Below, piece after piece: positions 1 through 61,169 of a stretch of 61,169 bases of DNA. This DNA is from Actinomycetota bacterium (GTDB taxonomy: Bacteria > Actinomycetota > Geothermincolia > Geothermincolales > RBG-13-55-18): assembly GCA_028697145.1 (NCBI GenBank), contig JAQVFR010000002.1, positions 1 through 61,169 of the forward strand. Direction: 5' to 3'. The notes under the pieces are model-generated. The model made no database searches. It had not been told where the DNA came from and saw only the letters and a program-made list of their open reading frames with translations. Every line of letters begins with the position of its first letter. The stretch's first letter is position 1. The position numbers were made by a program, and so were the translations under genes.

Positions 1-1305
1 CCAGTCGGCGCTGTGGTTGAAATCGTCCGAGGCGGTGGCCTTCACGTTGAAGTCGGCGTTATGGTAGGTGCCCGGATCGTTTATGAGTATGGTGGGATTC
101 CGCGTGTCCTCCCGCTTGGTGAGGATCAGGTTGCGGGGCGGGGCGCCGGTCCCGGCCGAGGAGGCGTAGAACCTGGAGGCATCGGCGCAGCAGTCCACGG
201 AGCCGCAGTCACCGTAGGAGGCGTTGGAATAGAATAGGCCGTCTATGTGATGCCAGGCCGTATTTTCTCCGCTCTGAGTATTGAGCCTACCTGCCACACC
301 ATGGTTTAGAGTTCCCCCTGATTGACGATAGATCACCAAGATACTTCTATCTTTAGTGCAGATATGAGGGTGTGCGGCATCTTGCCCAAGATCGGCAATT
401 CTAAAATGACTAGTCCAAATACCACTATAATATCTACGGGACCATACTTCATATATCCCTGCATTATTCCCAGCTGCCACCACCATCTTGCGGCGGTCGG
501 CCCCGTCCATCCACACTCCCACCTCGGGATGGGAGAAGTCGGTGCCTCCCCCCGTGGGGATTAGCTCCATGCGGTGCCAGTTCGCCCCGGAATCGGGGGT
601 ATAGGACTGGTAGATGGGATGCAGGGGACCGTGGCCGTGCTGGTAATAGACGTTGGCGAAGGAGGCGGAGGCGGCCTCGGTGCAGGGGTAGGAGGCGGCG
701 GTCCCATCGAGCTGCCCCGAGGGGCAGGAGAGGTGCTCCGGGGCCAGGGCGGTGGTGAAGCGGCGGTAATAGACCTCGTTCCTCCTCCCCTGTCCGGCGT
801 CGTAGTCGGAGACGTAGGCAGCGTGTATCTTCCCTCCCGCTACGTAGACGTGCGCCTCGTAGTTGTTGCAGGCAGGGTTGGCGTCCGACCAGGTTTTCCA
901 TGTGGCCCCGTTATCCGTTGAGACCGCGAGTGCCAGGGCCCAGGTGGAGCCCACGAGCTCCTTCCAGGAGACGACCACGGTGCTCCCGCTGGCCTCGATG
1001 TAGGGGTCCATGGCGGGCCGCGCCTTATCCAGGTCCATGTAGCGCACGAAGGACCAGTTCAGGGCGCTCTCGTCGGCGGCCCGGAAGTAATAGACGTGGG
1101 CGCCGTTGTCCGCGACCATGTGCAGGTAGCCGTTGCCGTAATCCATCTGCACGTGGCGGGGGTCGTTTAGCCCCACGGTGCGCTCCCCCGTCCAGCCCTC
1201 GTAGCCGCTGCCGGGGCCGGGATAGGAATCCGCCGTCTCGGCCGCAGCGCATAAGGTCAAGGCAACCGTAACGACCAGAACCGTATAGAAGGTCTTCCTC
1301 GCCAT
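1..1305 (-). CDS. Exported BNR/Asp-box repeat protein, C-terminus beyond window
   Basis: The frame is open from an ATG at 1305 to the left edge (435 codons, no stop), so the C-terminus is missing. Residues about 5-25 form a signal peptide (MARKTFYTVLVV onward, ending near CAAAETA). Two Asp-box motifs of the sialidase/BNR type are visible (STDNGATW and, later, TPDSGANW), with many Tyr/Trp-rich beta strands between, so a beta-propeller is likely. Sialidase catalytic residues cannot be assigned, so a glycosidase activity is not claimed. The ATG at 1314 in the same frame sits only one base from the GAGGGG ribosome site; 1305 has proper spacing. It is last of three co-directional genes and probably secreted or surface bound. 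Confidence 0.75.
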   Translation of the reverse strand, partial: MARKTFYTVLVVTVALTLCAAAETADSYPGPGSGYEGWTGERTVGLNDPRHVQMDYGNGYLHMVADNGAHVYYFRAADESALNWSFVRYMDLDKARPAMDPYIEASGSTVVVSWKELVGSTWALALAVSTDNGATWKTWSDANPACNNYEAHVYVAGGKIHAAYVSDYDAGQGRRNEVYYRRFTTALAPEHLSCPSGQLDGTAASYPCTEAASASFANVYYQHGHGPLHPIYQSYTPDSGANWHRMELIPTGGGTDFSHPEVGVWMDGADRRKMVVAAGNNAGIYEVWSRRYYSGIWTSHFRIADLGQDAAHPHICTKDRSILVIYRQSGGTLNHGVAGRLNTQSGENTAWHHIDGLFYSNASYGDCGSVDCCADASRFYASSAGTGAPPRNLILTKREDTRNPTILINDPGTYHNADFNVKATASDDFNHSADW

Positions 1306-1322
1306 GTCATACATCCCCCTCG

Positions 1323-1841
1323 CTACTCCGGAGCGCCTTCCTGGTAACCGAAGGTCTGGCTGCCGCCGGTTATCTGTCCCTTGTAGTTGAAGTACATGGC
1401 ACGCTCGCAGAGGAATGGGGGATTTTCGGGCAATACTTGTACTGCGACTGAAATATCTCCAGAGTATCCATAATAGGCTGCTACATCGTTGATGCTTATA
1501 GTGAATCTTTGTCCAGGTTGTATCGGAGGGGTTACATAAGTCCCAATGAATCCGTTATTTCCGTACATCCTTATTTCGGGCTTTACTGGAGATCCACTCC
1601 CTCCTTCAGCAGTATCTGGGTTATATATCAATATCCATTCCTCGAAGCCCGGCCCTGTATATCCTTCCGGAAAGTACCAGGTCTTCGCCCCCACACCATC
1701 ATCCCCATACGCCTCGGCGTGATCGGCGCGAAAAAACCCCCACAAAGCCAGTGCTCCCAGGGCGCTTCCCGCCACCAGCAGGGCTGAGACCACTCCCGCG
1801 AGCAGCACTCTCCTCGGGCTCACTATCATCACCTGCATCAT
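1323..1841 (-). CDS. Small exported protein with WYxxEGYT-type domain
   Basis: 172 residues. After a short basic N-terminus a single hydrophobic segment (about residues 10-35) suggests a signal anchor or signal peptide. The exported part starts with TWYFPEGYTGPGFEEW and ends with CERAMYFNYKG, a pattern that recurs in the giant protein at 13117-18648 (WYLAEGHTGQGFDTW ... ERAMYFDYRG). The two therefore share one extracellular beta-rich domain, resembling the DUF5719-type domain by my recollection. Function is unknown; attachment to or display on the cell envelope is a guess. AAGGAGAG lies just before the ATG at 1841. It sits between the pseudokinase gene and the BNR gene and is probably cotranscribed with them. 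Confidence 0.7.
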   Translation of the reverse strand: MMQVMIVSPRRVLLAGVVSALLVAGSALGALALWGFFRADHAEAYGDDGVGAKTWYFPEGYTGPGFEEWILIYNPDTAEGGSGSPVKPEIRMYGNNGFIGTYVTPPIQPGQRFTISINDVAAYYGYSGDISVAVQVLPENPPFLCERAMYFNYKGQITGGSQTFGYQEGAPE

Positions 1842-1911
1842 GCCTCTCCTTTCCTGACCGTTGCGCAGATCTCTCCATACCGCGCGAGACGGGAGTCTGC
1901 GCTCGACCGGT

Positions 1912-3387
1912 TCAATACAAGGTCACGTAATGCGTGGCCTGCACGCTGTTCCCGCCGTCGTCCGTCACCGTGAGGGTTATGGGTACCACCACGGGGATGA
2001 CGTTGCTCTCGAACACGTGATAGAAGCTCTCGCCACCGCCGCCGCAGCTCCATGCGAAGGAGACTATGTGCCCATCGGGGTCATAGCTCGCGGAGGCATC
2101 GATATACACCTGCAGGGGCGATTGGCCCTCTGCGGGCGACACCGAGAAGGAGGCCACGGGCGGGGCCGGGCTCAGAACGGCGGTGGGGACGGGCTCACTT
2201 TGGCTCGTGCTCGCGCCCTCCTGCTGGCCTCCGCCCGCGGAAATGCCCGCACCCGCTTCCTCGCTCGCCGGGCTCCCCATCATGCCAACCCCCATAACGT
2301 CCGTGCTATCATCCCGTTCGCCTTCGGGGTACGCTGCGTCAGGGCTTTCCCTTATCCCCAGCAAGGCCCGCATGGATACCTCCTCTCCCGCCATGGACCC
2401 TCCTCCGCGGGCCATGGCCGGTGCGCCTTCCCCGCCGGCGGTAAGCACGTACGCAGCTGCCGCACATGCCAGGATCACCAGGGACAGAGCCAGGGCCATC
2501 CTCACTGCTCCCTTCTTTGCGTTCTTCCGCCCACGCAGCGGGCGCTCAACCCGCGGGGAACGGTGGCGGATCATCCCGCACTCAACAGGCGCGCGACAAG
2601 AAGGCGCTCCACTATTGACCGGGCTTTTTGCCGCGGTTGACTTCACCCGCTCGAACTCCCGCCTGATCTCCCCCGCGTCCCCTGCTGTCCCCCCTCCACC
2701 TGCCGACATGCACCTCCAGGCCAGCCATCTCACCGATGGCTCATCACCGGAGTCGCCGGCGTCGGACGCATACTCCAGCAAACGCTCGACCAGCCTGCCC
2801 AGCGCATACAGGTCTGATCCCGTCCCGGGTGACTCACCATCCATTACCGCAGGGGTGAAACACGAGAAGTCAGGCGTGGCCACCAGCTCCAAGAAGGAGT
2901 GAAAATATTCCGGCTTCAGCGCCGGATCCTTCAGGGTGACCTCGCCGCGAGGTCGGTAGAAGACGTTGCGGGTATTGATGAAGAGATGGCAGAAACCCGC
3001 GCCGTGAAGGGATTCCAGAATATATAATATCTTCCCGCCTATTCGCAGGATCTCGCCGCAGCTGAGGGGAGCCCCCATGCGCAGGTAGTTCCCGAGGGAC
3101 GGCTCCCCCAACTCGGGAAAGGCCAGGTAGTATCCGGCTTCCTCATCGAGGATGCCTCCTTCGAAGGGCACGAGCAGGCCGGGGATAGCGGCTTCGACCG
3201 TGAGGTTGAAGGTCTTCAGATAATCCAGGCCCATGTCGTCCAGCTTATCGCTGATCTTGACCACGGCCCGCTGTCCCAGCAGGGTGTCCTCGACGAAATG
3301 AGTATTGGATATCCCGTTGCTGCCCCGCGTCTTGAGTAGAGCGAACTTCTCGGCGATGATCTCTCCGCCCATATGCCCTTGTCCCAT
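1912..3387 (-). CDS. Membrane pseudokinase with extracellular PKD domain
   Basis: 491 residues. Residues about 10-250 have a protein-kinase fold pattern: a VVK lysine at 44 and a segment LHGAGFCHLFINTRN (about 128-141) aligning with the HRDxxxxN catalytic loop. The HRD is HLF, and the DFG position reads KDPA near 153-156, so catalysis is unlikely. A basic stretch and one transmembrane helix (about 288-312) follow, then a low-complexity linker and a C-terminal PKD domain (about 410-491; DPDGHIVSFAWSCG, LTVTDDGG). The topology is a Ser/Thr-kinase-like receptor that has lost catalytic residues. It heads a minus-strand group with the two exported proteins downstream. The second ATG at 3372 is an alternative start. 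Confidence 0.75.
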   Translation of the reverse strand: MGQGHMGGEIIAEKFALLKTRGSNGISNTHFVEDTLLGQRAVVKISDKLDDMGLDYLKTFNLTVEAAIPGLLVPFEGGILDEEAGYYLAFPELGEPSLGNYLRMGAPLSCGEILRIGGKILYILESLHGAGFCHLFINTRNVFYRPRGEVTLKDPALKPEYFHSFLELVATPDFSCFTPAVMDGESPGTGSDLYALGRLVERLLEYASDAGDSGDEPSVRWLAWRCMSAGGGGTAGDAGEIRREFERVKSTAAKSPVNSGAPSCRAPVECGMIRHRSPRVERPLRGRKNAKKGAVRMALALSLVILACAAAAYVLTAGGEGAPAMARGGGSMAGEEVSMRALLGIRESPDAAYPEGERDDSTDVMGVGMMGSPASEEAGAGISAGGGQQEGASTSQSEPVPTAVLSPAPPVASFSVSPAEGQSPLQVYIDASASYDPDGHIVSFAWSCGGGGESFYHVFESNVIPVVVPITLTVTDDGGNSVQATHYVTLY

Positions 3388-3428
3388 CGTCCTTCAGCAC
3401 ATATCCCTGAATAGCAGCAGGTTCAGAC

Positions 3429-3457
3429 ATATTAATAAATAAGTATGCTTATGTCAA
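3429..3457 (-). promoter_or_regulatory. Near-consensus vegetative promoter for the pseudokinase group
   Basis: Read on the minus strand, TTGACA (3457-3452) is followed by 17 bases and TAATAT (3434-3429). Transcription would start near 3422, about 35 bases before the start codon at 3387. The match to sigma-70-type consensus is unusually good in an otherwise GC-rich region. The remainder of the 3388-3739 gap shows no gene. Confidence 0.7.
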
Positions 3458-3739
3458 GATAGATAAGTTATAATAGTTGGAGATAATTGTGGGAAGGCGG
3501 CCGGGGATTGTGCCTATTATAGCACCGTACTTTGTTCTGGTTAACCCCGTTAAAATTCCTCCACGAAAGCGCGCTCTGCCGTTGGAGTTGATAGAGCCGC
3601 CGCTCCCCGCCGCGATGATGATCGTGCCGCGCTGCTTCTTGCACGTTGCATCCTTCCCGCCTCTCTTATACCGTTATAGACAGCAGACGACCTTGCTTCT
3701 GTGCGTGGGGCGTTGGGCGGGCGCGAAGGGAGTGGGACC

Positions 3740-4540
3740 ATGCCGTTTCTCAGCATGGGCGGGGCGCGCATCTCCTATTCCGACCACGGCCGCGGCGAAG
3801 CCGTTTTCCTCGTGCACGGCTGGATAGGCTCGGGGGCGCTGTGGAGCCTCATGACCCCGTGGCTGTCGGAGCGCTTCCGGGTGGTGGCGCCCGACCTGCC
3901 GGGCCACGCAGATTCCGATATCCCGGAGGGCTTCGCCTTCACCCTGGAGGGTTTCTCCGCGTTCCTGGAGGACATGCGCCAGGAGCTGGGTCTCGAGCGC
4001 GTCAGCCTGGTGGGGCACTCCATGGGCGGGTGCATCTGCGTCCACTACGCCGCCAGTCATCCGGATGCAGTGGAGCGGCTGGCGCTCATCAGCACGCCCG
4101 GCAGCGCCGGGGCCCTCGGCTGGCAGGCGCGGCTGCCCTTCGCCCACCGCCTCGCCGGCCTCGCCTATCCATTGTGGGGGCCCAGGATGGCGGCCTCCCT
4201 CATCAAGTCCTCGGTGCGCCACCCGGACAAGCTCCCGCCGGACTTCCTGGAGGGGGCGGTGATGCAGGCGAGCCTGCTGCGCAGGGAGGCCCTGGTGGGG
4301 ACCACCCGCATGCTGGGGAAGCTCGACTTGGGCCCCGAGCTGGCGGCGATCAAAGCGCCCGTGCTGATCGTCCAGGGCGACCACGACCCCTCGGTGAAGC
4401 CGTCCGAGTCCGAGCGCCTGGGCGGCGTGCTCGACGGCGCCAGGCTGCACGCCATCCCCGACTGCGGCCACTGCCCCAACTACGAGTACCCCCACCTCGT
4501 GGTGGGCCTCGTCGAGGATTTCATGCGCGGCGTTGTATGA
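3740..4540 (+). CDS. Alpha/beta hydrolase
   Basis: 266 residues from the ATG at 3740, preceded by GGGAG at good spacing; an upstream in-frame codon at 3701 has no ribosome site. It has the HG oxyanion turn (VFLVHGWIGSG), the nucleophile elbow GHSMGG (Ser near residue 95), an acid in VQGDHDPSV and a histidine in PDCGHCPN. These are the classical Ser-Asp-His elements of the fold. The substrate cannot be inferred; esterase, lactonase or C-C hydrolase activity are all possible. The protein has no signal peptide and should be cytoplasmic. The next gene follows after 22 bases, suggesting an operon. Confidence 0.85.
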   Translation: MPFLSMGGARISYSDHGRGEAVFLVHGWIGSGALWSLMTPWLSERFRVVAPDLPGHADSDIPEGFAFTLEGFSAFLEDMRQELGLERVSLVGHSMGGCICVHYAASHPDAVERLALISTPGSAGALGWQARLPFAHRLAGLAYPLWGPRMAASLIKSSVRHPDKLPPDFLEGAVMQASLLRREALVGTTRMLGKLDLGPELAAIKAPVLIVQGDHDPSVKPSESERLGGVLDGARLHAIPDCGHCPNYEYPHLVVGLVEDFMRGVV

Positions 4541-4562
4541 TAGGGCAAAGGAGGTGAGGGCG

Positions 4563-4826
4563 TTGGAGAGACACGGCAGCATACTGGGCGTTCCCTACGA
4601 CTTCAGGATGCCCACCCCGGGCAGGATAAAGGAGCGCATGTGGAATCCGGACGACCCGCGCGTGATCACGCCGCGCGTCTTCGGGGCGGGCTGGACCGTG
4701 AACCTGGCCACCCTCAAGGAGAAGAGCACGGTGGGCTTCGCGGTCGTGCTCACTGCCATGGCGCTCATCTACCTCAACGGCGCGCGCAAGTTATATCGCA
4801 GGCTCACCGGTTCCGGTAAAGATTAA
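4563..4826 (+). CDS. DUF5808-like small membrane protein, TTG start
   Basis: About 87 residues. An excellent AAAGGAGGTGAG site lies seven bases before a TTG at 4563; the in-frame ATG at 4533 overlaps the preceding gene and lacks a ribosome site, so the TTG is preferred. The centre contains NPDDPRVITPRVFGAGWTVN, characteristic (from memory) of DUF5808 proteins, followed by one transmembrane helix (VGFAVVLTAMALIYLNG) and a short basic tail. Function is unknown. Its position directly after the hydrolase may be incidental. Confidence 0.7.
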   Translation: MERHGSILGVPYDFRMPTPGRIKERMWNPDDPRVITPRVFGAGWTVNLATLKEKSTVGFAVVLTAMALIYLNGARKLYRRLTGSGKD

Positions 4827-4863
4827 AGGGCTGGGGCTCCGAGGGCCAGAGAAGGAGGCGGGC

Positions 4864-5370
4864 ATGGCTCAATGCGACAAGTGCGGCAAGGAGTTGGACG
4901 AGGGCGACGCTTTCTGTCACGCCTGCGGCGCTCCCGCGGCGGGATCGGGCGCGGCGGCAGCCCGGGAGACGGACGCCGCTGCCGCCACGGCGGCCCCGGC
5001 GCGACCAGCGCCTCCCGCGGCGGCGGGCACGACCGCGCGACCGGCGCCCCCGTACGGGGGGCGGCCGTCGGGGGAGTCCCCGCGGGAGATAGCGGAGCGC
5101 AGGGTGAGCCAGAAGTTAGAGCTGTGGTGGCACCTGGGCTCCTACCTCATCATCAACCTCTTCCTCGTCATCATATGGGCGATCACCGGGCGCGGTTATC
5201 CCTGGTTCGTATGGGTGATGATCGGCTGGGGCGTCGGGGTGGTCTTCCACCTCATGCACTATCTCATAAACGTCAGCGGCGAGCCGCGAAGGGAGCGCTT
5301 GATACAGAGGGAACTGGAGAGACTGCGCGGCGGTGAGGGTCCGGCGGGGGAACCTCCCGGCGAGGGATAG
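4864..5370 (+). CDS. Zinc-ribbon plus 2TM-domain membrane protein
   Basis: 168 residues. The N-terminal CDKCGKEL...CHACGAP is a four-cysteine zinc ribbon. An Ala/Pro-rich linker (about 28-75) leads to a 2TM-domain-type membrane unit (about 80-145): an amphipathic RRVSQKLELWWHLGSYLIIN helix, a second hydrophobic helix and a basic tail. The start is the ATG at 4864, with GAAGGAGG upstream. The gene immediately downstream also begins with a zinc ribbon, suggesting two related membrane proteins made together. A sensing or scaffold role is conceivable, but nothing in the sequence defines one. Confidence 0.75.
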   Translation: MAQCDKCGKELDEGDAFCHACGAPAAGSGAAAARETDAAAATAAPARPAPPAAAGTTARPAPPYGGRPSGESPREIAERRVSQKLELWWHLGSYLIINLFLVIIWAITGRGYPWFVWVMIGWGVGVVFHLMHYLINVSGEPRRERLIQRELERLRGGEGPAGEPPGEG

Positions 5371-5422
5371 GGATGTCCATGACCACCTGCGGCGTTGACC
5401 GAGACGTGAAAGGACGGACGAG

Positions 5423-6688
5423 ATGATCTGTGAGGATTGCGGAAAGGAGGCCCGGTCCGGCGACGCCTTCTGCCGCCAGTGCGGCTCGAAGCTCTCGGGC
5501 GGTGAGGGAGGCGCCGAGGCGGGGGCGCCGCCGCAAGGGGCCGCGGCCGGCGAGACGGCCTGGTCTCCCCCGCCGCAGGAAGGTGCGGTTCCCCCCGCTC
5601 CAGCCGTCACGCCGCCACCGGTCTTTCCGCCTCCGCGCCCCCGCTCCGTCGCTGCGAAGACCAGCGGCTGGGCCGTGGCCTCGCTCGTGCTGGGCATACT
5701 CTCCTTCTTGTGCCTGCCCTTCGTGGCGGCCATAGTGGCCATCATCTTCGGGGCCCTCGCCAGGAGCGATATCAAGCGCTCCCGGGGCGAGGTCGGCGGT
5801 TCCGGGCTGGCCGCGGCCGGCATCGTCCTGGGCGTGGTGAACCTGTCCCTGCTGCTCATCTTCGTGGCGGGCATGGTGCCCTGGGTGGTCGTGAACCTGG
5901 GCAGGACGAGGACCATCACCAGGACGGTGGGGCTGCAGGGGGCGCAAACGGTCTCCGCTACCCTGGAGATCGATTCGGGGAGCCTCGAGGTGGGGAGCGG
6001 GGCCTCCGACATGTTCGAGGGCACCTTCACCTATAACGTGAAGAGGTGGGAGCCCGATATCGAATACCGCGTCAGGGAGGACCTGGGCGAGCTGAGCGTG
6101 AAGCAGGGCAGCGAATGGTGGTTCCCCGCCTTCTGGTTCATACACAACGACTGGGACCTCCGTTTCACCGGCGGCGTGCCCCTGGACCTGGCGGCCAGGA
6201 TGGCCAGTGCGGGCGGCGAATTCGACCTCAAGGACCTCTCCCTGCGCAGCTTCAGCGTGGACTCCAGTTCGGGAGACATCACCGCCGACCTCTCAGGCGA
6301 CCTGCCGGAGTTGAGGCGGGTGAGCGCAAGGGTCAGCAGCGGCGACGTGGGCCTCGACCTCAAGGGCAGGTACGCCACCTACATCCAGATGGACGTCGAG
6401 AGCTCCAGCGGCGAAGTCGACATAGATCTCGCGGGGGAGTGGGAGAGCGCCCTTGGGGCCACCATCAGCAGCAGCTCCGGCGACGTGATGCTGCATCTGC
6501 CCTCCGAGGTGGGAGTGCGCGTGCGGGTGAGGACGAGCTCCGGCGACGTCAACGCCACCGGCATGACCCTGGACTCCGGGGGAGAGGACGGGGCCGTCTA
6601 TGTGAACGGCGCCTTCCGGCAGGCGGCGATAACTCTGCAGATAGACGTGGCGAGCTCCAGCGGGGACGTCACCCTCCTGTCGGACTGA
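5423..6688 (+). CDS. Zinc-ribbon / DUF4190 / DUF4097-like membrane protein
   Basis: 421 residues. An N-terminal zinc ribbon (CEDCGKEA...CRQCGSKL) and a Pro-rich linker precede a DUF4190-like segment with two transmembrane helices (about 75-160). A long beta-helical region (about 180-421) follows with repeated SSSGD/SSGEV motifs, typical of DUF4097 adhesin-like domains. The topology puts the ribbon in the cytoplasm and the beta-helix outside. Function is unknown; such proteins often accompany envelope-stress systems. Its 3' end overlaps the convergent gene at 6669 by 20 bases, so the two transcripts are antisense to one another at their ends. Confidence 0.8.
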
Positions 6689-7334
6689 CCCCCATGAAAA
6701 CCTCGAAGCGGTCCTGGGCGGCCTTGCAGATGGGACATACCTTGGGGGCGCTGTCCCTGGCGGCGAGATAGCCGCAGACCTTGCAGCGCCAGACGGGCAG
6801 CGGCGGACCTGTCGTGAGGGGGAACTCCTCGAAGCGGTCTTGGGCGGCCTTGCAGATGGGACATACCTTGGGGGCGCTGTCCCTGGCGGCGAGATAGCCG
6901 CAGACCTTGCAGCGCCACACCGGCGGCCCCGCCCCGGCCCGGGTCGGCGCTTCCTCCGCGGCCGCCTTCTCCTCCCGTATCCTCTCCAGTTCCTCCGGCT
7001 CAGGCCTTCTCTCCGGGATCTGTCCCTCTATCTTCTTCTTGCCTTCCAGGACCTCCTGGGTAACGTAGAGCGCTCAGTAACACTGGTCGTACTCTTCAAG
7101 GTCGGCGTCGCGGTAATCGCAGGGGCAGATGATGTCCAGGTCCTTCTCCCTCTCCCCCTCGCCAATGCGGCAGGGGCAGAGCATGTACCCGTAGCGGCCC
7201 AGGTTGGTATGGAGGCCTTCGGCCAGCATGAGCGTGAACTCGCGGTCGGGGTTGAGGTGATAACCTCCGAACTCGGCGTCCTCGTCGAGGCGCCCGTAAA
7301 GGCCCAACACCTCCTGCGGGTACTCGGGGCTCAA
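6669..7334 (-). CDS. Ferredoxin-thioredoxin reductase with in-frame UGA (probable selenocysteine), fused to two rubredoxin domains
   Basis: Residues 1-86 are a ferredoxin-thioredoxin reductase catalytic chain: NPDREF, CPCR (C53, C55), CPCDYRD (C70, C72), then DQCY (C85). The next codon, 7076-7074, is TGA where the family has the last cysteine of the CxC motif. That residue (C87 in the cyanobacterial enzyme) forms the redox disulfide with C57 beside the 4Fe-4S cluster. The frame stays open for 134 more residues: ALYV, a charged helix, then two rubredoxin-like domains (WRCKVCGY...CPICKA, twice). A SECIS-like hairpin follows the UGA, so readthrough as selenocysteine at residue 87 is proposed, 221 residues in all. 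The TTG start at 7334 overlaps the glutaredoxin stop (TTGA) and has AAGGAG eight bases before it. Without readthrough the product would lack a catalytic residue. Confidence 0.85.
6701..6917 (-). repeat. Tandem duplication encoding the two rubredoxin domains
   Basis: Bases 6701-6791 and 6827-6917 are identical over 91 bp except one position (6714 C versus 6840 T), offset by 126 bp (42 codons), so the frame is kept. The spacer 6792-6826 encodes a Pro/Gly-rich linker. The near identity, including silent sites, points to a recent duplication or gene conversion. Confidence 0.9.
7046..7076 (-). promoter_or_regulatory. Putative bacterial SECIS element downstream of UGA
   Basis: On the minus strand the TGA at 7076-7074 is followed by 14 bases and then a perfect 5-bp stem CCAGG/CCTGG (7059-7055 with 7050-7046) closed by an AGGT loop (7054-7051). 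The loop begins 19 bases after the UGA. The E. coli fdhF SECIS has its AGGU 17 bases after the UGA, and the loop GGU is what SelB recognises. A more distal CTCTA/TAGAG pairing (7070-7066 with 7030-7026) could extend the structure but may be chance. Confidence 0.75.
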
Positions 7335-7621
7335 AGGAGCGACTCCTTGTACTTGTCCTCGTTGAAGCCGGCGATCACTTCCTCGCCGTCCACGATGAGG
7401 GTGGGGAAGGTCTTGCGGGGATTGCGCGCCTTGACCTCCTCGAATACCTCCTTCTGGGCATCCCCCTCCAGGAGGTCGACGTACACGTAACGGTACTTCA
7501 AATTGTTCTCGTCCAGGAAAGTCCTCGCCTTGCGGCACCATCCACAGGTGGAGAGAGCGAAGAGCACCAGTTCGTGTCCCCCGTTTTCTCCTTCGACGAT
7601 CTCCAGGTATTCCTCGTACAT
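7331..7621 (-). CDS. Glutaredoxin/NrdH-like thiol protein
   Basis: 96 residues with a thioredoxin fold: VLFALSTCGWCRKAR gives a CxxC pair at C26 and C29, and TFPTLIVDG supplies the cis-proline near residue 73. The N-terminus carries a 15-residue lead before the first beta strand. AAAGGAG precedes the ATG at 7621. The stop codon overlaps the start of the reductase gene by four bases, so the two are translationally coupled. The natural inference is that this protein is a substrate or partner of that reductase, passing electrons from ferredoxin to target disulfides. Glutathione use is not implied; CGWC is also compatible with thioredoxin-type reduction. Confidence 0.85.
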   Translation of the reverse strand: MYEEYLEIVEGENGGHELVLFALSTCGWCRKARTFLDENNLKYRYVYVDLLEGDAQKEVFEEVKARNPRKTFPTLIVDGEEVIAGFNEDKYKESLL

Positions 7622-7864
7622 CTCTTTCTCCTTTTTCCGGTTCCCTGCCCCAATTGCCCATTATTCCCGCGGCATGGCGGCATAAACATCATTCTCCATG
7701 TCTATATCTATATGCTCTATATGCAGCGATATGCGCCGGAAACGGCTTTCGCGCGGTCGCGACAGTAGAACCGGGGCTAAAGGCCGTCCCGATAGACCGC
7801 CTTCCCGTCGGGCGGCTTCCCGCACGACCCGCCCCTTCTTGCCTGCATGACAGGGAAGGTGGGG

Positions 7865-7942
7865 TGGGAGTTGAGACTTCTCATAATACGGTCAGTTTAC
7901 TAGACGATTTAGTCAACAATGCTTGCTAGTCTCAAACTCCCA
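7865..7942. repeat. Inverted repeat in AT-rich intergenic DNA
   Basis: TGGGAGTTGAGACT (7865-7878) is nearly the exact inverse of AGTCTCAAACTCCCA (7928-7942), one base longer, with about 50 bp between. The surrounding gap 7622-8047 holds no convincing gene. It may be a regulatory hairpin or a small repeat remnant. Confidence 0.45.
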
Positions 7943-7967
7943 GCAAAATGGGTCTTCATTTCATTAC

Positions 7968-7995
7968 TTGCTTTGTAGTAGAATCTTCGTGTAAT
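7968..7995 (+). promoter_or_regulatory. Possible promoter of the repeat protein gene
   Basis: TTGCTT (7968-7973), 16 bases, then TGTAAT (7990-7995) lies in the AT-rich stretch about 50 bases before the ATG at 8048. This is a moderate match only, supported by position. Confidence 0.35.
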
Positions 7996-8047
7996 TGCGT
8001 TATCTTTCAATACTAGTCAGTCAATGTTGATTACCAAGGGGGTAAAC

Positions 8048-8443
8048 ATGAGCGAACTGCAACGCAAGTTGGGTGCCATGGCCGGCAAGCTGGCCAACAA
8101 CAAGAGCCTTATCTCGGGCGTGATGTCTGGCATAGACCCCAAGGTCGTGGCCGATGCCGTCAACGACAACAAGGACCTCCTCATCAAGACGATGGCCTAT
8201 CTCGACCCGGACGTGCTCGCCGGCGTCATCAACAGCAACCCGGACTTCATGGCCAGGCTCATGAGGAACCTGGACGCGGCCGCCCTCGCCAAGGCGATGA
8301 ACAATAACCAGCGCCTGGTGACCCAGCTCATCGAGCATCTCGACCCCAACGTCTTCTCGCGCTCGGTCAGCGTTGTCTTCAACAAGATGCGCAAGGCCTC
8401 CTACCGTCCCGATCTGCGCAAGTTGAGCGAGGAACCGGCCTAG
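8048..8443 (+). CDS. Small protein of about 23-residue helical repeats, unknown function
   Basis: 131 residues from the ATG at 8048, which has AAGGGGG at good spacing; an earlier ATG at 8024 has none. The core is three or more repeats of about 23 residues with the pattern DPxVhAxhhNxNxxhhxxhhxxL (DPKVVADAVNDN, DPDVLAGVINSN, DAAALAKAMNNN, then a partial DPNVFSRSV). A short helical repeat protein is likely. There is no signal peptide or membrane helix. It has its own promoter-like DNA and a strong terminator, so it is probably monocistronic and well expressed. I do not recognise the family. Confidence 0.75.
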   Translation: MSELQRKLGAMAGKLANNKSLISGVMSGIDPKVVADAVNDNKDLLIKTMAYLDPDVLAGVINSNPDFMARLMRNLDAAALAKAMNNNQRLVTQLIEHLDPNVFSRSVSVVFNKMRKASYRPDLRKLSEEPA

Positions 8444-8480
8444 CAGCGGCGCGGCCGCAGATAACATACACACCACCGGA

Positions 8481-8511
8481 CCGCCCTCCCCCGGGAGGGC
8501 GGTATTTTTTT
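8481..8511 (+). terminator. Rho-independent terminator
   Basis: CCGCCCTCCC/GGGAGGGCGG forms a strong GC hairpin (8481-8502) followed by a run of seven T (8505-8511), 37 bases after the stop of the repeat protein gene. Confidence 0.9.
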
Positions 8512-8862
8512 CCCGAATGGGGTTTAAGGGAAGGTCACTTATGGTATAAAAAGAATAAGAAAGTAGGGCTGTCGGCAGTCGGCTTTTGGGCCTCCGGATC
8601 GATGCCGGGGGCCCACACATTTGCAGCGTTTTTCGGTCGCCTCAGCTGCCCCTTCCGGCGATTCCCGCGTGCCCTCGACCATCAGGAGCGGTCATGCCTC
8701 ACACTTTTCCGGACGGGGGCAGGCCTCCCCGTCCCGGCGTGCGCCTCAAAGCGCGTGAACGGGCAAGCGCGCGGGATGTTAATATGAAAGGGCCGTGGCT
8801 GGGTCGAGGCTGCGCGAGACATCGCGGCCCCGTCGTGACGGATCATAGGGGAGGTGTCGGGG
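8512..8862. other. Intergenic region without a recognisable gene
   Basis: About 350 bp between the terminator and the acyl-CoA synthetase gene. It contains an AT-rich patch near 8538-8566 that could hold the downstream promoter and a GGACGGGG/CCCCGTCC hairpin (8711-8718 with 8727-8734). No coding frame here has a ribosome site or recognisable motif. Confidence 0.5.
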
Positions 8863-10260
8863 TTGTCCTCCGAAGTGTTGCAGCGTTTTCACCCTCTATT
8901 CTACCCCCGCAGCGTCGCCGTGGTGGGAGCGACGGATAACCCCTTCAAGCTCGGGTTCCATGCCCTGTCCGCGGTCACCAGCTCGGGATTCGAGGGCGAG
9001 GTCTACCCGGTCAATCCCGGGGCGGGCGAGAGCATCCAGGGCCTGCGCGCCTACCGCTCCATATCCGATCTGCCCCGGGGCGTGGATCTCTTCGTCTATG
9101 CCATCCCCGCGAGGCAGGTCATACCCTCTGTGCGCGAGGCGGTGGAGATGGGAGGAAATGCGGGGGTCATCTTCGCCGGCGGCTTCCGGGAGACGGGAAC
9201 GGAGGGCGGACTCCTGCAGGAGGAACTGATCGGCATCGCCAACGCCGGAGGCATGAAGCTCATCGGACCCAACTGCATCGGGGTGGTGAACAAGCAGGCC
9301 CGCCTCAACGCCACCTTCGCGAGCCCCCTGGCCTGGTTCCCGCAGGGAAACGTCTCCGTGGTCAGCCAGAGCGGCGGCATGGGCAACAGCATCCTCAACG
9401 AGATCATGGACGAGCAGGTGGGCATCTCCAAGTTCGTGAGCATCGGCAACCGCGCCAACGTGGAGTTCGCGGACATGGTGGAGTACCTGGCCGAGGACCC
9501 CGACACCGCCGTGATCTGCCTCTTCATCGAGGGCCTCGACGACGGCGCGGCCTTCCTGGAGAAGGCACGGCTGGCCTCGCGCCGCAAGCCCGTCATCGTC
9601 TACACGCGGGGATACACGGAGAGCTCCTCGCGCGCCGCACTCTCCCACACCGGGTCGGTGGCCAGCTCCGAGTCGGTCTACCGCGGCGCCTTCCGCCAGG
9701 CCGGCCTGCTGCAGGTCAGCTCAAGCTCCGAGATGGCCTGCGTCGCCAAGGCGGTAGCCATGGGCGCGGTGCCGGAGGGACCGGGCGTCTTCATATCCAC
9801 CCACTCCGCGGGGCCGGTGGTGGCCATCTGCGATATCTGCGAGCGGGCGGGGCTGCGCTTTCCGCCCCTGCAGCCGCATATAGCGGAGGCCATAGCCGGG
9901 TTCATCCCGGAGCACGCCGTCGCCGCCAACCCCCTGGACATGTTCGCCTTCGCGTGGACCGACACCTCGCTTTACCTGAAAGCGGCCGACCTGGCCCTGG
10001 CCCAGGACGACATCCACTGCGCCGTCTCGGTCTTCGTCACAGGCGGCGGGGCAGGTCCCGTCTTCCCCGCCCGCGAATACGCGGAGATAGGCCGCAAGCA
10101 CGGCAAGCCGGCTTTTATCTGTCTCGTCACCCCCTGGGCGCTCGCCAGCGACATCGCCGATGCACAGCAGCAGGGGGCGGTGGCCTTCAGCTCCCCCGAG
10201 AAGATGGGCAGCGTGCTCGTCAACCTCCACCACCTGTCCGGGCTCAGGGACGAGGCGTGA
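8863..10260 (+). CDS. NDP-forming acyl-CoA synthetase, alpha-type (CoA-binding) subunit
   Basis: About 465 residues. The N-terminal CoA-binding Rossmann domain (SVAVVGATDNPFKLG ... VYPVNP) is followed by two succinyl-CoA-synthetase-like ligase domains: GPNCIGVVN, SQSGGMGNSIL, and SHTGSVA, whose histidine is the phosphorylated residue in the ADP-forming acetyl-CoA synthetase family. The ATP-grasp beta domain is absent, so a separate beta subunit elsewhere is expected. The enzyme would interconvert acyl-CoA and acid with ADP or GDP phosphorylation, a typical energy-conserving step in peptide-fermenting anaerobes. AGGGGAGG is badly spaced for the GTG at 8854 but good for the TTG at 8863, so the latter is chosen. 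Confidence 0.85.
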   Translation: MSSEVLQRFHPLFYPRSVAVVGATDNPFKLGFHALSAVTSSGFEGEVYPVNPGAGESIQGLRAYRSISDLPRGVDLFVYAIPARQVIPSVREAVEMGGNAGVIFAGGFRETGTEGGLLQEELIGIANAGGMKLIGPNCIGVVNKQARLNATFASPLAWFPQGNVSVVSQSGGMGNSILNEIMDEQVGISKFVSIGNRANVEFADMVEYLAEDPDTAVICLFIEGLDDGAAFLEKARLASRRKPVIVYTRGYTESSSRAALSHTGSVASSESVYRGAFRQAGLLQVSSSSEMACVAKAVAMGAVPEGPGVFISTHSAGPVVAICDICERAGLRFPPLQPHIAEAIAGFIPEHAVAANPLDMFAFAWTDTSLYLKAADLALAQDDIHCAVSVFVTGGGAGPVFPAREYAEIGRKHGKPAFICLVTPWALASDIADAQQQGAVAFSSPEKMGSVLVNLHHLSGLRDEA

Positions 10261-10336
10261 TGGAGGAGCGCAGCCAGCCGGAAGCGAGCTCTGGCGGGGC
10301 CGTGAAAAACTAGCTAAAATTGGTATCGGTGATAAT

Positions 10337-10609
10337 ATGCCGAGGTTTGGACCGGGCAAACGCGACATCAGTAAGCTGGAGCGGGAACGCGACACCGAAG
10401 GCATCATCCCGTTCCTCTACGACGACGACGAAAACGTGGTCTTCAATGCCATCGAGGCTCTTACCCGCCTCGGGGAACCCCGCGGCATAGAGGCGATGAT
10501 GGCGCTGGTCGCGGACGCTGCCACCGGCGACCTGATCCGGGCCAAGGCCTGGCTTGCCCTCGACGTGGGCATCGAGCGCGAGGCGAAGAAGCGCACCGAC
10601 TGGAAATAG
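10337..10609 (+). CDS. Small HEAT-repeat-like protein
   Basis: 90 residues from the ATG at 10337. The motif EGIIPFLYDDDENVVFNAIEALTRLGEPRGIEAMMALV is a typical PBS-lyase/HEAT-type helical pair, and a second partial pair follows. There is no catalytic motif. It probably acts as a small protein-binding module. It lies 14 bases before the MEMO-family gene and about 76 bases after the synthetase, so it may be part of that transcript. Confidence 0.65.
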   Translation: MPRFGPGKRDISKLERERDTEGIIPFLYDDDENVVFNAIEALTRLGEPRGIEAMMALVADAATGDLIRAKAWLALDVGIEREAKKRTDWK

Positions 10610-10623
10610 GCGAACCTCACATC

Positions 10624-11856
10624 ATGGAAGTACCTGAATATCCCAGGCTTCGACGCCTGGAAGCCATACCGGCAAAGCAGCAGGGCCGGGACGTGATCGC
10701 CCTGCGTGACCCCGAGGGCTATATGCGGGGGATGGTGGCGCTGCCGCCACCCATCTACTTCATCGCCTCTCTCTGCGACGGCACCCGCTCCCTCAGGGAT
10801 CTGCAGGCCGCTTACGTGCGCCGTTTCGGCGACATCATCACCAGCGACCAGGTGGCGGCGGTCGTGGCCGAACTGGCCGGCAAGCTCCTCCTCGACGACG
10901 ACAACTTCCGCGCCTACAAGAGGCGCCTGGAGGAGGAATACCTATCCCTCCCCAACCGCCCCATGACCAGCGCCGGGAGCGGCTATGCCGCCGACCCGCG
11001 CGAGCTGGTGGGCCAGGTGCGCTCGATGCTGCAGGGGGCCGGGGAGCCGCGCGTCCTCGACGGCGCGCCGCTCGGCGTCGTCGCCCCCCATATCGACCTG
11101 GAGCGGGGACGGGGGTGTTACGGCAAGCTGTATTCATCCCTGGCCGCTTCCATCGCGCCGGACGCGAAACCGCTGGTCGTCATCCTCGGGACCTGCCACG
11201 GCGAGATGGAGGGGCCCTTCGCGCTCACGCGCAAGAACTACCTCACCCCCTTCGGCATGGTGGAGACCGACGCCGGGCTGGCCGAGGGAATCGCGCGCGC
11301 GGCGGGCATGGACGGCCTGGGGGACGAGCTGTCCCACCGTTCCGAGCATTCCATCGAGATACAGCTCCCCCTGCTCAGCGTGGTATTCGGGGGCGCGGAC
11401 CGCTTCCGCCTTCTCCCCGTCACCTGCAACTCCTTCCACCCCTTCATAGCGGACGGCCGCTCGCCCGCCGACGACCCGGAGGTGGGCGCGTTCATCGGCG
11501 CCCTCAAGGGCCTCCTCTCGGCCATGGAGGGCAAGGCGATCTTCCTGGCCTCCGCCGACCTCGCCCACGTGGGCAGGCGCTTCGGGAGCCTCATGCCCCT
11601 CGATGCCGTGCTGCTCTCCTCGACCATGGCCAGGGACCGGGAGATGCTGGAGAGGGTCGAGGCCGGGGACGCCGAGGGCTTCTATGGCTATATCGCCGCC
11701 GAGAAGGACGCCCGCCATGTCTGCGGCCTCCCTCCCATCTATACCGTGGTCAAGCTCCTGGAGGGAAGGCGGGGCGAGCTCATCGACTACTGCCACTGGT
11801 TCGACCAGGCCGAGGGCTCCGCGGTGACTTTCGCCGGCCTGGTCATCCCGGGATAG
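10624..11856 (+). CDS. amrB: MEMO-family protein (AmmeMemoRadiSam protein B) with extra N-terminal domain
   Basis: 410 residues. Residues about 135-410 are a MEMO1 domain: APHIDLERG, GTCHGEMEGPFALTRKNY, SHRSEHSIEIQLPLL and SADLAHVGRRFG, which carry the conserved His/Asp residues of the pocket. The first 120 residues are an added helical domain (IYFIASLCDGTRSLRDLQ ... FGDIITSDQV) resembling PqqD-like peptide-chaperone folds. The usual partners, AMMECR1 and a radical SAM enzyme, are not in this window. The biochemical role of bacterial MEMO proteins is unsettled, and a link to radical SAM chemistry is the common proposal. Confidence 0.8.
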   Translation: MEVPEYPRLRRLEAIPAKQQGRDVIALRDPEGYMRGMVALPPPIYFIASLCDGTRSLRDLQAAYVRRFGDIITSDQVAAVVAELAGKLLLDDDNFRAYKRRLEEEYLSLPNRPMTSAGSGYAADPRELVGQVRSMLQGAGEPRVLDGAPLGVVAPHIDLERGRGCYGKLYSSLAASIAPDAKPLVVILGTCHGEMEGPFALTRKNYLTPFGMVETDAGLAEGIARAAGMDGLGDELSHRSEHSIEIQLPLLSVVFGGADRFRLLPVTCNSFHPFIADGRSPADDPEVGAFIGALKGLLSAMEGKAIFLASADLAHVGRRFGSLMPLDAVLLSSTMARDREMLERVEAGDAEGFYGYIAAEKDARHVCGLPPIYTVVKLLEGRRGELIDYCHWFDQAEGSAVTFAGLVIPG

Positions 11857-11878
11857 GCGTCCCGGAGCGGAAAGGCAA

Positions 11879-13114
11879 GTGGTGACCACGAAACCTTCCT
11901 TCGGCGCCCCCTTGAGATCCAACCGGCAGTTGGTCATCCTGCTGGTCACACAGAGCATAGGCATGATAGCCCGTAACATATATTTCGTAGGGCTTCCCCT
12001 CTTCGTGCTCGAGCGCACGGGCTCCGCCCTCTCCATGAGCATCTCGCTGCTGCTCGGTTTCATCCCCTTCACCATCGCGGGTCCCTTCGCCGGGTCCATC
12101 GTGGACAGGTTCTCCCGCAGGGACCTGCTTTTCATCGGCAACGCCCTCTACGGTGCCTTCCTCTTCGTCCTGCCCTTCACCCATGCCGCATGGCTCATCT
12201 ACGTCATCGCCTTTACCGCCTCCGTGAGCGGGGTCATCATCGCCACCGCCACCTCTGCCCTCATGCCCGAGCTGGTGGACATCACCCAGCTCGCCAAGGC
12301 CAGTTCCGTCTATTCTTTTCTCCGCTCCGTCAACTTCCTCGTCAGCGCCCTCTCCGCCTACTTCCTCATCAGGGCGCTGGGCAAGGCCGACATCTTCTAT
12401 CTGTGCGCCGCCCTGCTGTTCGTGTGCGGGCTGGGATGCCTGGCCTTGAGGAGAGACCGCCCCGAGAGGGCCGCCGCGGCGGACGCCGATGTCGAGGGGC
12501 GGAGGTCCAGCGGTTTCATGGAGACCCTGAGGATAATCTGGTCAGACCGCCATATGCGCGGCCTCACCTTGATGCACATTATGTTCATGCCCATCTTCGG
12601 TGCCGTCGAGGTCTTTCTGCCCGTCTTCTGCGAGCACAGGCTGGGGCAAGCCGATTACTACACCCTCATAAGCGCGAGCTTGGGAGCGGGCCTCGCTCTG
12701 GGCAGCCTGGTCACCTACCGTCTGCTGGGCTACATCAAACCCCTGCGCCTGGTCTTCCTGAGCTTCCTGGGCTACGCCATCGGCATGCTGCTCCTCACCG
12801 GCAGCGCGGTGCTGGTCCTCGCCATGCTGGTCTGCCTGTTTCTGGGCTTCGTGGACGGTTACGGCTTCACCACCTACGAATACCTGCGGCAGCGGGTGGT
12901 GCCGTCCGCCTACCGCGGACGCGTCTTCGCGGTCATGGACGCCATGATCCTCTTCCCCGCGCCCCTGGGATACCTCGTCGTGGGCTACTTCGCGGAGCGG
13001 ACGAGCATCGTCACCATCGGCGTCTGGCTCAGCTGCATCGGGCTCGTTCTGGCGCTGTTGACCTTCTTGCTCACCCGCGGCCTGCCCGAGCTCAAGGAGG
13101 AACTCGGCGGCTGA
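11879..13114 (+). CDS. Major facilitator superfamily transporter
   Basis: 411 residues with about 12 transmembrane helices in two halves of six, separated by a hydrophilic loop (about 190-210, RRDRPERAAAADADVEG). The loop 2-3 motif reads GSIVDRFSRRDLL, the usual MFS signature (GxxxDRxxRR). Overall it resembles enterobactin-exporter/MFS_3-type drug or metabolite exporters. The start is GTG at 11879, with AAAGG upstream and a second GTG adjacent. The gene ends two bases before the convergent giant gene with no clear terminator between. Confidence 0.8.
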   Translation: MVTTKPSFGAPLRSNRQLVILLVTQSIGMIARNIYFVGLPLFVLERTGSALSMSISLLLGFIPFTIAGPFAGSIVDRFSRRDLLFIGNALYGAFLFVLPFTHAAWLIYVIAFTASVSGVIIATATSALMPELVDITQLAKASSVYSFLRSVNFLVSALSAYFLIRALGKADIFYLCAALLFVCGLGCLALRRDRPERAAAADADVEGRRSSGFMETLRIIWSDRHMRGLTLMHIMFMPIFGAVEVFLPVFCEHRLGQADYYTLISASLGAGLALGSLVTYRLLGYIKPLRLVFLSFLGYAIGMLLLTGSAVLVLAMLVCLFLGFVDGYGFTTYEYLRQRVVPSAYRGRVFAVMDAMILFPAPLGYLVVGYFAERTSIVTIGVWLSCIGLVLALLTFLLTRGLPELKEELGG

Positions 13115-13116
13115 TT

Positions 13117-16100
13117 TCAGTTCCCGGCCAGGATCTCCCCGAGGTCGACATGCTGCCAGGGCTGGTCGTAATAGCCGTGCAGCGACCACATCTCGAGGGA
13201 ACGGTTGTCCATTAGCACGTGATGGCCCTTGACCGACTGGGAAGTGTCCGTGCCGTAGAACTCGCAGCGGGCAGGGTTAAGGAAATCGATGAGCCACATC
13301 GCCGTATTGCTGTCGATCCCGCCGTAATGCCTGAGTATGAGGTCGAGCATGGTGTCGTAACGCCATTCCGACTCCCTGCCGCCGCCCTGCATCGTATCGA
13401 TGGTGTGGTAGAAGAGGCCCATCTGCGTGAGGTTCATCTGCGGCAATATGTAATGGTTGGTCATGGCCACTACCCCCGGCTCCCTTTCCCGCTGCATGGG
13501 GAAGGGGGAAATCACGGTGCTCTCCGCGATGGGCACCAGGGGGTCCCGCATGTCTATGGCGATCCTGTACCGCTCTATCCCTTCGGGGTCAACGTAGTCC
13601 GAGGCGCGGACGGCCACGCCGCGGTCCGGGTGCGCGTCGCCAAGTACGGGAAGCACACTTGCGCCCCCGAGGAGCAGGTCGCCCAGCGTGGTTATGATGT
13701 CCCCGGCGGCATCCAGGATGCTCACCCCCGTCATCTCCTCCACGCCGGAGAGGATGCCGGAGAGGCCGGGCAACAGACCGGACAGGGTGGACAGGAGGTG
13801 GTCTCCCTCGGGAATCATGCGGTCCGCCACCGTCTCCAGGACCGCGGCGTCCGGTATCTTGCCGTCCGCGATCATGAACAGCCAGGAAACGCCGCGCGAG
13901 GTGTTGCGCACTATCTCTATGCCCTCCTGCATGCTGCCGGCGCGCTGGACCACGTCCCGGCAAAGGAGGAGGCACCCCATGCCGCTTACCACGGCGCGGT
14001 TCTGACGATTGGGGACCATGTCCATGCCGAAACTGACGCCCTGCGAGTTCATGCCGGTGGGAAAGCCCACGAAGCCGGGGACGGCGGAAGTAATCAGGGG
14101 GTATCCCCTGGTGGGCACGTGCACCATGATCAGGGCCTCGTCGGAGAATACGTCCCCGCCGGTCGAGAACATGAAGTCCCTGCCGTGGTAGAGGCGGCCG
14201 TCGCTGGTGCCCTCGCCGAAGGCGGAATACTCGTTGCACAGCAGGCTGCCCGCCTGGTAGACCAGGCTGTAGAGGAAATCGAACCCCACGTTTATGAGGA
14301 GCACGTCGCTGTACGAGACGTCGTATCCCCGGTCCCGCGCGCCGTCGGCTATACCCCGCATCTCCAGCCTGTACTCCTCGGGGACGGCATACTCCTGCGA
14401 CCTGACCGCCTGCCGCAGTACGCTCCTGACCATGGGCGCCAGCAGGCGCAGGAGGAAATCCCCCTCCGGCAGGCCCGCGAACCCCGCTATGAAATTGTCC
14501 ACATAATCGCGGCTCATGCGGTAGACGCCCTCGGGGCAGAGGTAACCCTCGGCGTAGCCGCGCTGGTAGGCGTCACCCTCGAGATAGAGGAGTCCCTTTC
14601 CCGAACTGTTCACGGCCAGGTAGGATGCCCCGTAAGACCCCACCACCCGGTAATCGTCCGGGGATACGGGATTGGAGAGCTGCGGCGGCAAGGCCGTGAT
14701 CCTCACCGTATCCGGAACGCCTTCAGCCCTGCCGTCGCTCACCACGAGATTTATCTCGTACTCGCCCGGCTTGTCCGGGGTAAAGGCGGGCGTAGGTGAA
14801 GAGGGATCGTCCAAGAGCGCTTCGCTTCCCTCGGGCACGCACGGCATACTCCAGGAAAAGGCCAGGGGATCGCCGTCCGGGTCGCTGCTGCCTCTTCCGT
14901 CCAGCCTCACTTCTTCCCTGACCGTTACCTCCCGGTCGGGCCCGGCATCGGCCGCGGGCGGCTTGTTCAGGTACTGCGCCGCCTGCTCCAGTACGGCCGG
15001 AAGGTCGACGTGCTGCCAGGCCTGATCGTAATATCCGTGCAGCGACCACATCTCCAGGGAGTGGTTGTCCATGAGCACGTGGTGGCCCTTGACCGATTGG
15101 GTCGTGTCCGTCCCGTAATACTCGCAGCGGGCCGGATTGAGGAAGTCTATCAGCCACATGGCCTCCCGGCGGTCGATTTCTCCGTAACTCCCGTGCAGCA
15201 GCCCGATCAGGGTCTCGTACCTGTCCTTGGTCTCGTCGAGATGGATGCTGAACAGGGCAGGGTTGGAGGCGGCCATCTGCGGCGTTATGTAATGGTTGGT
15301 CATGGCGACCAGGTCTGGATAGGATTCCTGCTGGCGCGGGAAACGCTCCACGACCGGCCCGCCGGCCTCGTCCGGAAGGTACTGCAGCCCGAAAAGCTCG
15401 ATGCCCTCGGGGTCCATCCAGTCCGACGGCCTGACCGTTAACCCGCGGTCCGGCCTCATCTCGGATATCCCCGGCAGCAGGTTGAGCAGGCTCTCAAGCA
15501 GTTCCCCCGCCCCGCCGACCACGCTGCCCGTCCCGTCCACGAGGCCGGCGGGGAGAAGCCCGTCGGCCCCCTCCATGAGCACTGCGAGCCCGGGGACCAA
15601 CCTGACGATATTATCCATGAAAACGTCGCCGGGCGGCGCGATGGTACTGGCGGCAGTCTCCAGCACGGAAGCGCCCGGCTGTTTCCCGTCGGCGATCATG
15701 TAGAGCCAGGGCACCGCGCGGTCGGCCTGGGCGATTATGTCTATCCCTTCCTGCATGGAGGAGGCGAACTGTACCACCCAGCGGCTGAGCAACAGGCACC
15801 CGGCGCCGGTGATCGCAGGCCTGGTGAAGACGGAGTACACCACGTCCATGCCGCAACTCACGCCCCGGGCGTTCAACCCGGTGGGAATGCCCACGAAGCC
15901 GGGTGCGGCAGAAGCGACGAAAGCGTGCCCCTCATCGGGTTTTTGCACCACCATCAGGGCTTCGTCGGCGAAGACGTCTCCGCCCGTAGGGAACATGAAA
16001 TCCCTGCCATGGTAGAGACGGCCGTCTTCCGTCGCGCCGCCGAAAGCGGCGAACTGGTTGCATGCGAACAAGGAAGCAAGGCCCAGGTAGATGCTTTCAA

Positions 16101-18648
16101 GCGTATCGAACCCCAGGTTGAGCGTGAGCAGCTCCTCATAGCTGACGTCGAACCCGCGCTCCCGGGCACCGTCGGCTATCCCCTGCATCTCCAGGCGGAA
16201 CTCCTCGGGGACCGCATCCTGGTTGGCCGCTGCCGCCTGGATGAGCAGGCCTTTCACCACTCCCCAGACAAGCGGGAGGTCACTCCCGGAGAAGGGTATC
16301 CCGATCGCCTCGAATATAAGCGTGTCGACGAACTCGTGGGTCATGCGGTAGACGCCCTCGGGGCAGAGGTTACCCTCGGCGTAGCCCCGCTGGTAGGCGT
16401 CTCCTTCCAGGTACAGGAGTTTCTTTCCGGCGCTGTTCTCGGCCAGGTAGGACCCCCGGTGCCTGGCGACCTCCACGTAGTCGTCCGGGCTGACGGGGTT
16501 CGAGAGGCCATCTTCCGGGTCCGCGGGACCCGGCGTGCCGTAAGCGCCCCTGATGGTCCTCGCCGCCGCGGGGGGTATGGCGAATTTGAGTATCACGTTG
16601 CGGTCGATTTCTGTGCCCGCGGAACCCGGGTCAGCCTGCGGGTCGCTCGCCGCCGTTTCGAGGTACTCCTCGTCATCGTGTTGCACGCAGGTCAGTACGA
16701 TGCTGCCGGTCCCGTCCCCGTCATCAACCACCTCTATCGCCCTGCCCTCCGAGGGCATGTCCGCGAGCGAGGCGGTCTTTATCTTCCAGTACCCGTTCAT
16801 CCCGCTTCCCTCGGGCTCCACCTTGTGCGTGTGGCTGTGGCCGGCAACATAGGCGATCACGTTGGGGGAATCGCGGAGCGCCTTCTCCACCCTCGAGGCC
16901 ATGACCGGGTCCATGAAAGAGTCGGTCGCATGGTGGGCAAAGACCACCACCAGCTTGCCCCGGTTGGCCTCGATATCCTCCACCATCCAGTAGAACTGCC
17001 GGGGGTCCAGCTCCCCGTTGGCCACGCCTCCCAGCGTACCCTCGGTTATCCTGCTCAGGTAGCCGAGGATGAAGTCCAGCGAGGGAACGACGTTTCCTAT
17101 CTCCCCGGTTGCCTGCGCGAGCCAGTCGTCGTTCGCGGTGTTGAGCACCACGAACCTGAGGCCCGGCCTGGGATCGAAGGCGTAATAGCCGTCGTTCAGG
17201 TTGGCGGAGAGGTTAAAGCCGTGCCCCTGGAGCGAGGTGGTGGTATGAAAGTGTTCGCTTATGAACCCGCTCAAGTCCAGCACCTCTGCTTCCCCCGGTA
17301 CGGGATTGAGGCCGAAGAGCAGGTTAACCAGGTTGGGTGGAAAATTGCCCTGTACCATGATGTCGTGGTTTCCCACCGCCGAGTACCAGGGTATCTCCTC
17401 CAGCAGGCCCTCCGGATCGAGGGCGAGGTCCGGGTGATCGTCCGAACTCGGATCCACCGGGTTCCCGTCCATGATGTCCATGAACCAGCGCAGCTCGTTT
17501 CTCTGGCAGTTGTCTATCCCGTCGCCCGTCACCATCACCAGATCGAAGGGGCCCGGGTTGAAGGGCGACTTTTCGCTTGCATGCATGTCGTTTATCTTGT
17601 TCACCATGGCGTCCAGCGCCCGGGCGGACAGGTGCTCGTGGGGCCGGTATGCGCTGGTGAAGGGGGGGCCGAGCGGATCGAGAAACCGCACCCTCAAGGG
17701 AGAATCCTCGTCCACGATGTGGACGTCGCTCATGTGGAATATATCCGCCAGTTCCAGTTGCCGAGCGCCGGTCGCGCTCTCGCTGCGGGGCTCCGCGCCC
17801 AGGTCGTTCCTGAACGCATACCCTTCGGGTATCTCCACGTCCGCTTCCTCGATCAGGATATTACGCCTATCCACCGCGGTCGCGCCGCCGTCGTCCGTTA
17901 CGGTGAGGATGACTTCGTACTGCGACGCGTTCTTATACTCGTGGCATACCGCCTCTCCCTCCGCCGTCTCTCCGTCCCCGAAGTCCCACGTGCAGAGGAC
18001 GATCTCGCCGTCCGGGTCGCTTGATTTCGAGGCATCGCAGGTTATCTCTTCGCCGGCCTTGCCCGCGTGGGGCATATCCATGACGGCCGCGGGGGGGAGG
18101 TTGTCCGGCTCCGGGACTTCCTGTTCACCGGATGGCTCCTCTTCCTGCCCGCCGTTACCGCCGCCCGTAAGATCTCCCAGCCCCGGGGAGAGGGTGACCC
18201 CGATGGAGCAGTGGCCTCCCCGCATTCCCCGGTAGTCGAAATACATGGCGCGTTCGGCGATCACCGGCTTGTCCGCCGTGACCCTGGTCGACACGTCGGT
18301 GGCGGAGAGCCCGGCGAGGCTGTTCAGGCATATGGACTTGCGCGAACGGGCGGGGAGCTCGAAGCTCACGGGGTCGGCCGATTCCCCGGGGGGAAGCTGG
18401 AATTCCAGGGTCACCAGCGCCTGCTCGTCCCCGGGGTTCTGCACGAGCACCCAGGTGTCGAAGCCCTGTCCGGTATGGCCTTCGGCGAGGTACCAGGCGG
18501 AGGCTGCCTGGGTGACCCCGATGGAGCAGTGGCCTCGCGATACCGCGCTCCCGAACAGCGGCATCATCACCGCGATCAGCAGGAAAGCCACGGCAATCAC
18601 TATCGCCTTCCTGCAGGTCCCTTTCCCGCAAAGCCGAACCGCAAGCAC
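13117..18648 (-). CDS. Giant exported multidomain hydrolase: phosphoesterase plus two C45-type Ntn-hydrolase domains
   Basis: About 1843 residues from a GTG at 18648 with AAAGGAGG seven bases upstream; the ATG at 18675 lacks a site. Order: signal helix (about 12-32), a WYLAEGHTG-type domain (about 45-150), a PKD domain (about 215-275), then a calcineurin-like phosphoesterase (about 320-650) with complete motifs MSDVH, VTGDG, GNHD, AHHA and GHSH. Next comes a first C45/penicillin-acyltransferase-like domain (about 725-1240; ACNQFAAFG, YHGRDFMF), a second PKD domain and a second C45-like domain (about 1350-1843; LCNEYSAFG, YHGRDFMF). The cysteine in each CN(Q/E) motif is the expected N-terminal nucleophile after self-cleavage. 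An extracellular degradative role on amides or phosphoesters is likely; the substrates are unknown. Confidence 0.85.
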   Translation of the reverse strand: MLAVRLCGKGTCRKAIVIAVAFLLIAVMMPLFGSAVSRGHCSIGVTQAASAWYLAEGHTGQGFDTWVLVQNPGDEQALVTLEFQLPPGESADPVSFELPARSRKSICLNSLAGLSATDVSTRVTADKPVIAERAMYFDYRGMRGGHCSIGVTLSPGLGDLTGGGNGGQEEEPSGEQEVPEPDNLPPAAVMDMPHAGKAGEEITCDASKSSDPDGEIVLCTWDFGDGETAEGEAVCHEYKNASQYEVILTVTDDGGATAVDRRNILIEEADVEIPEGYAFRNDLGAEPRSESATGARQLELADIFHMSDVHIVDEDSPLRVRFLDPLGPPFTSAYRPHEHLSARALDAMVNKINDMHASEKSPFNPGPFDLVMVTGDGIDNCQRNELRWFMDIMDGNPVDPSSDDHPDLALDPEGLLEEIPWYSAVGNHDIMVQGNFPPNLVNLLFGLNPVPGEAEVLDLSGFISEHFHTTTSLQGHGFNLSANLNDGYYAFDPRPGLRFVVLNTANDDWLAQATGEIGNVVPSLDFILGYLSRITEGTLGGVANGELDPRQFYWMVEDIEANRGKLVVVFAHHATDSFMDPVMASRVEKALRDSPNVIAYVAGHSHTHKVEPEGSGMNGYWKIKTASLADMPSEGRAIEVVDDGDGTGSIVLTCVQHDDEEYLETAASDPQADPGSAGTEIDRNVILKFAIPPAAARTIRGAYGTPGPADPEDGLSNPVSPDDYVEVARHRGSYLAENSAGKKLLYLEGDAYQRGYAEGNLCPEGVYRMTHEFVDTLIFEAIGIPFSGSDLPLVWGVVKGLLIQAAAANQDAVPEEFRLEMQGIADGARERGFDVSYEELLTLNLGFDTLESIYLGLASLFACNQFAAFGGATEDGRLYHGRDFMFPTGGDVFADEALMVVQKPDEGHAFVASAAPGFVGIPTGLNARGVSCGMDVVYSVFTRPAITGAGCLLLSRWVVQFASSMQEGIDIIAQADRAVPWLYMIADGKQPGASVLETAASTIAPPGDVFMDNIVRLVPGLAVLMEGADGLLPAGLVDGTGSVVGGAGELLESLLNLLPGISEMRPDRGLTVRPSDWMDPEGIELFGLQYLPDEAGGPVVERFPRQQESYPDLVAMTNHYITPQMAASNPALFSIHLDETKDRYETLIGLLHGSYGEIDRREAMWLIDFLNPARCEYYGTDTTQSVKGHHVLMDNHSLEMWSLHGYYDQAWQHVDLPAVLEQAAQYLNKPPAADAGPDREVTVREEVRLDGRGSSDPDGDPLAFSWSMPCVPEGSEALLDDPSSPTPAFTPDKPGEYEINLVVSDGRAEGVPDTVRITALPPQLSNPVSPDDYRVVGSYGASYLAVNSSGKGLLYLEGDAYQRGYAEGYLCPEGVYRMSRDYVDNFIAGFAGLPEGDFLLRLLAPMVRSVLRQAVRSQEYAVPEEYRLEMRGIADGARDRGYDVSYSDVLLINVGFDFLYSLVYQAGSLLCNEYSAFGEGTSDGRLYHGRDFMFSTGGDVFSDEALIMVHVPTRGYPLITSAVPGFVGFPTGMNSQGVSFGMDMVPNRQNRAVVSGMGCLLLCRDVVQRAGSMQEGIEIVRNTSRGVSWLFMIADGKIPDAAVLETVADRMIPEGDHLLSTLSGLLPGLSGILSGVEEMTGVSILDAAGDIITTLGDLLLGGASVLPVLGDAHPDRGVAVRASDYVDPEGIERYRIAIDMRDPLVPIAESTVISPFPMQREREPGVVAMTNHYILPQMNLTQMGLFYHTIDTMQGGGRESEWRYDTMLDLILRHYGGIDSNTAMWLIDFLNPARCEFYGTDTSQSVKGHHVLMDNRSLEMWSLHGYYDQPWQHVDLGEILAGN
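18193..18536 (-). repeat. 26-bp direct repeat flanking the N-terminal domain of the giant protein
   Basis: Bases 18193-18218 and 18511-18536 are identical over 26 bp and in the same reading frame (318 bp apart). Both encode GHCSIGVT. They bracket the WYLAEGHTG domain exactly, as if the domain had been inserted or exchanged by recombination at the repeats. Confidence 0.85.
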
Positions 18649-18847
18649 AATAGCCTCCTTTATTGCACCGGTCATTCAAAAGCTCTTTCTAGATACGAAT
18701 GCTTGCCGGCTTTCCCTCGAAGATTTCAGCCGGTAGAGGCCATGCGCGCCCTTCCGCCTCATGGCCAAATATCCAGCTATACGTGGAACCGGGTGACGCC
18801 GGCACGGAAGGGTTGTTGCCGCGGATGAAACTCGAGCGGGACCCCGC

Positions 18848-19828
18848 CTAAAGGTTTTCGGGAAAGAAACAGGCCGCGAGGTGGCCGGGGGCCTTATCCT
18901 CCAGGGGCGGCTCCTGCTCGGCGCAGATATCCCGTTTCTTCCAGCACCGGGTGTGGAACCTGCAACCGCTGGGGGGATCTATGGGGCTGGGAACGTCGCC
19001 CTCGAGGATGATGCGTTTCCTCTCCCGCTCCTTCTCCGGGTCGGGCAGGGGGACCGCGGACATGAGGGCCACGGTATAGGGGTGCTTGGGGCTGCTGTAG
19101 AGCAGGTCGTGTTCGGCCCTCTCCACGATCTTGCCCAGGTACATCACCGCCACCTCGTCGCTGATGTGCCGCACCACCGAGAGGTCGTGGGCGATGAAGA
19201 TATAGGTGAGGTTGAAGTCCTCCTGCAGCTCCTTGAGGAGGTTGAGTATCTGGGCCTGGATGGAAACGTCCAGGGCGGAAACAGGCTCGTCGCAAATGAT
19301 CAGGCGCGGATTCAGCGCCAGCGCCCTGGCCACTCCGATGCGCTGCCGTTGCCCTCCCGAGAACTCGTGGGGATAGCGCGCGAAGTGCTCCGGCTGCAGG
19401 CCGACCAGGCTGATGAGTTCGATGGCCCTGTTGCGCCTCGATTCCTTGTCGCCCTCCCCGTGTATGACCATCGGCTCCATGACGATGGCGCCCACGCTCA
19501 TGCGCGGGTTGAGCGAGGCATAGGGGTCCTGGAAGATGATCTGCATGCTGCGCCGCACCGCCTGCATGTCCTTGTTGGGGAGCTTGAGGATATCACGGTC
19601 CTCGAATATGACCTCGCCGCTGTCGGCCTTGATGAGGCGGAGCATGAGGCGGGCCAGGGTGGATTTTCCGCAGCCCGATTCGCCCACCAGCCCCAGGGTC
19701 TTGCCCTCCTCCACCTGCAGGGAAACGCCGTCCACCGCCTTGACCGTGCCGCCCAGCCTGGAGAGGATGAGTCCCTTTCCCACCGGGAAATGCTTGACGA
19801 TGTCCCTGGCCTCTATGAGCATGGCCAT
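18848..19828 (-). CDS. oppF: Oligopeptide ABC transporter ATPase (OppF/DppF type)
   Basis: 326 residues. It has Walker [10 protein letters not shown], signature [12 protein letters not shown], Walker [14 protein letters not shown] and the C-terminal oligopeptide-transporter extension with cysteines ([14 protein letters not shown]). Such extensions bind a 4Fe-4S cluster in related transporters. The ATG at 19828 overlaps the stop of the preceding ATPase (TGATG). As the last gene of the five-gene operon it pairs with OppD to drive import through OppBC. Confidence 0.9.
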
Positions 19829-20838
19829 CAGTCCTCCACCCCCTTGCCGTGCCGCTCGAAGTCCCTGGCGAAATGGCAGGCGGAGAGGTGGCCGGGCTCC
19901 GCCTCCACCAGCGGAGGTTCCTGCTCGCTGCATATCTCCTCGGCGAAGGGACAGCGCGGCGAGAAGCTGCATCCCGGGGGAAGGTTGATGAGCGAGGGCG
20001 GCGAGCCGCCGATGGTGAGCAGGCGTTCTCTTTTCTCGTCCATGCGGGGCACGGAACGCATGAGGCTCCAGGCATAGGGATGGCGCGAGTTGTAGTAAAC
20101 CCTGCCGATGTCCGCGTACTCCACCACCTTGCCCGCGTACATGACCAGCACCGCCTCCGCCACCCCTGCCACCACGCCCAAGTCGTGGGTGATGAGCATC
20201 ACCGCCAGGTTGATCTCGCGCTGCAGGCGGCCGATGAGCTCCATTATCTGCGCCTGGATGGTAACGTCCAGGGCGGTTGAGGGCTCGTCGGCGATGAGCA
20301 TCATGGGTTCGCACGAAAGGGCCATAGCGATCATGGCTCGCTGCCGCATCCCCCCCGAGAACTCATGGGGATACATCTTATAGCGCTTCTCCGCCTGGGG
20401 TATCTCCACCATCTCCAGCAGCTCGATGGCCCGCTGTTTCGCTTCCTTGCGCGAGAGTCCCAGGTGGATCTGGATGGGCTCCCTGATCTGGTTGCCGATG
20501 GTGAACACGGGATTGAGGGAGGTCATTGGGTCCTGGAAGATCATGCCGATATGGTTTCCCCTGACCTGGCGTATCTCCCTGTCGCTGAGCTCCAGCAGGT
20601 TGCGCCCCTCGAATATCACCTCTCCTTCCTCTACCTTTCCCGGCGGGTCGGGGATGAGGTTGAGGATGGAGAGGGCGGTGACCGACTTGCCGCAGCCCGA
20701 CTCCCCCACCACCGCCAGTGCCTCCCCCCGGTCTAGGTCGAAGGAGACTCCGTCCACCGCTTTCACCACGCCTGCCTGGGTATGGAAATAGGTCTTCAAG
20801 CCCCGGACCTCGAGGAGCCTCTCGCCGTTCGCGCCCAT
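19828..20838 (-). CDS. oppD: Oligopeptide ABC transporter ATPase (OppD/DppD type)
   Basis: 336 residues from the ATG at 20838; GAAGGGA is ten bases before it, whereas an in-frame GTG at 20847 is too close to the site. Motifs are Walker [10 protein letters not shown], signature [11 protein letters not shown], Walker [13 protein letters not shown] and the C-terminal [14 protein letters not shown] cysteine cluster. It starts one base after the OppC stop and overlaps OppF by one base, so translation is coupled. It supplies one of the two nucleotide-binding subunits of the peptide importer. Confidence 0.9.
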
Positions 20839-20839
20839 C

Positions 20840-21835
20840 TCACACACTTCCCTTCAGGCGCGGGTCCAGGGCGTCGCGCAGTCCGTCGCCCAGGAGGATG
20901 AAGGCCAGCACGCTGAGGACGATGGCCGTCCCGGGGATGAACATCATCCAGGGGTCCGTGGTGTAATAGACCAGGTATTCGGAGAGCATGTTGCCCCAGC
21001 TGGGGGCGGGCAGCTGCTGTCCCAGCCCCAGGAATGCCAGCCACGCCTCGGCCAGGATGGCGCCTCCGACGCCCATGGTGGCGTAGACGATGATGGGCTG
21101 GATGGAGTTGGGCATGATGTGCTTCCAGATTATGCGCGCGTGGCTGGCGCCCATGGCCCGGGCCGCCTCCACGTACTCGTTCTCCTTGACCGAGAGAATG
21201 GAACTGCGGAATATCCTGGCTATTGTGGCCCATCCCAGCACGCCGATAGCTATGAACACGTTGATCAGCCCGGGCCCAAGGACGGTCATGATGACGATGG
21301 CGCCGAGCACGGTGGGGAAGGCGAAGAAGATGTCGGCCGATCGCATGATCACCGAGTCCCCCCAGCCGCCGAAGTACCCGGCCAGGGCTCCGAACAGAAG
21401 GCCGATGAGCAGGGAGATGAGCACGGCGACGATGCCCACTTCCACCGAGACCCGGCTCCCGTGCACCAGGCGCGAGTATATATCGCGCCCGAGTTGGTCC
21501 GTGCCCAGCCAGTGCTCGGAATTGGGCGTCTGCTTGACGGCACCCGCTTTTTCCGCGGAACTGACGGTGGAGTCGTAGAGGGGGCTGTACAGGGGGTCGT
21601 GGGTGGCCAGCAGGGGCGCGAAGATAGCCACCAGGAAGAGGACGATAATGATCACTATACCCACGATGGCCAGCTTGTTGTGCCGCAGCCGGTACCACAC
21701 GTCGCTCCACAGCGCGGTGCGTCCGTGGATCTGCTCCTTCTCCAGCTCGAGCTCGAACTCCTCGATCTCGGGGCCCAGGAGATCGGGTTGCTCCTTTCCC
21801 GGCATGAGGTCTTCGGGTCCCCCGTGGTCAGGCAA
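20840..21835 (-). CDS. oppC: Oligopeptide ABC transporter permease (OppC/DppC type)
   Basis: About 331 residues. The N-terminal cytoplasmic part (acidic, EEFELELEKEQ) leads to the first helix (LAIVGIVIIIVLFLVAIFAP), followed by an extracellular loop (HWLGTDQLGRDIYSR, a hallmark of this permease family) and five more helices with the EAA-type coupling loop EAARAMGASHARIIWKHI. A TTG at 21835 lies ten bases after AGGAGG and right after the OppB stop; an ATG at 21805 is the alternative. It forms the membrane channel with OppB. Confidence 0.85.
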   Translation of the reverse strand: MPDHGGPEDLMPGKEQPDLLGPEIEEFELELEKEQIHGRTALWSDVWYRLRHNKLAIVGIVIIIVLFLVAIFAPLLATHDPLYSPLYDSTVSSAEKAGAVKQTPNSEHWLGTDQLGRDIYSRLVHGSRVSVEVGIVAVLISLLIGLLFGALAGYFGGWGDSVIMRSADIFFAFPTVLGAIVIMTVLGPGLINVFIAIGVLGWATIARIFRSSILSVKENEYVEAARAMGASHARIIWKHIMPNSIQPIIVYATMGVGGAILAEAWLAFLGLGQQLPAPSWGNMLSEYLVYYTTDPWMMFIPGTAIVLSVLAFILLGDGLRDALDPRLKGSV

Positions 21836-21837
21836 TC

Positions 21838-22800
21838 TCAAGTCACCTCCTGACCTCCGCCCAGGCGGATGCGCGGATCGAGGAAGGCGTAGGAGATATC
21901 CACCAGCAGGTTGATGAACACGAAGATGAGCACGAGTACGAATACGGTGCCGATGACCATGGTATGGTCTCTCTGCAACACGGCGTTGTAGACCTTGTGC
22001 CCGATCCCCGGCCAGTTGAAGATGATCTCCGTGAGCACCGCCGCCCCGATGAGCACCCCGAAGTCGATGCCGATGTAGGTGACCACCGGGATGAGCCCGT
22101 TCTTGAGGCCGTGTTTGTAAGTGACCCTGCGGTTGGAAAGGCCCTTGGCGCGGGCGGTCTGGATATAGTCCTGCCGCATGACCTCCAGCATGGAGGAGCG
22201 CTGCATGCGGGCGACGTAGGCGGTGGAGATGGCCGCCAGCGCCACGGCGGGCATGATGTAGTATTTCAGGCCCGTGAAGAACGCCGTCCCCGGCGGAGGG
22301 GCGCCCGCGGCCGGCAGCCAGCTGAGCCACTGCGAGAAGAACAGCTGCAGTAATCGTCCGATCCAGTATATGGGCATGGCCACGAGGATGGTGGTGGTTA
22401 TGGTCACCAGCACGTCCCAGAAGGAGTATCTGCTCACGGACGAGATCACCCCGGCCAGGATACCGAGGATGATAATGATGATCTCCGCGACGATGGCCAG
22501 CTTGATGGACCAGGGAAGGCCCTCCCTGATGATATCCATGACCGGCCGCTTGTAGGTGAAGGAATCGCCCAGATCGAACGTGGGGAGTCCCTTCAGGTAT
22601 ATCCAGAAACGGCTGAAGAACGGCTTGTCCAGGTGGAACTTCTCGCGGATGTTCTGCAGCATCTCCTCCGTGGCGCCCTTGGGGGCCCGCATCTGCGCCA
22701 CGTCGCCGGGGATGATGGTCATCATGAAGGAAAGAAGAAGTACGACCCCGATGACGACGATAACGGTCTGGTAGAGCCGCCGCAGTATGAATATCAGCAT
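21838..22800 (-). CDS. oppB: Oligopeptide ABC transporter permease (OppB/DppB type)
   Basis: 320 residues and six transmembrane helices. The first helix is at the very N-terminus (LIFILRRLYQTVIVVIGVVLLLSF) and the EAA-type loop is RQDYIQTARAKGLSNRRVTYKHGLKN. This order and length are typical of the first permease of peptide importers. The ATG at 22800 has a poor ribosome site, so expression may be lower than that of the binding protein. A hairpin separates it from the upstream binding-protein gene. Confidence 0.88.
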   Translation of the reverse strand: MLIFILRRLYQTVIVVIGVVLLLSFMMTIIPGDVAQMRAPKGATEEMLQNIREKFHLDKPFFSRFWIYLKGLPTFDLGDSFTYKRPVMDIIREGLPWSIKLAIVAEIIIIILGILAGVISSVSRYSFWDVLVTITTTILVAMPIYWIGRLLQLFFSQWLSWLPAAGAPPPGTAFFTGLKYYIMPAVALAAISTAYVARMQRSSMLEVMRQDYIQTARAKGLSNRRVTYKHGLKNGLIPVVTYIGIDFGVLIGAAVLTEIIFNWPGIGHKVYNAVLQRDHTMVIGTVFVLVLIFVFINLLVDISYAFLDPRIRLGGGQEVT

Positions 22801-22857
22801 CTAATCGATCGTCCTCTTCTTATCAAGTGGAAGCATTGTTACGGTAGCACACGCAAA

Positions 22858-22888
22858 GGGGGCTCGCAAGGATTCCCCGCGAGCCCCC
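22858..22888 (-). terminator. Hairpin between binding-protein and permease genes
   Basis: GGGGGCTCGC (22858-22867) pairs perfectly with GCGAGCCCCC (22879-22888). On the minus strand only a short T run follows, so it is a partial terminator or mRNA-stabilising structure. It would give more binding protein than permease. Confidence 0.7.
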
Positions 22889-22914
22889 AATTGACCTGAA
22901 TCAGTCGCCGTTGG

Positions 22915-24531
22915 TTATTCCTCGATAAAGTACACCCTCTCCATCGGCGACAGGTCATCCGCGGTGCGGATATAGCCGCCGACGTTGTTTGCATAGACCC
23001 TCGACGTCTTGTAGTACATCAAGGGGACGATGGGTGATTCCTCGAGGATGATGCGCTCCGCCTCGCGGTAAAGCTCGAGCCTTTCGTCCTCATCGGCGGT
23101 GCTGCGCGCCTCTTCCAGCATGGCGTCAACTTCGGGGTTGTTGTACATCGTGAAGTTGTCCACGGACGCCGACTGGAACAGCGGGTAGAGGAAGTTGTCC
23201 ATGATGGGGTAGTCCGTCAGCCATCCCATGCGGAAGAAGGTCACCTGCCCGGCCTGGATGAGGTCGAGGTAGGAGCCCCACTCATACCCCTCGAGGGTCA
23301 CGTTCAGGCCTAGCTCCGTCAGGTTGCCCTGGATGAACTGGGCCGGGTCCTCGTGACCGCCGCCGGTGTTGTAGCCCAGCGTGAGCGCGGGAAGTCCCTG
23401 GCCATCCGGATACCCGGCTTCCGCCAGGAGTTCCTTCGCCTTGTCGATATCGTAGGTGTAGTCGGAGGCGCCCTCCTGGTATCCGGGGATGCTCGGAGGA
23501 ACGATGCCCTCCGCGGGCAGGCGCTGGCCCTCCATGACCACGTCGCACAGGGTCTGGCGGTCAACGGCGTAGTTGAGCGCCTGGCGCAGCTCCTTGTTGT
23601 CCTTCCATGGCTCGGCGGTGACGTTGAGGCCGTAGTAGTAGATGCCCATCATGGGCACGAAGAGGGCGTGGTCACCGAACTCCGCCTCTGCCGCCGCGAA
23701 CTGCCCCTGAGGTATCTGGCAGTCGTGCAGGGTGCCGGCCTTGAAGTCCTGGTAAGCGGTCTCCTCTTCCATGTAGATCTTATAGACCACGGAGTCCAGG
23801 AAGGCGGGCTCGCCGTAGTAGTCCTCGAACTTGCTCGTGACCACCTGCTGCTCGTGCGTCCAGGAATCGAACATGAACGGGCCCGTCCCAACCGGGTTCT
23901 CGTTGAAGTTCTCGCTACCGACCTCCTCCACTACCTCCTTGGGTATGGGCGAGGTAACGGGGTGAGCGGTGTGATAGACGAAGTCTGCATAGGGATAGGA
24001 GAGGGTGACCTCGAGGGTGTAATCGTCCAGGGCCTTTACTCCCTCCAGCTCCGTAGCTTCTCCCGCCTGCATCTCATCGAAGCCCTTGACCGGGGCCAGG
24101 TGATACGCGACCTCGCTGGCCGTCGCCGGGTCGCATACGCGGTTCCAGGAGTAAACGAAATCCTCAGCCGTGCACTCGCGGCCGTTGTGGAACAACACGC
24201 CTTCTTTCAGCTTGAAGGTGAAGACCGTGGCGTCCTCGTTGGTCTCGAAGGACTCGGCCATGGCCGGCACCAGTTCCATGGTGTCGGGGTCGTTGTCCAT
24301 GAGGCCGTCGTAGAGCGCCTTCCCCACAGCGATGCCCTCGGATTCCTGCAACTGGGCCGGATCGAGGGATACGGGCTCGGCGTTGAGGCAGTAATTGAAG
24401 GTCCCGCCTTCCTTGGCCCCAGCCTCCTTTTCCTCCGTTTTCTCCTCGCCGCAACCGCTGTAGAGCATGGCGACGCCCAGCGCCAGCACCATGGCTGCAA
24501 CGAGGATGATCAGAAACTTGCCCTTTCTCAT
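22915..24531 (-). CDS. oppA: Oligopeptide ABC transporter substrate-binding lipoprotein
   Basis: 538 residues from the ATG at 24531, preceded by AAGGAGG; an in-frame start at 24561 is weaker. A lipoprotein signal ends in YSGC with the lipidated cysteine near residue 26, followed by a charged linker (EEKTEEKEAGAKEG). The mature part is a family-5 extracellular solute-binding protein: NYCLNAEPVSLDPAQ, YSWNRVCDP, ELRQALNYAVDR and the C-terminal ESPIVPLMYYK. It would bind peptides outside the membrane and deliver them to OppBC. It heads the operon. Confidence 0.9.
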   Translation of the reverse strand: MRKGKFLIILVAAMVLALGVAMLYSGCGEEKTEEKEAGAKEGGTFNYCLNAEPVSLDPAQLQESEGIAVGKALYDGLMDNDPDTMELVPAMAESFETNEDATVFTFKLKEGVLFHNGRECTAEDFVYSWNRVCDPATASEVAYHLAPVKGFDEMQAGEATELEGVKALDDYTLEVTLSYPYADFVYHTAHPVTSPIPKEVVEEVGSENFNENPVGTGPFMFDSWTHEQQVVTSKFEDYYGEPAFLDSVVYKIYMEEETAYQDFKAGTLHDCQIPQGQFAAAEAEFGDHALFVPMMGIYYYGLNVTAEPWKDNKELRQALNYAVDRQTLCDVVMEGQRLPAEGIVPPSIPGYQEGASDYTYDIDKAKELLAEAGYPDGQGLPALTLGYNTGGGHEDPAQFIQGNLTELGLNVTLEGYEWGSYLDLIQAGQVTFFRMGWLTDYPIMDNFLYPLFQSASVDNFTMYNNPEVDAMLEEARSTADEDERLELYREAERIILEESPIVPLMYYKTSRVYANNVGGYIRTADDLSPMERVYFIEE

Positions 24532-24836
24532 GCATGACCTCCTTGCTCGATTCTCTCCCACCCTTTATGGGTAATATCTTTCCCGCAAGCAATGTTTCTT
24601 AAATACAATCCCTGCTCTCACCCCCTCCATCCGGGTCACAGCCCCCGGATTTCCTCCATCGTCGCCCCAGGCAACGAGCGGACAGTGAGCGGATGTATCG
24701 AGTGGATATTCACCCCCTCCGTCTACCAGCCCTGCCTTTCCCTCTTTTCTTTTTCAGCTAATTATATGAACACTTTCTCGAGCATGTAAAGCCAGTATCC
24801 ATGCGGGCTCAGCACAAGATACATCCAGGTATAATA
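24532..24836. other. Intergenic region upstream of the peptide operon
   Basis: About 305 bp between oppA and the dUTPase gene, both on the minus strand. It should hold the oppA promoter; AT-rich DNA lies at about 24565-24605. No RNA gene, strong terminator or coding frame is apparent. Confidence 0.4.
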
Positions 24837-25694
24837 TTAGCGGCCCGTGGAGCCGAATCCTCCTTCGCCGCGCGCCGTCTCGTCCAGTTCTTCCACCACC
24901 TCGACCGCGGCCGCCTCCACCCCCTGCACCACCATCTGCGCTATGCGGTCGCCCCGTTTCACCTGGAAAACGTCTTTCCCCAGGTTCACCAGGATGACCT
25001 TGACCTCCCCGCGGTAATGGCAGTCTATAAGACCGGGAGTGTTGACTATACTGATGCCACTGCGGGCCGCCAGGCCGCTGCGCGGCTGCACGAACGCCGC
25101 ATATCCCTCGGGCAGGGCCATGGCGAAACCGGTGCCCACCAGGGCCCTCTCTCCCGGCCGCAGTAGAACGTCTTCTGAGCTGCATATATCCATGCCGGCA
25201 TCGCCGGGATGGGCGTAAGCGGGCACGGGTATCGCGGGATCGAGCCTGCGCATGCGCAGGGGCACCCCACCATCCGCCGCTTCCTCCAGGCGCCGTATTC
25301 CCACCAGGGGTACCAGGTCGTATATGCCGAGGTATTCGCGGATGACGCGGACCTCGTCGATCAGGCCTCCCGCTGGAAGGGATTTCTCCATTATCGTGCC
25401 CTCGAGCTGCACCTCGAAGCGCTTTCCGGGGAGGAACTCGTAAACCAGATGGTAGAGCCCCCTCTCCGTCACCCGGTACCCGTTTTGCGCCAGGTCAAAG
25501 GGTTCCACCTCGTAATGGAGCACCCGGGAGCCCCGGGTCAGGATACGCACCGCGTCCTCCTGCAGGAAGACACGCGGCGGGCCGGAGCGGTAAAAGCAGG
25601 GCAGGTAGATGGCGGCCGGGTGCGAGGACAGGATCTCCTCGATCCTCTCCATCATCTGCCTCAGCTGGTCGTCTATCTCCCTTGCCTCGCCCAT
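24837..25694 (-). CDS. dut: dUTPase-family enzyme with about 140-residue N-terminal extension
   Basis: 285 residues. Residues 145-285 carry all five dUTPase motifs: GDAGMD (164-169), PRSGLAARSG (204-213), the IDCHYRGE region (223-230), GDRIAQMVV (248-256) and RGEGGFGSTGR (275-285). The family usually has 140-150 residues in total. Residues 1-140 form a separate, folded-looking domain beginning with a helix (REIDDQLRQMMERIEEIL) and then beta-rich (YRVTERGLYHLVYEFLPGKR), which I do not recognise. The enzyme would hydrolyse dUTP to dUMP and limit uracil in DNA. The start is the ATG at 25694 with GGGGGAAA before it. Confidence 0.85.
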   Translation of the reverse strand: MGEAREIDDQLRQMMERIEEILSSHPAAIYLPCFYRSGPPRVFLQEDAVRILTRGSRVLHYEVEPFDLAQNGYRVTERGLYHLVYEFLPGKRFEVQLEGTIMEKSLPAGGLIDEVRVIREYLGIYDLVPLVGIRRLEEAADGGVPLRMRRLDPAIPVPAYAHPGDAGMDICSSEDVLLRPGERALVGTGFAMALPEGYAAFVQPRSGLAARSGISIVNTPGLIDCHYRGEVKVILVNLGKDVFQVKRGDRIAQMVVQGVEAAAVEVVEELDETARGEGGFGSTGR

Positions 25695-25817
25695 TTTCCC
25701 CCGTTTCCGGGCATCGACGTCCGCGCATATTATATATCAGGCACATGGATTGAGCTTACCATCCCGTTGCGCCGAAGGTCTTGATCCGCGCGCAGTGGGG
25801 ATCGCGCTCCTGGCCGC

Positions 25818-26597
25818 TCAGTCCTCGATCAGGGCCACGGCCCTTATCCATCCCGCGCTGGCTTTTTTGATCTTTACGGGAAAGCAGAAGAAGGTGAAAC
25901 CGTGGGCCGGCAACAGGTCCAGGTTGGTCAACTTTTCGATGTGGCAATACCCTTTCTCGATGGAGGCGAAATGTCCCTCCCATATAAGCGAGGAGTCCCC
26001 GGTCTCCTCGAAGTCCCTGGCGATCAGCGGCAGGGGCCGGTCCCAGGACCAGGCGTCGGTCCCGGTCACCTTTACCCCGCGGTCCAGCAACCACAAGGTG
26101 GCTTCCTTGCCCATGCCGCAGCCCTTCACGAGATACTCGGGCTTGCCCCAGTACCTGTCCGCGCCGGTCATCACAAGGACGATGTCCCCCTCCTTGAGTT
26201 CGTAGCCGATCTTCTCGAATGCCTCCTCCATATCCGCGGCCATGACGCGGTAGCCGTCCGGGAAGTGGCGAAAATCAAGGACGATCCCGGGTCCCATGCA
26301 CCACTCCAGGGGCACCTCCTCTATGGTGAAGGCGGGGCGGCCTTTGTCCATGGTGGGGTGGTAATGCCACGGCGCGTCCAGGTGGGTGCCGGAATGGGTA
26401 GCCAGGGTAAGTATCTCCACCGCCCACCCCAGGCCTTCCGGAAGGTCCCTGGCCGTGTCGATCCCGGGGAAGAATTCCGCCATGGAGGCGGCGCCCGCCT
26501 CGTGCTCCAGGTACAGGATCTTGGGGACCATGGCGGGGGGATCGGAGGGGAGGCCGTCCTCGATGGTGATGCTCAGGTCGATGAATCTCTTACCCAT
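25818..26597 (-). CDS. Cyclase/kynurenine-formamidase-like metal hydrolase
   Basis: 259 residues. The metal-binding signature HSGTHLDAPWHY (about residues 67-78) defines the cyclase (PF04199) family, together with ITIEDGLPSDPP at the N-terminus and a second histidine/glutamate region near the C-terminus. Members hydrolyse cyclic or linear amides (formylkynurenine, isatin), but the substrate cannot be told from sequence. GGAGG lies before the ATG at 26597. It may form a transcript with the dUTPase downstream, though the gap of 123 bases makes that uncertain. Confidence 0.8.
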   Translation of the reverse strand: MGKRFIDLSITIEDGLPSDPPAMVPKILYLEHEAGAASMAEFFPGIDTARDLPEGLGWAVEILTLATHSGTHLDAPWHYHPTMDKGRPAFTIEEVPLEWCMGPGIVLDFRHFPDGYRVMAADMEEAFEKIGYELKEGDIVLVMTGADRYWGKPEYLVKGCGMGKEATLWLLDRGVKVTGTDAWSWDRPLPLIARDFEETGDSSLIWEGHFASIEKGYCHIEKLTNLDLLPAHGFTFFCFPVKIKKASAGWIRAVALIED

Positions 26598-26824
26598 TTC
26601 TCCTCAACCTCCTGTCTCCTGGTCGAACCCTCACCTCGACGCGATCACTTCACTACTATACCCCAAGCCGGAAGCAGGTAGTCATCCGGAGCGAGAAGAA
26701 GGGTGTAAACATGCGATGCAGGTCTCCTTCGAAGCAGCAACGGGTCCCGCGTCGAGGGTGGAATGGGAATCCAAACCAGCCCGAGAAGATAGGGTGTTCG
26801 GGTGAGATTTCTACTGCGCTGCCC

Positions 26825-26895
26825 CAGCCCGAGAACTACCGGGTCGGTCTCCGCGAGGCCTTGCGAGCGGGATCGTTACCCGGAGGTTCGGGCCG
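26825..26895 (+). repeat. Interspersed palindromic repeat, type B copy 1
   Basis: About 71 bp with imperfectly inverted ends (GCCCGAGAAC ... GGTTCGGGC). A second copy lies in opposite orientation at 42544-42615, identical at most positions. Both lie outside genes. The size and structure fit a REP-like or miniature element. The rest of the 26598-26919 gap has no gene. Confidence 0.75.
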
Positions 26896-26919
26896 GTAAG
26901 GCGCCCCGGGTCTCGGGTA

Positions 26920-27990
26920 TCAAGAAGATATGTCGACCATGAGGTCTCCGTCGGCTTCCATGCTCCACGCGTGCCGCCCCCTCCTGCCCGTGGCCAGCTC
27001 GAAGACGGCGAGGGCCAGGCCGACTATGTATTCCGGGATGGACGGGTTGGACATGCGGAGCAGCATCCTGTCCTCGGCCAGCTCGAGGCTGGTTACCAGG
27101 CCCAGGCCGCGGATGGCCGCCAGGTAGCGCAGGCCCTCATAGCCGCTGCGGGCTTCCTCGATGCTCAGGGCGGCGAGCCCGTTCTCCCGCTCCACCTCGA
27201 TGATGGCGTCGCTCACCCGCTCGCCGAGCTCGTGCGCGAGTTCATCGAACACGGCGATCATGCCCGAGGTCCCGAAGAACGCCAGGCGGCGGCCGCTGCG
27301 TGTGTCGCGGATGATCCCCTCCTCCAGGTCCCAGACGAACTCCTTCATCTCCAGCGGCGTGCCGCAGGTGGAGCAGGACTTGAACGACATGTCCCCTGGC
27401 TTGTCCGCTATCTCCTCCTTGAGGACGAAGGACTCGTCGCCCAGGCGCCGCTCGCTCATGGTGACGTCTATCTGGTGGCGCCTGGAGTCCAGGGCCTGCC
27501 AGTCGATGGCGGCCCAGCGCCGCTCCAGCACCTCCGCCGCCCCCTTGAAGTCGCCGCAGAAGAAGGGCAGCGAGTAGGGGTCCTCTATATAGACGGTGAT
27601 CCTCTCCGGACGCCCGCGGCGCGGGTACTGCCCTCCCACGGTAATCTTGCCGTATCCCATCACCAGCCCCTGCGATTCTATGCTGCTGATCATGGAGCGG
27701 TACCCGATGAAGCGGGCCAGGAGGTTGACCCCCCACGGCAGGGTACGGTGAAGGAAGGCGCGGGTGGCGCGGCTCTTGGACTCGATGACCACCTCCCAGA
27801 TATGTTCCTGTGTCACCCCCAGGATCTCCGAGAGTCTTTTCCAGAGGCGGTCCAGGTTGTCGGACTCGAAGAAGATCAGGCGGTGCCTGGGATCGTTATG
27901 CTGGGTGATGGTGCCGTTGGCGTTCCAGTTGAGATTGCGAGCGATTCCCAGGGGAACGCCACATTCCCCGCAGGTCCTGGTGATCTTCAT
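26920..27990 (-). CDS. Protein with two zinc-ribbon-like halves, unknown function
   Basis: 356 residues with an internal duplication. Residues about 6-75 (CGECGVPLG ... GTITQHNDPRHRLIFFESDNLDRLW) resemble residues about 205-270 (CSTCGTPLE ... GIIRDTRSGRRLAFFGTSGMIAVF). Each half starts with CxxCGxPL and is followed by a helical region with a conserved-looking IEVER/VIESK stretch. The CxxC pairs may hold a metal jointly. No signal peptide or membrane segment is seen. I do not recognise the family; the middle (HRLIFFES, RITVYIEDPYSLPFFCGDF) is beta-rich. It lies between the cyclase-family gene and the Liv operon, in the same direction. Confidence 0.65.
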   Translation of the reverse strand: MKITRTCGECGVPLGIARNLNWNANGTITQHNDPRHRLIFFESDNLDRLWKRLSEILGVTQEHIWEVVIESKSRATRAFLHRTLPWGVNLLARFIGYRSMISSIESQGLVMGYGKITVGGQYPRRGRPERITVYIEDPYSLPFFCGDFKGAAEVLERRWAAIDWQALDSRRHQIDVTMSERRLGDESFVLKEEIADKPGDMSFKSCSTCGTPLEMKEFVWDLEEGIIRDTRSGRRLAFFGTSGMIAVFDELAHELGERVSDAIIEVERENGLAALSIEEARSGYEGLRYLAAIRGLGLVTSLELAEDRMLLRMSNPSIPEYIVGLALAVFELATGRRGRHAWSMEADGDLMVDISS

Positions 27991-28113
27991 AGCCGCATCC
28001 CCCCCAACCGGTTTCAGGCCGTCCCGTAAACGGGCCTCCTCGTGACTATCATACCGCCGTATCGCGCGCGCCGCCTCGCCGGAGTTTTCGCGGGCGGCGG
28101 TGCGGTGCCGCGC

Positions 28114-28830
28114 TCAAGCCCCGATATACGCTTTCTTCACTTCCTCGTTGCCGGCGAGGTCCCCCGCCTCGCCCTCCAGCACGATATGCCCGTTCTCCAG
28201 CACGTAGCCGCGCGAGGATATCTCCAGTGCCATCCTGGCGTTCTGCTCCGAAAGGAAGACCGTGACCCCCTTGCGGTTGATATCCGTGATGGTCTCCATG
28301 ATCCTGGTGACGATGAGCGGAGCAAGGCCCAGCGACGGCTCGTCCAGCAGCAGCAGGCGAGGCCTGCACATGAGCGCGCGGCCGATGGCCAGCATCTGCT
28401 GTTCCCCTCCTGAGAGGGTGCCCGCGTCCTGTTCGCTGCGCTCCTCCAGGATAGGGAAGAGCCCGTACACCTCCTCGAGCGACGCGGTTATGTCCGCCTT
28501 CTCGCGGTGGCGGGAATACGCCCCCATCATGAGGTTCTTCTTGACCGAGAGGCGCGGGAAGAGCTTGCGGCCCTCCGGACACAGGGAGATGCCCATGCGC
28601 ACGATCCTGTCCGCCGTCTTCCTGCTGATCACCTCACCCTCGAAGGTTATGGTCCCATCGCTCGGCCTGATCAGACCGCTGATGGTCTTGAAGAGGCTGG
28701 ATTTGCCGGCGCCGTTCGCGCCCAGCAGGCAGACGAGCTCGCCCTCGCGGATGTCAAGGGATATCCCGCTGAGCACCTCGTGCTTTCCTATGTAACTCAG
28801 GACTTCCTTCATCTCAAGCAATGCACTCAC
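28114..28830 (-). CDS. livF: Branched-chain amino-acid ABC transporter ATPase LivF
   Basis: 238 residues with Walker A LLGANGAGKSSLF, signature TLSGGEQQMLAIG and Walker B RLLLLDEPSLGLAP. The switch histidine is replaced: the usual VEQNxxxAL loop here reads SEQNARMALEIS. The start is GTG at 28830, overlapping livG, with GAGG nine bases upstream. It is the last gene of the Liv operon and forms the heterodimeric motor with LivG. Confidence 0.9.
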   Translation of the reverse strand: MSALLEMKEVLSYIGKHEVLSGISLDIREGELVCLLGANGAGKSSLFKTISGLIRPSDGTITFEGEVISRKTADRIVRMGISLCPEGRKLFPRLSVKKNLMMGAYSRHREKADITASLEEVYGLFPILEERSEQDAGTLSGGEQQMLAIGRALMCRPRLLLLDEPSLGLAPLIVTRIMETITDINRKGVTVFLSEQNARMALEISSRGYVLENGHIVLEGEAGDLAGNEEVKKAYIGA

Positions 28831-29581
28831 CCAGGTATGCCTCGATCACGGCGGGATCGTCGCATACTCGCTGCGGGTCTCCCTCCGCTATCTTCACCCC
28901 GAAGTTCAGGGCCACTATGCGGTCCGCCAAGCTCATGATCATGCGCATCTTGTGTTCGATGACGCAGACGGTGACGCCCTTGGCGCGTATGCGGTCAATG
29001 AGGGCGATGATGTTGTCCGTCTCTCCCATCCCCACCCCGCCCGTGGGCTCGTCCAGAAGGAGCAGCCGGGGATTGCCCATGAGGGCCACGCCGATGGCCA
29101 GCCGCTTCTGGGCCTCCTGGGGGATGGACCCGGCCGGGGCGTTGATGTATTCCCCCAACTCGGTGAACTCCAGCACCTCCAGCACCTTGGCGGTGGTCTC
29201 GTTCTTCTCCCTCTTCTGGCGCGGCGTATGCAGGATGACGTCCCAGAGTCCGGAGCGGGTGCGCATGCGGTGGCCGATGACCAGGTTTACGTAAACGGGC
29301 AGCTCCTCGAAGAGCGCCGTGGTCTGGAAGGTGCGGGCTATCCCCGCCCGGGCTATACTGTACGGTTTCCATCCCGTGATGTCGTTGCCGGCGAAGAAGA
29401 CCTTTCCCGAGGAGGGGGATATGGTGCCCCCGATGAGGTTGAAGAGGGTGCTCTTGCCCGCGCCGTTGGGACCGATGATGGCAATTATCTTGCCCTCCTC
29501 CACGTCGAAGTCCACCTTGTTCACGGCCACGAGGCCGCCGAACAGCCTGGTCAATCCCTCCACGCGCAGCAGAGTCGTCAT
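28814..29581 (-). CDS. livG: Branched-chain amino-acid ABC transporter ATPase LivG, altered signature motif
   Basis: 255 residues. Walker A IGPNGAGKST, Walker B RLLLLDEPTGGV and the long insertion typical of LivG (GHRMRTRSGLWDVIL) are present. The ABC signature, normally like LPxGxQKR or LSxGQ, reads SIPQEAQKR, so its conserved glycine is glutamate. The partner LivF has a normal signature. The ATG at 29581 overlaps the livM stop (ATGA). Import of Leu/Ile/Val or other hydrophobic acids is expected, with asymmetric ATP sites. Confidence 0.88.
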   Translation of the reverse strand: MTTLLRVEGLTRLFGGLVAVNKVDFDVEEGKIIAIIGPNGAGKSTLFNLIGGTISPSSGKVFFAGNDITGWKPYSIARAGIARTFQTTALFEELPVYVNLVIGHRMRTRSGLWDVILHTPRQKREKNETTAKVLEVLEFTELGEYINAPAGSIPQEAQKRLAIGVALMGNPRLLLLDEPTGGVGMGETDNIIALIDRIRAKGVTVCVIEHKMRMIMSLADRIVALNFGVKIAEGDPQRVCDDPAVIEAYLGECIA

Positions 29582-30585
29582 TCCGGCACCTCTCCTATCT
29601 TGCGCCTCTTGAGTCTGGACTTCATCCACTCCCAGAGCTGCTTCAGTCCGCCCACGAGCCCGCGAGGCATATAGATTATGACGATGATGAGTATGAGGCC
29701 GAAGAAGAGATAGCGGAACTCCTCGATGCCCTTGATGCCGATCTTCTTCATATAGTCAAGCAGCCAGTACAGGCCTATCGCCCCGACCAACGGGCCGGAA
29801 AGGGTTGCCGCCCCCCCGATAAGCAGGAAGATGAGGATGTAAAAGGAGTTGAGGTGTATGGTGATGGTGGGATCCAGCTGGCCGTTCTCTATGGCCAGCA
29901 TGGAGCCCGCCAGGCCCACGAAGAAGCAGCTCACCACGAAGGAGAGCAGCTTGTTGCGGAAAGTGTTGATGCCGGTCGCCTCCGCCAGGTTCTCGTTGCT
30001 GCGGATGGACATGAAGGTCAGGCCCAGCAGCGACTTGACGATGAAGTGCATGACGATCAGCGTCAGCAGCAGGCAGCCCAGCACGAAATAATATCGTGCC
30101 CATCTCTGCTGCAGGAAAGACGGCTGGGGCACCACTTGGCCTTGTATCCCGCCGGAGAGCCATTGCCAGTTCTCGAACACCTTGTACACGATGACGTTGA
30201 AGCACAGGGTCACGATGGCGAAATACGGCCCCTTGGTCCGCAGGGAAGGAAGCCCGATCAGCAGGCCGATAAAAGCGGTGACGAGGCACGCGATGGGAAG
30301 GGCCAGCCAGAAGTTGAGTCCCACCCTCTCGGCGAATATGCCGAAGGCGTAGGCCCCTATACCCATGAGGGCCCCGTGGGCCAGGGAGGCCTGCCCCGTG
30401 TAACCCAGGATGAGGTTGAGGCTGAGGGCGGCGATGGCCCAGGCCATGGCCAGCGTGAGTATGCGGACGTTGTACTTGCTCGTTATCCAGGGCATGACTA
30501 CGGCCAGCGCCAGGACAAGGACGATGATGCCCGCCTTGCCGTACTTGGATGGGAACTTCTTCCAGAGCCGTACGATCCCGGCCAC
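29578..30585 (-). CDS. livM: Branched-chain amino-acid ABC transporter permease LivM
   Basis: 335 residues with about ten transmembrane helices. It includes the family stretches GQASLAHGALMGIGAYAFGI and RSNENLAEATGINTFRNKLLSFVVS, the latter being the cytoplasmic coupling loop. A basic C-terminal tail ends in RLKRRKIGEVPE. GTG at 30585 starts one base after the livH stop, with GGGAGG upstream. It forms the translocation pore with LivH. Confidence 0.9.
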   Translation of the reverse strand: MAGIVRLWKKFPSKYGKAGIIVLVLALAVVMPWITSKYNVRILTLAMAWAIAALSLNLILGYTGQASLAHGALMGIGAYAFGIFAERVGLNFWLALPIACLVTAFIGLLIGLPSLRTKGPYFAIVTLCFNVIVYKVFENWQWLSGGIQGQVVPQPSFLQQRWARYYFVLGCLLLTLIVMHFIVKSLLGLTFMSIRSNENLAEATGINTFRNKLLSFVVSCFFVGLAGSMLAIENGQLDPTITIHLNSFYILIFLLIGGAATLSGPLVGAIGLYWLLDYMKKIGIKGIEEFRYLFFGLILIIVIIYMPRGLVGGLKQLWEWMKSRLKRRKIGEVPE

Positions 30586-30586
30586 C

Positions 30587-31444
30587 TCAATCCCTCCCCC
30601 GGAAGAGGCCCGTAGGCCGGATCGCGAGTATGATTATGAGCACCGCGAAGGCGAACACGTCCTTATATGCGGAGGAGATATAGGCTATAGCCATGGCCTC
30701 GATGATCCCCAGGAGGTATCCTCCCACTATGGCCCCCTTCATGCTGCCAAGGCCGCCGATGACCACGATGACGAAGGCCTTGAGGATGAGCACGCTGCCC
30801 ATCTCGGGAGAGACGAAGGCCAGCGGCGCCATGAGCACCGCGGCGGCCGCGGCCAGGGCGGTGGCGATGGCGAAGGTGAGGGCGGAGATGCGGTTGACGT
30901 TGATCCCCACCAGGGCCGCTCCCTCACGGTCCTGGGCCACCGCCTCGATGGCCGTGCCCAGGCGGGTGCGCTTGATGAACAGCTGCAGCAGCACGATGAG
31001 GACGACAGCCCCGATGATGACGAAGAGGCGCTGCAGCTCCATGTTGATGCCGGCGAACTGCAGCGTGGTGTCTATGGGCTTGGGGACGCTCAGGGCCTTG
31101 GGCTGGATCCCCCTCACCAGGGTCTCCAGCACGAGGATAAGGCCGATGGCGGCGATGAAGGTATTGATGTGCGGCTGTCCTCGCAGGGGGCGGTAGACCA
31201 GCCTCTCGACCACCACCCCGCCGACGGCCAGCGCAGCCATGCAGATGATGAGGGCTATCCAGTAATTGATCCCGCCCAGGACCATTACTATATACAGCAG
31301 GTAGGCTCCTATCATGTAGAGGTGGCCGTGGGCGAAATGTGAGATGTCCAGGATGCCGAAGATGAGGGTGAGGCCGAGGGCCACCATGACGTACTGGCTG
31401 CCGAGCTGTATGCCTATGACCAGCTGGTTGAAGAAAAACGACAA
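30587..31444 (-). CDS. livH: Branched-chain amino-acid ABC transporter permease LivH
   Basis: 285 residues, about eight transmembrane helices. Typical family motifs are GSQYVMVALGLTLIFGILDISHFAHG near the N-terminus and AVAQDREGAALVGINVNRI in the coupling loop. The start is TTG at 31444 with GGGAGAGG before it. It follows livK after a stem-loop, as in the peptide operon. Confidence 0.9.
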   Translation of the reverse strand: MSFFFNQLVIGIQLGSQYVMVALGLTLIFGILDISHFAHGHLYMIGAYLLYIVMVLGGINYWIALIICMAALAVGGVVVERLVYRPLRGQPHINTFIAAIGLILVLETLVRGIQPKALSVPKPIDTTLQFAGINMELQRLFVIIGAVVLIVLLQLFIKRTRLGTAIEAVAQDREGAALVGINVNRISALTFAIATALAAAAAVLMAPLAFVSPEMGSVLILKAFVIVVIGGLGSMKGAIVGGYLLGIIEAMAIAYISSAYKDVFAFAVLIIILAIRPTGLFRGRD

Positions 31445-31521
31445 CTGCCTCTCCCTTTGGGATCGCCTGACCCGGTACCATCCGTATCTGTTTTAGGCGA
31501 GGTGTCCCGGCCCCATTTAGC

Positions 31522-31547
31522 GGGAAGCCCCCGCGAGGGGGCTTCCC
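31522..31547 (-). terminator. Hairpin between livK and livH
   Basis: An 11-bp perfect stem GGGAAGCCCCC/GGGGGCTTCCC with a GCGA loop. No long T run follows in the minus direction, so partial termination or protection of the livK message is likelier than complete termination. Confidence 0.75.
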
Positions 31548-31591
31548 TCAACCTTATTCTTGACTCCCGTGTAATTTCCGTTTCTTCCGGT

Positions 31592-32788
31592 CTATTCCTT
31601 CCACCACTCCACGGGCTCCTGCTCGAGGAAGACGCCGTCCTCGCAGATGGTGGCCGTCGCCGGCATGAACAGGGCCCCGGTCTGCGGGTTGATCCCCTGG
31701 TAGCCGACGGGGTACTCCGCGCCGTCCAGTTCCGCGATACCGCTCACGTTGAAGGCCGCCCTTATTGCCTCCACGTCGTCGACGCTCTGTGCCTCATCCA
31801 TGGCCCTGGCCAGGATCATCGTCCCGGAGTAGGCGATGGCGCTCTCCCAGGTCGTCCTCTCCCCGCCGTACTTCTCTACGTAATCGTCGTTGAAGGTCTC
31901 GAGGAAAGGCCACAGGTCGTAGGCGTCCGCGACGGGCAGCACACCGATGGCCCCCTCCAGCTTCTCCATGCCCGTGGTGTCGGCGATGAAGTCCAGCTTG
32001 GCCTGGTCGATGACGATGAAGCCACCTGTAAAGCCGAGGCCCCTAGCCTGGTCGATCACCAGCGCCGTCGGGTCCGAGGGCCCGCCGCAGAAGATAACGT
32101 CCGGGTTGGCGGCGAGCACCGTGGTCAGGTAGGGCGTGAAGTCCGACTCCGTGTAGTAGCTGGCCGGCGCCTTGGCTACTACCGTGCCGCCCGCTCCCGT
32201 CCAGGCCTGCTCGAAGTACTTGCCCCACAGGTCGCCGTAAGCCCCGGTGGTCTGCACCATGCCCAGCTTCGTCCAACCCTTGCCCATGGCCAGCGTGATC
32301 CAGGGCTTGATATAGGATGCGAACGGCGGAGGCATGGTGATCATGTACTTGTTGACCTTCTCAGTGTACAGGGGCACGCTGGTGTAGGCCATCATGATGA
32401 ACTCCTCGCCCGCCTTCTCGTTGATGCCGATGAGCGGCTGGATGGAGGTGGCCACGGGGTCGAAGATGACCTTGATGTCCTCCTCCAGGATGAAGCGCTG
32501 GGCGTTGGAGAGGGCCGGCTCCGGCGTGGCCTCGTCGTCCGCGGATACCAGCTCGAAGACATAGGTGGTGTCACCTATGGTTATGCCGCCTTCCTCGTTT
32601 ATGCGCTCGATGGCCATCTGGACTCCGGCCTCTATATCCTTTCCGTATTGCGCGGAAACACCGCTGAGAGGAGCGGTTAGCCCGATCTTCTTCGTGACTT
32701 TCTCGCCCGCCTCCTCGCCGCACGAGGCCAGACCCAGGGTGACCATCATCAGGGCCACGATCAGCACGATGATCGCTTTTAGACGCAT
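31592..32788 (-). CDS. livK: Branched-chain amino-acid ABC transporter binding lipoprotein LivK/LivJ
   Basis: About 398 residues from the ATG at 32788 (GGGGGG nine bases upstream); a TTG three codons earlier is possible. The lipoprotein signal ends LASC, giving a lipidated cysteine near residue 23. The mature part is a family-6 periplasmic-binding fold: KIGLTAPLSGVSAQYGKDIEAGVQMAIERINEEGG at the N-terminus and an extended ligand domain. It would capture amino acids or short amides and heads the Liv operon. Confidence 0.9.
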   Translation of the reverse strand: MRLKAIIVLIVALMMVTLGLASCGEEAGEKVTKKIGLTAPLSGVSAQYGKDIEAGVQMAIERINEEGGITIGDTTYVFELVSADDEATPEPALSNAQRFILEEDIKVIFDPVATSIQPLIGINEKAGEEFIMMAYTSVPLYTEKVNKYMITMPPPFASYIKPWITLAMGKGWTKLGMVQTTGAYGDLWGKYFEQAWTGAGGTVVAKAPASYYTESDFTPYLTTVLAANPDVIFCGGPSDPTALVIDQARGLGFTGGFIVIDQAKLDFIADTTGMEKLEGAIGVLPVADAYDLWPFLETFNDDYVEKYGGERTTWESAIAYSGTMILARAMDEAQSVDDVEAIRAAFNVSGIAELDGAEYPVGYQGINPQTGALFMPATATICEDGVFLEQEPVEWWKE

Positions 32789-33325
32789 GTTCCTCAACCC
32801 CCCTTGTCCTAGATGTCTTTCCTCCCGTAAATGGCGTTATTCGATCTCGATTCTCCCATAACTCCAGCGGTTCCGGGATAGTAAATCCCTCTGCGTTCAG
32901 GAGCTTTGTCGGTCTGGTGATGCTGCGAGTGTCTTATGCCTGTGGGTGATGGTCCGAAGAAATGTACCGTGGTTTACTTGATGTGCTTTATCCGACTGCC
33001 TAGGTGGTTTTGTCCAGCTGTACGCTCCCGGTTAATGGTTGTGACATCACCTCCCCTACCGCATGCCTCACTGCCTGATGCCCCTACTTATACCCAAATA
33101 CCGATGCTTAATAACCGCCATCGAAACAAGTATAGCAACGGTTCAGCCATCAATCAAACAAGCCCGGGATGTCCGGGAACCGTACCAAACGCCGCCTGAA
33201 CGGCTTTACTAATGATTCTTTACCTGTACTGGTTTTCCTTCAACCCGCGGTCAAATCCTCCCGTTTTGCCCCCCCTGACCGCCCGCCTCCGGAACCCTGT
33301 CCCGGCAGCGGCCAGGTACGGCGCT
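32789..33325. other. Intergenic region upstream of livK
   Basis: About 540 bp between livK and the next minus-strand gene's 3' end. It is less GC-rich than its surroundings around 33080-33160. Short open frames here have no ribosome sites and no recognisable motifs. The livK promoter presumably lies near 32800-32900, but no clear -35/-10 pair stands out. Confidence 0.45.
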
Positions 33326-34054
33326 TCAGCGGTGCATGGCAAAGCCGCCCCGTTGAGCATAGGGTCCATAAGCTTCGCCAGGGGGCGAAGCCGTGAAGCT
33401 CCCCGTTATCTCGAGTAGTGATTCAGCCACGTTTCCCGCGAGTTCTATCTCAACCGGTATCGCAGCCTGGCCGCCGTTCAGCTTCAAGGTAACCCGCAGG
33501 GAAGCGGAAAAGCCGCTGCTCCCTTCACGCCAGGTGTACGCGCTGCCGGTGATGAGGAATACCTGGTCGTAGTCGGGTGGAGAGGAGATGGTCCCGTCTT
33601 CGTTCATCACGACGTGGCAGTTGGTGAGGCCGTAGTCGGAGCCTGACATATTCAGTACCCAATGACCCAGGACGTCCCCGTATCCGCCGGGAGGCGGCTC
33701 TGCGGGGATCATGCCCGCAGGCTCGGGAAATTCCACCACAATCCCGGGTGCGCTCCCGCCCGCCCCGGGCGTGGCGGGCGGCTGCTGGCCATCCTCCTGC
33801 GCGGCGGGCTCCTGCGGCTGTCCTCCCTTTGCATCCTGCATGGGATCTTCCGCGCTCCCGGCCGCCGCCTCCGGCTGCGACGTTTCCCGCCCTGCGGGCG
33901 AAGCCCGTCCCCTGCCGTTTTCAGATGAGGGGTTGATCCATACCAGCATGAACACCAGCGCACCCGCGAGCAGCGATGCACAGATCAATATCCACAGCTT
34001 CTGCCCTCTCCAGCGTCCCCTGAAAAAAAAGGGCTGGTCGGTCTCTTCCTCCAT
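33326..34054 (-). CDS. Membrane-anchored exported protein of unknown function
   Basis: 242 residues. A short cytoplasmic N-terminus (MEEETDQPFFFRGRWRGQK) precedes one transmembrane helix (about 20-41). A low-complexity Gln/Pro/Ala/Gly linker (about 45-110) and a C-terminal beta-rich domain (about 125-242; LGHWVLNMSGSDYGL, TLKLNGGQAAIPVEIELAG) follow. The domain resembles lipocalin-like or META-type sandwiches only in general character. There are no catalytic motifs. The gene stands alone, with repeats on its upstream side. Confidence 0.65.
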   Translation of the reverse strand: MEEETDQPFFFRGRWRGQKLWILICASLLAGALVFMLVWINPSSENGRGRASPAGRETSQPEAAAGSAEDPMQDAKGGQPQEPAAQEDGQQPPATPGAGGSAPGIVVEFPEPAGMIPAEPPPGGYGDVLGHWVLNMSGSDYGLTNCHVVMNEDGTISSPPDYDQVFLITGSAYTWREGSSGFSASLRVTLKLNGGQAAIPVEIELAGNVAESLLEITGSFTASPPGEAYGPYAQRGGFAMHR

Positions 34055-34131
34055 GGTCTATCCCATATGCCTTTCTTCGCTTCCTCGCTCATTGCCCTCC
34101 CTATCCATATGATAGCAGGAAGGCAGAGTGC

Positions 34132-34216
34132 GGGGTCAGGTCTTGTTTTTTGCATACCGCGGTATGTTGCCTGTTGGCAACGGGGGTTTTGCGGCGTGCA
34201 TGCAAGAAGTGACCCC
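34132..34216. repeat. Interspersed inverted repeat, type A copy 1 (short)
   Basis: Starts GGGGTCAGGTCTTGTTTTTT followed by GCATACCGCGGTATG, and ends TGCAAGAAGTGACCCC, an imperfect inverse. It is about 85 bp, shorter than the 122-125 bp copies at 39256, 45517 and 61039. Confidence 0.8.
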
Positions 34217-34341
34217 GAGGTATAAACCCAGGATGGTTTATGCTCTTCCCAACGTTGCCCTGGGAGGGGCATTGTCTCAAACGGTTGAAGCGGCTATGTA
34301 TCGATGCGTCGGGTCTCGAGATAATGGGAGCCTGGGCTGTT

Positions 34342-34380
34342 GCGCCGCCCTGCGGGCGGCTCAATCGCTTTCGCGATACA
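34342..34380. repeat. Short palindromic repeat, type C copy 1
   Basis: GCGCCGCCCTGCGGGCG followed by a TCGCTTTCGCGATACA tail, a compact hairpin. A close match lies at 51681-51722. It abuts the 3' end of the 4-hydroxybutyryl-CoA dehydratase gene and may act as its 3' mRNA hairpin. Confidence 0.6.
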
Positions 34381-34393
34381 GGTTATCGAGCGT

Positions 34394-35842
34394 TTAGTCT
34401 ATGTCCGCGAGTTTTTTGGCGTACTTGACTTTTTCTTCCAGGTCGGCCAGGCGGTAGATCATGATCCGCTGCGCCTGGGGTGAACCCGCGCCGTGGATGC
34501 TCTCGGTAAGGTAGGCCGCCGCCCCGCACCCCATGGTCATATTCTCGATGAACTTGAGTATCTTGATGCGGTCTATGGTGGGTATGTCCACCGAGCCCTT
34601 GAGGTATTTCTCCAGGTAGGAAGCCACCTCGGGGTTCTCGAAGTCCTTCTGCGAGGGCATGGTCACCACCAGGCCGCCCGCGATGTCCTGCAGCAGGCGC
34701 GATATCTCGAAGGGAAACCGCGTCACGTTGTGCTTGCACACGTTGGCGAGCATCATGTCCACCATGTAGCACCCCGAGGGAGTCGCCTCCCCACGGCTCG
34801 AGCAGGCGATGCCGCACGAGAACAGGGTCTCGTTGAGGTGGATCATCTCCGTTATCTTGTCCCTGACGTGGCTTACCCGGTCCACTCCGCCATGGGAGGC
34901 CGCCAGCTGCGCCGCCCCCACCAGCACGTCGCCGACGCCAACCTTGCAGCCGCCGTAGCTCTGGCGGTGATAGGCGGCGAAGCGCTCCACCACCTTGCCG
35001 CTCTGCTCGTGCTCGCCGCACATGAACACCCGCTCCCAGGGGACGAAGACGTCGTCGAAGATCACCAGGGCCTCCTGGCTGCCGTATTTGGGATTACCCA
35101 CGTCCATGGGACTGCCCTCCATCTTGCGGGTGTCCGAGGGCTGCCGTCCCAGGACAAAGGTTATGCCCTCGGTGTCAGCGGGCACGGCGAAGGAGACGGC
35201 GTAGTCGCCCTCGTTCTCGCGCATGGCGGCCGTGGGCATGACCAGTATCTCGTGGGAGTTGAGGGACCCGGTCTGATGCGCCTTGGCGCCGCGCACCAAA
35301 ATACCGTCCTTCTGTCGCTCGACCACGTGCACGAACATGTCGGGATCCGACTGGTCGGCGGGCCGCAGACCGCGGTCGCCCTTGACGTCGGTCATGGCCC
35401 CGTCCACGACCACGTTCTCTTTCTGGATGAAGCGCAGGTAATCCTTGAGCCGCTCGTGATACTCCGTCCCGCAGGCCTGGTCGCATTCATAGGTCACCGA
35501 GTATAGGGCGTTGATGCCGTCCATGCCCACACAGCGCTGGAAACACGTGGACGTGCGCCTGCCCAACAGGCGCTGCATGAGCACCTTGTTCACCAGGTCG
35601 TCCGTGGACTGGTGGATATGCGTGAAGCGGCTGGTGCGCTCGCCGGTGAGGTGGGACTGCACGAAGAGGAGTCCCTCCGCCTCCGGCTCGTCACCGAGGT
35701 TATAGGTCTCGGCGACGGCGTTGATGGAAGGCCTGATCATGGGATGGTCGGTTGGGTTGTCCGCCCTTTCCCCCATGACGAATATCCTGCGCTCGAGCTT
35801 GCGCAGGCTGTCGATATATGCCTCCGGGCTATCGATCTTCAT
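34394..35842 (-). CDS. abfD: 4-hydroxybutyryl-CoA dehydratase / vinylacetyl-CoA isomerase
   Basis: About 482 residues from the ATG at 35842, preceded by GGGAGAGG; an ATG six codons upstream has no site. The 4Fe-4S ligands known from the Clostridium enzyme (C99, C103, H292, C299) are matched by C100, C104 (TCFQRC) and H292, C299 (HRQSYGGC). FAD-binding residues lie in the surrounding acyl-CoA-dehydrogenase fold. The enzyme removes water from 4-hydroxybutyryl-CoA to give crotonyl-CoA via a radical. It serves GABA/succinate fermentation or a 4-hydroxybutyrate carbon cycle. It is transcribed away from the MarR gene, which may control it too. Confidence 0.9.
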   Translation of the reverse strand: MKIDSPEAYIDSLRKLERRIFVMGERADNPTDHPMIRPSINAVAETYNLGDEPEAEGLLFVQSHLTGERTSRFTHIHQSTDDLVNKVLMQRLLGRRTSTCFQRCVGMDGINALYSVTYECDQACGTEYHERLKDYLRFIQKENVVVDGAMTDVKGDRGLRPADQSDPDMFVHVVERQKDGILVRGAKAHQTGSLNSHEILVMPTAAMRENEGDYAVSFAVPADTEGITFVLGRQPSDTRKMEGSPMDVGNPKYGSQEALVIFDDVFVPWERVFMCGEHEQSGKVVERFAAYHRQSYGGCKVGVGDVLVGAAQLAASHGGVDRVSHVRDKITEMIHLNETLFSCGIACSSRGEATPSGCYMVDMMLANVCKHNVTRFPFEISRLLQDIAGGLVVTMPSQKDFENPEVASYLEKYLKGSVDIPTIDRIKILKFIENMTMGCGAAAYLTESIHGAGSPQAQRIMIYRLADLEEKVKYAKKLADID

Positions 35843-36106
35843 GTCAACCTCTCCCTTCATAACCGATTAATCCCTTAATACAGCTTAACCCGTTCCCCAT
35901 TGCCGGCGAATGAGCATCGTCACTCCCGTTAATCATACTATCAGGAGGTCATCCCACAAACATCGGGGCTTTGCGGCTCGGCACGCGCGATGACCGCGCC
36001 CGCCTGCCCGTGAAGGCGCAGTAAGGCGGGGCGGCCCGTCTTCCCCCGGCACACGGGACACTTCCGCTCAAGAACCCGTTGACTCCAACCCGTTTCGGTA
36101 GGATAA

Positions 36107-36119
36107 TTCACTATATGAA
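36107..36119. promoter_or_regulatory. Putative MarR operator 1
   Basis: TTCACTATATGAA is a perfect TTCA-N5-TGAA palindrome, 19 bases before the MarR start at 36139 and also in the intergenic region of the divergent abfD gene. A sister site occurs at 36641. Spacing and symmetry suit a MarR dimer. Confidence 0.6.
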
Positions 36120-36138
36120 CTAATTCCTGGGGGTCATC

Positions 36139-36615
36139 TTGGAGCGCAAAGAGATCTTTTTTCATCTTCCCGATATCGAGAGGCTGTACACCCTCTTCGA
36201 TTACACCACCACCCTGTGGGAAGCCAAGGAGCTCTCCCTCTACCACATCGACAAGGTGGAGTTCTACCTGCTCCTCCTCATGCGTTTCCGCGAGGACATG
36301 CGCATGAAGGACGTGGCGGAGCTCCTCTCTCTCAACAACTCCACCCTTACCCAGATCGCCCAGAGATGTGAGAGAAAAGGCCTGGTGAAAAGGGAAAAGA
36401 GCGATAAGGACCGCCGGGAGACGCTGCTCAAGTTCACCCCCAAGGGGAGAAAGCTCATCGACAACATCGTGAGCCACCGCCAGGCCCTGTTCTTCCCGGT
36501 GTGGGAGAAGGTCAGCGAGGAGGACATCAAGGGTTTCATGAACGTGCTGCGCACGGTGGTGGAGACGCTGGAGGACCGTGTTTCGTTCCTGGAGCACCTC
36601 AACCGGCCCTGGTGA
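36139..36615 (+). CDS. MarR-family transcriptional regulator
   Basis: 158 residues with a winged helix-turn-helix: MKDVAELLSLNNSTLTQIAQRCERKGLVKREKSDKDRRETLLKFTPKGRKL, including the family DxR wing motif. A long helical N-terminus and C-terminal dimerisation helices flank it. The start is TTG at 36139 with GGGGG upstream. It lies between the divergent abfD gene and the alcohol dehydrogenase gene, with matching palindromes on each side, so it likely represses itself and the dehydrogenase/ligase genes. A CoA thioester or aromatic acid ligand is a reasonable guess. Confidence 0.85.
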   Translation: MERKEIFFHLPDIERLYTLFDYTTTLWEAKELSLYHIDKVEFYLLLLMRFREDMRMKDVAELLSLNNSTLTQIAQRCERKGLVKREKSDKDRRETLLKFTPKGRKLIDNIVSHRQALFFPVWEKVSEEDIKGFMNVLRTVVETLEDRVSFLEHLNRPW

Positions 36616-36640
36616 GGGACCTCCGGGCTTGAAGATATAC

Positions 36641-36653
36641 TTCATCTAATGAA
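36641..36653. promoter_or_regulatory. Putative MarR operator 2
   Basis: TTCATCTAATGAA has the same TTCA-N5-TGAA form as the site at 36107. It is followed by AT-rich TATTAT DNA, 38 bases before the dehydrogenase start. It probably overlaps that promoter. Confidence 0.6.
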
Positions 36654-36690
36654 TTATTATGGGTCGGGGAGCATATGAAAGGGGAATGCG

Positions 36691-37722
36691 ATGAAAGCGG
36701 CTGTATGGCACGCGCAACGAGACATGCGGATCGAGGATATCCCGGAGCCCGAGGTGGGTCCCGAGGACGTGAAGATCAAGGTGGCCTACGCGGGTATCTG
36801 CCACACCGACGTCTTCGAGTACCTGTACGGGCCGCAGACCATCTTCAATCCACCCATTGCGCTCGGGCATGAGTTCTCGGGCGTGGTGGAAGAGGTGGGA
36901 GAGGCAGTCACGGGCCTGGAGAAAGGCGACGCGGTCACCGGTCTCCCCTACTACCCGTGCTGGGAGTGTTACTACTGCGAGCAGGAGAAATGGAACCTGT
37001 GCCTGAATCCCAAGGCCCACGGCATGCATATACACGGCACCTTCGCCGAGTACGTGCCCCTGCATTACAAGGGAGTATACAAGCTCCCCGAGGGAGTGAG
37101 CCTGGAGGAGGCCGCGACGGTCGAGCCCACCTCGGTCGTTTACCGCGCCATCAAGCGCTCCGGCCTCCAGCCCGGCGAGAACGTCTTCATCGTCGGCGCG
37201 GGGCCGGTGGGGCTGCTCATGGCCATGGTGGCCAAGCACAAGGGCGCGAAAAACATCATCGTCAGCGAGCCCCTGGAATCGCGGCGGCAGAAGGCGCTGG
37301 AGATGGGGGCCACCCACGTTCTCAACCCGGAAACCGAGGACCCCATAAGCAGGGTGGCGGAGATAAACGGCGGCGTAGGGGCGGACGTGAGCTTCGACGC
37401 CGTGGGGCTGCAGGCCAGCATAGACACGGCCGTTTATTCCACGCGCAAGGACGGGCGCATCGGGCTGCTGGGCTTCGCCTTCTACGAGTCGCCGACCTAT
37501 CCCCTCATGCTCCTCGCCGCCTTCGCGTGCGAGTACAACATCTTCGCCACCATGGGCTACAACGTGGAGATGAAGGAGGTCGTGGACCTGGTGGGCAAGG
37601 GCGAGCTGCACCCGGGCGACGTGGTCAGCAACATCATACCCTTCGATCAGATCGTCGACTTCTTCGACCACTTCGAGGAGAACCGGCGCAAGTACCTCAA
37701 GATACTGCTGAAGATCGGGTAG
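36691..37722 (+). CDS. Zinc-dependent medium-chain alcohol dehydrogenase
   Basis: 343 residues. Catalytic zinc ligands are C37 and H38 region (GICHTD) and GHEFSG (H60, E61). The structural zinc site is CWECYYCEQEKWNLC (four cysteines). The nucleotide-binding turn is GAGPVGLLMA. This is a threonine/sorbitol-dehydrogenase-like MDR enzyme. The neighbouring acyl-CoA genes and the divergent 4-hydroxybutyryl-CoA dehydratase make a hydroxyacid or alcohol substrate such as 4-hydroxybutyrate plausible, but specificity cannot be read. It starts at ATG 36691 with GAAAGGGG before it and is followed immediately by the ligase gene. Confidence 0.85.
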   Translation: MKAAVWHAQRDMRIEDIPEPEVGPEDVKIKVAYAGICHTDVFEYLYGPQTIFNPPIALGHEFSGVVEEVGEAVTGLEKGDAVTGLPYYPCWECYYCEQEKWNLCLNPKAHGMHIHGTFAEYVPLHYKGVYKLPEGVSLEEAATVEPTSVVYRAIKRSGLQPGENVFIVGAGPVGLLMAMVAKHKGAKNIIVSEPLESRRQKALEMGATHVLNPETEDPISRVAEINGGVGADVSFDAVGLQASIDTAVYSTRKDGRIGLLGFAFYESPTYPLMLLAAFACEYNIFATMGYNVEMKEVVDLVGKGELHPGDVVSNIIPFDQIVDFFDHFEENRRKYLKILLKIG

Positions 37723-39249
37723 GTGGTGGCTTTGACCCTGAAGGAGCTGCTGCAATCCCGGGCAGTCGACATGGGCGATCGACCCGCGGTCATCTACAAA
37801 GACGAGCCCATCTCCTACCGCGAGATGGAGGCCAGGGTGACCCGTTTCGCCAACGCCCTCACTGACCTGGGCGTGGGGCGGGGCGACAAGGTGGCGGTTA
37901 TGCTCAACAACTGCCCGGAGTTCATCGTCACCTTCTTCGCCTGCTCCTACCTGGGGGCGGTAGCCGTCCCGGTGAACATCTTCTACAAGGAGCGCGAGCT
38001 CGAGTTCCTGCTGCGAGACAGTGATTCCGTGGCCCTGGTGGCCACCCCCACCTTCGCGGAATTCTACTCGAAGATCGCGGAGAAGCCTCCCCTCTTCAAG
38101 TGGCTTATCACCACCGGGCCGTATGAGGAAGGGCTCCTCTTCCGGGACCTGGAGGAAAGGGGCTCGGGTTCTCCTCTCGACATCGCTGTGGGAGAGGATG
38201 ACGTGGCGGAGATACTCTATACCTCGGGTACCACGGGCGTCCCCAAGGGCACCATGCTCACCCAGGGCAATCTCTTCTTCCACGCCGACGCCATCATCGG
38301 AGTGCTGGAACTCGCGGGCGACGACCGCGCCCTCATGGTGGTGCCCATGTTCCACGGCTACGGCATAACCGTCATGCTGTGCTGCTTCCGGGTGGGGACC
38401 TGCTTCGTGCTCATGGACCCCTTCGACGCCGAGGCCGTTTTCCGGGCCATAGAGAAGCACCGCGTGACCTTCCTCCCCATGGTGGTGGCCATGTACTACA
38501 TGGTCTACAACCACCCCGAACGGGACAAGTACGACCTCTCGTCGCTGCGCATCGGCATCTCCGGGGCCTCGGCCATGCCGGCGCAGCTCATGCAGGACTG
38601 CTCGTCAGCCCTGAGCATCACCATCCTGGAGGCGTGGGGCCTCACGGAGTGCTCGGCATCCGCCACCATCCAGCGCATGAACATGCCCTACAAGGAGGGC
38701 AGCGTGGGCCTGGCCCACCCCGGCGTGGAGGTGGGGGTCATGGATGACGCGGGCAACCTGCTCGGCCCGAACGAGGTGGGCGAACTGGTCATACGGGGTC
38801 CGCTGGTGATGAAGGGCTACTACAAGCGGCCGGAGGAGACGGAGGCGGCGCTGCGCGGGGGCTGGCTGCATTCCGGGGACATGGGCTACTACGACGAAGA
38901 AGGTTACTTCTTCATGGTGGACCGCAAGAAGGAGATGGTGAACGTGGGGGGCGAGAAGGTCTTCCCCCGCGAGGTGGAGGAGCTGATATACACCCATCCC
39001 GCCATCGCCGAGGCGGCCCTCATCCCCCAGCCCGACGCAAAGCTGGGGGAGATACCGGTGGCGGTGGTGGCGCTCAAGCCGGGCGCAAGCCTCTCCGAGG
39101 GGGAACTGGTGGAGTTCCTCTCCGAGAGGCTTGCCCGCTTCAAGGTGCCGCGGCGGGTGGTGATCTTAGACAGCCTGCCGCGCAACCCCATCGGCAAGAT
39201 CGTCAAGAAGGAACTGGTGCGCATGCTCTCCGAAGAAACCGGGTACTAG
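37723..39249 (+). CDS. AMP-dependent acyl-CoA synthetase
   Basis: 508 residues of the ANL superfamily. The P-loop is LYTSGTTGVPKGTML, the A5 region LEAWGLTECS, the hinge motif FMVDRKKEMVNVGGEKVFPREVEE and the catalytic lysine region NPIGKIVKKEL near the C-terminus. Fatty, dicarboxylic or aromatic acids are all possible substrates. GTG at 37723 is immediately after the dehydrogenase stop; TTG at 37732 with AGGTGG upstream is an alternative. It would activate an acid to the CoA ester for the reductase and hydratase genes downstream. A type A repeat lies just past the stop. Confidence 0.88.
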   Translation: MVALTLKELLQSRAVDMGDRPAVIYKDEPISYREMEARVTRFANALTDLGVGRGDKVAVMLNNCPEFIVTFFACSYLGAVAVPVNIFYKERELEFLLRDSDSVALVATPTFAEFYSKIAEKPPLFKWLITTGPYEEGLLFRDLEERGSGSPLDIAVGEDDVAEILYTSGTTGVPKGTMLTQGNLFFHADAIIGVLELAGDDRALMVVPMFHGYGITVMLCCFRVGTCFVLMDPFDAEAVFRAIEKHRVTFLPMVVAMYYMVYNHPERDKYDLSSLRIGISGASAMPAQLMQDCSSALSITILEAWGLTECSASATIQRMNMPYKEGSVGLAHPGVEVGVMDDAGNLLGPNEVGELVIRGPLVMKGYYKRPEETEAALRGGWLHSGDMGYYDEEGYFFMVDRKKEMVNVGGEKVFPREVEELIYTHPAIAEAALIPQPDAKLGEIPVAVVALKPGASLSEGELVEFLSERLARFKVPRRVVILDSLPRNPIGKIVKKELVRMLSEETGY

Positions 39250-39255
39250 TACTAG

Positions 39256-39380
39256 GGGGTCAGGTCTTGTTTTTTGCATACCGTGGTATCTTGGCCGGAA
39301 AGGCCGAAAAGCAGGCCTATCTAGCAGGTCTTTTTCAAGGCATGCCATAATATGGCAGGCAGAATTCAAAACCTGACCCC
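39256..39380. repeat. Interspersed inverted repeat, type A copy 2
   Basis: 125 bp starting GGGGTCAGGTCTTG and a T run, then GCATACCGTGGTATC, ending AAAACCTGACCCC. It lies between the ligase stop and the V4R gene start, separating them by about 150 bp. Confidence 0.85.
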
Positions 39381-39400
39381 ATGACGAGCAGGGAGGCGGG

Positions 39401-40123
39401 ATGTTCAAGAAGGCTAAGCTGAGGGTATTGCTGGCGGGGATCGGATTCCTGGAGAGGCACTCCCTGCTGGTGCGGTTTTGCCTCAGGCCGCTCTCCAGGA
39501 CCCCGTTACTCTCCAGGAGGCTCATGGTCCTGTTCAAGGCGTTCCTGGGACACACCGCCTTCGAGATGCATTACGTCGACCGCGAGCGCGGGCGCATCGG
39601 CATCGGCGGGGTGGAGGAGATCCTCTTCGGGTCCAAGGTGATCGAGCAGATGCACCGGGTGCTGGAGAAGAGGCTCCCCGAAAAAGAGAAGAACGAGGCC
39701 CTCTACGAACTCGGCTATAACCTGTGCCGCTGGGAGGTCTGCACCGCCCTGGAGAGCGGGCAGTGGGCGCCACGCGTGCTGGTGCCCCTCATCCGGAACA
39801 GCACCATCGTAGACGACGTGCGATCCGACCCCCTGCTGGCGCGCTTCTTCCTCGAGGTCATGGGCGAGGTTTCCCGCCTCATCACCGACGAGGGCGGATG
39901 GGGCCATCTCGAGTTCGAGGTAAAGTCGCAGCCGCTCCGGGTATTTCTCACCAATTCGCAGGAGGCGGCATGGCTGGGACCCTCACAGAGGCCGGTATGC
40001 CACCTTTACGCGGGCATCGTGGCGGGATACACCAGCGCTATAAGCGGCGAGGAACTGCGCGCGTGCGAGGTGGAGTGCCGGGCCATGGGCGCCGAAAGGT
40101 GCGTTTTCGAGATAGACCGCTAG
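39401..40123 (+). CDS. V4R (4-vinyl reductase) domain protein
   Basis: 240 residues. The C-terminal half carries the V4R hydrocarbon-binding signature (HLYAGIVAGYTSAISGEELRACEVECRAMGAERCVFEI), with three cysteines in the last 40 residues typical of that domain. The N-terminal half is helical. Proteins of this type bind small molecules or join ring-reduction and methyl-transfer systems. Placed next to the dehydratase/benzoyl-CoA-reductase-like subunits, it may be a sensor or accessory factor. GGGAGG precedes the ATG at 39401. Confidence 0.8.
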   Translation: MFKKAKLRVLLAGIGFLERHSLLVRFCLRPLSRTPLLSRRLMVLFKAFLGHTAFEMHYVDRERGRIGIGGVEEILFGSKVIEQMHRVLEKRLPEKEKNEALYELGYNLCRWEVCTALESGQWAPRVLVPLIRNSTIVDDVRSDPLLARFFLEVMGEVSRLITDEGGWGHLEFEVKSQPLRVFLTNSQEAAWLGPSQRPVCHLYAGIVAGYTSAISGEELRACEVECRAMGAERCVFEIDR

Positions 40124-40164
40124 GTCCGGGGCGGGCGCCCCGGTAGACTAGGAGAATGAAAGTA

Positions 40165-40208
40165 AGAAAAAATACCCCCGGATGTAACAAAGAACAAGAG
40201 CTGACCCC
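40165..40208. repeat. Type A repeat, half copy
   Basis: Only the right half is visible: AAATACCCCCGGATGTAACA and then AACAAGAGCTGACCCC, the inverted form of the type A start. It ends 17 bases before the start codon at 40225, so it supplies the 5' leader of that gene. Confidence 0.7.
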
Positions 40209-40224
40209 ATTGATCGGAGGAGGT

Positions 40225-41325
40225 ATGGAGCAAACGGAGGCATGGGAGAAGATGATGGATACGGTGCGCGATCCGCACCCGGCCTTGAGGGAGAGAAGGG
40301 ACGCGGGCGAAAAGGTCGTCGGTTATTTCTGCAGCTATGTGCCGGTGGAGCTCATCCACGCGGCGGGTGCCGTCCCCGTGCGTATGCTGCAGGGCCCCGC
40401 CCCCGGCGACGTGGCGGGCGCATACATGCAGCCCTTCTGCTGTTCTTTCGCCCGCAGCCTCCTGGAGGGACTTGGCAACGGCACCTACGACTACCTGTCC
40501 GCGGTGGTCATGCCCCACACCTGCGACACCATACGCAACCTCTCCGACCTGGTGGAGACGGCGGCTCCCGGTTTGCGCGTCATGCGCCTCATGGTCCCCA
40601 CCACCGTCCATACCCCCGAGGCGGTGGATTTCATGGTGGAGGAGCTGGCCGCCCTCAGGCCTGACCTCGAGGGGGTGACGGGAAACGAGGCAGGCGGCGC
40701 GGACCTGCGGGAGAGCATCCGCCTCTATAACCGCTGCCGCTCCGCCCTGGACGGCCTGCGGGAGGCGGGCCCCGGTAACCGCCGGCTCTACGCGGCATAT
40801 CTTGCCCTGCAGCTCACCGGCCCCGAGGAGTTCCTGGACATGATGGGGCGCGTCGAGGCCGGCGGGACAGAGGCCGGTACGAGGCGGGTGGCCGTGATCG
40901 GAGGCCCAGTCCCCCAGTTGGAGGTCTTCGATCTCCTGGAGGAATACGGCATGCGGGTGGTATGGGACGACCTGTGCACCGCTTCACGCTTCGCCGCGGG
41001 CATGGTGGCCGAGGACGGCGAGCCCCTGCGCGCCCTGGCCGAGCGTTACCTGGGGCGGTGCCCCTGCCCCACCAAGCTCGATCCCGCGAACCGGCGCGAG
41101 CAAGAGCTTATCGCGGGCATCGGGGAAAGCGGGGCAGAGGGGGTGGTCTTCGCCCAGCAGGCATTCTGCGAGTTTCACTCCTTCGATTACCCCGGGCTGA
41201 AGGAGCGGCTGGACGCGGAGGGCATCCCCTCGGTGCGGCTTGACCTGGAGCACCCCTTCCAGCCCACCGGCCAGATGCGGACCCGCCTGCAGGCCCTATC
41301 CGAGATCCTCGGCGAAGGGATGTGA
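40225..41325 (+). CDS. 2-hydroxyacyl-CoA dehydratase / benzoyl-CoA reductase-type subunit (C-type)
   Basis: About 366 residues from the ATG at 40225 (GGAGGAGGT upstream). The HGD-D family pattern is clear: VVGYFCSYVPVELIHAAGAVPVRM, CCSFARSLLE, VMPHTCDTIRNL and, near the end, QQAFCEFHSFDYPGLKERL. The conserved cysteines would bind a 4Fe-4S cluster. These subunits pair as heterodimers and receive an electron from an ATP-driven activator. Dehydration of 2-hydroxyacyl-CoA or reduction of aromatic acyl-CoA are the two options. The activator gene is not in the window. Confidence 0.85.
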   Translation: MEQTEAWEKMMDTVRDPHPALRERRDAGEKVVGYFCSYVPVELIHAAGAVPVRMLQGPAPGDVAGAYMQPFCCSFARSLLEGLGNGTYDYLSAVVMPHTCDTIRNLSDLVETAAPGLRVMRLMVPTTVHTPEAVDFMVEELAALRPDLEGVTGNEAGGADLRESIRLYNRCRSALDGLREAGPGNRRLYAAYLALQLTGPEEFLDMMGRVEAGGTEAGTRRVAVIGGPVPQLEVFDLLEEYGMRVVWDDLCTASRFAAGMVAEDGEPLRALAERYLGRCPCPTKLDPANRREQELIAGIGESGAEGVVFAQQAFCEFHSFDYPGLKERLDAEGIPSVRLDLEHPFQPTGQMRTRLQALSEILGEGM

Positions 41326-41331
41326 CGGATC

Positions 41332-42519
41332 ATGGCCAGGAGATTGAAGCTGCTCTGCGAGAAGACGATGAAAGAGGTGATGACCGCCTATTACACCGAG
41401 GCTTTCACCTCGGACAGACCCAAGGCCTGGGTGACCTCCGGCGCCCCGGTGGAGCTGCTGTTGGCCGCGGGGGTCATCCCCATCTTCCCCGAGAACTACG
41501 GCGCCATGATCGGCGCGCAGCACATGGGAGGAGACCTTTGCGCCGCAGCGGGGGATATGGGGTTCGACGACTGTGTCTGCTCGTACGCCCGCTCCACCAT
41601 CGCCTCCACCGCGCGCGGGGAGGGCCCGCTGGGGGCGCTGCCCGCGCCCGACCTCCTCCTCGCCTGCAACAACGGCTGCGGCACCATGTTCAAGTGGTAC
41701 GAGGTGCTGAGCCGGCGCTTTGGCATCCCCCTGCTCTTCTTCGACACCCCTTACTGTGCCGGGGAGCCCACGCCGCAGGACCGCGCCTACCTGGTGCGGC
41801 AGCTGGAGCGCATCCTCTCCGAGCTGGGCGACATCCTGGGCAGGGAAGTGGACCGCGACCGCCTGTGGGAGACCCTGCAGGTCTCCAGCGAAACCGCCAA
41901 GCTGTGGACGCAGATACAGGACCTGCGGCGCGCGCGCCCCTCCCCCCTCAACTCGCCGGACATGTTCGTGCACATGGCCCTCATCGTGACCCTGCGGGGC
42001 ACGCAGACGGCTTACGATTATTACCGGGACATGCTGGCGCAGGTGCGGGAGCGGGTGGAGCGGGGCGAGGGGGCGGTGGAGGACGAAAAGTACCGCCTGC
42101 TCTGGGACCACATCCCCCCCTGGTACGCCTTGCGCGATCTCTTCGACTTCTGCGCCGACCTCGGAGCCTGCTTCGCGGTGGACACCTACACCAACGTGTG
42201 GCAGGGGGAGTTCGACATGGCCCGCCCCCTGGAGAGCATGGCCGATTGTTACCAGATGATCATGCCCAACCTGCGCCTGCCCCTGCGGGCCGCCATGTAC
42301 GTTGATTACATCCGGGACTACGAGATCGACGGCTTCGTCATCCATTCCAACCACTCCTGTAAGTCGTACTGCCTGGGCGAGTACGAGATAGCGCGCAGGA
42401 TCACCGCGGAGACAGGAGTGCGGGGCGTCATCCTGGAGGCGGACATGGTCGACCCTAAATTCTATTCCGAATCGCAAGTGAAACAGATGATGCAGGCGTT
42501 CCTGGAGTCGCTCGACTGA
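41332..42519 (+). CDS. 2-hydroxyacyl-CoA dehydratase / benzoyl-CoA reductase-type subunit (B-type)
   Basis: 395 residues, six bases after the C-type subunit. Family marks are AWVTSGAPVELLLAAGVIPI, DDCVCSYARSTIAS, CNNGCGTMFKWYEVLSRRFG and HSNHSCKSYCLGEYEIAR, giving cluster cysteines throughout. The length and order resemble BcrB/BadE-like subunits rather than the clostridial alpha subunit. Together with its neighbour it forms the catalytic heterodimer. The neighbouring ligase and enoyl-CoA hydratase support a CoA-bound aromatic, alicyclic or branched acid route. Confidence 0.85.
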   Translation: MARRLKLLCEKTMKEVMTAYYTEAFTSDRPKAWVTSGAPVELLLAAGVIPIFPENYGAMIGAQHMGGDLCAAAGDMGFDDCVCSYARSTIASTARGEGPLGALPAPDLLLACNNGCGTMFKWYEVLSRRFGIPLLFFDTPYCAGEPTPQDRAYLVRQLERILSELGDILGREVDRDRLWETLQVSSETAKLWTQIQDLRRARPSPLNSPDMFVHMALIVTLRGTQTAYDYYRDMLAQVRERVERGEGAVEDEKYRLLWDHIPPWYALRDLFDFCADLGACFAVDTYTNVWQGEFDMARPLESMADCYQMIMPNLRLPLRAAMYVDYIRDYEIDGFVIHSNHSCKSYCLGEYEIARRITAETGVRGVILEADMVDPKFYSESQVKQMMQAFLESLD

Positions 42520-42543
42520 TGGCTTGGAGGATTTCTATGCTTT

Positions 42544-42615
42544 GCGGCCCGAGCCTCGGGGTAACGGTCCCGCTCGCAAAGCCTCGCGGAGACCGACCCG
42601 GTAGTTCTCGGGCTG
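42544..42615 (-). repeat. Interspersed palindromic repeat, type B copy 2
   Basis: The reverse complement of the copy at 26825-26895, with a few substitutions. It begins 24 bases after the dehydratase stop and may work as a 3' hairpin. The remaining 42616-42750 stretch contains only the leader of the hydratase gene. Confidence 0.75.
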
Positions 42616-42750
42616 GTGGCAGGGCAGATGAAGTCGCTTCAGGCCGACCCCCGGTTCCCGGACTTGTGGCCTATCGACTACAGGACTCGCCAAGCCATCA
42701 GGTCCAGCGACTGTGTTTTGTTGTTTGGTTCGATACAAGGAGGTGGAGTC

Positions 42751-43530
42751 ATGGAATATGAAACGATTCTATACGAGGTGGAGGGGGCGGTAGGGACGCT
42801 CACCCTGAACCGGCCAAAGTCGGTCAACGCCGTGAACCGGCAGATGATGGAGGAGCTCATCGATTTCTGGGAGCGCCGCCAAACGGATTTCGAAACCAGC
42901 GTGATCATACTCACCGGCGCGGGCGAGAAAGGCTTCTGCGCGGGGTTCGACATGAAGGACGCGACCGAGGGCTACTCGCAGGATGGGATGACTCCCGAAA
43001 ACATCTACCGCAAACAAGCCCGGTTCTCGACCATACTCAAGCTCATGCGCACCTGCCCCCAGCCCATCATCGCCGCCGTGCACGGCTACGCCATGGGAGC
43101 CGGCATGTCCTTCGCCATGGCCTCGGACATCCGCCTGGCCAGCCGCGACGCCGTGTTCTGCGCCGCCTATATCAACATCGGGGTGGGCGGTGCGGACCTG
43201 GCGTCCAGCTACCTGCTGTGGCGCCTGGTGGGATTCGGCAAGGCGGCGGAGATGTGCTATACCGGAGACCGCATCCCGGCGGAGGAGGCTTACCGCATCG
43301 GCCTGGCCGATCATCTCTACGAGAGGGAGGACTTGATGGCACAGGCGGCCGCCCTCTCGCAGAATCTCGCCTACAAGAGCCCCTTCGCCCTGCACCTCAC
43401 CAAGGAGGTCCTGAACGCCGGCCTCAACGCGCCCAGCATGGACGAGGCCCTGATGATGGAGAACCGCAACCAGTCCTATATGCTCACCATGCAGCTCATG
43501 AAGTACCTGGAACAGCAACAGCAGGGGTAA
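42751..43530 (+). CDS. Enoyl-CoA hydratase/isomerase family protein
   Basis: 259 residues from the ATG at 42751, preceded by AAGGAGGTGG. The crotonase oxyanion-hole motifs are GFCAGFDMKD and HGYAMGAGMSFAMASDIRLAS. The usual catalytic glutamate region reads YINIGVGGADLASSYLL, so the acidic residue is aspartate, as in several acyl-CoA hydratase relatives. The enzyme would hydrate or isomerise an enoyl-CoA made by the upstream enzymes. The two dehydratase-type subunits and this gene are probably one functional unit. Confidence 0.85.
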   Translation: MEYETILYEVEGAVGTLTLNRPKSVNAVNRQMMEELIDFWERRQTDFETSVIILTGAGEKGFCAGFDMKDATEGYSQDGMTPENIYRKQARFSTILKLMRTCPQPIIAAVHGYAMGAGMSFAMASDIRLASRDAVFCAAYINIGVGGADLASSYLLWRLVGFGKAAEMCYTGDRIPAEEAYRIGLADHLYEREDLMAQAAALSQNLAYKSPFALHLTKEVLNAGLNAPSMDEALMMENRNQSYMLTMQLMKYLEQQQQG

Positions 43531-43567
43531 TAACCGGCGGGTTGCCCGGCACGCCAGGCGGCTCCCT

Positions 43568-44242
43568 TTACTTGACGATGTCCACCCGGGTGCCCTTGCG
43601 GCATACCAAGTACACCTCGTCCACGTCGGCGCGGGTCATCGCCGTGCAACCGCCCGTCCAGCCGGTGCCCTCCTCGACGAGGTAGTCCTCGCCCTGCGGT
43701 ACCCCGTGTATGCCGATGTTAGCCTTTATCCCGGCGTCGGCCGGTATGATGCCGTCCCGCTTGGCCCGTTCATGTTTCTCCCAGGATCTGCGGTTGGGAT
43801 AATCGATACGCATGTATTTGGACCAGCTGTCATGTGGATAGAGCTTGAGGATGCGAAAGCGCCCCTCGGGTACGCGGCCGTCCCCCCTCATGAACTTGTC
43901 GTCTTCCACGTTGTCTCCGAAGACCACCGGGTACTGTTTCACCACCTGGCCCCGTAGGAGCACCGACAGGCGGCACTTGGATTTCTCGATGAGGATGGAT
44001 ACCGCTTCATTTACCTCCTCGCTGGCCCCGATCAGCTCTTCCAGCGGCTTGTCGTAGTTGAGCAGGTCGTGGTCCTGCAGGCGCGGATGCACCTTGCCAG
44101 TACGCCCGATACCGGTGGAATCGCTCGCGCTCCCCACCAGCCAGCCGCTCCTGACCGACACCAGCACCAGCACGGCCAGGCAGATGAGGACCGCGTAGAG
44201 GATGATGCGGTTCCTTCTTTTCCTCCTGGACATCACGGCCAT
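43568..44242 (-). CDS. L,D-transpeptidase (YkuD domain), membrane anchored
   Basis: 224 residues from the ATG at 44242 (GAGGTGAGGGG upstream). A basic N-terminus (RRKRRNR) precedes one transmembrane helix (about 10-32). The YkuD catalytic region contains IGIHGVPQG and then GWTGGCTAMTRADVDEVY, where the cysteine is the nucleophile and the upstream HG supplies the histidine. It would cross-link peptidoglycan 3-3 or anchor proteins outside the membrane. It is alone, convergent with the hydratase gene. Confidence 0.85.
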   Translation of the reverse strand: MAVMSRRKRRNRIILYAVLICLAVLVLVSVRSGWLVGSASDSTGIGRTGKVHPRLQDHDLLNYDKPLEELIGASEEVNEAVSILIEKSKCRLSVLLRGQVVKQYPVVFGDNVEDDKFMRGDGRVPEGRFRILKLYPHDSWSKYMRIDYPNRRSWEKHERAKRDGIIPADAGIKANIGIHGVPQGEDYLVEEGTGWTGGCTAMTRADVDEVYLVCRKGTRVDIVK

Positions 44243-44565
44243 TCCCCTCACCTCTTACCCCCGATTATAGATGATACGTCATACCATAGCCGGGCTGATT
44301 GCGTCATAATTCATCCGCCAAACACCGCACGCACCGTGGGGGAGATGATAAGGTCTCTCGAGGTGGAGGGCATCAATCTCGTGTGCGTCCAGGACAATCC
44401 ACGACTGAGCCGCCGCTTCCCGCCCCCGCAGCGCTGAGCGGCTCCAGCGAAAGCTGGTCAAAGCAACTCAAGCGCATTACAAAGGTATTCGCCATCCCGT
44501 ACATGAATAATACTGAAGTAGGTCGCATCGCAGAGGGGACGCAGGGATAAAAGGGAGGGATCGCG

Positions 44566-45516
44566 GTGGAGGAGAGCGCTCTTGTAGAGGAACGGGAACG
44601 GGTTTCTGTCGTGGCTTCCTGGAGAAAGATGCCCCGCTCGCACCAGATCATGGTGGCCCTGGTGCCTCTCTATATCCTTTCGGCCGGCGTCGTCCACCTC
44701 ATAGCCCTGGTAAGGCACGAAGCGCCGCTGAACATATATCTTGTCGCCATCGCCATGCTCTCCATGCTGGCCATCTGCGTCTGGCATTCCGTTGTTGTCA
44801 AGGGCACGAAGCAGGCGGCGGCATTCTTTCTGATTTGTATCGTGATCGGCTGGTTTTGCGAGTTCATCGGGCACAACTACGGCTGGTTCTTCGGCCGCTA
44901 CAACTATACAGACACCCTGGGGCCGGCCATAGGCGGAGTGCCCATCCTGATCACCTTAACCTGGTCCTTCATCGTCTATTCAGCGTTCATGCTCATAGAC
45001 TGGCTGGTGGGAGCGAAAGGTGAGGTCCGCGCCCGCACATGGTGGGGCAAGGCACTGTGGTCGGCCCTGGTCGCTTCGGCCACGGCCACCCTGGTCTGCG
45101 CCTGGGACCTCATGGTGGACCCCATGGCGGCCTCGGGGGTATGGAGGACGGCGGGTGGCAAGGACCCCTGGTGGTTCTGGATCAACGGCGGCCCGTACCT
45201 CAAGGAATTGCACGGCGAGGGCGCCCTTGGCAAGCCCGGCATCCCCATCGGCAATTTCGTGGGCTGGTGGCTCGCCCCCTTCTTCATGGTCCTTATCTTC
45301 ATGCTCTTCTTCCACAAGCGCAACCGGGTGTCCGGGACCCTCATCGACGTGGTGCCGACCATGGTATATTTTTACATCTTTTTCATCGTGGTCATAATGG
45401 CGCTGGAGATGAACTGGACCTACGACGGCATGACCCAGGTGCCGCTCATAGGCTTCTTCACCATGATGCCCGTGATCATGGTGTCCGCCGTCAAGCTCGT
45501 GCGCGACCATACGTAG
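44566..45516 (+). CDS. Carotenoid biosynthesis membrane protein, CruF-like
   Basis: 316 residues with about eight transmembrane helices. The family (PF04240, carotenoid 1',2'-hydratase/bisanhydrobacterioruberin hydratase type) is recognised from EFIGHNYGWFFGRYNYTDTLGP, GGVPILITLTWSFIVYSAF, CAWDLMVDPMA and IPIGNFVGWWLAPF. Conserved Glu, Asp and Trp residues line the expected pocket. No crt genes lie nearby, so the substrate is uncertain; other polyprenoid hydratases are possible. The start is GTG at 44566 with GGGAGGG upstream. A type A repeat begins right at its stop codon. Confidence 0.8.
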   Translation: MEESALVEERERVSVVASWRKMPRSHQIMVALVPLYILSAGVVHLIALVRHEAPLNIYLVAIAMLSMLAICVWHSVVVKGTKQAAAFFLICIVIGWFCEFIGHNYGWFFGRYNYTDTLGPAIGGVPILITLTWSFIVYSAFMLIDWLVGAKGEVRARTWWGKALWSALVASATATLVCAWDLMVDPMAASGVWRTAGGKDPWWFWINGGPYLKELHGEGALGKPGIPIGNFVGWWLAPFFMVLIFMLFFHKRNRVSGTLIDVVPTMVYFYIFFIVVIMALEMNWTYDGMTQVPLIGFFTMMPVIMVSAVKLVRDHT

Positions 45517-45638
45517 GGGGTCAGGTCTTGTTTTTTGTTACCCCCCGGGGTATATGGCATCTCTTTCTCTTAAAGAAGCCAAATGTAAAATACCAGCTTA
45601 AATACCCCCCAGGGTAACAAGAACAAGACCTGATCCCC
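45517..45638. repeat. Interspersed inverted repeat, type A copy 3
   Basis: 122 bp starting GGGGTCAGGTCTTG with a T run and TTACCCCCCGGGG, and ending GTAACAAGAACAAGACCTGATCCCC in inverted form. It fills the gap between the carotenoid gene and the VOC gene and ends just before the latter's AAAGGAGG. Confidence 0.88.
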
Positions 45639-45657
45639 GTAGAAAGGAGGATTTGAT

Positions 45658-46095
45658 ATGGACCTGGTGGAGAAACTGGACCACGTCGCCTTCGCGGTGA
45701 AGGACAAGGAGAAGGCCGCCGCCTACCTCACCAACGTGCTGGGGGCGAAGGAGGTCTTCGACATGGAGTGGGGGGGCTTCCGCTTCACCTCCTTCCTCTT
45801 GGGCTCGGGCAGCATGCTGGAGCTGGTGTACGCCGCCGACCCCGGCAGCTTCGTCAACCGCTTCATAGCCAAACGCGGGGAGGGAGTGCACCACCTCACC
45901 TTTAAAGTCAGGGACATAGACGAGATGGTCGCGCACCTGCGCTCCCAGGGCCTGAACCCCTTCGACATCAACACCGACAACCCCCTGTGGAAGGAGTGCT
46001 ACATCCACCCGCGCGAGGGCCTGGGCACCATCATCCAGTACGCGGAGTTCCCCGAGGACGAGTGGATAAAGATCTGGGAACAGTCGAGCAAGTAG
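45658..46095 (+). CDS. VOC-superfamily protein, methylmalonyl-CoA-epimerase-like
   Basis: 145 residues with two beta-alpha-beta-beta-beta modules. Metal ligands are likely H9 (LDHVAFAV), a mid-domain Glu (MLELVY), H79/H80 (GVHHLTFKV) and a C-terminal Glu. The layout and length resemble methylmalonyl-CoA epimerase or other glyoxalase-fold enzymes. It could epimerise the CoA ester made by propionate metabolism, but 4-hydroxyphenylpyruvate or bleomycin-type proteins have the same fold. AAAGGAGG precedes the ATG at 45658. Confidence 0.7.
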   Translation: MDLVEKLDHVAFAVKDKEKAAAYLTNVLGAKEVFDMEWGGFRFTSFLLGSGSMLELVYAADPGSFVNRFIAKRGEGVHHLTFKVRDIDEMVAHLRSQGLNPFDINTDNPLWKECYIHPREGLGTIIQYAEFPEDEWIKIWEQSSK

Positions 46096-46396
46096 CGCAG
46101 GGGGGCATCCTTCCTACCAACACGCCTCCCCAGCTGAGGAACCTGACGTCACGGCACAGCTTGCGCAGACATCGTAGGCAGGTATCCAGGGCACGCGGTG
46201 ACTATATGTCAACAGGACACATGCCATTGCAGTATTCCATCGTCATTTCCCCGTATGCCCGCGCGCATTTTTCTCTTTCGAGCAGAAGGTCTTGCTCGCG
46301 AGCGCATGAACCTGAAGGGCGGCGGTCCGATGGGGCGCCAGGGCACCGGGGCCTTTGATTGCATATGACCCAAATATTTTCACTATATAATAGTTT

Positions 46397-46410
46397 TCAC
46401 CAAAGGGTGA
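46397..46410. promoter_or_regulatory. Palindromic operator before the AbiEi-like gene
   Basis: TCACCAAAGGGTGA (TCACC-N4-GGTGA) overlaps an AT-rich promoter region (TATATAATAG at 46384-46393) 15 bases before the ATG at 46425. Autoregulation by the encoded antitoxin would fit. The upstream part of the gap 46096-46396 shows nothing else. Confidence 0.5.
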
Positions 46411-46424
46411 TAGGGTGATATTTA

Positions 46425-47423
46425 ATGAAAAGTGGGCTGGAAATGGAGGATAGGGCGTTAAGGGCCTTGGAAGGATGTCTGTCGGGCATCAGTCTGATCA
46501 AGGACTTCGAGATAGAAAAAGCGCCCGCCGCTCCCTTCGATCTGACCGTGAAGCTGGCTCTCCCACGGGGCGAATATAAGCTGTTGGTCGAGATGAAAAG
46601 CAGCGGCGAGCCCAGGATACTCCGTAATGCCGCTTTAACGCTTTTCCGGGTTCGGGAGGAATATCCCGAATCATACCCGTTGTTAATAGCGCCCTATGTT
46701 TCTCACCATTCCTCTAAGATCCTCGTAGAAGAGGGGGTTGGGTATATCGATTTCGTCGGAAATTGCCACATCGAATTCGATAGCATATACGTCCACGTCG
46801 GCGGGATCAAGAACCCCTTCCCGGAGAAGCGAGGCCTGAGAACCGCTTTCTCTCCGAAGGCCTCCAGGGTTATCAGGGTTCTCCTGTCTCAGGGCATAAG
46901 GATATGGAAGATCGAGGAACTGGCAAATGAAGCCGGCGTGAGCGTTGGCCATGTCGCCAAGGTCAAGGGCATCCTGAAGGACATGGCGTGGATAGAGGAG
47001 AAGAAACCCGGCTTCATGCTGCGAGCCCCTGAGGAACTGTTGGTTGAATGGTCCCAGCATTATAATTTCAGGAAGAATACGATAACCGATCTCTATTCTT
47101 TCGATAACGTTGAATCACTGGAAAAGGATATAATGCAATTTTGCTCAAAGAACAATATCCGCTGCGCGTTTACTTTGTTCTCAGGGGCCTCAAAGATGGT
47201 GCCCTACGCAAGATATAAGAAAGCATCCGCCTATATCGACAAGGGCTTGGACCGTATCCAGGCCGGTCTGAACCTCAAGGAGGTCCAGACCGGATCAAAC
47301 GTCATGCTTATCGAGCCATATGACGAAGGCGTGACGTATTTTATAAGGGGTTTGGGAATCAGGAGCGCCTTTGATTTCAGGTTTAACCGGAGCATGCATG
47401 ACTTGATACAATATCGCAAGTGA
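46425..47423 (+). CDS. AbiEi-like antitoxin/regulator without visible toxin partner
   Basis: 332 residues. The N-terminal part (about 1-120) has an alpha/beta pattern with LLVEMKSSGEPRILRNAALTLF and GYIDFVGNCHIEF, resembling the restriction-endonuclease-like domain of AbiEi antitoxins. A winged helix follows (about 140-200; IEELANEAGVSVGHVAKVKGIL), then a C-terminal beta-rich domain. Codon usage is distinctly AT-richer than the neighbours, which suggests acquisition. Type IV systems place a nucleotidyltransferase toxin next to this gene; here the following 180 bases have no such gene. It may therefore be an orphan or a different regulator. Confidence 0.65.
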   Translation: MKSGLEMEDRALRALEGCLSGISLIKDFEIEKAPAAPFDLTVKLALPRGEYKLLVEMKSSGEPRILRNAALTLFRVREEYPESYPLLIAPYVSHHSSKILVEEGVGYIDFVGNCHIEFDSIYVHVGGIKNPFPEKRGLRTAFSPKASRVIRVLLSQGIRIWKIEELANEAGVSVGHVAKVKGILKDMAWIEEKKPGFMLRAPEELLVEWSQHYNFRKNTITDLYSFDNVESLEKDIMQFCSKNNIRCAFTLFSGASKMVPYARYKKASAYIDKGLDRIQAGLNLKEVQTGSNVMLIEPYDEGVTYFIRGLGIRSAFDFRFNRSMHDLIQYRK

Positions 47424-47599
47424 TTATCCGACGTATTCACAGGCGTATCGGTTACTTAATCCTTTCTACCTAATGAATCGTTGATAATATGCGGATGGTC
47501 TTCATTTTCCTCCCCAGACTGCGGGCAATCGTAACACGATTTCTGGTAATTTCTTTCCATATACTCGAATACATGCACTTGTCAGGATCACGGAGGCAT

Positions 47600-48304
47600 T
47601 CAGGAGAGCGAATAGGACACGCCCTTGCTGCGTAAAGCCAACCCCCTCCTGGCAAGAAGCTCCAGGTGTTTCTCGATCATGCGCGCCTCGAAGTAGCGGG
47701 CCAGGGCGAAATCGTTTTGCGGCACACCATAAAACGGCGACAGTTCGGCCAGTTCCTCGGGTAGCGCCGGGCCCGCCTCGAGCATGCTTACTATCTTCTC
47801 GTTGCGCCGCACGAAGACGGCGTCAAAGGCGGCTATCTCCTCCTCTATCCCGTCGCTGAGGGGGCGGCGGTGCGAGGACACCACCATGCTCGGGCGCAGC
47901 TCCTGGATGCGGTGCAGGGACGCGCAGAACTGGTCCAGGTCGCATTCGTCGTGTCCGTACCAGGGACCGAAGGGTGTGGGGTCTATATCAAAGGAAAGGA
48001 GAATGCCCATTTCCTCCTCCACGAAACAGAAATGGTCCGCGGTATGGCCGGGAGTGTGCAGGGCCCGGAAACGCAGCGGGCCGGTGTCGATGATGTCTCC
48101 CTCCCGGAAAGTGCCGGTGGGAGCCGTCGGGACATGGCCGAGAACATCCCGCACCAGGTGCAGCCATTCGCGAGCAGGCTCGCCGCAGCCGGTATCGAAG
48201 AGGACCGTGCGGTCCCCCGCGGCGAGGATGGAATGGGACCAGGGGAAGCGCCCCCTGTTGGCGCCGTGAACCAGGTACAATCCCTCGGCTATCTGCTCGA
48301 TCAT
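47600..48304 (-). CDS. Metallo-beta-lactamase-fold protein lacking the HxHxDH motif
   Basis: 234 residues. The fold is recognised from HSILAAGDRTVLFDTGCG at the N-terminus, HTPGHTADHFCF near residue 84 and the C-terminal VVSSHRRPL. The segment between LFDTG (36-39) and the TPGH region is only about 45 residues and contains no THxHxDH motif, which supplies most zinc ligands in the family. Other ligands (H87, D106, H160 region) remain. It is shorter than typical members (280-310), which points to an internal loss or a non-catalytic role. The ATG at 48304 has no strong ribosome site. Confidence 0.75.
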   Translation of the reverse strand: MIEQIAEGLYLVHGANRGRFPWSHSILAAGDRTVLFDTGCGEPAREWLHLVRDVLGHVPTAPTGTFREGDIIDTGPLRFRALHTPGHTADHFCFVEEEMGILLSFDIDPTPFGPWYGHDECDLDQFCASLHRIQELRPSMVVSSHRRPLSDGIEEEIAAFDAVFVRRNEKIVSMLEAGPALPEELAELSPFYGVPQNDFALARYFEARMIEKHLELLARRGLALRSKGVSYSLS

Positions 48305-48460
48305 AAGAGAATGATATCAGTATTCATCATTCCCGGTGCGGACCTGCCCAGTGGATCAAAGCGACAGGGTGTTAAGACGCGGGGGATATTTGCCCGCTTG
48401 CGTGCGGCGCGTTTACATGACGCTCCGCGCTCCCGGGCGCAAAGGACGAGAGGTGACCCC

Positions 48461-48847
48461 TCAAGTCGTGGGGCGGAACTGGTGCAAGGCGACGCCGTCG
48501 GGGGAGGTCCAGGTATCAAAGGCCACTTTGATACCTATGGACAGTTCCTCGAAGGGCGCGTCGATGCGGGTGACGACGTTGCCAATGGCTTCCAGTTCTA
48601 CCAGGCCCAGCACGTCCGGCTCGCGGCAGCGGATGGCGTCGGCCTGCCGTGTGAAGGCGAGGAGAGTCCCCTGGCGCGGCAGGTCCACCCACTCCATGTC
48701 CTCGCCCAGGCAGGCGGGGCACACCACGCGGGGAGGGTAATGCGTCTCGCCGCAGCCGCGGCAGCGCGTGGTCTGGAACTCGCCCCGCTCCAGGCGGGAG
48801 AAGAACTCCTCCGCCGCGCGGTCCTGCATGTAGGGTTTCGTATCCAC
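48461..48847 (-). CDS. DUF35-type zinc-ribbon/OB-fold acyl-CoA-binding protein
   Basis: 128 residues. The N-terminal half has a CRGCGETHYPPRVVCPACL ribbon (two CxxC pairs), followed by an OB fold (VDLPRQGTLLAFTRQ ... VVTRIDAPFEELSIGIKVAF). Such proteins partner thiolase-fold enzymes and the pair forms a complex. The gene is just downstream of the thiolase-fold gene and shares direction, 97 bases apart. The start is GTG at 48847 with GAAGGGA upstream. Confidence 0.85.
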   Translation of the reverse strand: MDTKPYMQDRAAEEFFSRLERGEFQTTRCRGCGETHYPPRVVCPACLGEDMEWVDLPRQGTLLAFTRQADAIRCREPDVLGLVELEAIGNVVTRIDAPFEELSIGIKVAFDTWTSPDGVALHQFRPTT

Positions 48848-48944
48848 GAGCGAGTCCCTTCAGCCCTCGCGCGAAACCGGCGGCTGCGTCGCAGGTGACG
48901 CCGCCTCGTCCTCGCTATGATAGACGTCCTTCGCCATCGCTACC

Positions 48945-50132
48945 TTATCTCCAGTTCGCCTTGTCCAGCACCGCCACAATGGAGCCGTTGATGAAACCCT
49001 GCTCGGTGTGGACCAGCCCCACCGCGGCGCCTTGTCTCTGGCGCTCGCCCGCCTCGCCCCGGAGCTGGCGCACGATCTCCACGAACTCCAGCAGGGGGGT
49101 CACGTAAGCGGGGTGGCCCAGCGAGAGCCTGCCGCCGCTGGGGTTGATGAGTACCTCGCCGCCGTGGGTGGTGCGCCCCTCCGCGATTGCCGCCGGCGCT
49201 TCGCCCGGGGCGAAGAAACCCAGCTCTTCGTACATCATGGGCTCCATGCCGGCGAAGGCGCCGTAGACCTCGGCCACGTCGATGTCGGCGATGGCGTAAC
49301 CGCTCTCCTCCAGCGCGCCGTGCGCCGCCCTGCCCACGCAGGGAAACCTGGATATCTCCCCCCGGTAGGGGACGAAACTGGTGGCGTCGTGCGCCTCGCG
49401 CATTCCCGCCACGCGCACCGCCCGGCCGTCGCCGCGCGCAAGTTCCTCGCCAACCAGCACCACCGCCGCCGCGCCGTCGTGCATCTCCGAACTCTCGTGG
49501 CGGTGGATGGGAGGTGTGAGCACCTTGCTCCCCAGCACCTCTTCCACCGTCAGGGGTTCCGAGTAAGCCGCCTGCGGGTGCCGCAGGGCGTGCTCGCGCA
49601 AGAGAACCGCAACGCGCGCGATATCCTCCGCGTCGATGCCGTGCAGGTGCATATACCTCTGGATCGCCATGGCGTAGAAGGGAAGGGGGCTGATCACCCC
49701 GTAAGCCGCCTGGTATGAGTCATAGAGGGAGTTGGCCGCCTTGATGAGATGGAAGTGGCCGACGATGTCGCCCCGTATCTGTCGGGGCGGCACCTCCCTC
49801 TGCGCGGCGAAGACCAGGCATGACTTGATCTTGCCCCCCTGGATACGGTCGCGCGCTATATGCACCGCGACCGAGCTGGAGTTGCCGCCGCTGTCGACAT
49901 CCAGCATGAGACCGCATTCGATGCCCAGACAGTCTGCCATCCTCTGGGAGATCATCTTGCGCGTGCCGGACATGTATCCGTGGGGGGTAGAGATCAAACC
50001 ATCCACCCGGGAGGGCAGGAGGCCCGCGTCCCGCAGCGCCTCGGCGCACACCCGCACCCCCATGTCGTGCGGGTCGCGCTCGTGCCACCCGATATCGGTC
50101 ATGGCCACGCCGACGATGAACGCTGCAGCCAA
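48945..50132 (-). CDS. Thiolase-fold protein with missing nucleophilic cysteine; possible aldolase
   Basis: 395 residues of the SCP-x thiolase-like family. The normal nucleophile region (...CaSG...) reads MLDVDSGGNSSSVAV at about residues 76-90, so no cysteine is present. The C-terminal loops NPSGGRLSLGHPA and TEQGFINGS keep the fold's other marks. Related enzymes that work with DUF35 partners, such as the steroid side-chain aldolase Ltp2 with ChsH2, catalyse retro-aldol cleavage rather than thiolysis. A similar role with the downstream DUF35 protein is an inference. The start is TTG at 50132 with AAAGGA upstream. Confidence 0.8.
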   Translation of the reverse strand: MAAAFIVGVAMTDIGWHERDPHDMGVRVCAEALRDAGLLPSRVDGLISTPHGYMSGTRKMISQRMADCLGIECGLMLDVDSGGNSSSVAVHIARDRIQGGKIKSCLVFAAQREVPPRQIRGDIVGHFHLIKAANSLYDSYQAAYGVISPLPFYAMAIQRYMHLHGIDAEDIARVAVLLREHALRHPQAAYSEPLTVEEVLGSKVLTPPIHRHESSEMHDGAAAVVLVGEELARGDGRAVRVAGMREAHDATSFVPYRGEISRFPCVGRAAHGALEESGYAIADIDVAEVYGAFAGMEPMMYEELGFFAPGEAPAAIAEGRTTHGGEVLINPSGGRLSLGHPAYVTPLLEFVEIVRQLRGEAGERQRQGAAVGLVHTEQGFINGSIVAVLDKANWR

Positions 50133-50204
50133 GCGGTTATCCTTTCTCGTCTAGGGGAATTATATACTTGACCATTTGCCATTTACAGCGGGAGGGTGAT
50201 CGAC

Positions 50205-51611
50205 ATGGGAGGTTCGCGCAGACTGGTGGTAATCGGCGGGGTCGCGGGCGGAGCCACTTTCGCCTCCAAGGCGCGGCGCTGCTGCCCCGACGCGGAGATC
50301 GAGATATACGACCAGGACGAGTTCATATCCTACGCCGGCTGCGGTCTTCCTTATTTCATCGGGGGACACAGCCCCAACTGGCGCAGGCTGCTGGCGAGGA
50401 TGCCGGACGAGTTCGAGTCCCGGCAGAACATACGCGTCTTCCTGCGCCACCGCGTGAATTCCATCGACACGGAGAACAAGACCATACGCGTCGCCGACCT
50501 GGAAGGGGTGAGCGAGTCCTCCATACCCTACGACACGCTGGTCATCGGGACGGGAGCGGCGCCCGTCGTCCCGCCCCTGTGGGGCAAGGACCTCGACGGC
50601 GTCTTCGTGCTGCGCTCCCTGACCAACGCCCTGGAGATGAAATCTTTCATAGACCTGCAGGCGCCGCACCGGGCGGTCATCGTCGGCGCGGGCGCCATCG
50701 GGCTGGAGATGTGCGAGGCCTTGAGGCGGCTGGACATGGAGGTGCACCTGGTGGAGCTGGCTGAGCAGGTACTCCCCCCTATGGATGCTGACCTGGCCTC
50801 CCAGGTGGCGTCGCAGCTGGAGAGAAACGGGGTGACGCTGCACCTGGGGGCAGAAGTCAAAGGCCTGCACGGCGGTGAGGGAACGGTCACCGGGGTGAGC
50901 GCCGGAACGGAGGAGATAGAAACGGATATGGTCCTTCTCTCCATCGGGATAAAGCCCGCCAGCGCGCTCGCTGAAAAAGCGGGGGTAGAACTGGGGGCCA
51001 GGGGCGCCATCAGGGTGGACGAGCGCATGCGCACCAGCGCACCGGATGTCCTGGCCTGTGGCGACTGCGCCACCACCCGTAACCTGGTCACCGGCGCGGA
51101 GAGCTGGATGCCCATGGGCTCCACGGCCCGCAAACAGGCACGCGTAGCCGCGGAGACGGTTGCGGGGAACGAATCGGCCTTTCCCGGCACCCAGGGGACG
51201 TTCATCCTCAAGGCCTTCGACGTGAGCGTGGGAAAGACCGGGCTCAGCACCCAGGAGGCCTCCGCGGCGGGATTCGACGCCGAGAGCGTCGACGTCGAGG
51301 ACTCCTCCCGGCCTGGATATTACCGCGGCGGGGGCGATATCACGCTGCGGGTGACCGTGGACAGGGCTTCCGGCCGCGTGCTCGGGGCGCAGGCGGTGGG
51401 CGACTACGAGGCCGTCGTGGACAAGCGCCTGGACATCATGGCCACCGCCGTGAGGGGAGGGCTTACCGTCACCGACCTCTCCTTCCTGGATCTGGCCTAT
51501 GCGCCTCCATACTCCCACCCCTTCGACCTGCCCGTCATCGCCGGCAACCTGGCGGAAGCCAGGATAATGGGTAAAGAATGTTCGTGCAGCGCGGAGGGGC
51601 TCGAGGACTAA
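50205..51611 (+). CDS. CoA-disulfide reductase / NADH-oxidase-like flavoprotein
   Basis: 468 residues from the ATG at 50205 (GGAGGG eight bases before it); a GTG at 50196 is too near the site. It has an FAD-binding GGVAGG turn, a redox cysteine C46 in SYAGCGLPYFIGG, an NAD(P)H-binding GAGAIGLEMCEAL turn and the C-terminal dimerisation domain (HPFDLP). The single active-site cysteine is that of CoA-disulfide reductases and Nox enzymes. Roles in CoA-thiol balance, peroxide reduction or sulfur/polysulfide reduction are possible. It is divergent from the thiolase-fold gene over a gap of 72 bases. Confidence 0.85.
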   Translation: MGGSRRLVVIGGVAGGATFASKARRCCPDAEIEIYDQDEFISYAGCGLPYFIGGHSPNWRRLLARMPDEFESRQNIRVFLRHRVNSIDTENKTIRVADLEGVSESSIPYDTLVIGTGAAPVVPPLWGKDLDGVFVLRSLTNALEMKSFIDLQAPHRAVIVGAGAIGLEMCEALRRLDMEVHLVELAEQVLPPMDADLASQVASQLERNGVTLHLGAEVKGLHGGEGTVTGVSAGTEEIETDMVLLSIGIKPASALAEKAGVELGARGAIRVDERMRTSAPDVLACGDCATTRNLVTGAESWMPMGSTARKQARVAAETVAGNESAFPGTQGTFILKAFDVSVGKTGLSTQEASAAGFDAESVDVEDSSRPGYYRGGGDITLRVTVDRASGRVLGAQAVGDYEAVVDKRLDIMATAVRGGLTVTDLSFLDLAYAPPYSHPFDLPVIAGNLAEARIMGKECSCSAEGLED

Positions 51612-51680
51612 GCAGGTATTTTACGATACGTACACGTGCCAGGCCATGCCGCAGGATGCGTCATGGCGCTGGACACTGCC

Positions 51681-51722
51681 GCGCCGCCCTGCGGGCGTCG
51701 CTGTCGCTTACGCGATGCAATG
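51681..51722. repeat. Short palindromic repeat, type C copy 2
   Basis: GCGCCGCCCTGCGGGCG then TCGCTTACGCGATGCA; nearly matches 34342-34380. It lies in the gap between two convergent genes (51612-51749) and may work as a shared 3' hairpin. Confidence 0.6.
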
Positions 51723-51749
51723 GTGCATGCGGGCGTGGTAAGAAATGCG

Positions 51750-52457
51750 TTATTTCTTAATAGCGGTGATGATGCGGTAGCCGAAATCATGCGGGGGGAC
51801 ATTGATGACCTCGAACCGGCCCAGGCCGGCGGCGGCCAGGTGTTCCCTCCATACCTCATCGCTGGTGAAGTACTCTCCTTCCTCCCTGATCACGGCGGGG
51901 ATGTCCCCGATGTGCAGGAGCGCAGTCTCCAGGGCGCCGTGGTCGATGTCGTAAAGGGATTTTCCCACCATCTTGACGATGATGTCCTTGCAGCGCTCGG
52001 GATCGTCGATGGGGCCGGTCACGTCCGAGAACATATCGGTGTAGACGAGCCGCCCTCCCGGTTTGAGGACCCTGGCTATCTCCGCGGCGCATACAGACCT
52101 CTCGGAAGGCGGCACGTGGTGCAGGGCGAGGTTGGACACCATGCAGTGGACGTAATCGGAGGGCACGGGCATCCGCACCGCCGTTCCCACCGCGATGTGC
52201 ACGTTGGGCGAGTCCGCGAACCTGTTAACGCTGGTCTCCACCATGCGCTCCGAAGGGTCCAACCCGTATATCTCTGCATCCGGGTACAATTCGGCAATAC
52301 GCGCTATGAGGGTCCCGGAGCCGCATCCTAGATCGAGCACCCGCTTGCGGTTGGCATCTCCCATGAGCTCTATCATGATGCGCATAGCGTCCGCGTACAT
52401 GGGGTCCTTGGCGAAGAGGGTGTCGTAGTCCCCCATGTAATCGTCCCAGTAACCCAT
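51750..52457 (-). CDS. SAM-dependent methyltransferase
   Basis: 235 residues from the ATG at 52457 (GAGGAGG upstream). It is a class I Rossmann methyltransferase with motif I VLDLGCGSGTLIARI, motif II YGLDPSERM and motif post-I PVPSDYVHCMVSNLALHHV. The N-terminus DDYMGDYDTLF and the C-terminal cap are typical of small-molecule methyltransferases. It follows glpD at a distance of 10 bases on the same strand, so the two are probably cotranscribed. The methyl acceptor is not known; a lipid or quinone would suit the neighbour. Confidence 0.8.
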   Translation of the reverse strand: MGYWDDYMGDYDTLFAKDPMYADAMRIMIELMGDANRKRVLDLGCGSGTLIARIAELYPDAEIYGLDPSERMVETSVNRFADSPNVHIAVGTAVRMPVPSDYVHCMVSNLALHHVPPSERSVCAAEIARVLKPGGRLVYTDMFSDVTGPIDDPERCKDIIVKMVGKSLYDIDHGALETALLHIGDIPAVIREEGEYFTSDEVWREHLAAAGLGRFEVINVPPHDFGYRIITAIKK

Positions 52458-52467
52458 ATGCGCCTCC

Positions 52468-54117
52468 TCAAGCGTTCTTATAGGAACGCGACAACTCCAC
52501 CACGCGGCGGTATTCCTCCACCTGTCGCCCCTTCTCCTCTGCGTCCCATCCCAGCTCCGCGCCCAGGAGGTCCGCCACCCTCTCCGCGCACCCCAGTCCC
52601 TGCTCGCGATCCTCGTAGTAGATGAGGCTGCGCCGCACCATGTAGTCACTGAGGCTCACCACCATCTCCTCGCGGGCGGAATATACCACCTCCGCCTCGA
52701 TATAGGGGATAGCGTCCCCCAGCCTCTCCGCCAGGGAGCCGCCCTCCGCGAGCAGGGCAAGGACCCGCACCGCTCCCGTCCCCAGGTGCTGCAGTTTCGA
52801 GACGATGTCGTCGTCCAGGCGCAGTTCCCCCGCCATCCTCTCCAGGCGCTTGCGGAAGTCCCCGCCGTCTACCCCGAACACCGGCGCCTTCCTGGTGGTG
52901 CATCTCGCCGCCCGCACACCGAAGCGCTCCTCCAGGCGCCTCGCTGCCAGGTCCACCAGCTCCTGTGCCATGGAACGCGCGGTGGTGAGCTTGCCCCCCG
53001 CGATGGAGATGAGCCCCGAGTGGCTCTCGTAGATGCTGTGCTCGCGCGAGACCTGGCTCTCCTTCACGTCCTTTCCGCCACCCTCAACCACCAGGGGGCG
53101 CAGGCCGGCGTAGGTGCTGATGACGTCGTCCGGGGCGAGATGCGCGCCCGGAAGAGTGCGGTTGGCCGCGTCCAGGATGTACTGTACGTCCTCCCGGGAG
53201 GCGCTGATGGTGTCGTAGTCACCGTCGTAATCGGTGTCGGTAGTGCCGATGAGAGCGTAATCACCCCAGGGGATGAGGAACATCAGGCGCTCGTCGGCGG
53301 GCGAGATGATAGGCAGGGCGTTGGTGGCCCGCGCCCTCTCCCAGGGTACGATGACGTGGGCGCCCTTTGTGGGGCGCAGCTTGGGCGAGGCCTCGGGATC
53401 GTCCATGTGGCATATGGCGTCGGTCCAGGGTCCGGTGCAGTTGAGCACCACCTTGGCCTCGATGTCGAACTCCTTCCCCCCGACTTCGTCGCGCACCCTC
53501 GCCCCGCGGGCCTTGCCCTCCTCGCTCAGTATGTCCAGGACGCGGGTATAGCTGAGGCAGCAGGCCCCCTCCAGGTTGGCGGACTGCACGTGCGACAGGG
53601 TGAGGCGCGCGTCATCGGTGGAGCAGTCGTAGAACTGGCCTCCGCCCGTGAGGCGTTCGCTGTCCAGCTCCGGCTCGACCTCCAGGATACGCTTGGGCCC
53701 GTGCAACTGGTGGTTCTGCACGTTGCGGAAAAGGGCCAGGAAGTCGTACAGCCACAAACCCATGGCGATGATGAAGAGAGGGTTCTTGTCCCCCTTATAC
53801 ACCGGGAACATAAAGGACTGCGGCCACACCACGTGGGGCGCGTTGAGGAGCAGGCGCCGCCTCTCCCGGCAGGCCTCGAAGACCAGCTTGAAGTCGAACA
53901 GCTCCAGGTAACGCAGCCCGCCGTGCACCAGTTTGGACGAGCGTGAACTGGTCCCGAAGGCCCAGTCGTTCTTCTCCACGATGGCGGTGGAAAGCCCTCT
54001 GCGGACCGCGTCACGCGCGGCGCATGCGCCGGTTATCCCCCCTCCTACGATGAGGACGTCGAAGACCTTTCCCTGGGCCCGCTCGATGTCTTCCTTTCTC
54101 TGCTGCGATGAGAACAT
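52468..54117 (-). CDS. glpD: Glycerol-3-phosphate dehydrogenase
   Basis: 549 residues. FAD-binding is at DVLIVGGGITGACAARDAV and the family stretch FGTSSRSSKLVHGGLRYLE follows. The C-terminal helical domain (about 395-549) belongs to the GlpD/GlpA type. The protein oxidises glycerol 3-phosphate to dihydroxyacetone phosphate and passes electrons to quinone at the membrane. The start is ATG at 54117, with AAGGAG upstream. No glpK or glpF lies nearby. Confidence 0.9.
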   Translation of the reverse strand: MFSSQQRKEDIERAQGKVFDVLIVGGGITGACAARDAVRRGLSTAIVEKNDWAFGTSSRSSKLVHGGLRYLELFDFKLVFEACRERRRLLLNAPHVVWPQSFMFPVYKGDKNPLFIIAMGLWLYDFLALFRNVQNHQLHGPKRILEVEPELDSERLTGGGQFYDCSTDDARLTLSHVQSANLEGACCLSYTRVLDILSEEGKARGARVRDEVGGKEFDIEAKVVLNCTGPWTDAICHMDDPEASPKLRPTKGAHVIVPWERARATNALPIISPADERLMFLIPWGDYALIGTTDTDYDGDYDTISASREDVQYILDAANRTLPGAHLAPDDVISTYAGLRPLVVEGGGKDVKESQVSREHSIYESHSGLISIAGGKLTTARSMAQELVDLAARRLEERFGVRAARCTTRKAPVFGVDGGDFRKRLERMAGELRLDDDIVSKLQHLGTGAVRVLALLAEGGSLAERLGDAIPYIEAEVVYSAREEMVVSLSDYMVRRSLIYYEDREQGLGCAERVADLLGAELGWDAEEKGRQVEEYRRVVELSRSYKNA

Positions 54118-54425
54118 CGTCTCTCAACTCCTTCTCCTGCCGCGCAGGCAACTATTTCCATACCGTCGCAGATTTTCAGCATCTCACAACAAGTATATAT
54201 AGTTTATTGCGCTGCCGACAGGGCAGGTCATCCCGGCGTCGGTCCCACCGGCCTTGCGCCGTGAAGCCATGTGCGACCCTCCCCTGGGAAGCAGGAGGGA
54301 TAGCTATTATAATGTCCGTTATCGGGCAGACTGCGCCGCACAGGGACCTGACATACTCCTGCCAGAGCAGGGCGCTGGAACCGCGCAGGGGACGTACAGG
54401 ATATCTGGATCCGGGAGGAGAAAAG
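54118..54425. other. Divergent promoter region between glpD and thiM
   Basis: 308 bp. It contains an AT-rich patch (54195-54209) likely for the glpD side and TATTATAATG at 54304-54313, possibly a -10 region toward thiM. I looked for a TPP riboswitch (CTGAGA and the ACCTGATCTGGATAATGC block) and did not find it. Confidence 0.5.
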
Positions 54426-55241
54426 ATGGCGAAGGGATTCGAGGCGGAAGGTTTCCTGATGGAGAGGCTGGAGTGGATCGAAGCCCACAAGCCCCTCGTC
54501 CACCATATCACCAATTTCGTGGTCATGAACGAGACGGCCAACGCTACCCTTTGCCTGGGAGCTTCACCAGTCATGGCCCACGCCGTCGAGGAGGTAGAGG
54601 AGATGGCCTCCCAGGCCTCAGCGCTGGTCATCAACATGGGCACGCCCTACCCGGACCTGGAGAAGGCCATGCTGGCGGCGGGAAAGGCCGCCAACCGCGC
54701 CGGCGTGCCCGTGGTCTTCGACCCGGTGGGAGCGGGGGCGACCTCCTACCGCACCCGCATCGCCAGGCAGCTCCTGGACGAGGTGCGCTTCGCCGCCATA
54801 CGCGGCAACGCGGCGGAGATGGGGGTCCTCGCGGGCGTGGAGGCGGAGATACGCGGGGTGGATTCCCTCTCCGTCGGCGGGGACGTCGCGGAGATCGCCG
54901 CCGGACTGGCCTCCGCGGCGGGCTGCGTTGCCGCCGTCACCGGCGAGGTGGACGTGGTGAGCGATGGCGAGCGTACGGCCCGCGTCTATAACGGGCACGC
55001 CCTCCTGGGAAAGGTGACCGGAACGGGGTGCATGGCCACCACCGCCGTCGGCGTATTTCTGGCCTCGGGGGAGCCCTACCTGGAGGCGACCGCGGCCGCC
55101 CTGGCACTGTTCGGGCTGGCGGGAGAGAAGGCGGCGGGGACGTCAGGCAGACTGCCGGGAAGCTTTCACGTGGAGCTTTACAACACCCTTTACGAGGTCA
55201 GCGCGTTCCGCAAACTCAAGGGCATCAGGATAGAGTTGTAG
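54426..55241 (+). CDS. thiM: Hydroxyethylthiazole kinase
   Basis: 271 residues from the ATG at 54426 (GGGAGGAG upstream). Motifs are PLVHHITNFVVMNETANATLCLGASPVMA, VFDPVGAGATSYRT, IRGNAAE and the anion-hole GTGCMATTAVG. These belong to the ribokinase-like ThiM family. It phosphorylates the thiazole alcohol for thiamine salvage. No other thi gene lies in the window, so it acts as a stand-alone salvage enzyme. It is followed by the convergent mnmA gene. Confidence 0.92.
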   Translation: MAKGFEAEGFLMERLEWIEAHKPLVHHITNFVVMNETANATLCLGASPVMAHAVEEVEEMASQASALVINMGTPYPDLEKAMLAAGKAANRAGVPVVFDPVGAGATSYRTRIARQLLDEVRFAAIRGNAAEMGVLAGVEAEIRGVDSLSVGGDVAEIAAGLASAAGCVAAVTGEVDVVSDGERTARVYNGHALLGKVTGTGCMATTAVGVFLASGEPYLEATAAALALFGLAGEKAAGTSGRLPGSFHVELYNTLYEVSAFRKLKGIRIEL

Positions 55242-55322
55242 TGACGAGGTCAATACTCCGTCCATAACTCCGGTACGTTACTTGCATGATCCTTGCAGGC
55301 GAGATGCCGGTATCCGAGATCA

Positions 55323-56447
55323 TCATCTGTTGAGGCCTGGCCCTCGATGTGGAGAATGGAGGGCTGACCCCATGATGACCCCGCCGCCGAGGACTTCCTC
55401 CCCGCGGTAGAGCACGGCATGCTGGCCTGGAGTCAGGGCCCATACCCTGCGCTCGAAGGAGAGCTCGAAGGCTCCCTCCGACGCCTCCACCCGGCACGAC
55501 CGGGGATCGGTGTTATAGCGCACCATAGCCTCTGCTCCGAACCGCTCCGCCGGGGGGGCGCCCTTGATCCAATGGCTGTCCTCAGCCCGCAGCCACGTTC
55601 CCGGCACCTCCTCCCGGTTCCCCACGATCACCGCCCGCGTGCCGGGCTCCAGGGCCGTAACGAAAAGGGGGTGATGCGCGGAGACGCCGAGGCCCCTCCT
55701 CTGCCCCACGGTGTAGAAAGCGATCCCGGGGTGCTCGCCCAGCCTCCTCCCGCTGGTATCGAGGACCGGGCCCGGCGCCGCGGACTCGGGATAATGCCGG
55801 GACATGAAATCGCGGTAGCCTCCCCCGCAAAGGAAGCAGATCTCCTGGCTCTCCTCCAGCCCGGAGAAGGTCATGCCCAGCGACGAAGCCGCCTTTCGCA
55901 CCTCCCCCTTTGACCTCTCGCCGTTGGGAAAGATGCAGCGCGATAGCTGCTCCAGCTCCAGGCCATAGAGGGCATACGACTGGTCTTTCTCCCGCTCCGT
56001 GGCCCTCATGAGGGTATGGGCGCCCGCTTCGTCAAGGCAGACGCGGGCGTAATGCCCTGTAGCCACGGCGTCGGCGCCCAGCTCGTCCGCCGTCTCGACC
56101 AGGGTGGGGAACTTGATCCTTCGGTTGCACTCCACGCAGGGATTGGGGGTGCGCCCGCGCAGGTAGTCCCGGGCGAACAGCTCGACCACCAGCGACCTGA
56201 AACGCTCCCTGAGGTCGATCACCGTGTGCTCTATCCCCAGCCTCTCGGCGGCCGCGGCGGCCGCCTCCAGCGCGAGGAGGGAGCAGCGTGCGGGCCGGCC
56301 CGCGGCGGTTGCAGGCGGGGCATCCTCCCACATGCGGAAGGTCACCCCCATGACGCGCCACCCCGCATCCATCAGGGCGGCGGCTGCCATGGAGGAATCC
56401 ACCCCGCCGCTCATGGCCACCACGACGCTCCCGTACCGTCCTTCCAT
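55323..56447 (-). CDS. mnmA: tRNA-specific 2-thiouridylase
   Basis: 374 residues. The PP-loop SGGVDSS is at residues 13-19, the first catalytic cysteine is in NPCVECN (about 99-103) and the second in EICFLC (about 200-205). The tRNA-binding GQRRGLG and the C-terminal beta-barrel are present. It installs the 2-thio group at wobble uridine 34 of tRNA Lys, Glu and Gln, using sulfur delivered by a cysteine desulfurase. The start is ATG at 56447. The gene is monocistronic in this window. Confidence 0.93.
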   Translation of the reverse strand: MEGRYGSVVVAMSGGVDSSMAAAALMDAGWRVMGVTFRMWEDAPPATAAGRPARCSLLALEAAAAAAERLGIEHTVIDLRERFRSLVVELFARDYLRGRTPNPCVECNRRIKFPTLVETADELGADAVATGHYARVCLDEAGAHTLMRATEREKDQSYALYGLELEQLSRCIFPNGERSKGEVRKAASSLGMTFSGLEESQEICFLCGGGYRDFMSRHYPESAAPGPVLDTSGRRLGEHPGIAFYTVGQRRGLGVSAHHPLFVTALEPGTRAVIVGNREEVPGTWLRAEDSHWIKGAPPAERFGAEAMVRYNTDPRSCRVEASEGAFELSFERRVWALTPGQHAVLYRGEEVLGGGVIMGSALHSPHRGPGLNR

Positions 56448-56592
56448 GTCTCCATTATAAGCGTGGACGCCGCGGCATGGACTTGCCTTGTTATGAGCGA
56501 GGAAGGAAGGTTAACGTCCATCCTTGACATGGCGGTCAGCGTTAAGTATCTTGTGAAAACGGCCGATTATTTGGCAGGAGCAAATATTAGCA

Positions 56593-57051
56593 ATGGCAAG
56601 GATAAACGACCCCGAACTCGAAGGCTACACCCAGGAGCTGTGGGATACGGTCATGCGTATCATCCACAACTTCCGCACCGGCATGGGGGTATGGGAGGAA
56701 CTCGGCCTCACCTTCCCCCAGTCCATGCTCCTGCTCGAGCTGCACAGGGGCGGAAAGCTCAACATGGGGGAACTTTCCCAGCGCCTGCATATCACACAGG
56801 GGGTAGCCACGCGCATGGTGGACCTGTTGCTGGAAAAGGGGCTGATGGAAAGGGGCAGGGACGAGGAGGACCGGCGCGTTGTGCTGGTATCCCTCTCGAG
56901 AAAAGGGGCGCGCATAGCGCGGCAGATCGAGGAGCACAACCGCAGCAGGATCGGCGACTTTCTGGCCGCCGTCCCCGAGAAGGAGAGGTACTACTTATTG
57001 GAGTTCCTGAAGAGATTGCAGGAGCAATTCGAAAAGGAAGATACTGCTTGA
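56593..57051 (+). CDS. MarR-family transcriptional regulator
   Basis: 152 residues with a winged helix: LNMGELSQRLHITQGVATRMVDLLLEKGLMERGRDEEDRRVVLVSLSRKG, including the DxRR wing. The C-terminal helix is long and basic. It lies 134 bases upstream of an RND/MMPL-type transporter in the same direction, the usual arrangement for a MarR regulator controlling an exporter. GGCAGGAG is 12 bases before the ATG. Confidence 0.85.
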   Translation: MARINDPELEGYTQELWDTVMRIIHNFRTGMGVWEELGLTFPQSMLLLELHRGGKLNMGELSQRLHITQGVATRMVDLLLEKGLMERGRDEEDRRVVLVSLSRKGARIARQIEEHNRSRIGDFLAAVPEKERYYLLEFLKRLQEQFEKEDTA

Positions 57052-57185
57052 ATTCCTTGCCCGCGAAGGGATATCGCGCAGGATGAAGCGAGCGCGACCG
57101 GACCAAGGACGGGTTGTCGCCGTTTACGAGCAGGTCGCACAGGACAGGCTGGATCGGTTGAGTCGGAAAGTGGGGTTTTGACGCA

Positions 57186-59666
57186 GTGAAGATATTTGAG
57201 TTTTTCGCCAACCAATCGGAGAAACGGCCCTGGCTGGTGGTGATCGCGGTAGTCCTGGTGACCGCTTTCCTCGCCGCGGGTTTTCCCCGCATTGAGACGG
57301 AGCTGAGCCAGGAATCCATGATGCCGAAGGGTTACGAGTCGATTCAGGCGTACGACGAGGTGAAGGACCTCGTCGGCGGCATTACCACCGAGACCATCCT
57401 CGTGGTGGCGGAAGACATCACGGAACCCGAGGTAGCCAGGGCGGTCTACGGCTTGAGCGTGGACAAGATAGTGGAGGCGGGCGTCGAGGAGGGGAACGTA
57501 CTCAAGGTAGAGACCTACCTCGATTTCATCAAGAACAGGCTCCCCGAGATGATGAAGGCGGCGGGCGTCGAGAGCGACGTGGATATCAGCGTCGTCGACG
57601 ACGCCATACTCGCGCAGTTCCTGCGGTTCTACCTGGACCCCGACCCGGAATCGCCTGTCGTGGACATGTTTGCCGGCTTCTTCGGTGACGGTTTCACCCC
57701 CGAGGCGCAAGCCCAGTTCCTGGCAGTACTCGAGAACAACAGCGAGAACATCGCGAATATCGTATCCGATGACAGGAGCGCGACCCTCATCAACCTGCAG
57801 CTCGATCCCGAGCTGACCCAGAACGAGCTGACGAGACTGGGCAAGGAGATACGCGAGTTCGTCGCGGACGAGTTCGGCGGCATCGCGGGCGTCGAGACCT
57901 ACGTGACCGGCGAGGCCAGCAGCAGCCAGGACTCCCAGGAGTTCATGCAGAGGGAGACCACCAAGCTCATGGCCATCGCCTTCGCCTTCATCATGCTCAT
58001 CCTCTATCTCACCTTCCGGCGTTTCTCCGACGTGGGCCTGCCCCTGCTCATCATCTTCGTGGCTATCTTCTGGCTCCTGGGGCTGATGGGTTGGGTAGGC
58101 CTGACATATACCACCATGAGCGTGGCCATCATGCCGCTCATGCTGGGAATCAACATCGCCTACGTCATCCACATCCTCAGCCGATACTACGAGGGGCGCG
58201 AGGACGGCCTCAGCGTCGACCTCTCCGCCACCACCGCCATCAAGACGGTGGGGGTGGCCGTATTCCTCACCGCCATCACCACCTTGATAGGTTTCTCCTC
58301 CTTCATGATCAGCGATATCCCGCCCATGCGGGATTTCGGGCTCTTGTGCATGCTGGGGATCGCCTTCAGCTTCCTCCTCTCGCTGACCCTTCTGCCCGCC
58401 ATAGTGGTACTGAGGGACCGCGGGAAGAAGAAGGAGAGACTGGAATCTCACCTGGAGAATATGCGCGCCCGCCGCCGCGATGCCCGGTACGGACAGTACA
58501 CCGACCGCGCCCTGGTGAGGATGGCCCTCGTCTCGGAGCGGCATCACTGGGCGGTGGCGATAATAACCCTGCTGCTCATAGCCTTTGCCGTCTTCGCCGT
58601 GTTCAACGTGAAGACCGGCGCCGACATCAGCAAGATGTTTCCCACGGACCTTCCCAGCATGCAGGCCAGCATCAAAATCACCGATATCTTCGGTCCTCAG
58701 AACAAGGACATCATCCTGGTGAAGGGGGACATCTACGAGCCCGCCAGCCTCGCCGCCATGCTCGAGCTGGAGGAGGCCATCCCGATCGATGAGCGCAACC
58801 TGCGAGACAGCGACGCTTACTTCGCCCGTGACAGGATCAGCTCCATCGCGGACTATGTGCTCATGGGGACCCCGGACGGCAAGGTGCCCGGCTCGCGCCA
58901 GGAGGTGGAGGCGATCGTGGAGCAACTGGCCGTGCACATGCCCGTCAGCGCCTTCGTGAACGAGGAGGGCACCACGGCTCTGGTCTATCTGACCTCGGGA
59001 TTCCCGGACACGGAGGACGAGCTCAAGATCAAGACGGACATCATGCGCGACCAGTCCGCCGCCATCGCGGACGGAACCGATCTGGAGTTCTCCTCCACGG
59101 GCTTCACGGTGCTGATAGCGGACCTGATGGGCAGCATCCTGCCCACCCAGCTCGAGACCTCCGGCCTCGCCCTTCTCCTCTGCGCCCTCGTACTCATCAT
59201 CGTGTTCAAGTCCTTCGTGTACGGCCTCGCTACCCTGGTAGTGGTGGTATGCGGCATGGTCGCCGAACTCATCTTCATCTTCGCCAAGGGCTGGTCCCTG
59301 GACATAATGACGGTGATGGTGGCCGCGCTGGTCATCGGGGCGGGTATAGACTTCGGCATCCACATCACCCACCGTTTCCGCGAGGAATTCCATGCCAACG
59401 GCAACGGCCTGGAGGACGCGCTCAAGAACACGGTGAAGAACGTCGGGCGCGCCCTGCTGGCCGCGGCTCTTACCACTTGCGGCGTCTTCGCCATCCTCGG
59501 CTTTTCCAACATGGGGATGATGCAGAGGTTCGGGTGGGCCACCACCGTGGGCCTGCTGGGCGCCCTTTTGGGGGCGATACTGGTGCTGCCCAGCGTGCTT
59601 GCCATCGTGGCCAACCGCCAGATGCGCAGGGAGTCCAGGAGGGCGGCCGCCGCGGTCGAGGATTGA
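57186..59666 (+). CDS. RND/MMPL-family exporter
   Basis: 826 residues with about 12 transmembrane helices in two repeats of six. Each half has a large extracellular loop (about 40-255 and 470-630). The first membrane half contains the conserved SMSVAIMPLMLGINIAYVIHILSRY-type segment, and the second has VIGAGIDFGIHITHRFREEF, the proton-relay acidic residue region. Such pumps export lipids, hopanoids or drugs. The start is GTG at 57186. The MarR gene before it is the probable regulator. Confidence 0.85.
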   Translation: MKIFEFFANQSEKRPWLVVIAVVLVTAFLAAGFPRIETELSQESMMPKGYESIQAYDEVKDLVGGITTETILVVAEDITEPEVARAVYGLSVDKIVEAGVEEGNVLKVETYLDFIKNRLPEMMKAAGVESDVDISVVDDAILAQFLRFYLDPDPESPVVDMFAGFFGDGFTPEAQAQFLAVLENNSENIANIVSDDRSATLINLQLDPELTQNELTRLGKEIREFVADEFGGIAGVETYVTGEASSSQDSQEFMQRETTKLMAIAFAFIMLILYLTFRRFSDVGLPLLIIFVAIFWLLGLMGWVGLTYTTMSVAIMPLMLGINIAYVIHILSRYYEGREDGLSVDLSATTAIKTVGVAVFLTAITTLIGFSSFMISDIPPMRDFGLLCMLGIAFSFLLSLTLLPAIVVLRDRGKKKERLESHLENMRARRRDARYGQYTDRALVRMALVSERHHWAVAIITLLLIAFAVFAVFNVKTGADISKMFPTDLPSMQASIKITDIFGPQNKDIILVKGDIYEPASLAAMLELEEAIPIDERNLRDSDAYFARDRISSIADYVLMGTPDGKVPGSRQEVEAIVEQLAVHMPVSAFVNEEGTTALVYLTSGFPDTEDELKIKTDIMRDQSAAIADGTDLEFSSTGFTVLIADLMGSILPTQLETSGLALLLCALVLIIVFKSFVYGLATLVVVVCGMVAELIFIFAKGWSLDIMTVMVAALVIGAGIDFGIHITHRFREEFHANGNGLEDALKNTVKNVGRALLAAALTTCGVFAILGFSNMGMMQRFGWATTVGLLGALLGAILVLPSVLAIVANRQMRRESRRAAAAVED

Positions 59667-59691
59667 GAGGGCGCTGCCGTCCGGTTTTTCT

Positions 59692-59716
59692 GGAGCCGGG
59701 TTTAAGCCCCGGCTCC
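59692..59716 (+). terminator. Terminator after the exporter gene
   Basis: GGAGCCGGG pairs with CCCGGCTCC through a short TTTAAGC loop, followed by ATTCCTTT. The run of T is imperfect, so termination may be partial. Confidence 0.7.
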
Positions 59717-59845
59717 ATTCCTTTGACTCCACATGCGGGATGATCCAGAAGCGGGAGGGCTGTCGCATCCGCGCTGACACCCGGGATCGAACATGGTCTT
59801 TATCCCCGCCGTCTCTAACCTATAGAATGGCGCAAGGAGGTTGAT

Positions 59846-60835
59846 ATGGTCCTGGCCATAGCGGTGGTGATGGCCCTTGTCGCCACCACCATGATCAATT
59901 ACAGCGGCTACATGCAGAAGAGGGAGCTCGACCAGCTCCCCCTCATCGGTTCGCAGAGACCCCTGGAGACGGTGAAGGCCTTCATCTCGTGCCGCCCCTG
60001 GCTGGAGGCCCAGGGGCTGCAGTTCGCGGGCACCTTCATCAAGGGGATAGCCGTCGGCCTGGCCCCGCTCTCCGTGGTGCAGCCCATAAACACCGCGGGA
60101 ATAGCTGTGCTGGCGATGCTGGCCATAACCAAGCTGGGGGAGAGGCCGTCCATCTCGGACTGGCTTGGCATAGGCACCATCATCATCGGGCTCATCATAC
60201 TCGGGCGCACCCTCATCGGGGTGCACACCAAGGCCTTCTCCTACAATCCCTTCGTGTTGTGGTTCTTCGTCGTCTTCTTCTTCGCCGCCGCGGGGGTGTC
60301 TCTTTACAACGGGTTCACGAAAAAGCACGCCAATGCCCCCAACCTCATCGCGGTGGCGTCGGGTGTGCTCATAGGCCTCAACGCGGTCATCATCAAGCTG
60401 GGCTGGAACGACATCGGCGGCCGTTTCTGGGAGCACGGCTTCCGCCACGCCCTGCTCTCCCCCTATCTCTACATCATCATCCTGCTGCCCTTCGTCACCC
60501 TGGTGCTCGACCAGGTCGCCATGCAGCGGGGCAAGGCCATCGTCGTGGTGCCGATAACCACGGGCATGTCCAATCTCATACCCATCATCATCGGCATCCT
60601 GGCCATGCACGAGCCCATGCCCTCCACGGCGGGCATGTTCACGCTGCGCCTGCTGTCCATCGTGCTGATCATCGGCGGCGCCATCATCTTATCCCTGCGC
60701 CGGGAGGAAGGTGAGGACCAGGATAAGCGAGCGCCGGGGGCGAGGACTCGCAGGCGCGGCAGGCTTATCGCGCGCCAAGCCGATGCCGGTTACGATGATA
60801 ACCGCCCGGATCCGTCCCCACGCCCCACGGCATGA
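59846..60835 (+). CDS. DMT-superfamily-like membrane transporter
   Basis: 329 residues with about nine or ten transmembrane helices and a basic C-terminal tail (about 290-329). The order GIAVGLAPLSVVQPINTAGIAVLAMLAITKLGERPSISDWLGIGTIIIGL is typical of EamA/NIPA-type proteins. The ligand may be an amine, a cation such as magnesium or a polyprenoid; sequence does not decide. AAGGAGG lies before the ATG at 59846. The tRNA gene follows on the other strand. Confidence 0.75.
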   Translation: MVLAIAVVMALVATTMINYSGYMQKRELDQLPLIGSQRPLETVKAFISCRPWLEAQGLQFAGTFIKGIAVGLAPLSVVQPINTAGIAVLAMLAITKLGERPSISDWLGIGTIIIGLIILGRTLIGVHTKAFSYNPFVLWFFVVFFFAAAGVSLYNGFTKKHANAPNLIAVASGVLIGLNAVIIKLGWNDIGGRFWEHGFRHALLSPYLYIIILLPFVTLVLDQVAMQRGKAIVVVPITTGMSNLIPIIIGILAMHEPMPSTAGMFTLRLLSIVLIIGGAIILSLRREEGEDQDKRAPGARTRRRGRLIARQADAGYDDNRPDPSPRPTA

Positions 60836-60901
60836 GAGGCGCATTGGAGATCGTGCCCCCGGCAGGAACGGATCAGCGCGCCTTCGTTTCGGGAATGGAG
60901 A

Positions 60902-60976
60902 TGGAGCCGGTGAGAGGAATCGAACCTCCAACCGTCCGCTTACAAGGCGGGTGCTCTACCATTGAGCTACACCGGC
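60902..60976 (-). tRNA. tRNA-Thr (anticodon TGT)
   Basis: The reverse complement folds into a 75-nt cloverleaf: acceptor GCCGGTG/CACCGGC, D-arm GCTC/GAGC, anticodon loop CTTGTAA with TGT at 34-36, T-arm GGAGG-TTCGATT-CCTCT, discriminator T and an encoded CCA. The closing pair of the anticodon stem (27-43) is C-A, otherwise pairing is regular. Confidence 0.93.
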
Positions 60977-61038
60977 CCACTACGCCTATTATATTAAACC
61001 AACGCAGACGCCATTGATTACCGGCGTTTCTACCCAGC

Positions 61039-61163
61039 GGGGTCATGTTTTGGTTTTTTCACATACCGGAGTACGCAAAATGCAGGAAAACCAATGTTGA
61101 TGCGGGTTTAAAGAGAACGATTATGCAGGATACCCGGGTATGCAAAAAACAAGACCTGACCCC
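61039..61163. repeat. Interspersed inverted repeat, type A copy 4
   Basis: 125 bp, the same length as the copy at 39256. It starts GGGGTCATGTTTTGG and ends TGCAAAAAACAAGACCTGACCCC, with a CATACCGGAGTACG/GATACCCGGGTATG pair inside. It is intergenic beside the tRNA gene at the right edge. Confidence 0.88.
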
Positions 61164-61169
61164 TACCCA

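Follow-up and report, generated by a model that had tools for sequence, protein, structure and literature searches.

The gene and its domain order

The window analysed here is a stretch of 61,169 nucleotides from an Actinomycetota draft genome (52 contigs, 3 Mb), and the gene under study lies inside a 180-kb contig. We found a single uninterrupted minus-strand open reading frame at 13117-18675, which comprises 1852 codons when counted from an upstream ATG. The GTG at 18648 is the likelier start, giving 1843 residues, because a strong ribosome-binding site (AAAGGAGG) precedes it. A previous sequence-only reading had placed a long fused exported protein at 13117-18648; these coordinates are correct, with the stop at 13117, and the unbroken frame and significant domain scores confirmed the fused protein. 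Its domains run in the order signal peptide or transmembrane segment, one DUF5719-like repeat, PKD, metallophosphoesterase (MPE), a first C45 module (C45a), PKD and a second C45 module (C45b; Table 1).

Table 1. Features of the fusion gene and its upstream flank. Residues are numbered from the ATG at 18675; subtract 9 for numbering from the GTG.
Feature	Position	Strand	Residues	Basis or remark
CDS of the fused, putatively exported protein	13117..18648	-		GTG start, 1843 aa; stop 13117
Alternative in-frame ATG upstream	18675	-		Would yield 1852 aa
Shine-Dalgarno-like AAAGGAGG	18654..18661	-		5 nt ahead of GTG 18648; direct reading
oppABCDF-type peptide ABC transporter genes	18848..24561	-		Directly upstream, ~200 bp before GTG
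Basic N-terminus and hydrophobic stretch, signal peptide or membrane anchor	18538..18648	-		Hydropathy peak at residues 19-42
DUF5719-like repeat unit	18187..18537	-	47-163	Profile and genome matches
PKD domain 1	17851..18105	-	~193-267	Profile match
TIGR03767-like MPE	16510..17826	-	284-722	All dimetal motifs; similarity to L093 enzyme
C45a, predicted Cys-Ntn amidohydrolase with own propeptide	14983..16509	-	723-1231	Profile, conserved start, tree
Predicted nucleophile codon, C45a (FA/CNQ)	16060..16062	-	Cys872	Motif
PKD domain 2, separating C45a from C45b	14695..14970	-	~1244-1327	Profile match
C45b, predicted Cys-Ntn amidohydrolase with own propeptide	13120..14664	-	1338-1852	Profile; modelled fold matches isopenicillin N acyltransferase
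Predicted nucleophile codon, C45b (LL/CNE)	14236..14238	-	Cys1480	Motif

A consensus scan between the opp genes and the fusion gene showed no terminator or promoter; co-transcription is possible, and the transporter could import products of the fused enzyme. We rejected a conserved opp neighbourhood, as the examined relatives lack it, with opp-like sequence near a C45 gene at one locus alone (L109).

The N-terminal hydrophobic stretch is the sole strong hydropathy peak of the whole chain, and the protein is presumably exported. The PKD_4 profile scored 108.9 bits across two stretches. PKD spacers had been proposed earlier, and they do stand before the MPE and between the C45 modules, whereas the MPE is joined to C45a by a short linker only. 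The "shared N-terminal surface domain" of the same reading does recur, matching about 140 other places in the genome, and its identity is corrected here to a DUF5719-like repeat. The single copy in the fusion scored 19.8 bits with the DUF5719 profile (PF18986), below the cut-off of 26.2 bits, which this genome's other proteins with tandem copies exceed. In most sampled regions (L172-L183 of the same genome, and window positions 1344-1775), about four copies stand in tandem, almost always as the C-terminal part of exported proteins whose N-terminal enzymes are unrelated (CAP, L,D-transpeptidase, SpoIID and glycoside hydrolases). The fusion protein differs in that its unit is single and N-terminal. 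The unit is likely a surface-attachment module. A literature search on the MPE-C45 fusion, DUF5719 and Candidatus Solincola found no paper in the library searched.

The C45 and metallophosphoesterase modules

The NF040521 C45 proenzyme profile scored 195.4 bits against a cut-off of 85, and both nucleophile motifs recognised earlier are in place, CNQ at residue 872 and CNE at 1480. A structure model of C45b (mean pLDDT 83.9, pTM 0.87) best matched the isopenicillin N acyltransferase (IAT) precursor (E 1e-14, TM 0.77 by target length), followed by acid ceramidase and NAAA precursors; this search confirmed an IAT-type Ntn fold for C45b, with a propeptide ahead of the Cys. For C45a, the same fold with a propeptide is predicted only from 54% identity.

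In 24 C45 relatives, the Cys and Asn of CN, the Arg of HGR and the Asn-His of TNH are invariant. The canonical GRNxD Asp, two residues after the Asn, is not present in the modules here, which read HGRDFM; Met replaces it in 24 of 24 aligned members, giving the subfamily signature C-N...HGR-D-F-M. Distant C45s in Myxococcota MAGs retain GRNTDY, and compared with these (C...GRNTDY) the Cys-to-Arg spacing is equal while Asn-x-Asp has become Asp-Phe-Met, with a new Asp on the same strand, two positions ahead, in all 24 RDFM members. On profile and fold we classed the modules as a divergent C45 subfamily, the canonical Asp being a catalytic hallmark that falls outside the NF040521 cut-off criterion. 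The equivalent Asp162 of acid ceramidase aids autocleavage and catalysis, and D162N strongly lowers both (PMC5915598); Asp21 of bile acid hydrolase touches the Cys amino group (PMC3289653). The new, earlier Asp may have taken over, or else the chemistry would differ. Because the canonical Asp is Met across the whole subfamily, self-cleavage before the C45 cysteines is less certain than had been assumed; it is plausible, not assured. The invariant Asp-to-Met change allows a direct test of what self-cleavage of cysteine Ntn-hydrolases requires.

The same change, set beside the crippling effect of D162N on acid ceramidase, could also mean that self-processing amidase function is missing from the C45 modules, which would have become binding domains or perform other chemistry, with the MPE as the sole active part. 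We regard this as rather unlikely because dead domains would drift, yet bacteria and an archaeal bin alike retain the Cys, Asn, Arg and TNH, and every member has gained the earlier Asp.

Of 396 genomes sampled from the actinobacterial phylum, 15 have the C45 subfamily, and all 15 belong to Candidatus Geothermincolia; additional members occur in Smithellaceae, Myxococcota and one archaeal bin. In the tree, C45a grouped with a Smithellaceae sequence (L092_2) and C45b with those of L090, L043 and L044; the two are old, separate subfamilies. A recent tandem duplication was rejected since they sit on separate branches, and vertical inheritance of C45a within the genus is not supported because the G001 and G002 copies fall in another branch. 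At the DNA level, C45a and C45b share a 30-bp exact match, and their 3' ends (14983-15200 and 13120-13360) are 80% identical over 218 bp, against 70% over most of the remainder; this higher identity may reflect partial gene conversion between the modules or simply stronger conservation. Elsewhere, three RDFM-type C45 genes are consecutive in a Myxococcota MAG (L110, 1-4764), and in G015 a C45 gene is broken into two overlapping frames (L056/L104, 7174-9098) by a frameshift or sequencing error.

The MPE carries the complete calcineurin-type motif set that had been read from the sequence (DVH 317, GD 384, GNHD 435, HH 581 and GHSH 612), passes the PF00149 Metallophos cut-off (34 bits against 21.5) and has metal ligands that show little or no variation among 13-20 aligned relatives. 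Because its score against TIGR03767 (200-211 bits) is under the cut-off of 330.75, it is best classed as a relative of that family and not a member. TIGR03767 enzymes have been linked to organic phosphate use in Cutibacterium (PMC9723661). The predicted MPE structure was poor and unusable (mean pLDDT 40.5). The MPE was found in 1 of 31 Candidatus Geothermincolia genomes, that of the window, and was absent from the other 30; no relatives were found on viral contigs. Its closest relatives, from Smithellaceae and Myxococcota MAGs, are stand-alone enzymes, with which it grouped (99/98) rather than with 19 actinobacterial enzymes, in an unrooted tree with a long separating branch.

Searched against the PDB, the MPE family profile best matched the dimetal phosphatase 2nxf, which we take to be an ADP-ribose/CDP-alcohol phosphatase-type enzyme, and also reached SMPDL3A, purple acid phosphatases, 2zo9 (presumably a GpdQ-type bacterial phosphohydrolase) and, very weakly, acid sphingomyelinase. 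The matches to SMPDL3A and acid sphingomyelinase, together with the next-best fold matches of C45b, acid ceramidase and NAAA, would suit a lipid-specific machine, in which an acid-sphingomyelinase-like MPE and ceramidase/NAAA-like amidases strip the head group and acyl chain off one sphingolipid or N-acyl phospholipid. Such a machine is unlikely, as the top match is 2nxf, TIGR03767-like enzymes form a group apart, fold similarity does not fix a substrate, and other family members have CocE or PETase-like partners.

Uniqueness of the fusion and its modular relatives

The domain order had been called unusual, and a domain-architecture check agreed: the 31 class genomes and 396 phylum genomes yielded no other MPE-C45 fusion, nor did the 155 and 247 genomes sampled near the Smithellaceae and Myxococcota relatives or the 23 loci from a GTDB r220 contig scan, although part of these scans scored the best few candidates per genome and rare fusions could escape.

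Among the relatives, C45 modules have exchanged partners. The L090 protein reads SD-PKD-PKD-S15/CocE-PKD-C45b, L094 has C45-PKD-S15, L092 has C45-PKD followed by a PETase-like alpha/beta hydrolase (a weak match, under the Pfam cut-off), and L043 and L044 have C45b-PKD followed by a propeller-like domain of ~500 aa; others are stand-alone, with or without PKD. The L043 and L044 proteins are 84% identical over their shared part, and their C-terminal ~500 aa have no Pfam match, the beta-propeller look being judged by eye. The L090 contig is binned as Candidatus Methanosuratincola and encodes a Solincola-like protein with DUF5719 unit and C45b; it is probably mis-binned. In a Smithellaceae MAG, an MPE gene with a twin-arginine-like signal lies next to a C45b-like gene, downstream of it and in the same orientation (L093), and C45b-like and C45a-like genes are adjacent (L092); given these gene pairs, the window protein fuses modules that another lineage has adjacent. 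Because C45b relatives have other partners and Smithellaceae C45b-like and MPE genes adjoin, we count the fusion as a new member of a family of exported multi-hydrolases that is modular in build.

That assembly or frame error merged separate genes, as the mostly separate relatives, the draft state of the genome and the DNA identity between C45a and C45b might suggest, is very improbable and was rejected: the module borders are natural (MPE similarity to the stand-alone L093 enzyme continues through FAIPPAAARTI to the module end, and a few residues further on C45a opens at the LSNP with which such modules begin), no signal peptide is left between modules, codon-position GC stays level from one end of the gene to the other (GC3 ~0.83-0.86 in each of the three catalytic modules), a separate assembly (L090) has the SD-PKD...PKD-C45b frame as well, and the gene is internal to its contig. 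The sequence-only reading had named, as grounds against the fusion, homologs with separate genes and a frame error joining them here; separate-gene homologs do exist (L093, L160, L162, L202 and L203), and there is no sign of a frame error.

Proposed function and comparison with known systems

We lean, with moderate confidence, towards an exported, probably surface-bound multi-enzyme that combines a phosphoesterase with two amidases and scavenges organic matter; surface-bound removal of phosphate and acyl groups is its most likely role. After secretion, the MPE would bind two metal ions and cleave phosphodiesters or phosphomonoesters, and C45a and C45b, as amidohydrolases with an N-terminal cysteine nucleophile, would attack acyl-amide (or ester) bonds, possibly in sequence. 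If both C45 modules self-cleave before Cys, three polypeptides would result (1-862, 863-1470 and 1471-1843, GTG numbering), and these would stay joined because the two halves of each module remain associated. The PKD domains would serve as spacers and the DUF5719-like unit would aid surface location. The joint task would probably be to scavenge organic matter that is acylated and phosphorylated, for example dead-cell lipids, for its carbon, nitrogen and phosphate; the cell-wall action also suggested earlier found no specific support. More tentatively, the gene may encode a self-cutting three-chain complex, whose two Ntn amidases, their catalytic Asp relocated (HGR-D-F-M), cut themselves and so release and tether the phosphoesterase, as one design of a partner-swapping modular family. 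Domains fused in one lineage and adjacent in another usually share a substrate, which would link TIGR03767-like MPEs, RDFM-type C45s and, via L090 and L094, CocE/S15 enzymes.

Among known systems, the C45 modules share with NF040521 and isopenicillin N acyltransferase (2x1c) an above-cut-off profile score, the Ntn fold with propeptide, the Cys nucleophile and the GR and TNH motifs; they differ in reading HGRDFM rather than GRNxD, in length (~500 aa each), in occurring twice per chain and in being fused to an MPE. Acid ceramidase (ASAH1) and NAAA have the same fold and a similar propeptide-then-Cys layout, but identity is ~11-13% and the canonical Asp is absent here. TIGR03767/TIGR03768 metallophosphoesterases are the nearest family to the MPE by sequence and have identical motifs, whereas the MPE is below both curated cut-offs, branches with Smithellaceae/Myxococcota forms and is part of a fusion. 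The L090 protein (1722 aa) likewise has a single N-terminal SD, PKD domains and a terminal PKD-C45b, its C45b being 80% identical, with a CocE/S15 alpha/beta hydrolase in place of MPE-C45a. Finally, the Smithellaceae MAG STD1_139 (L092 and L093) has counterparts of C45a, C45b and MPE as paired neighbours, though as separate genes and with other fusion partners.
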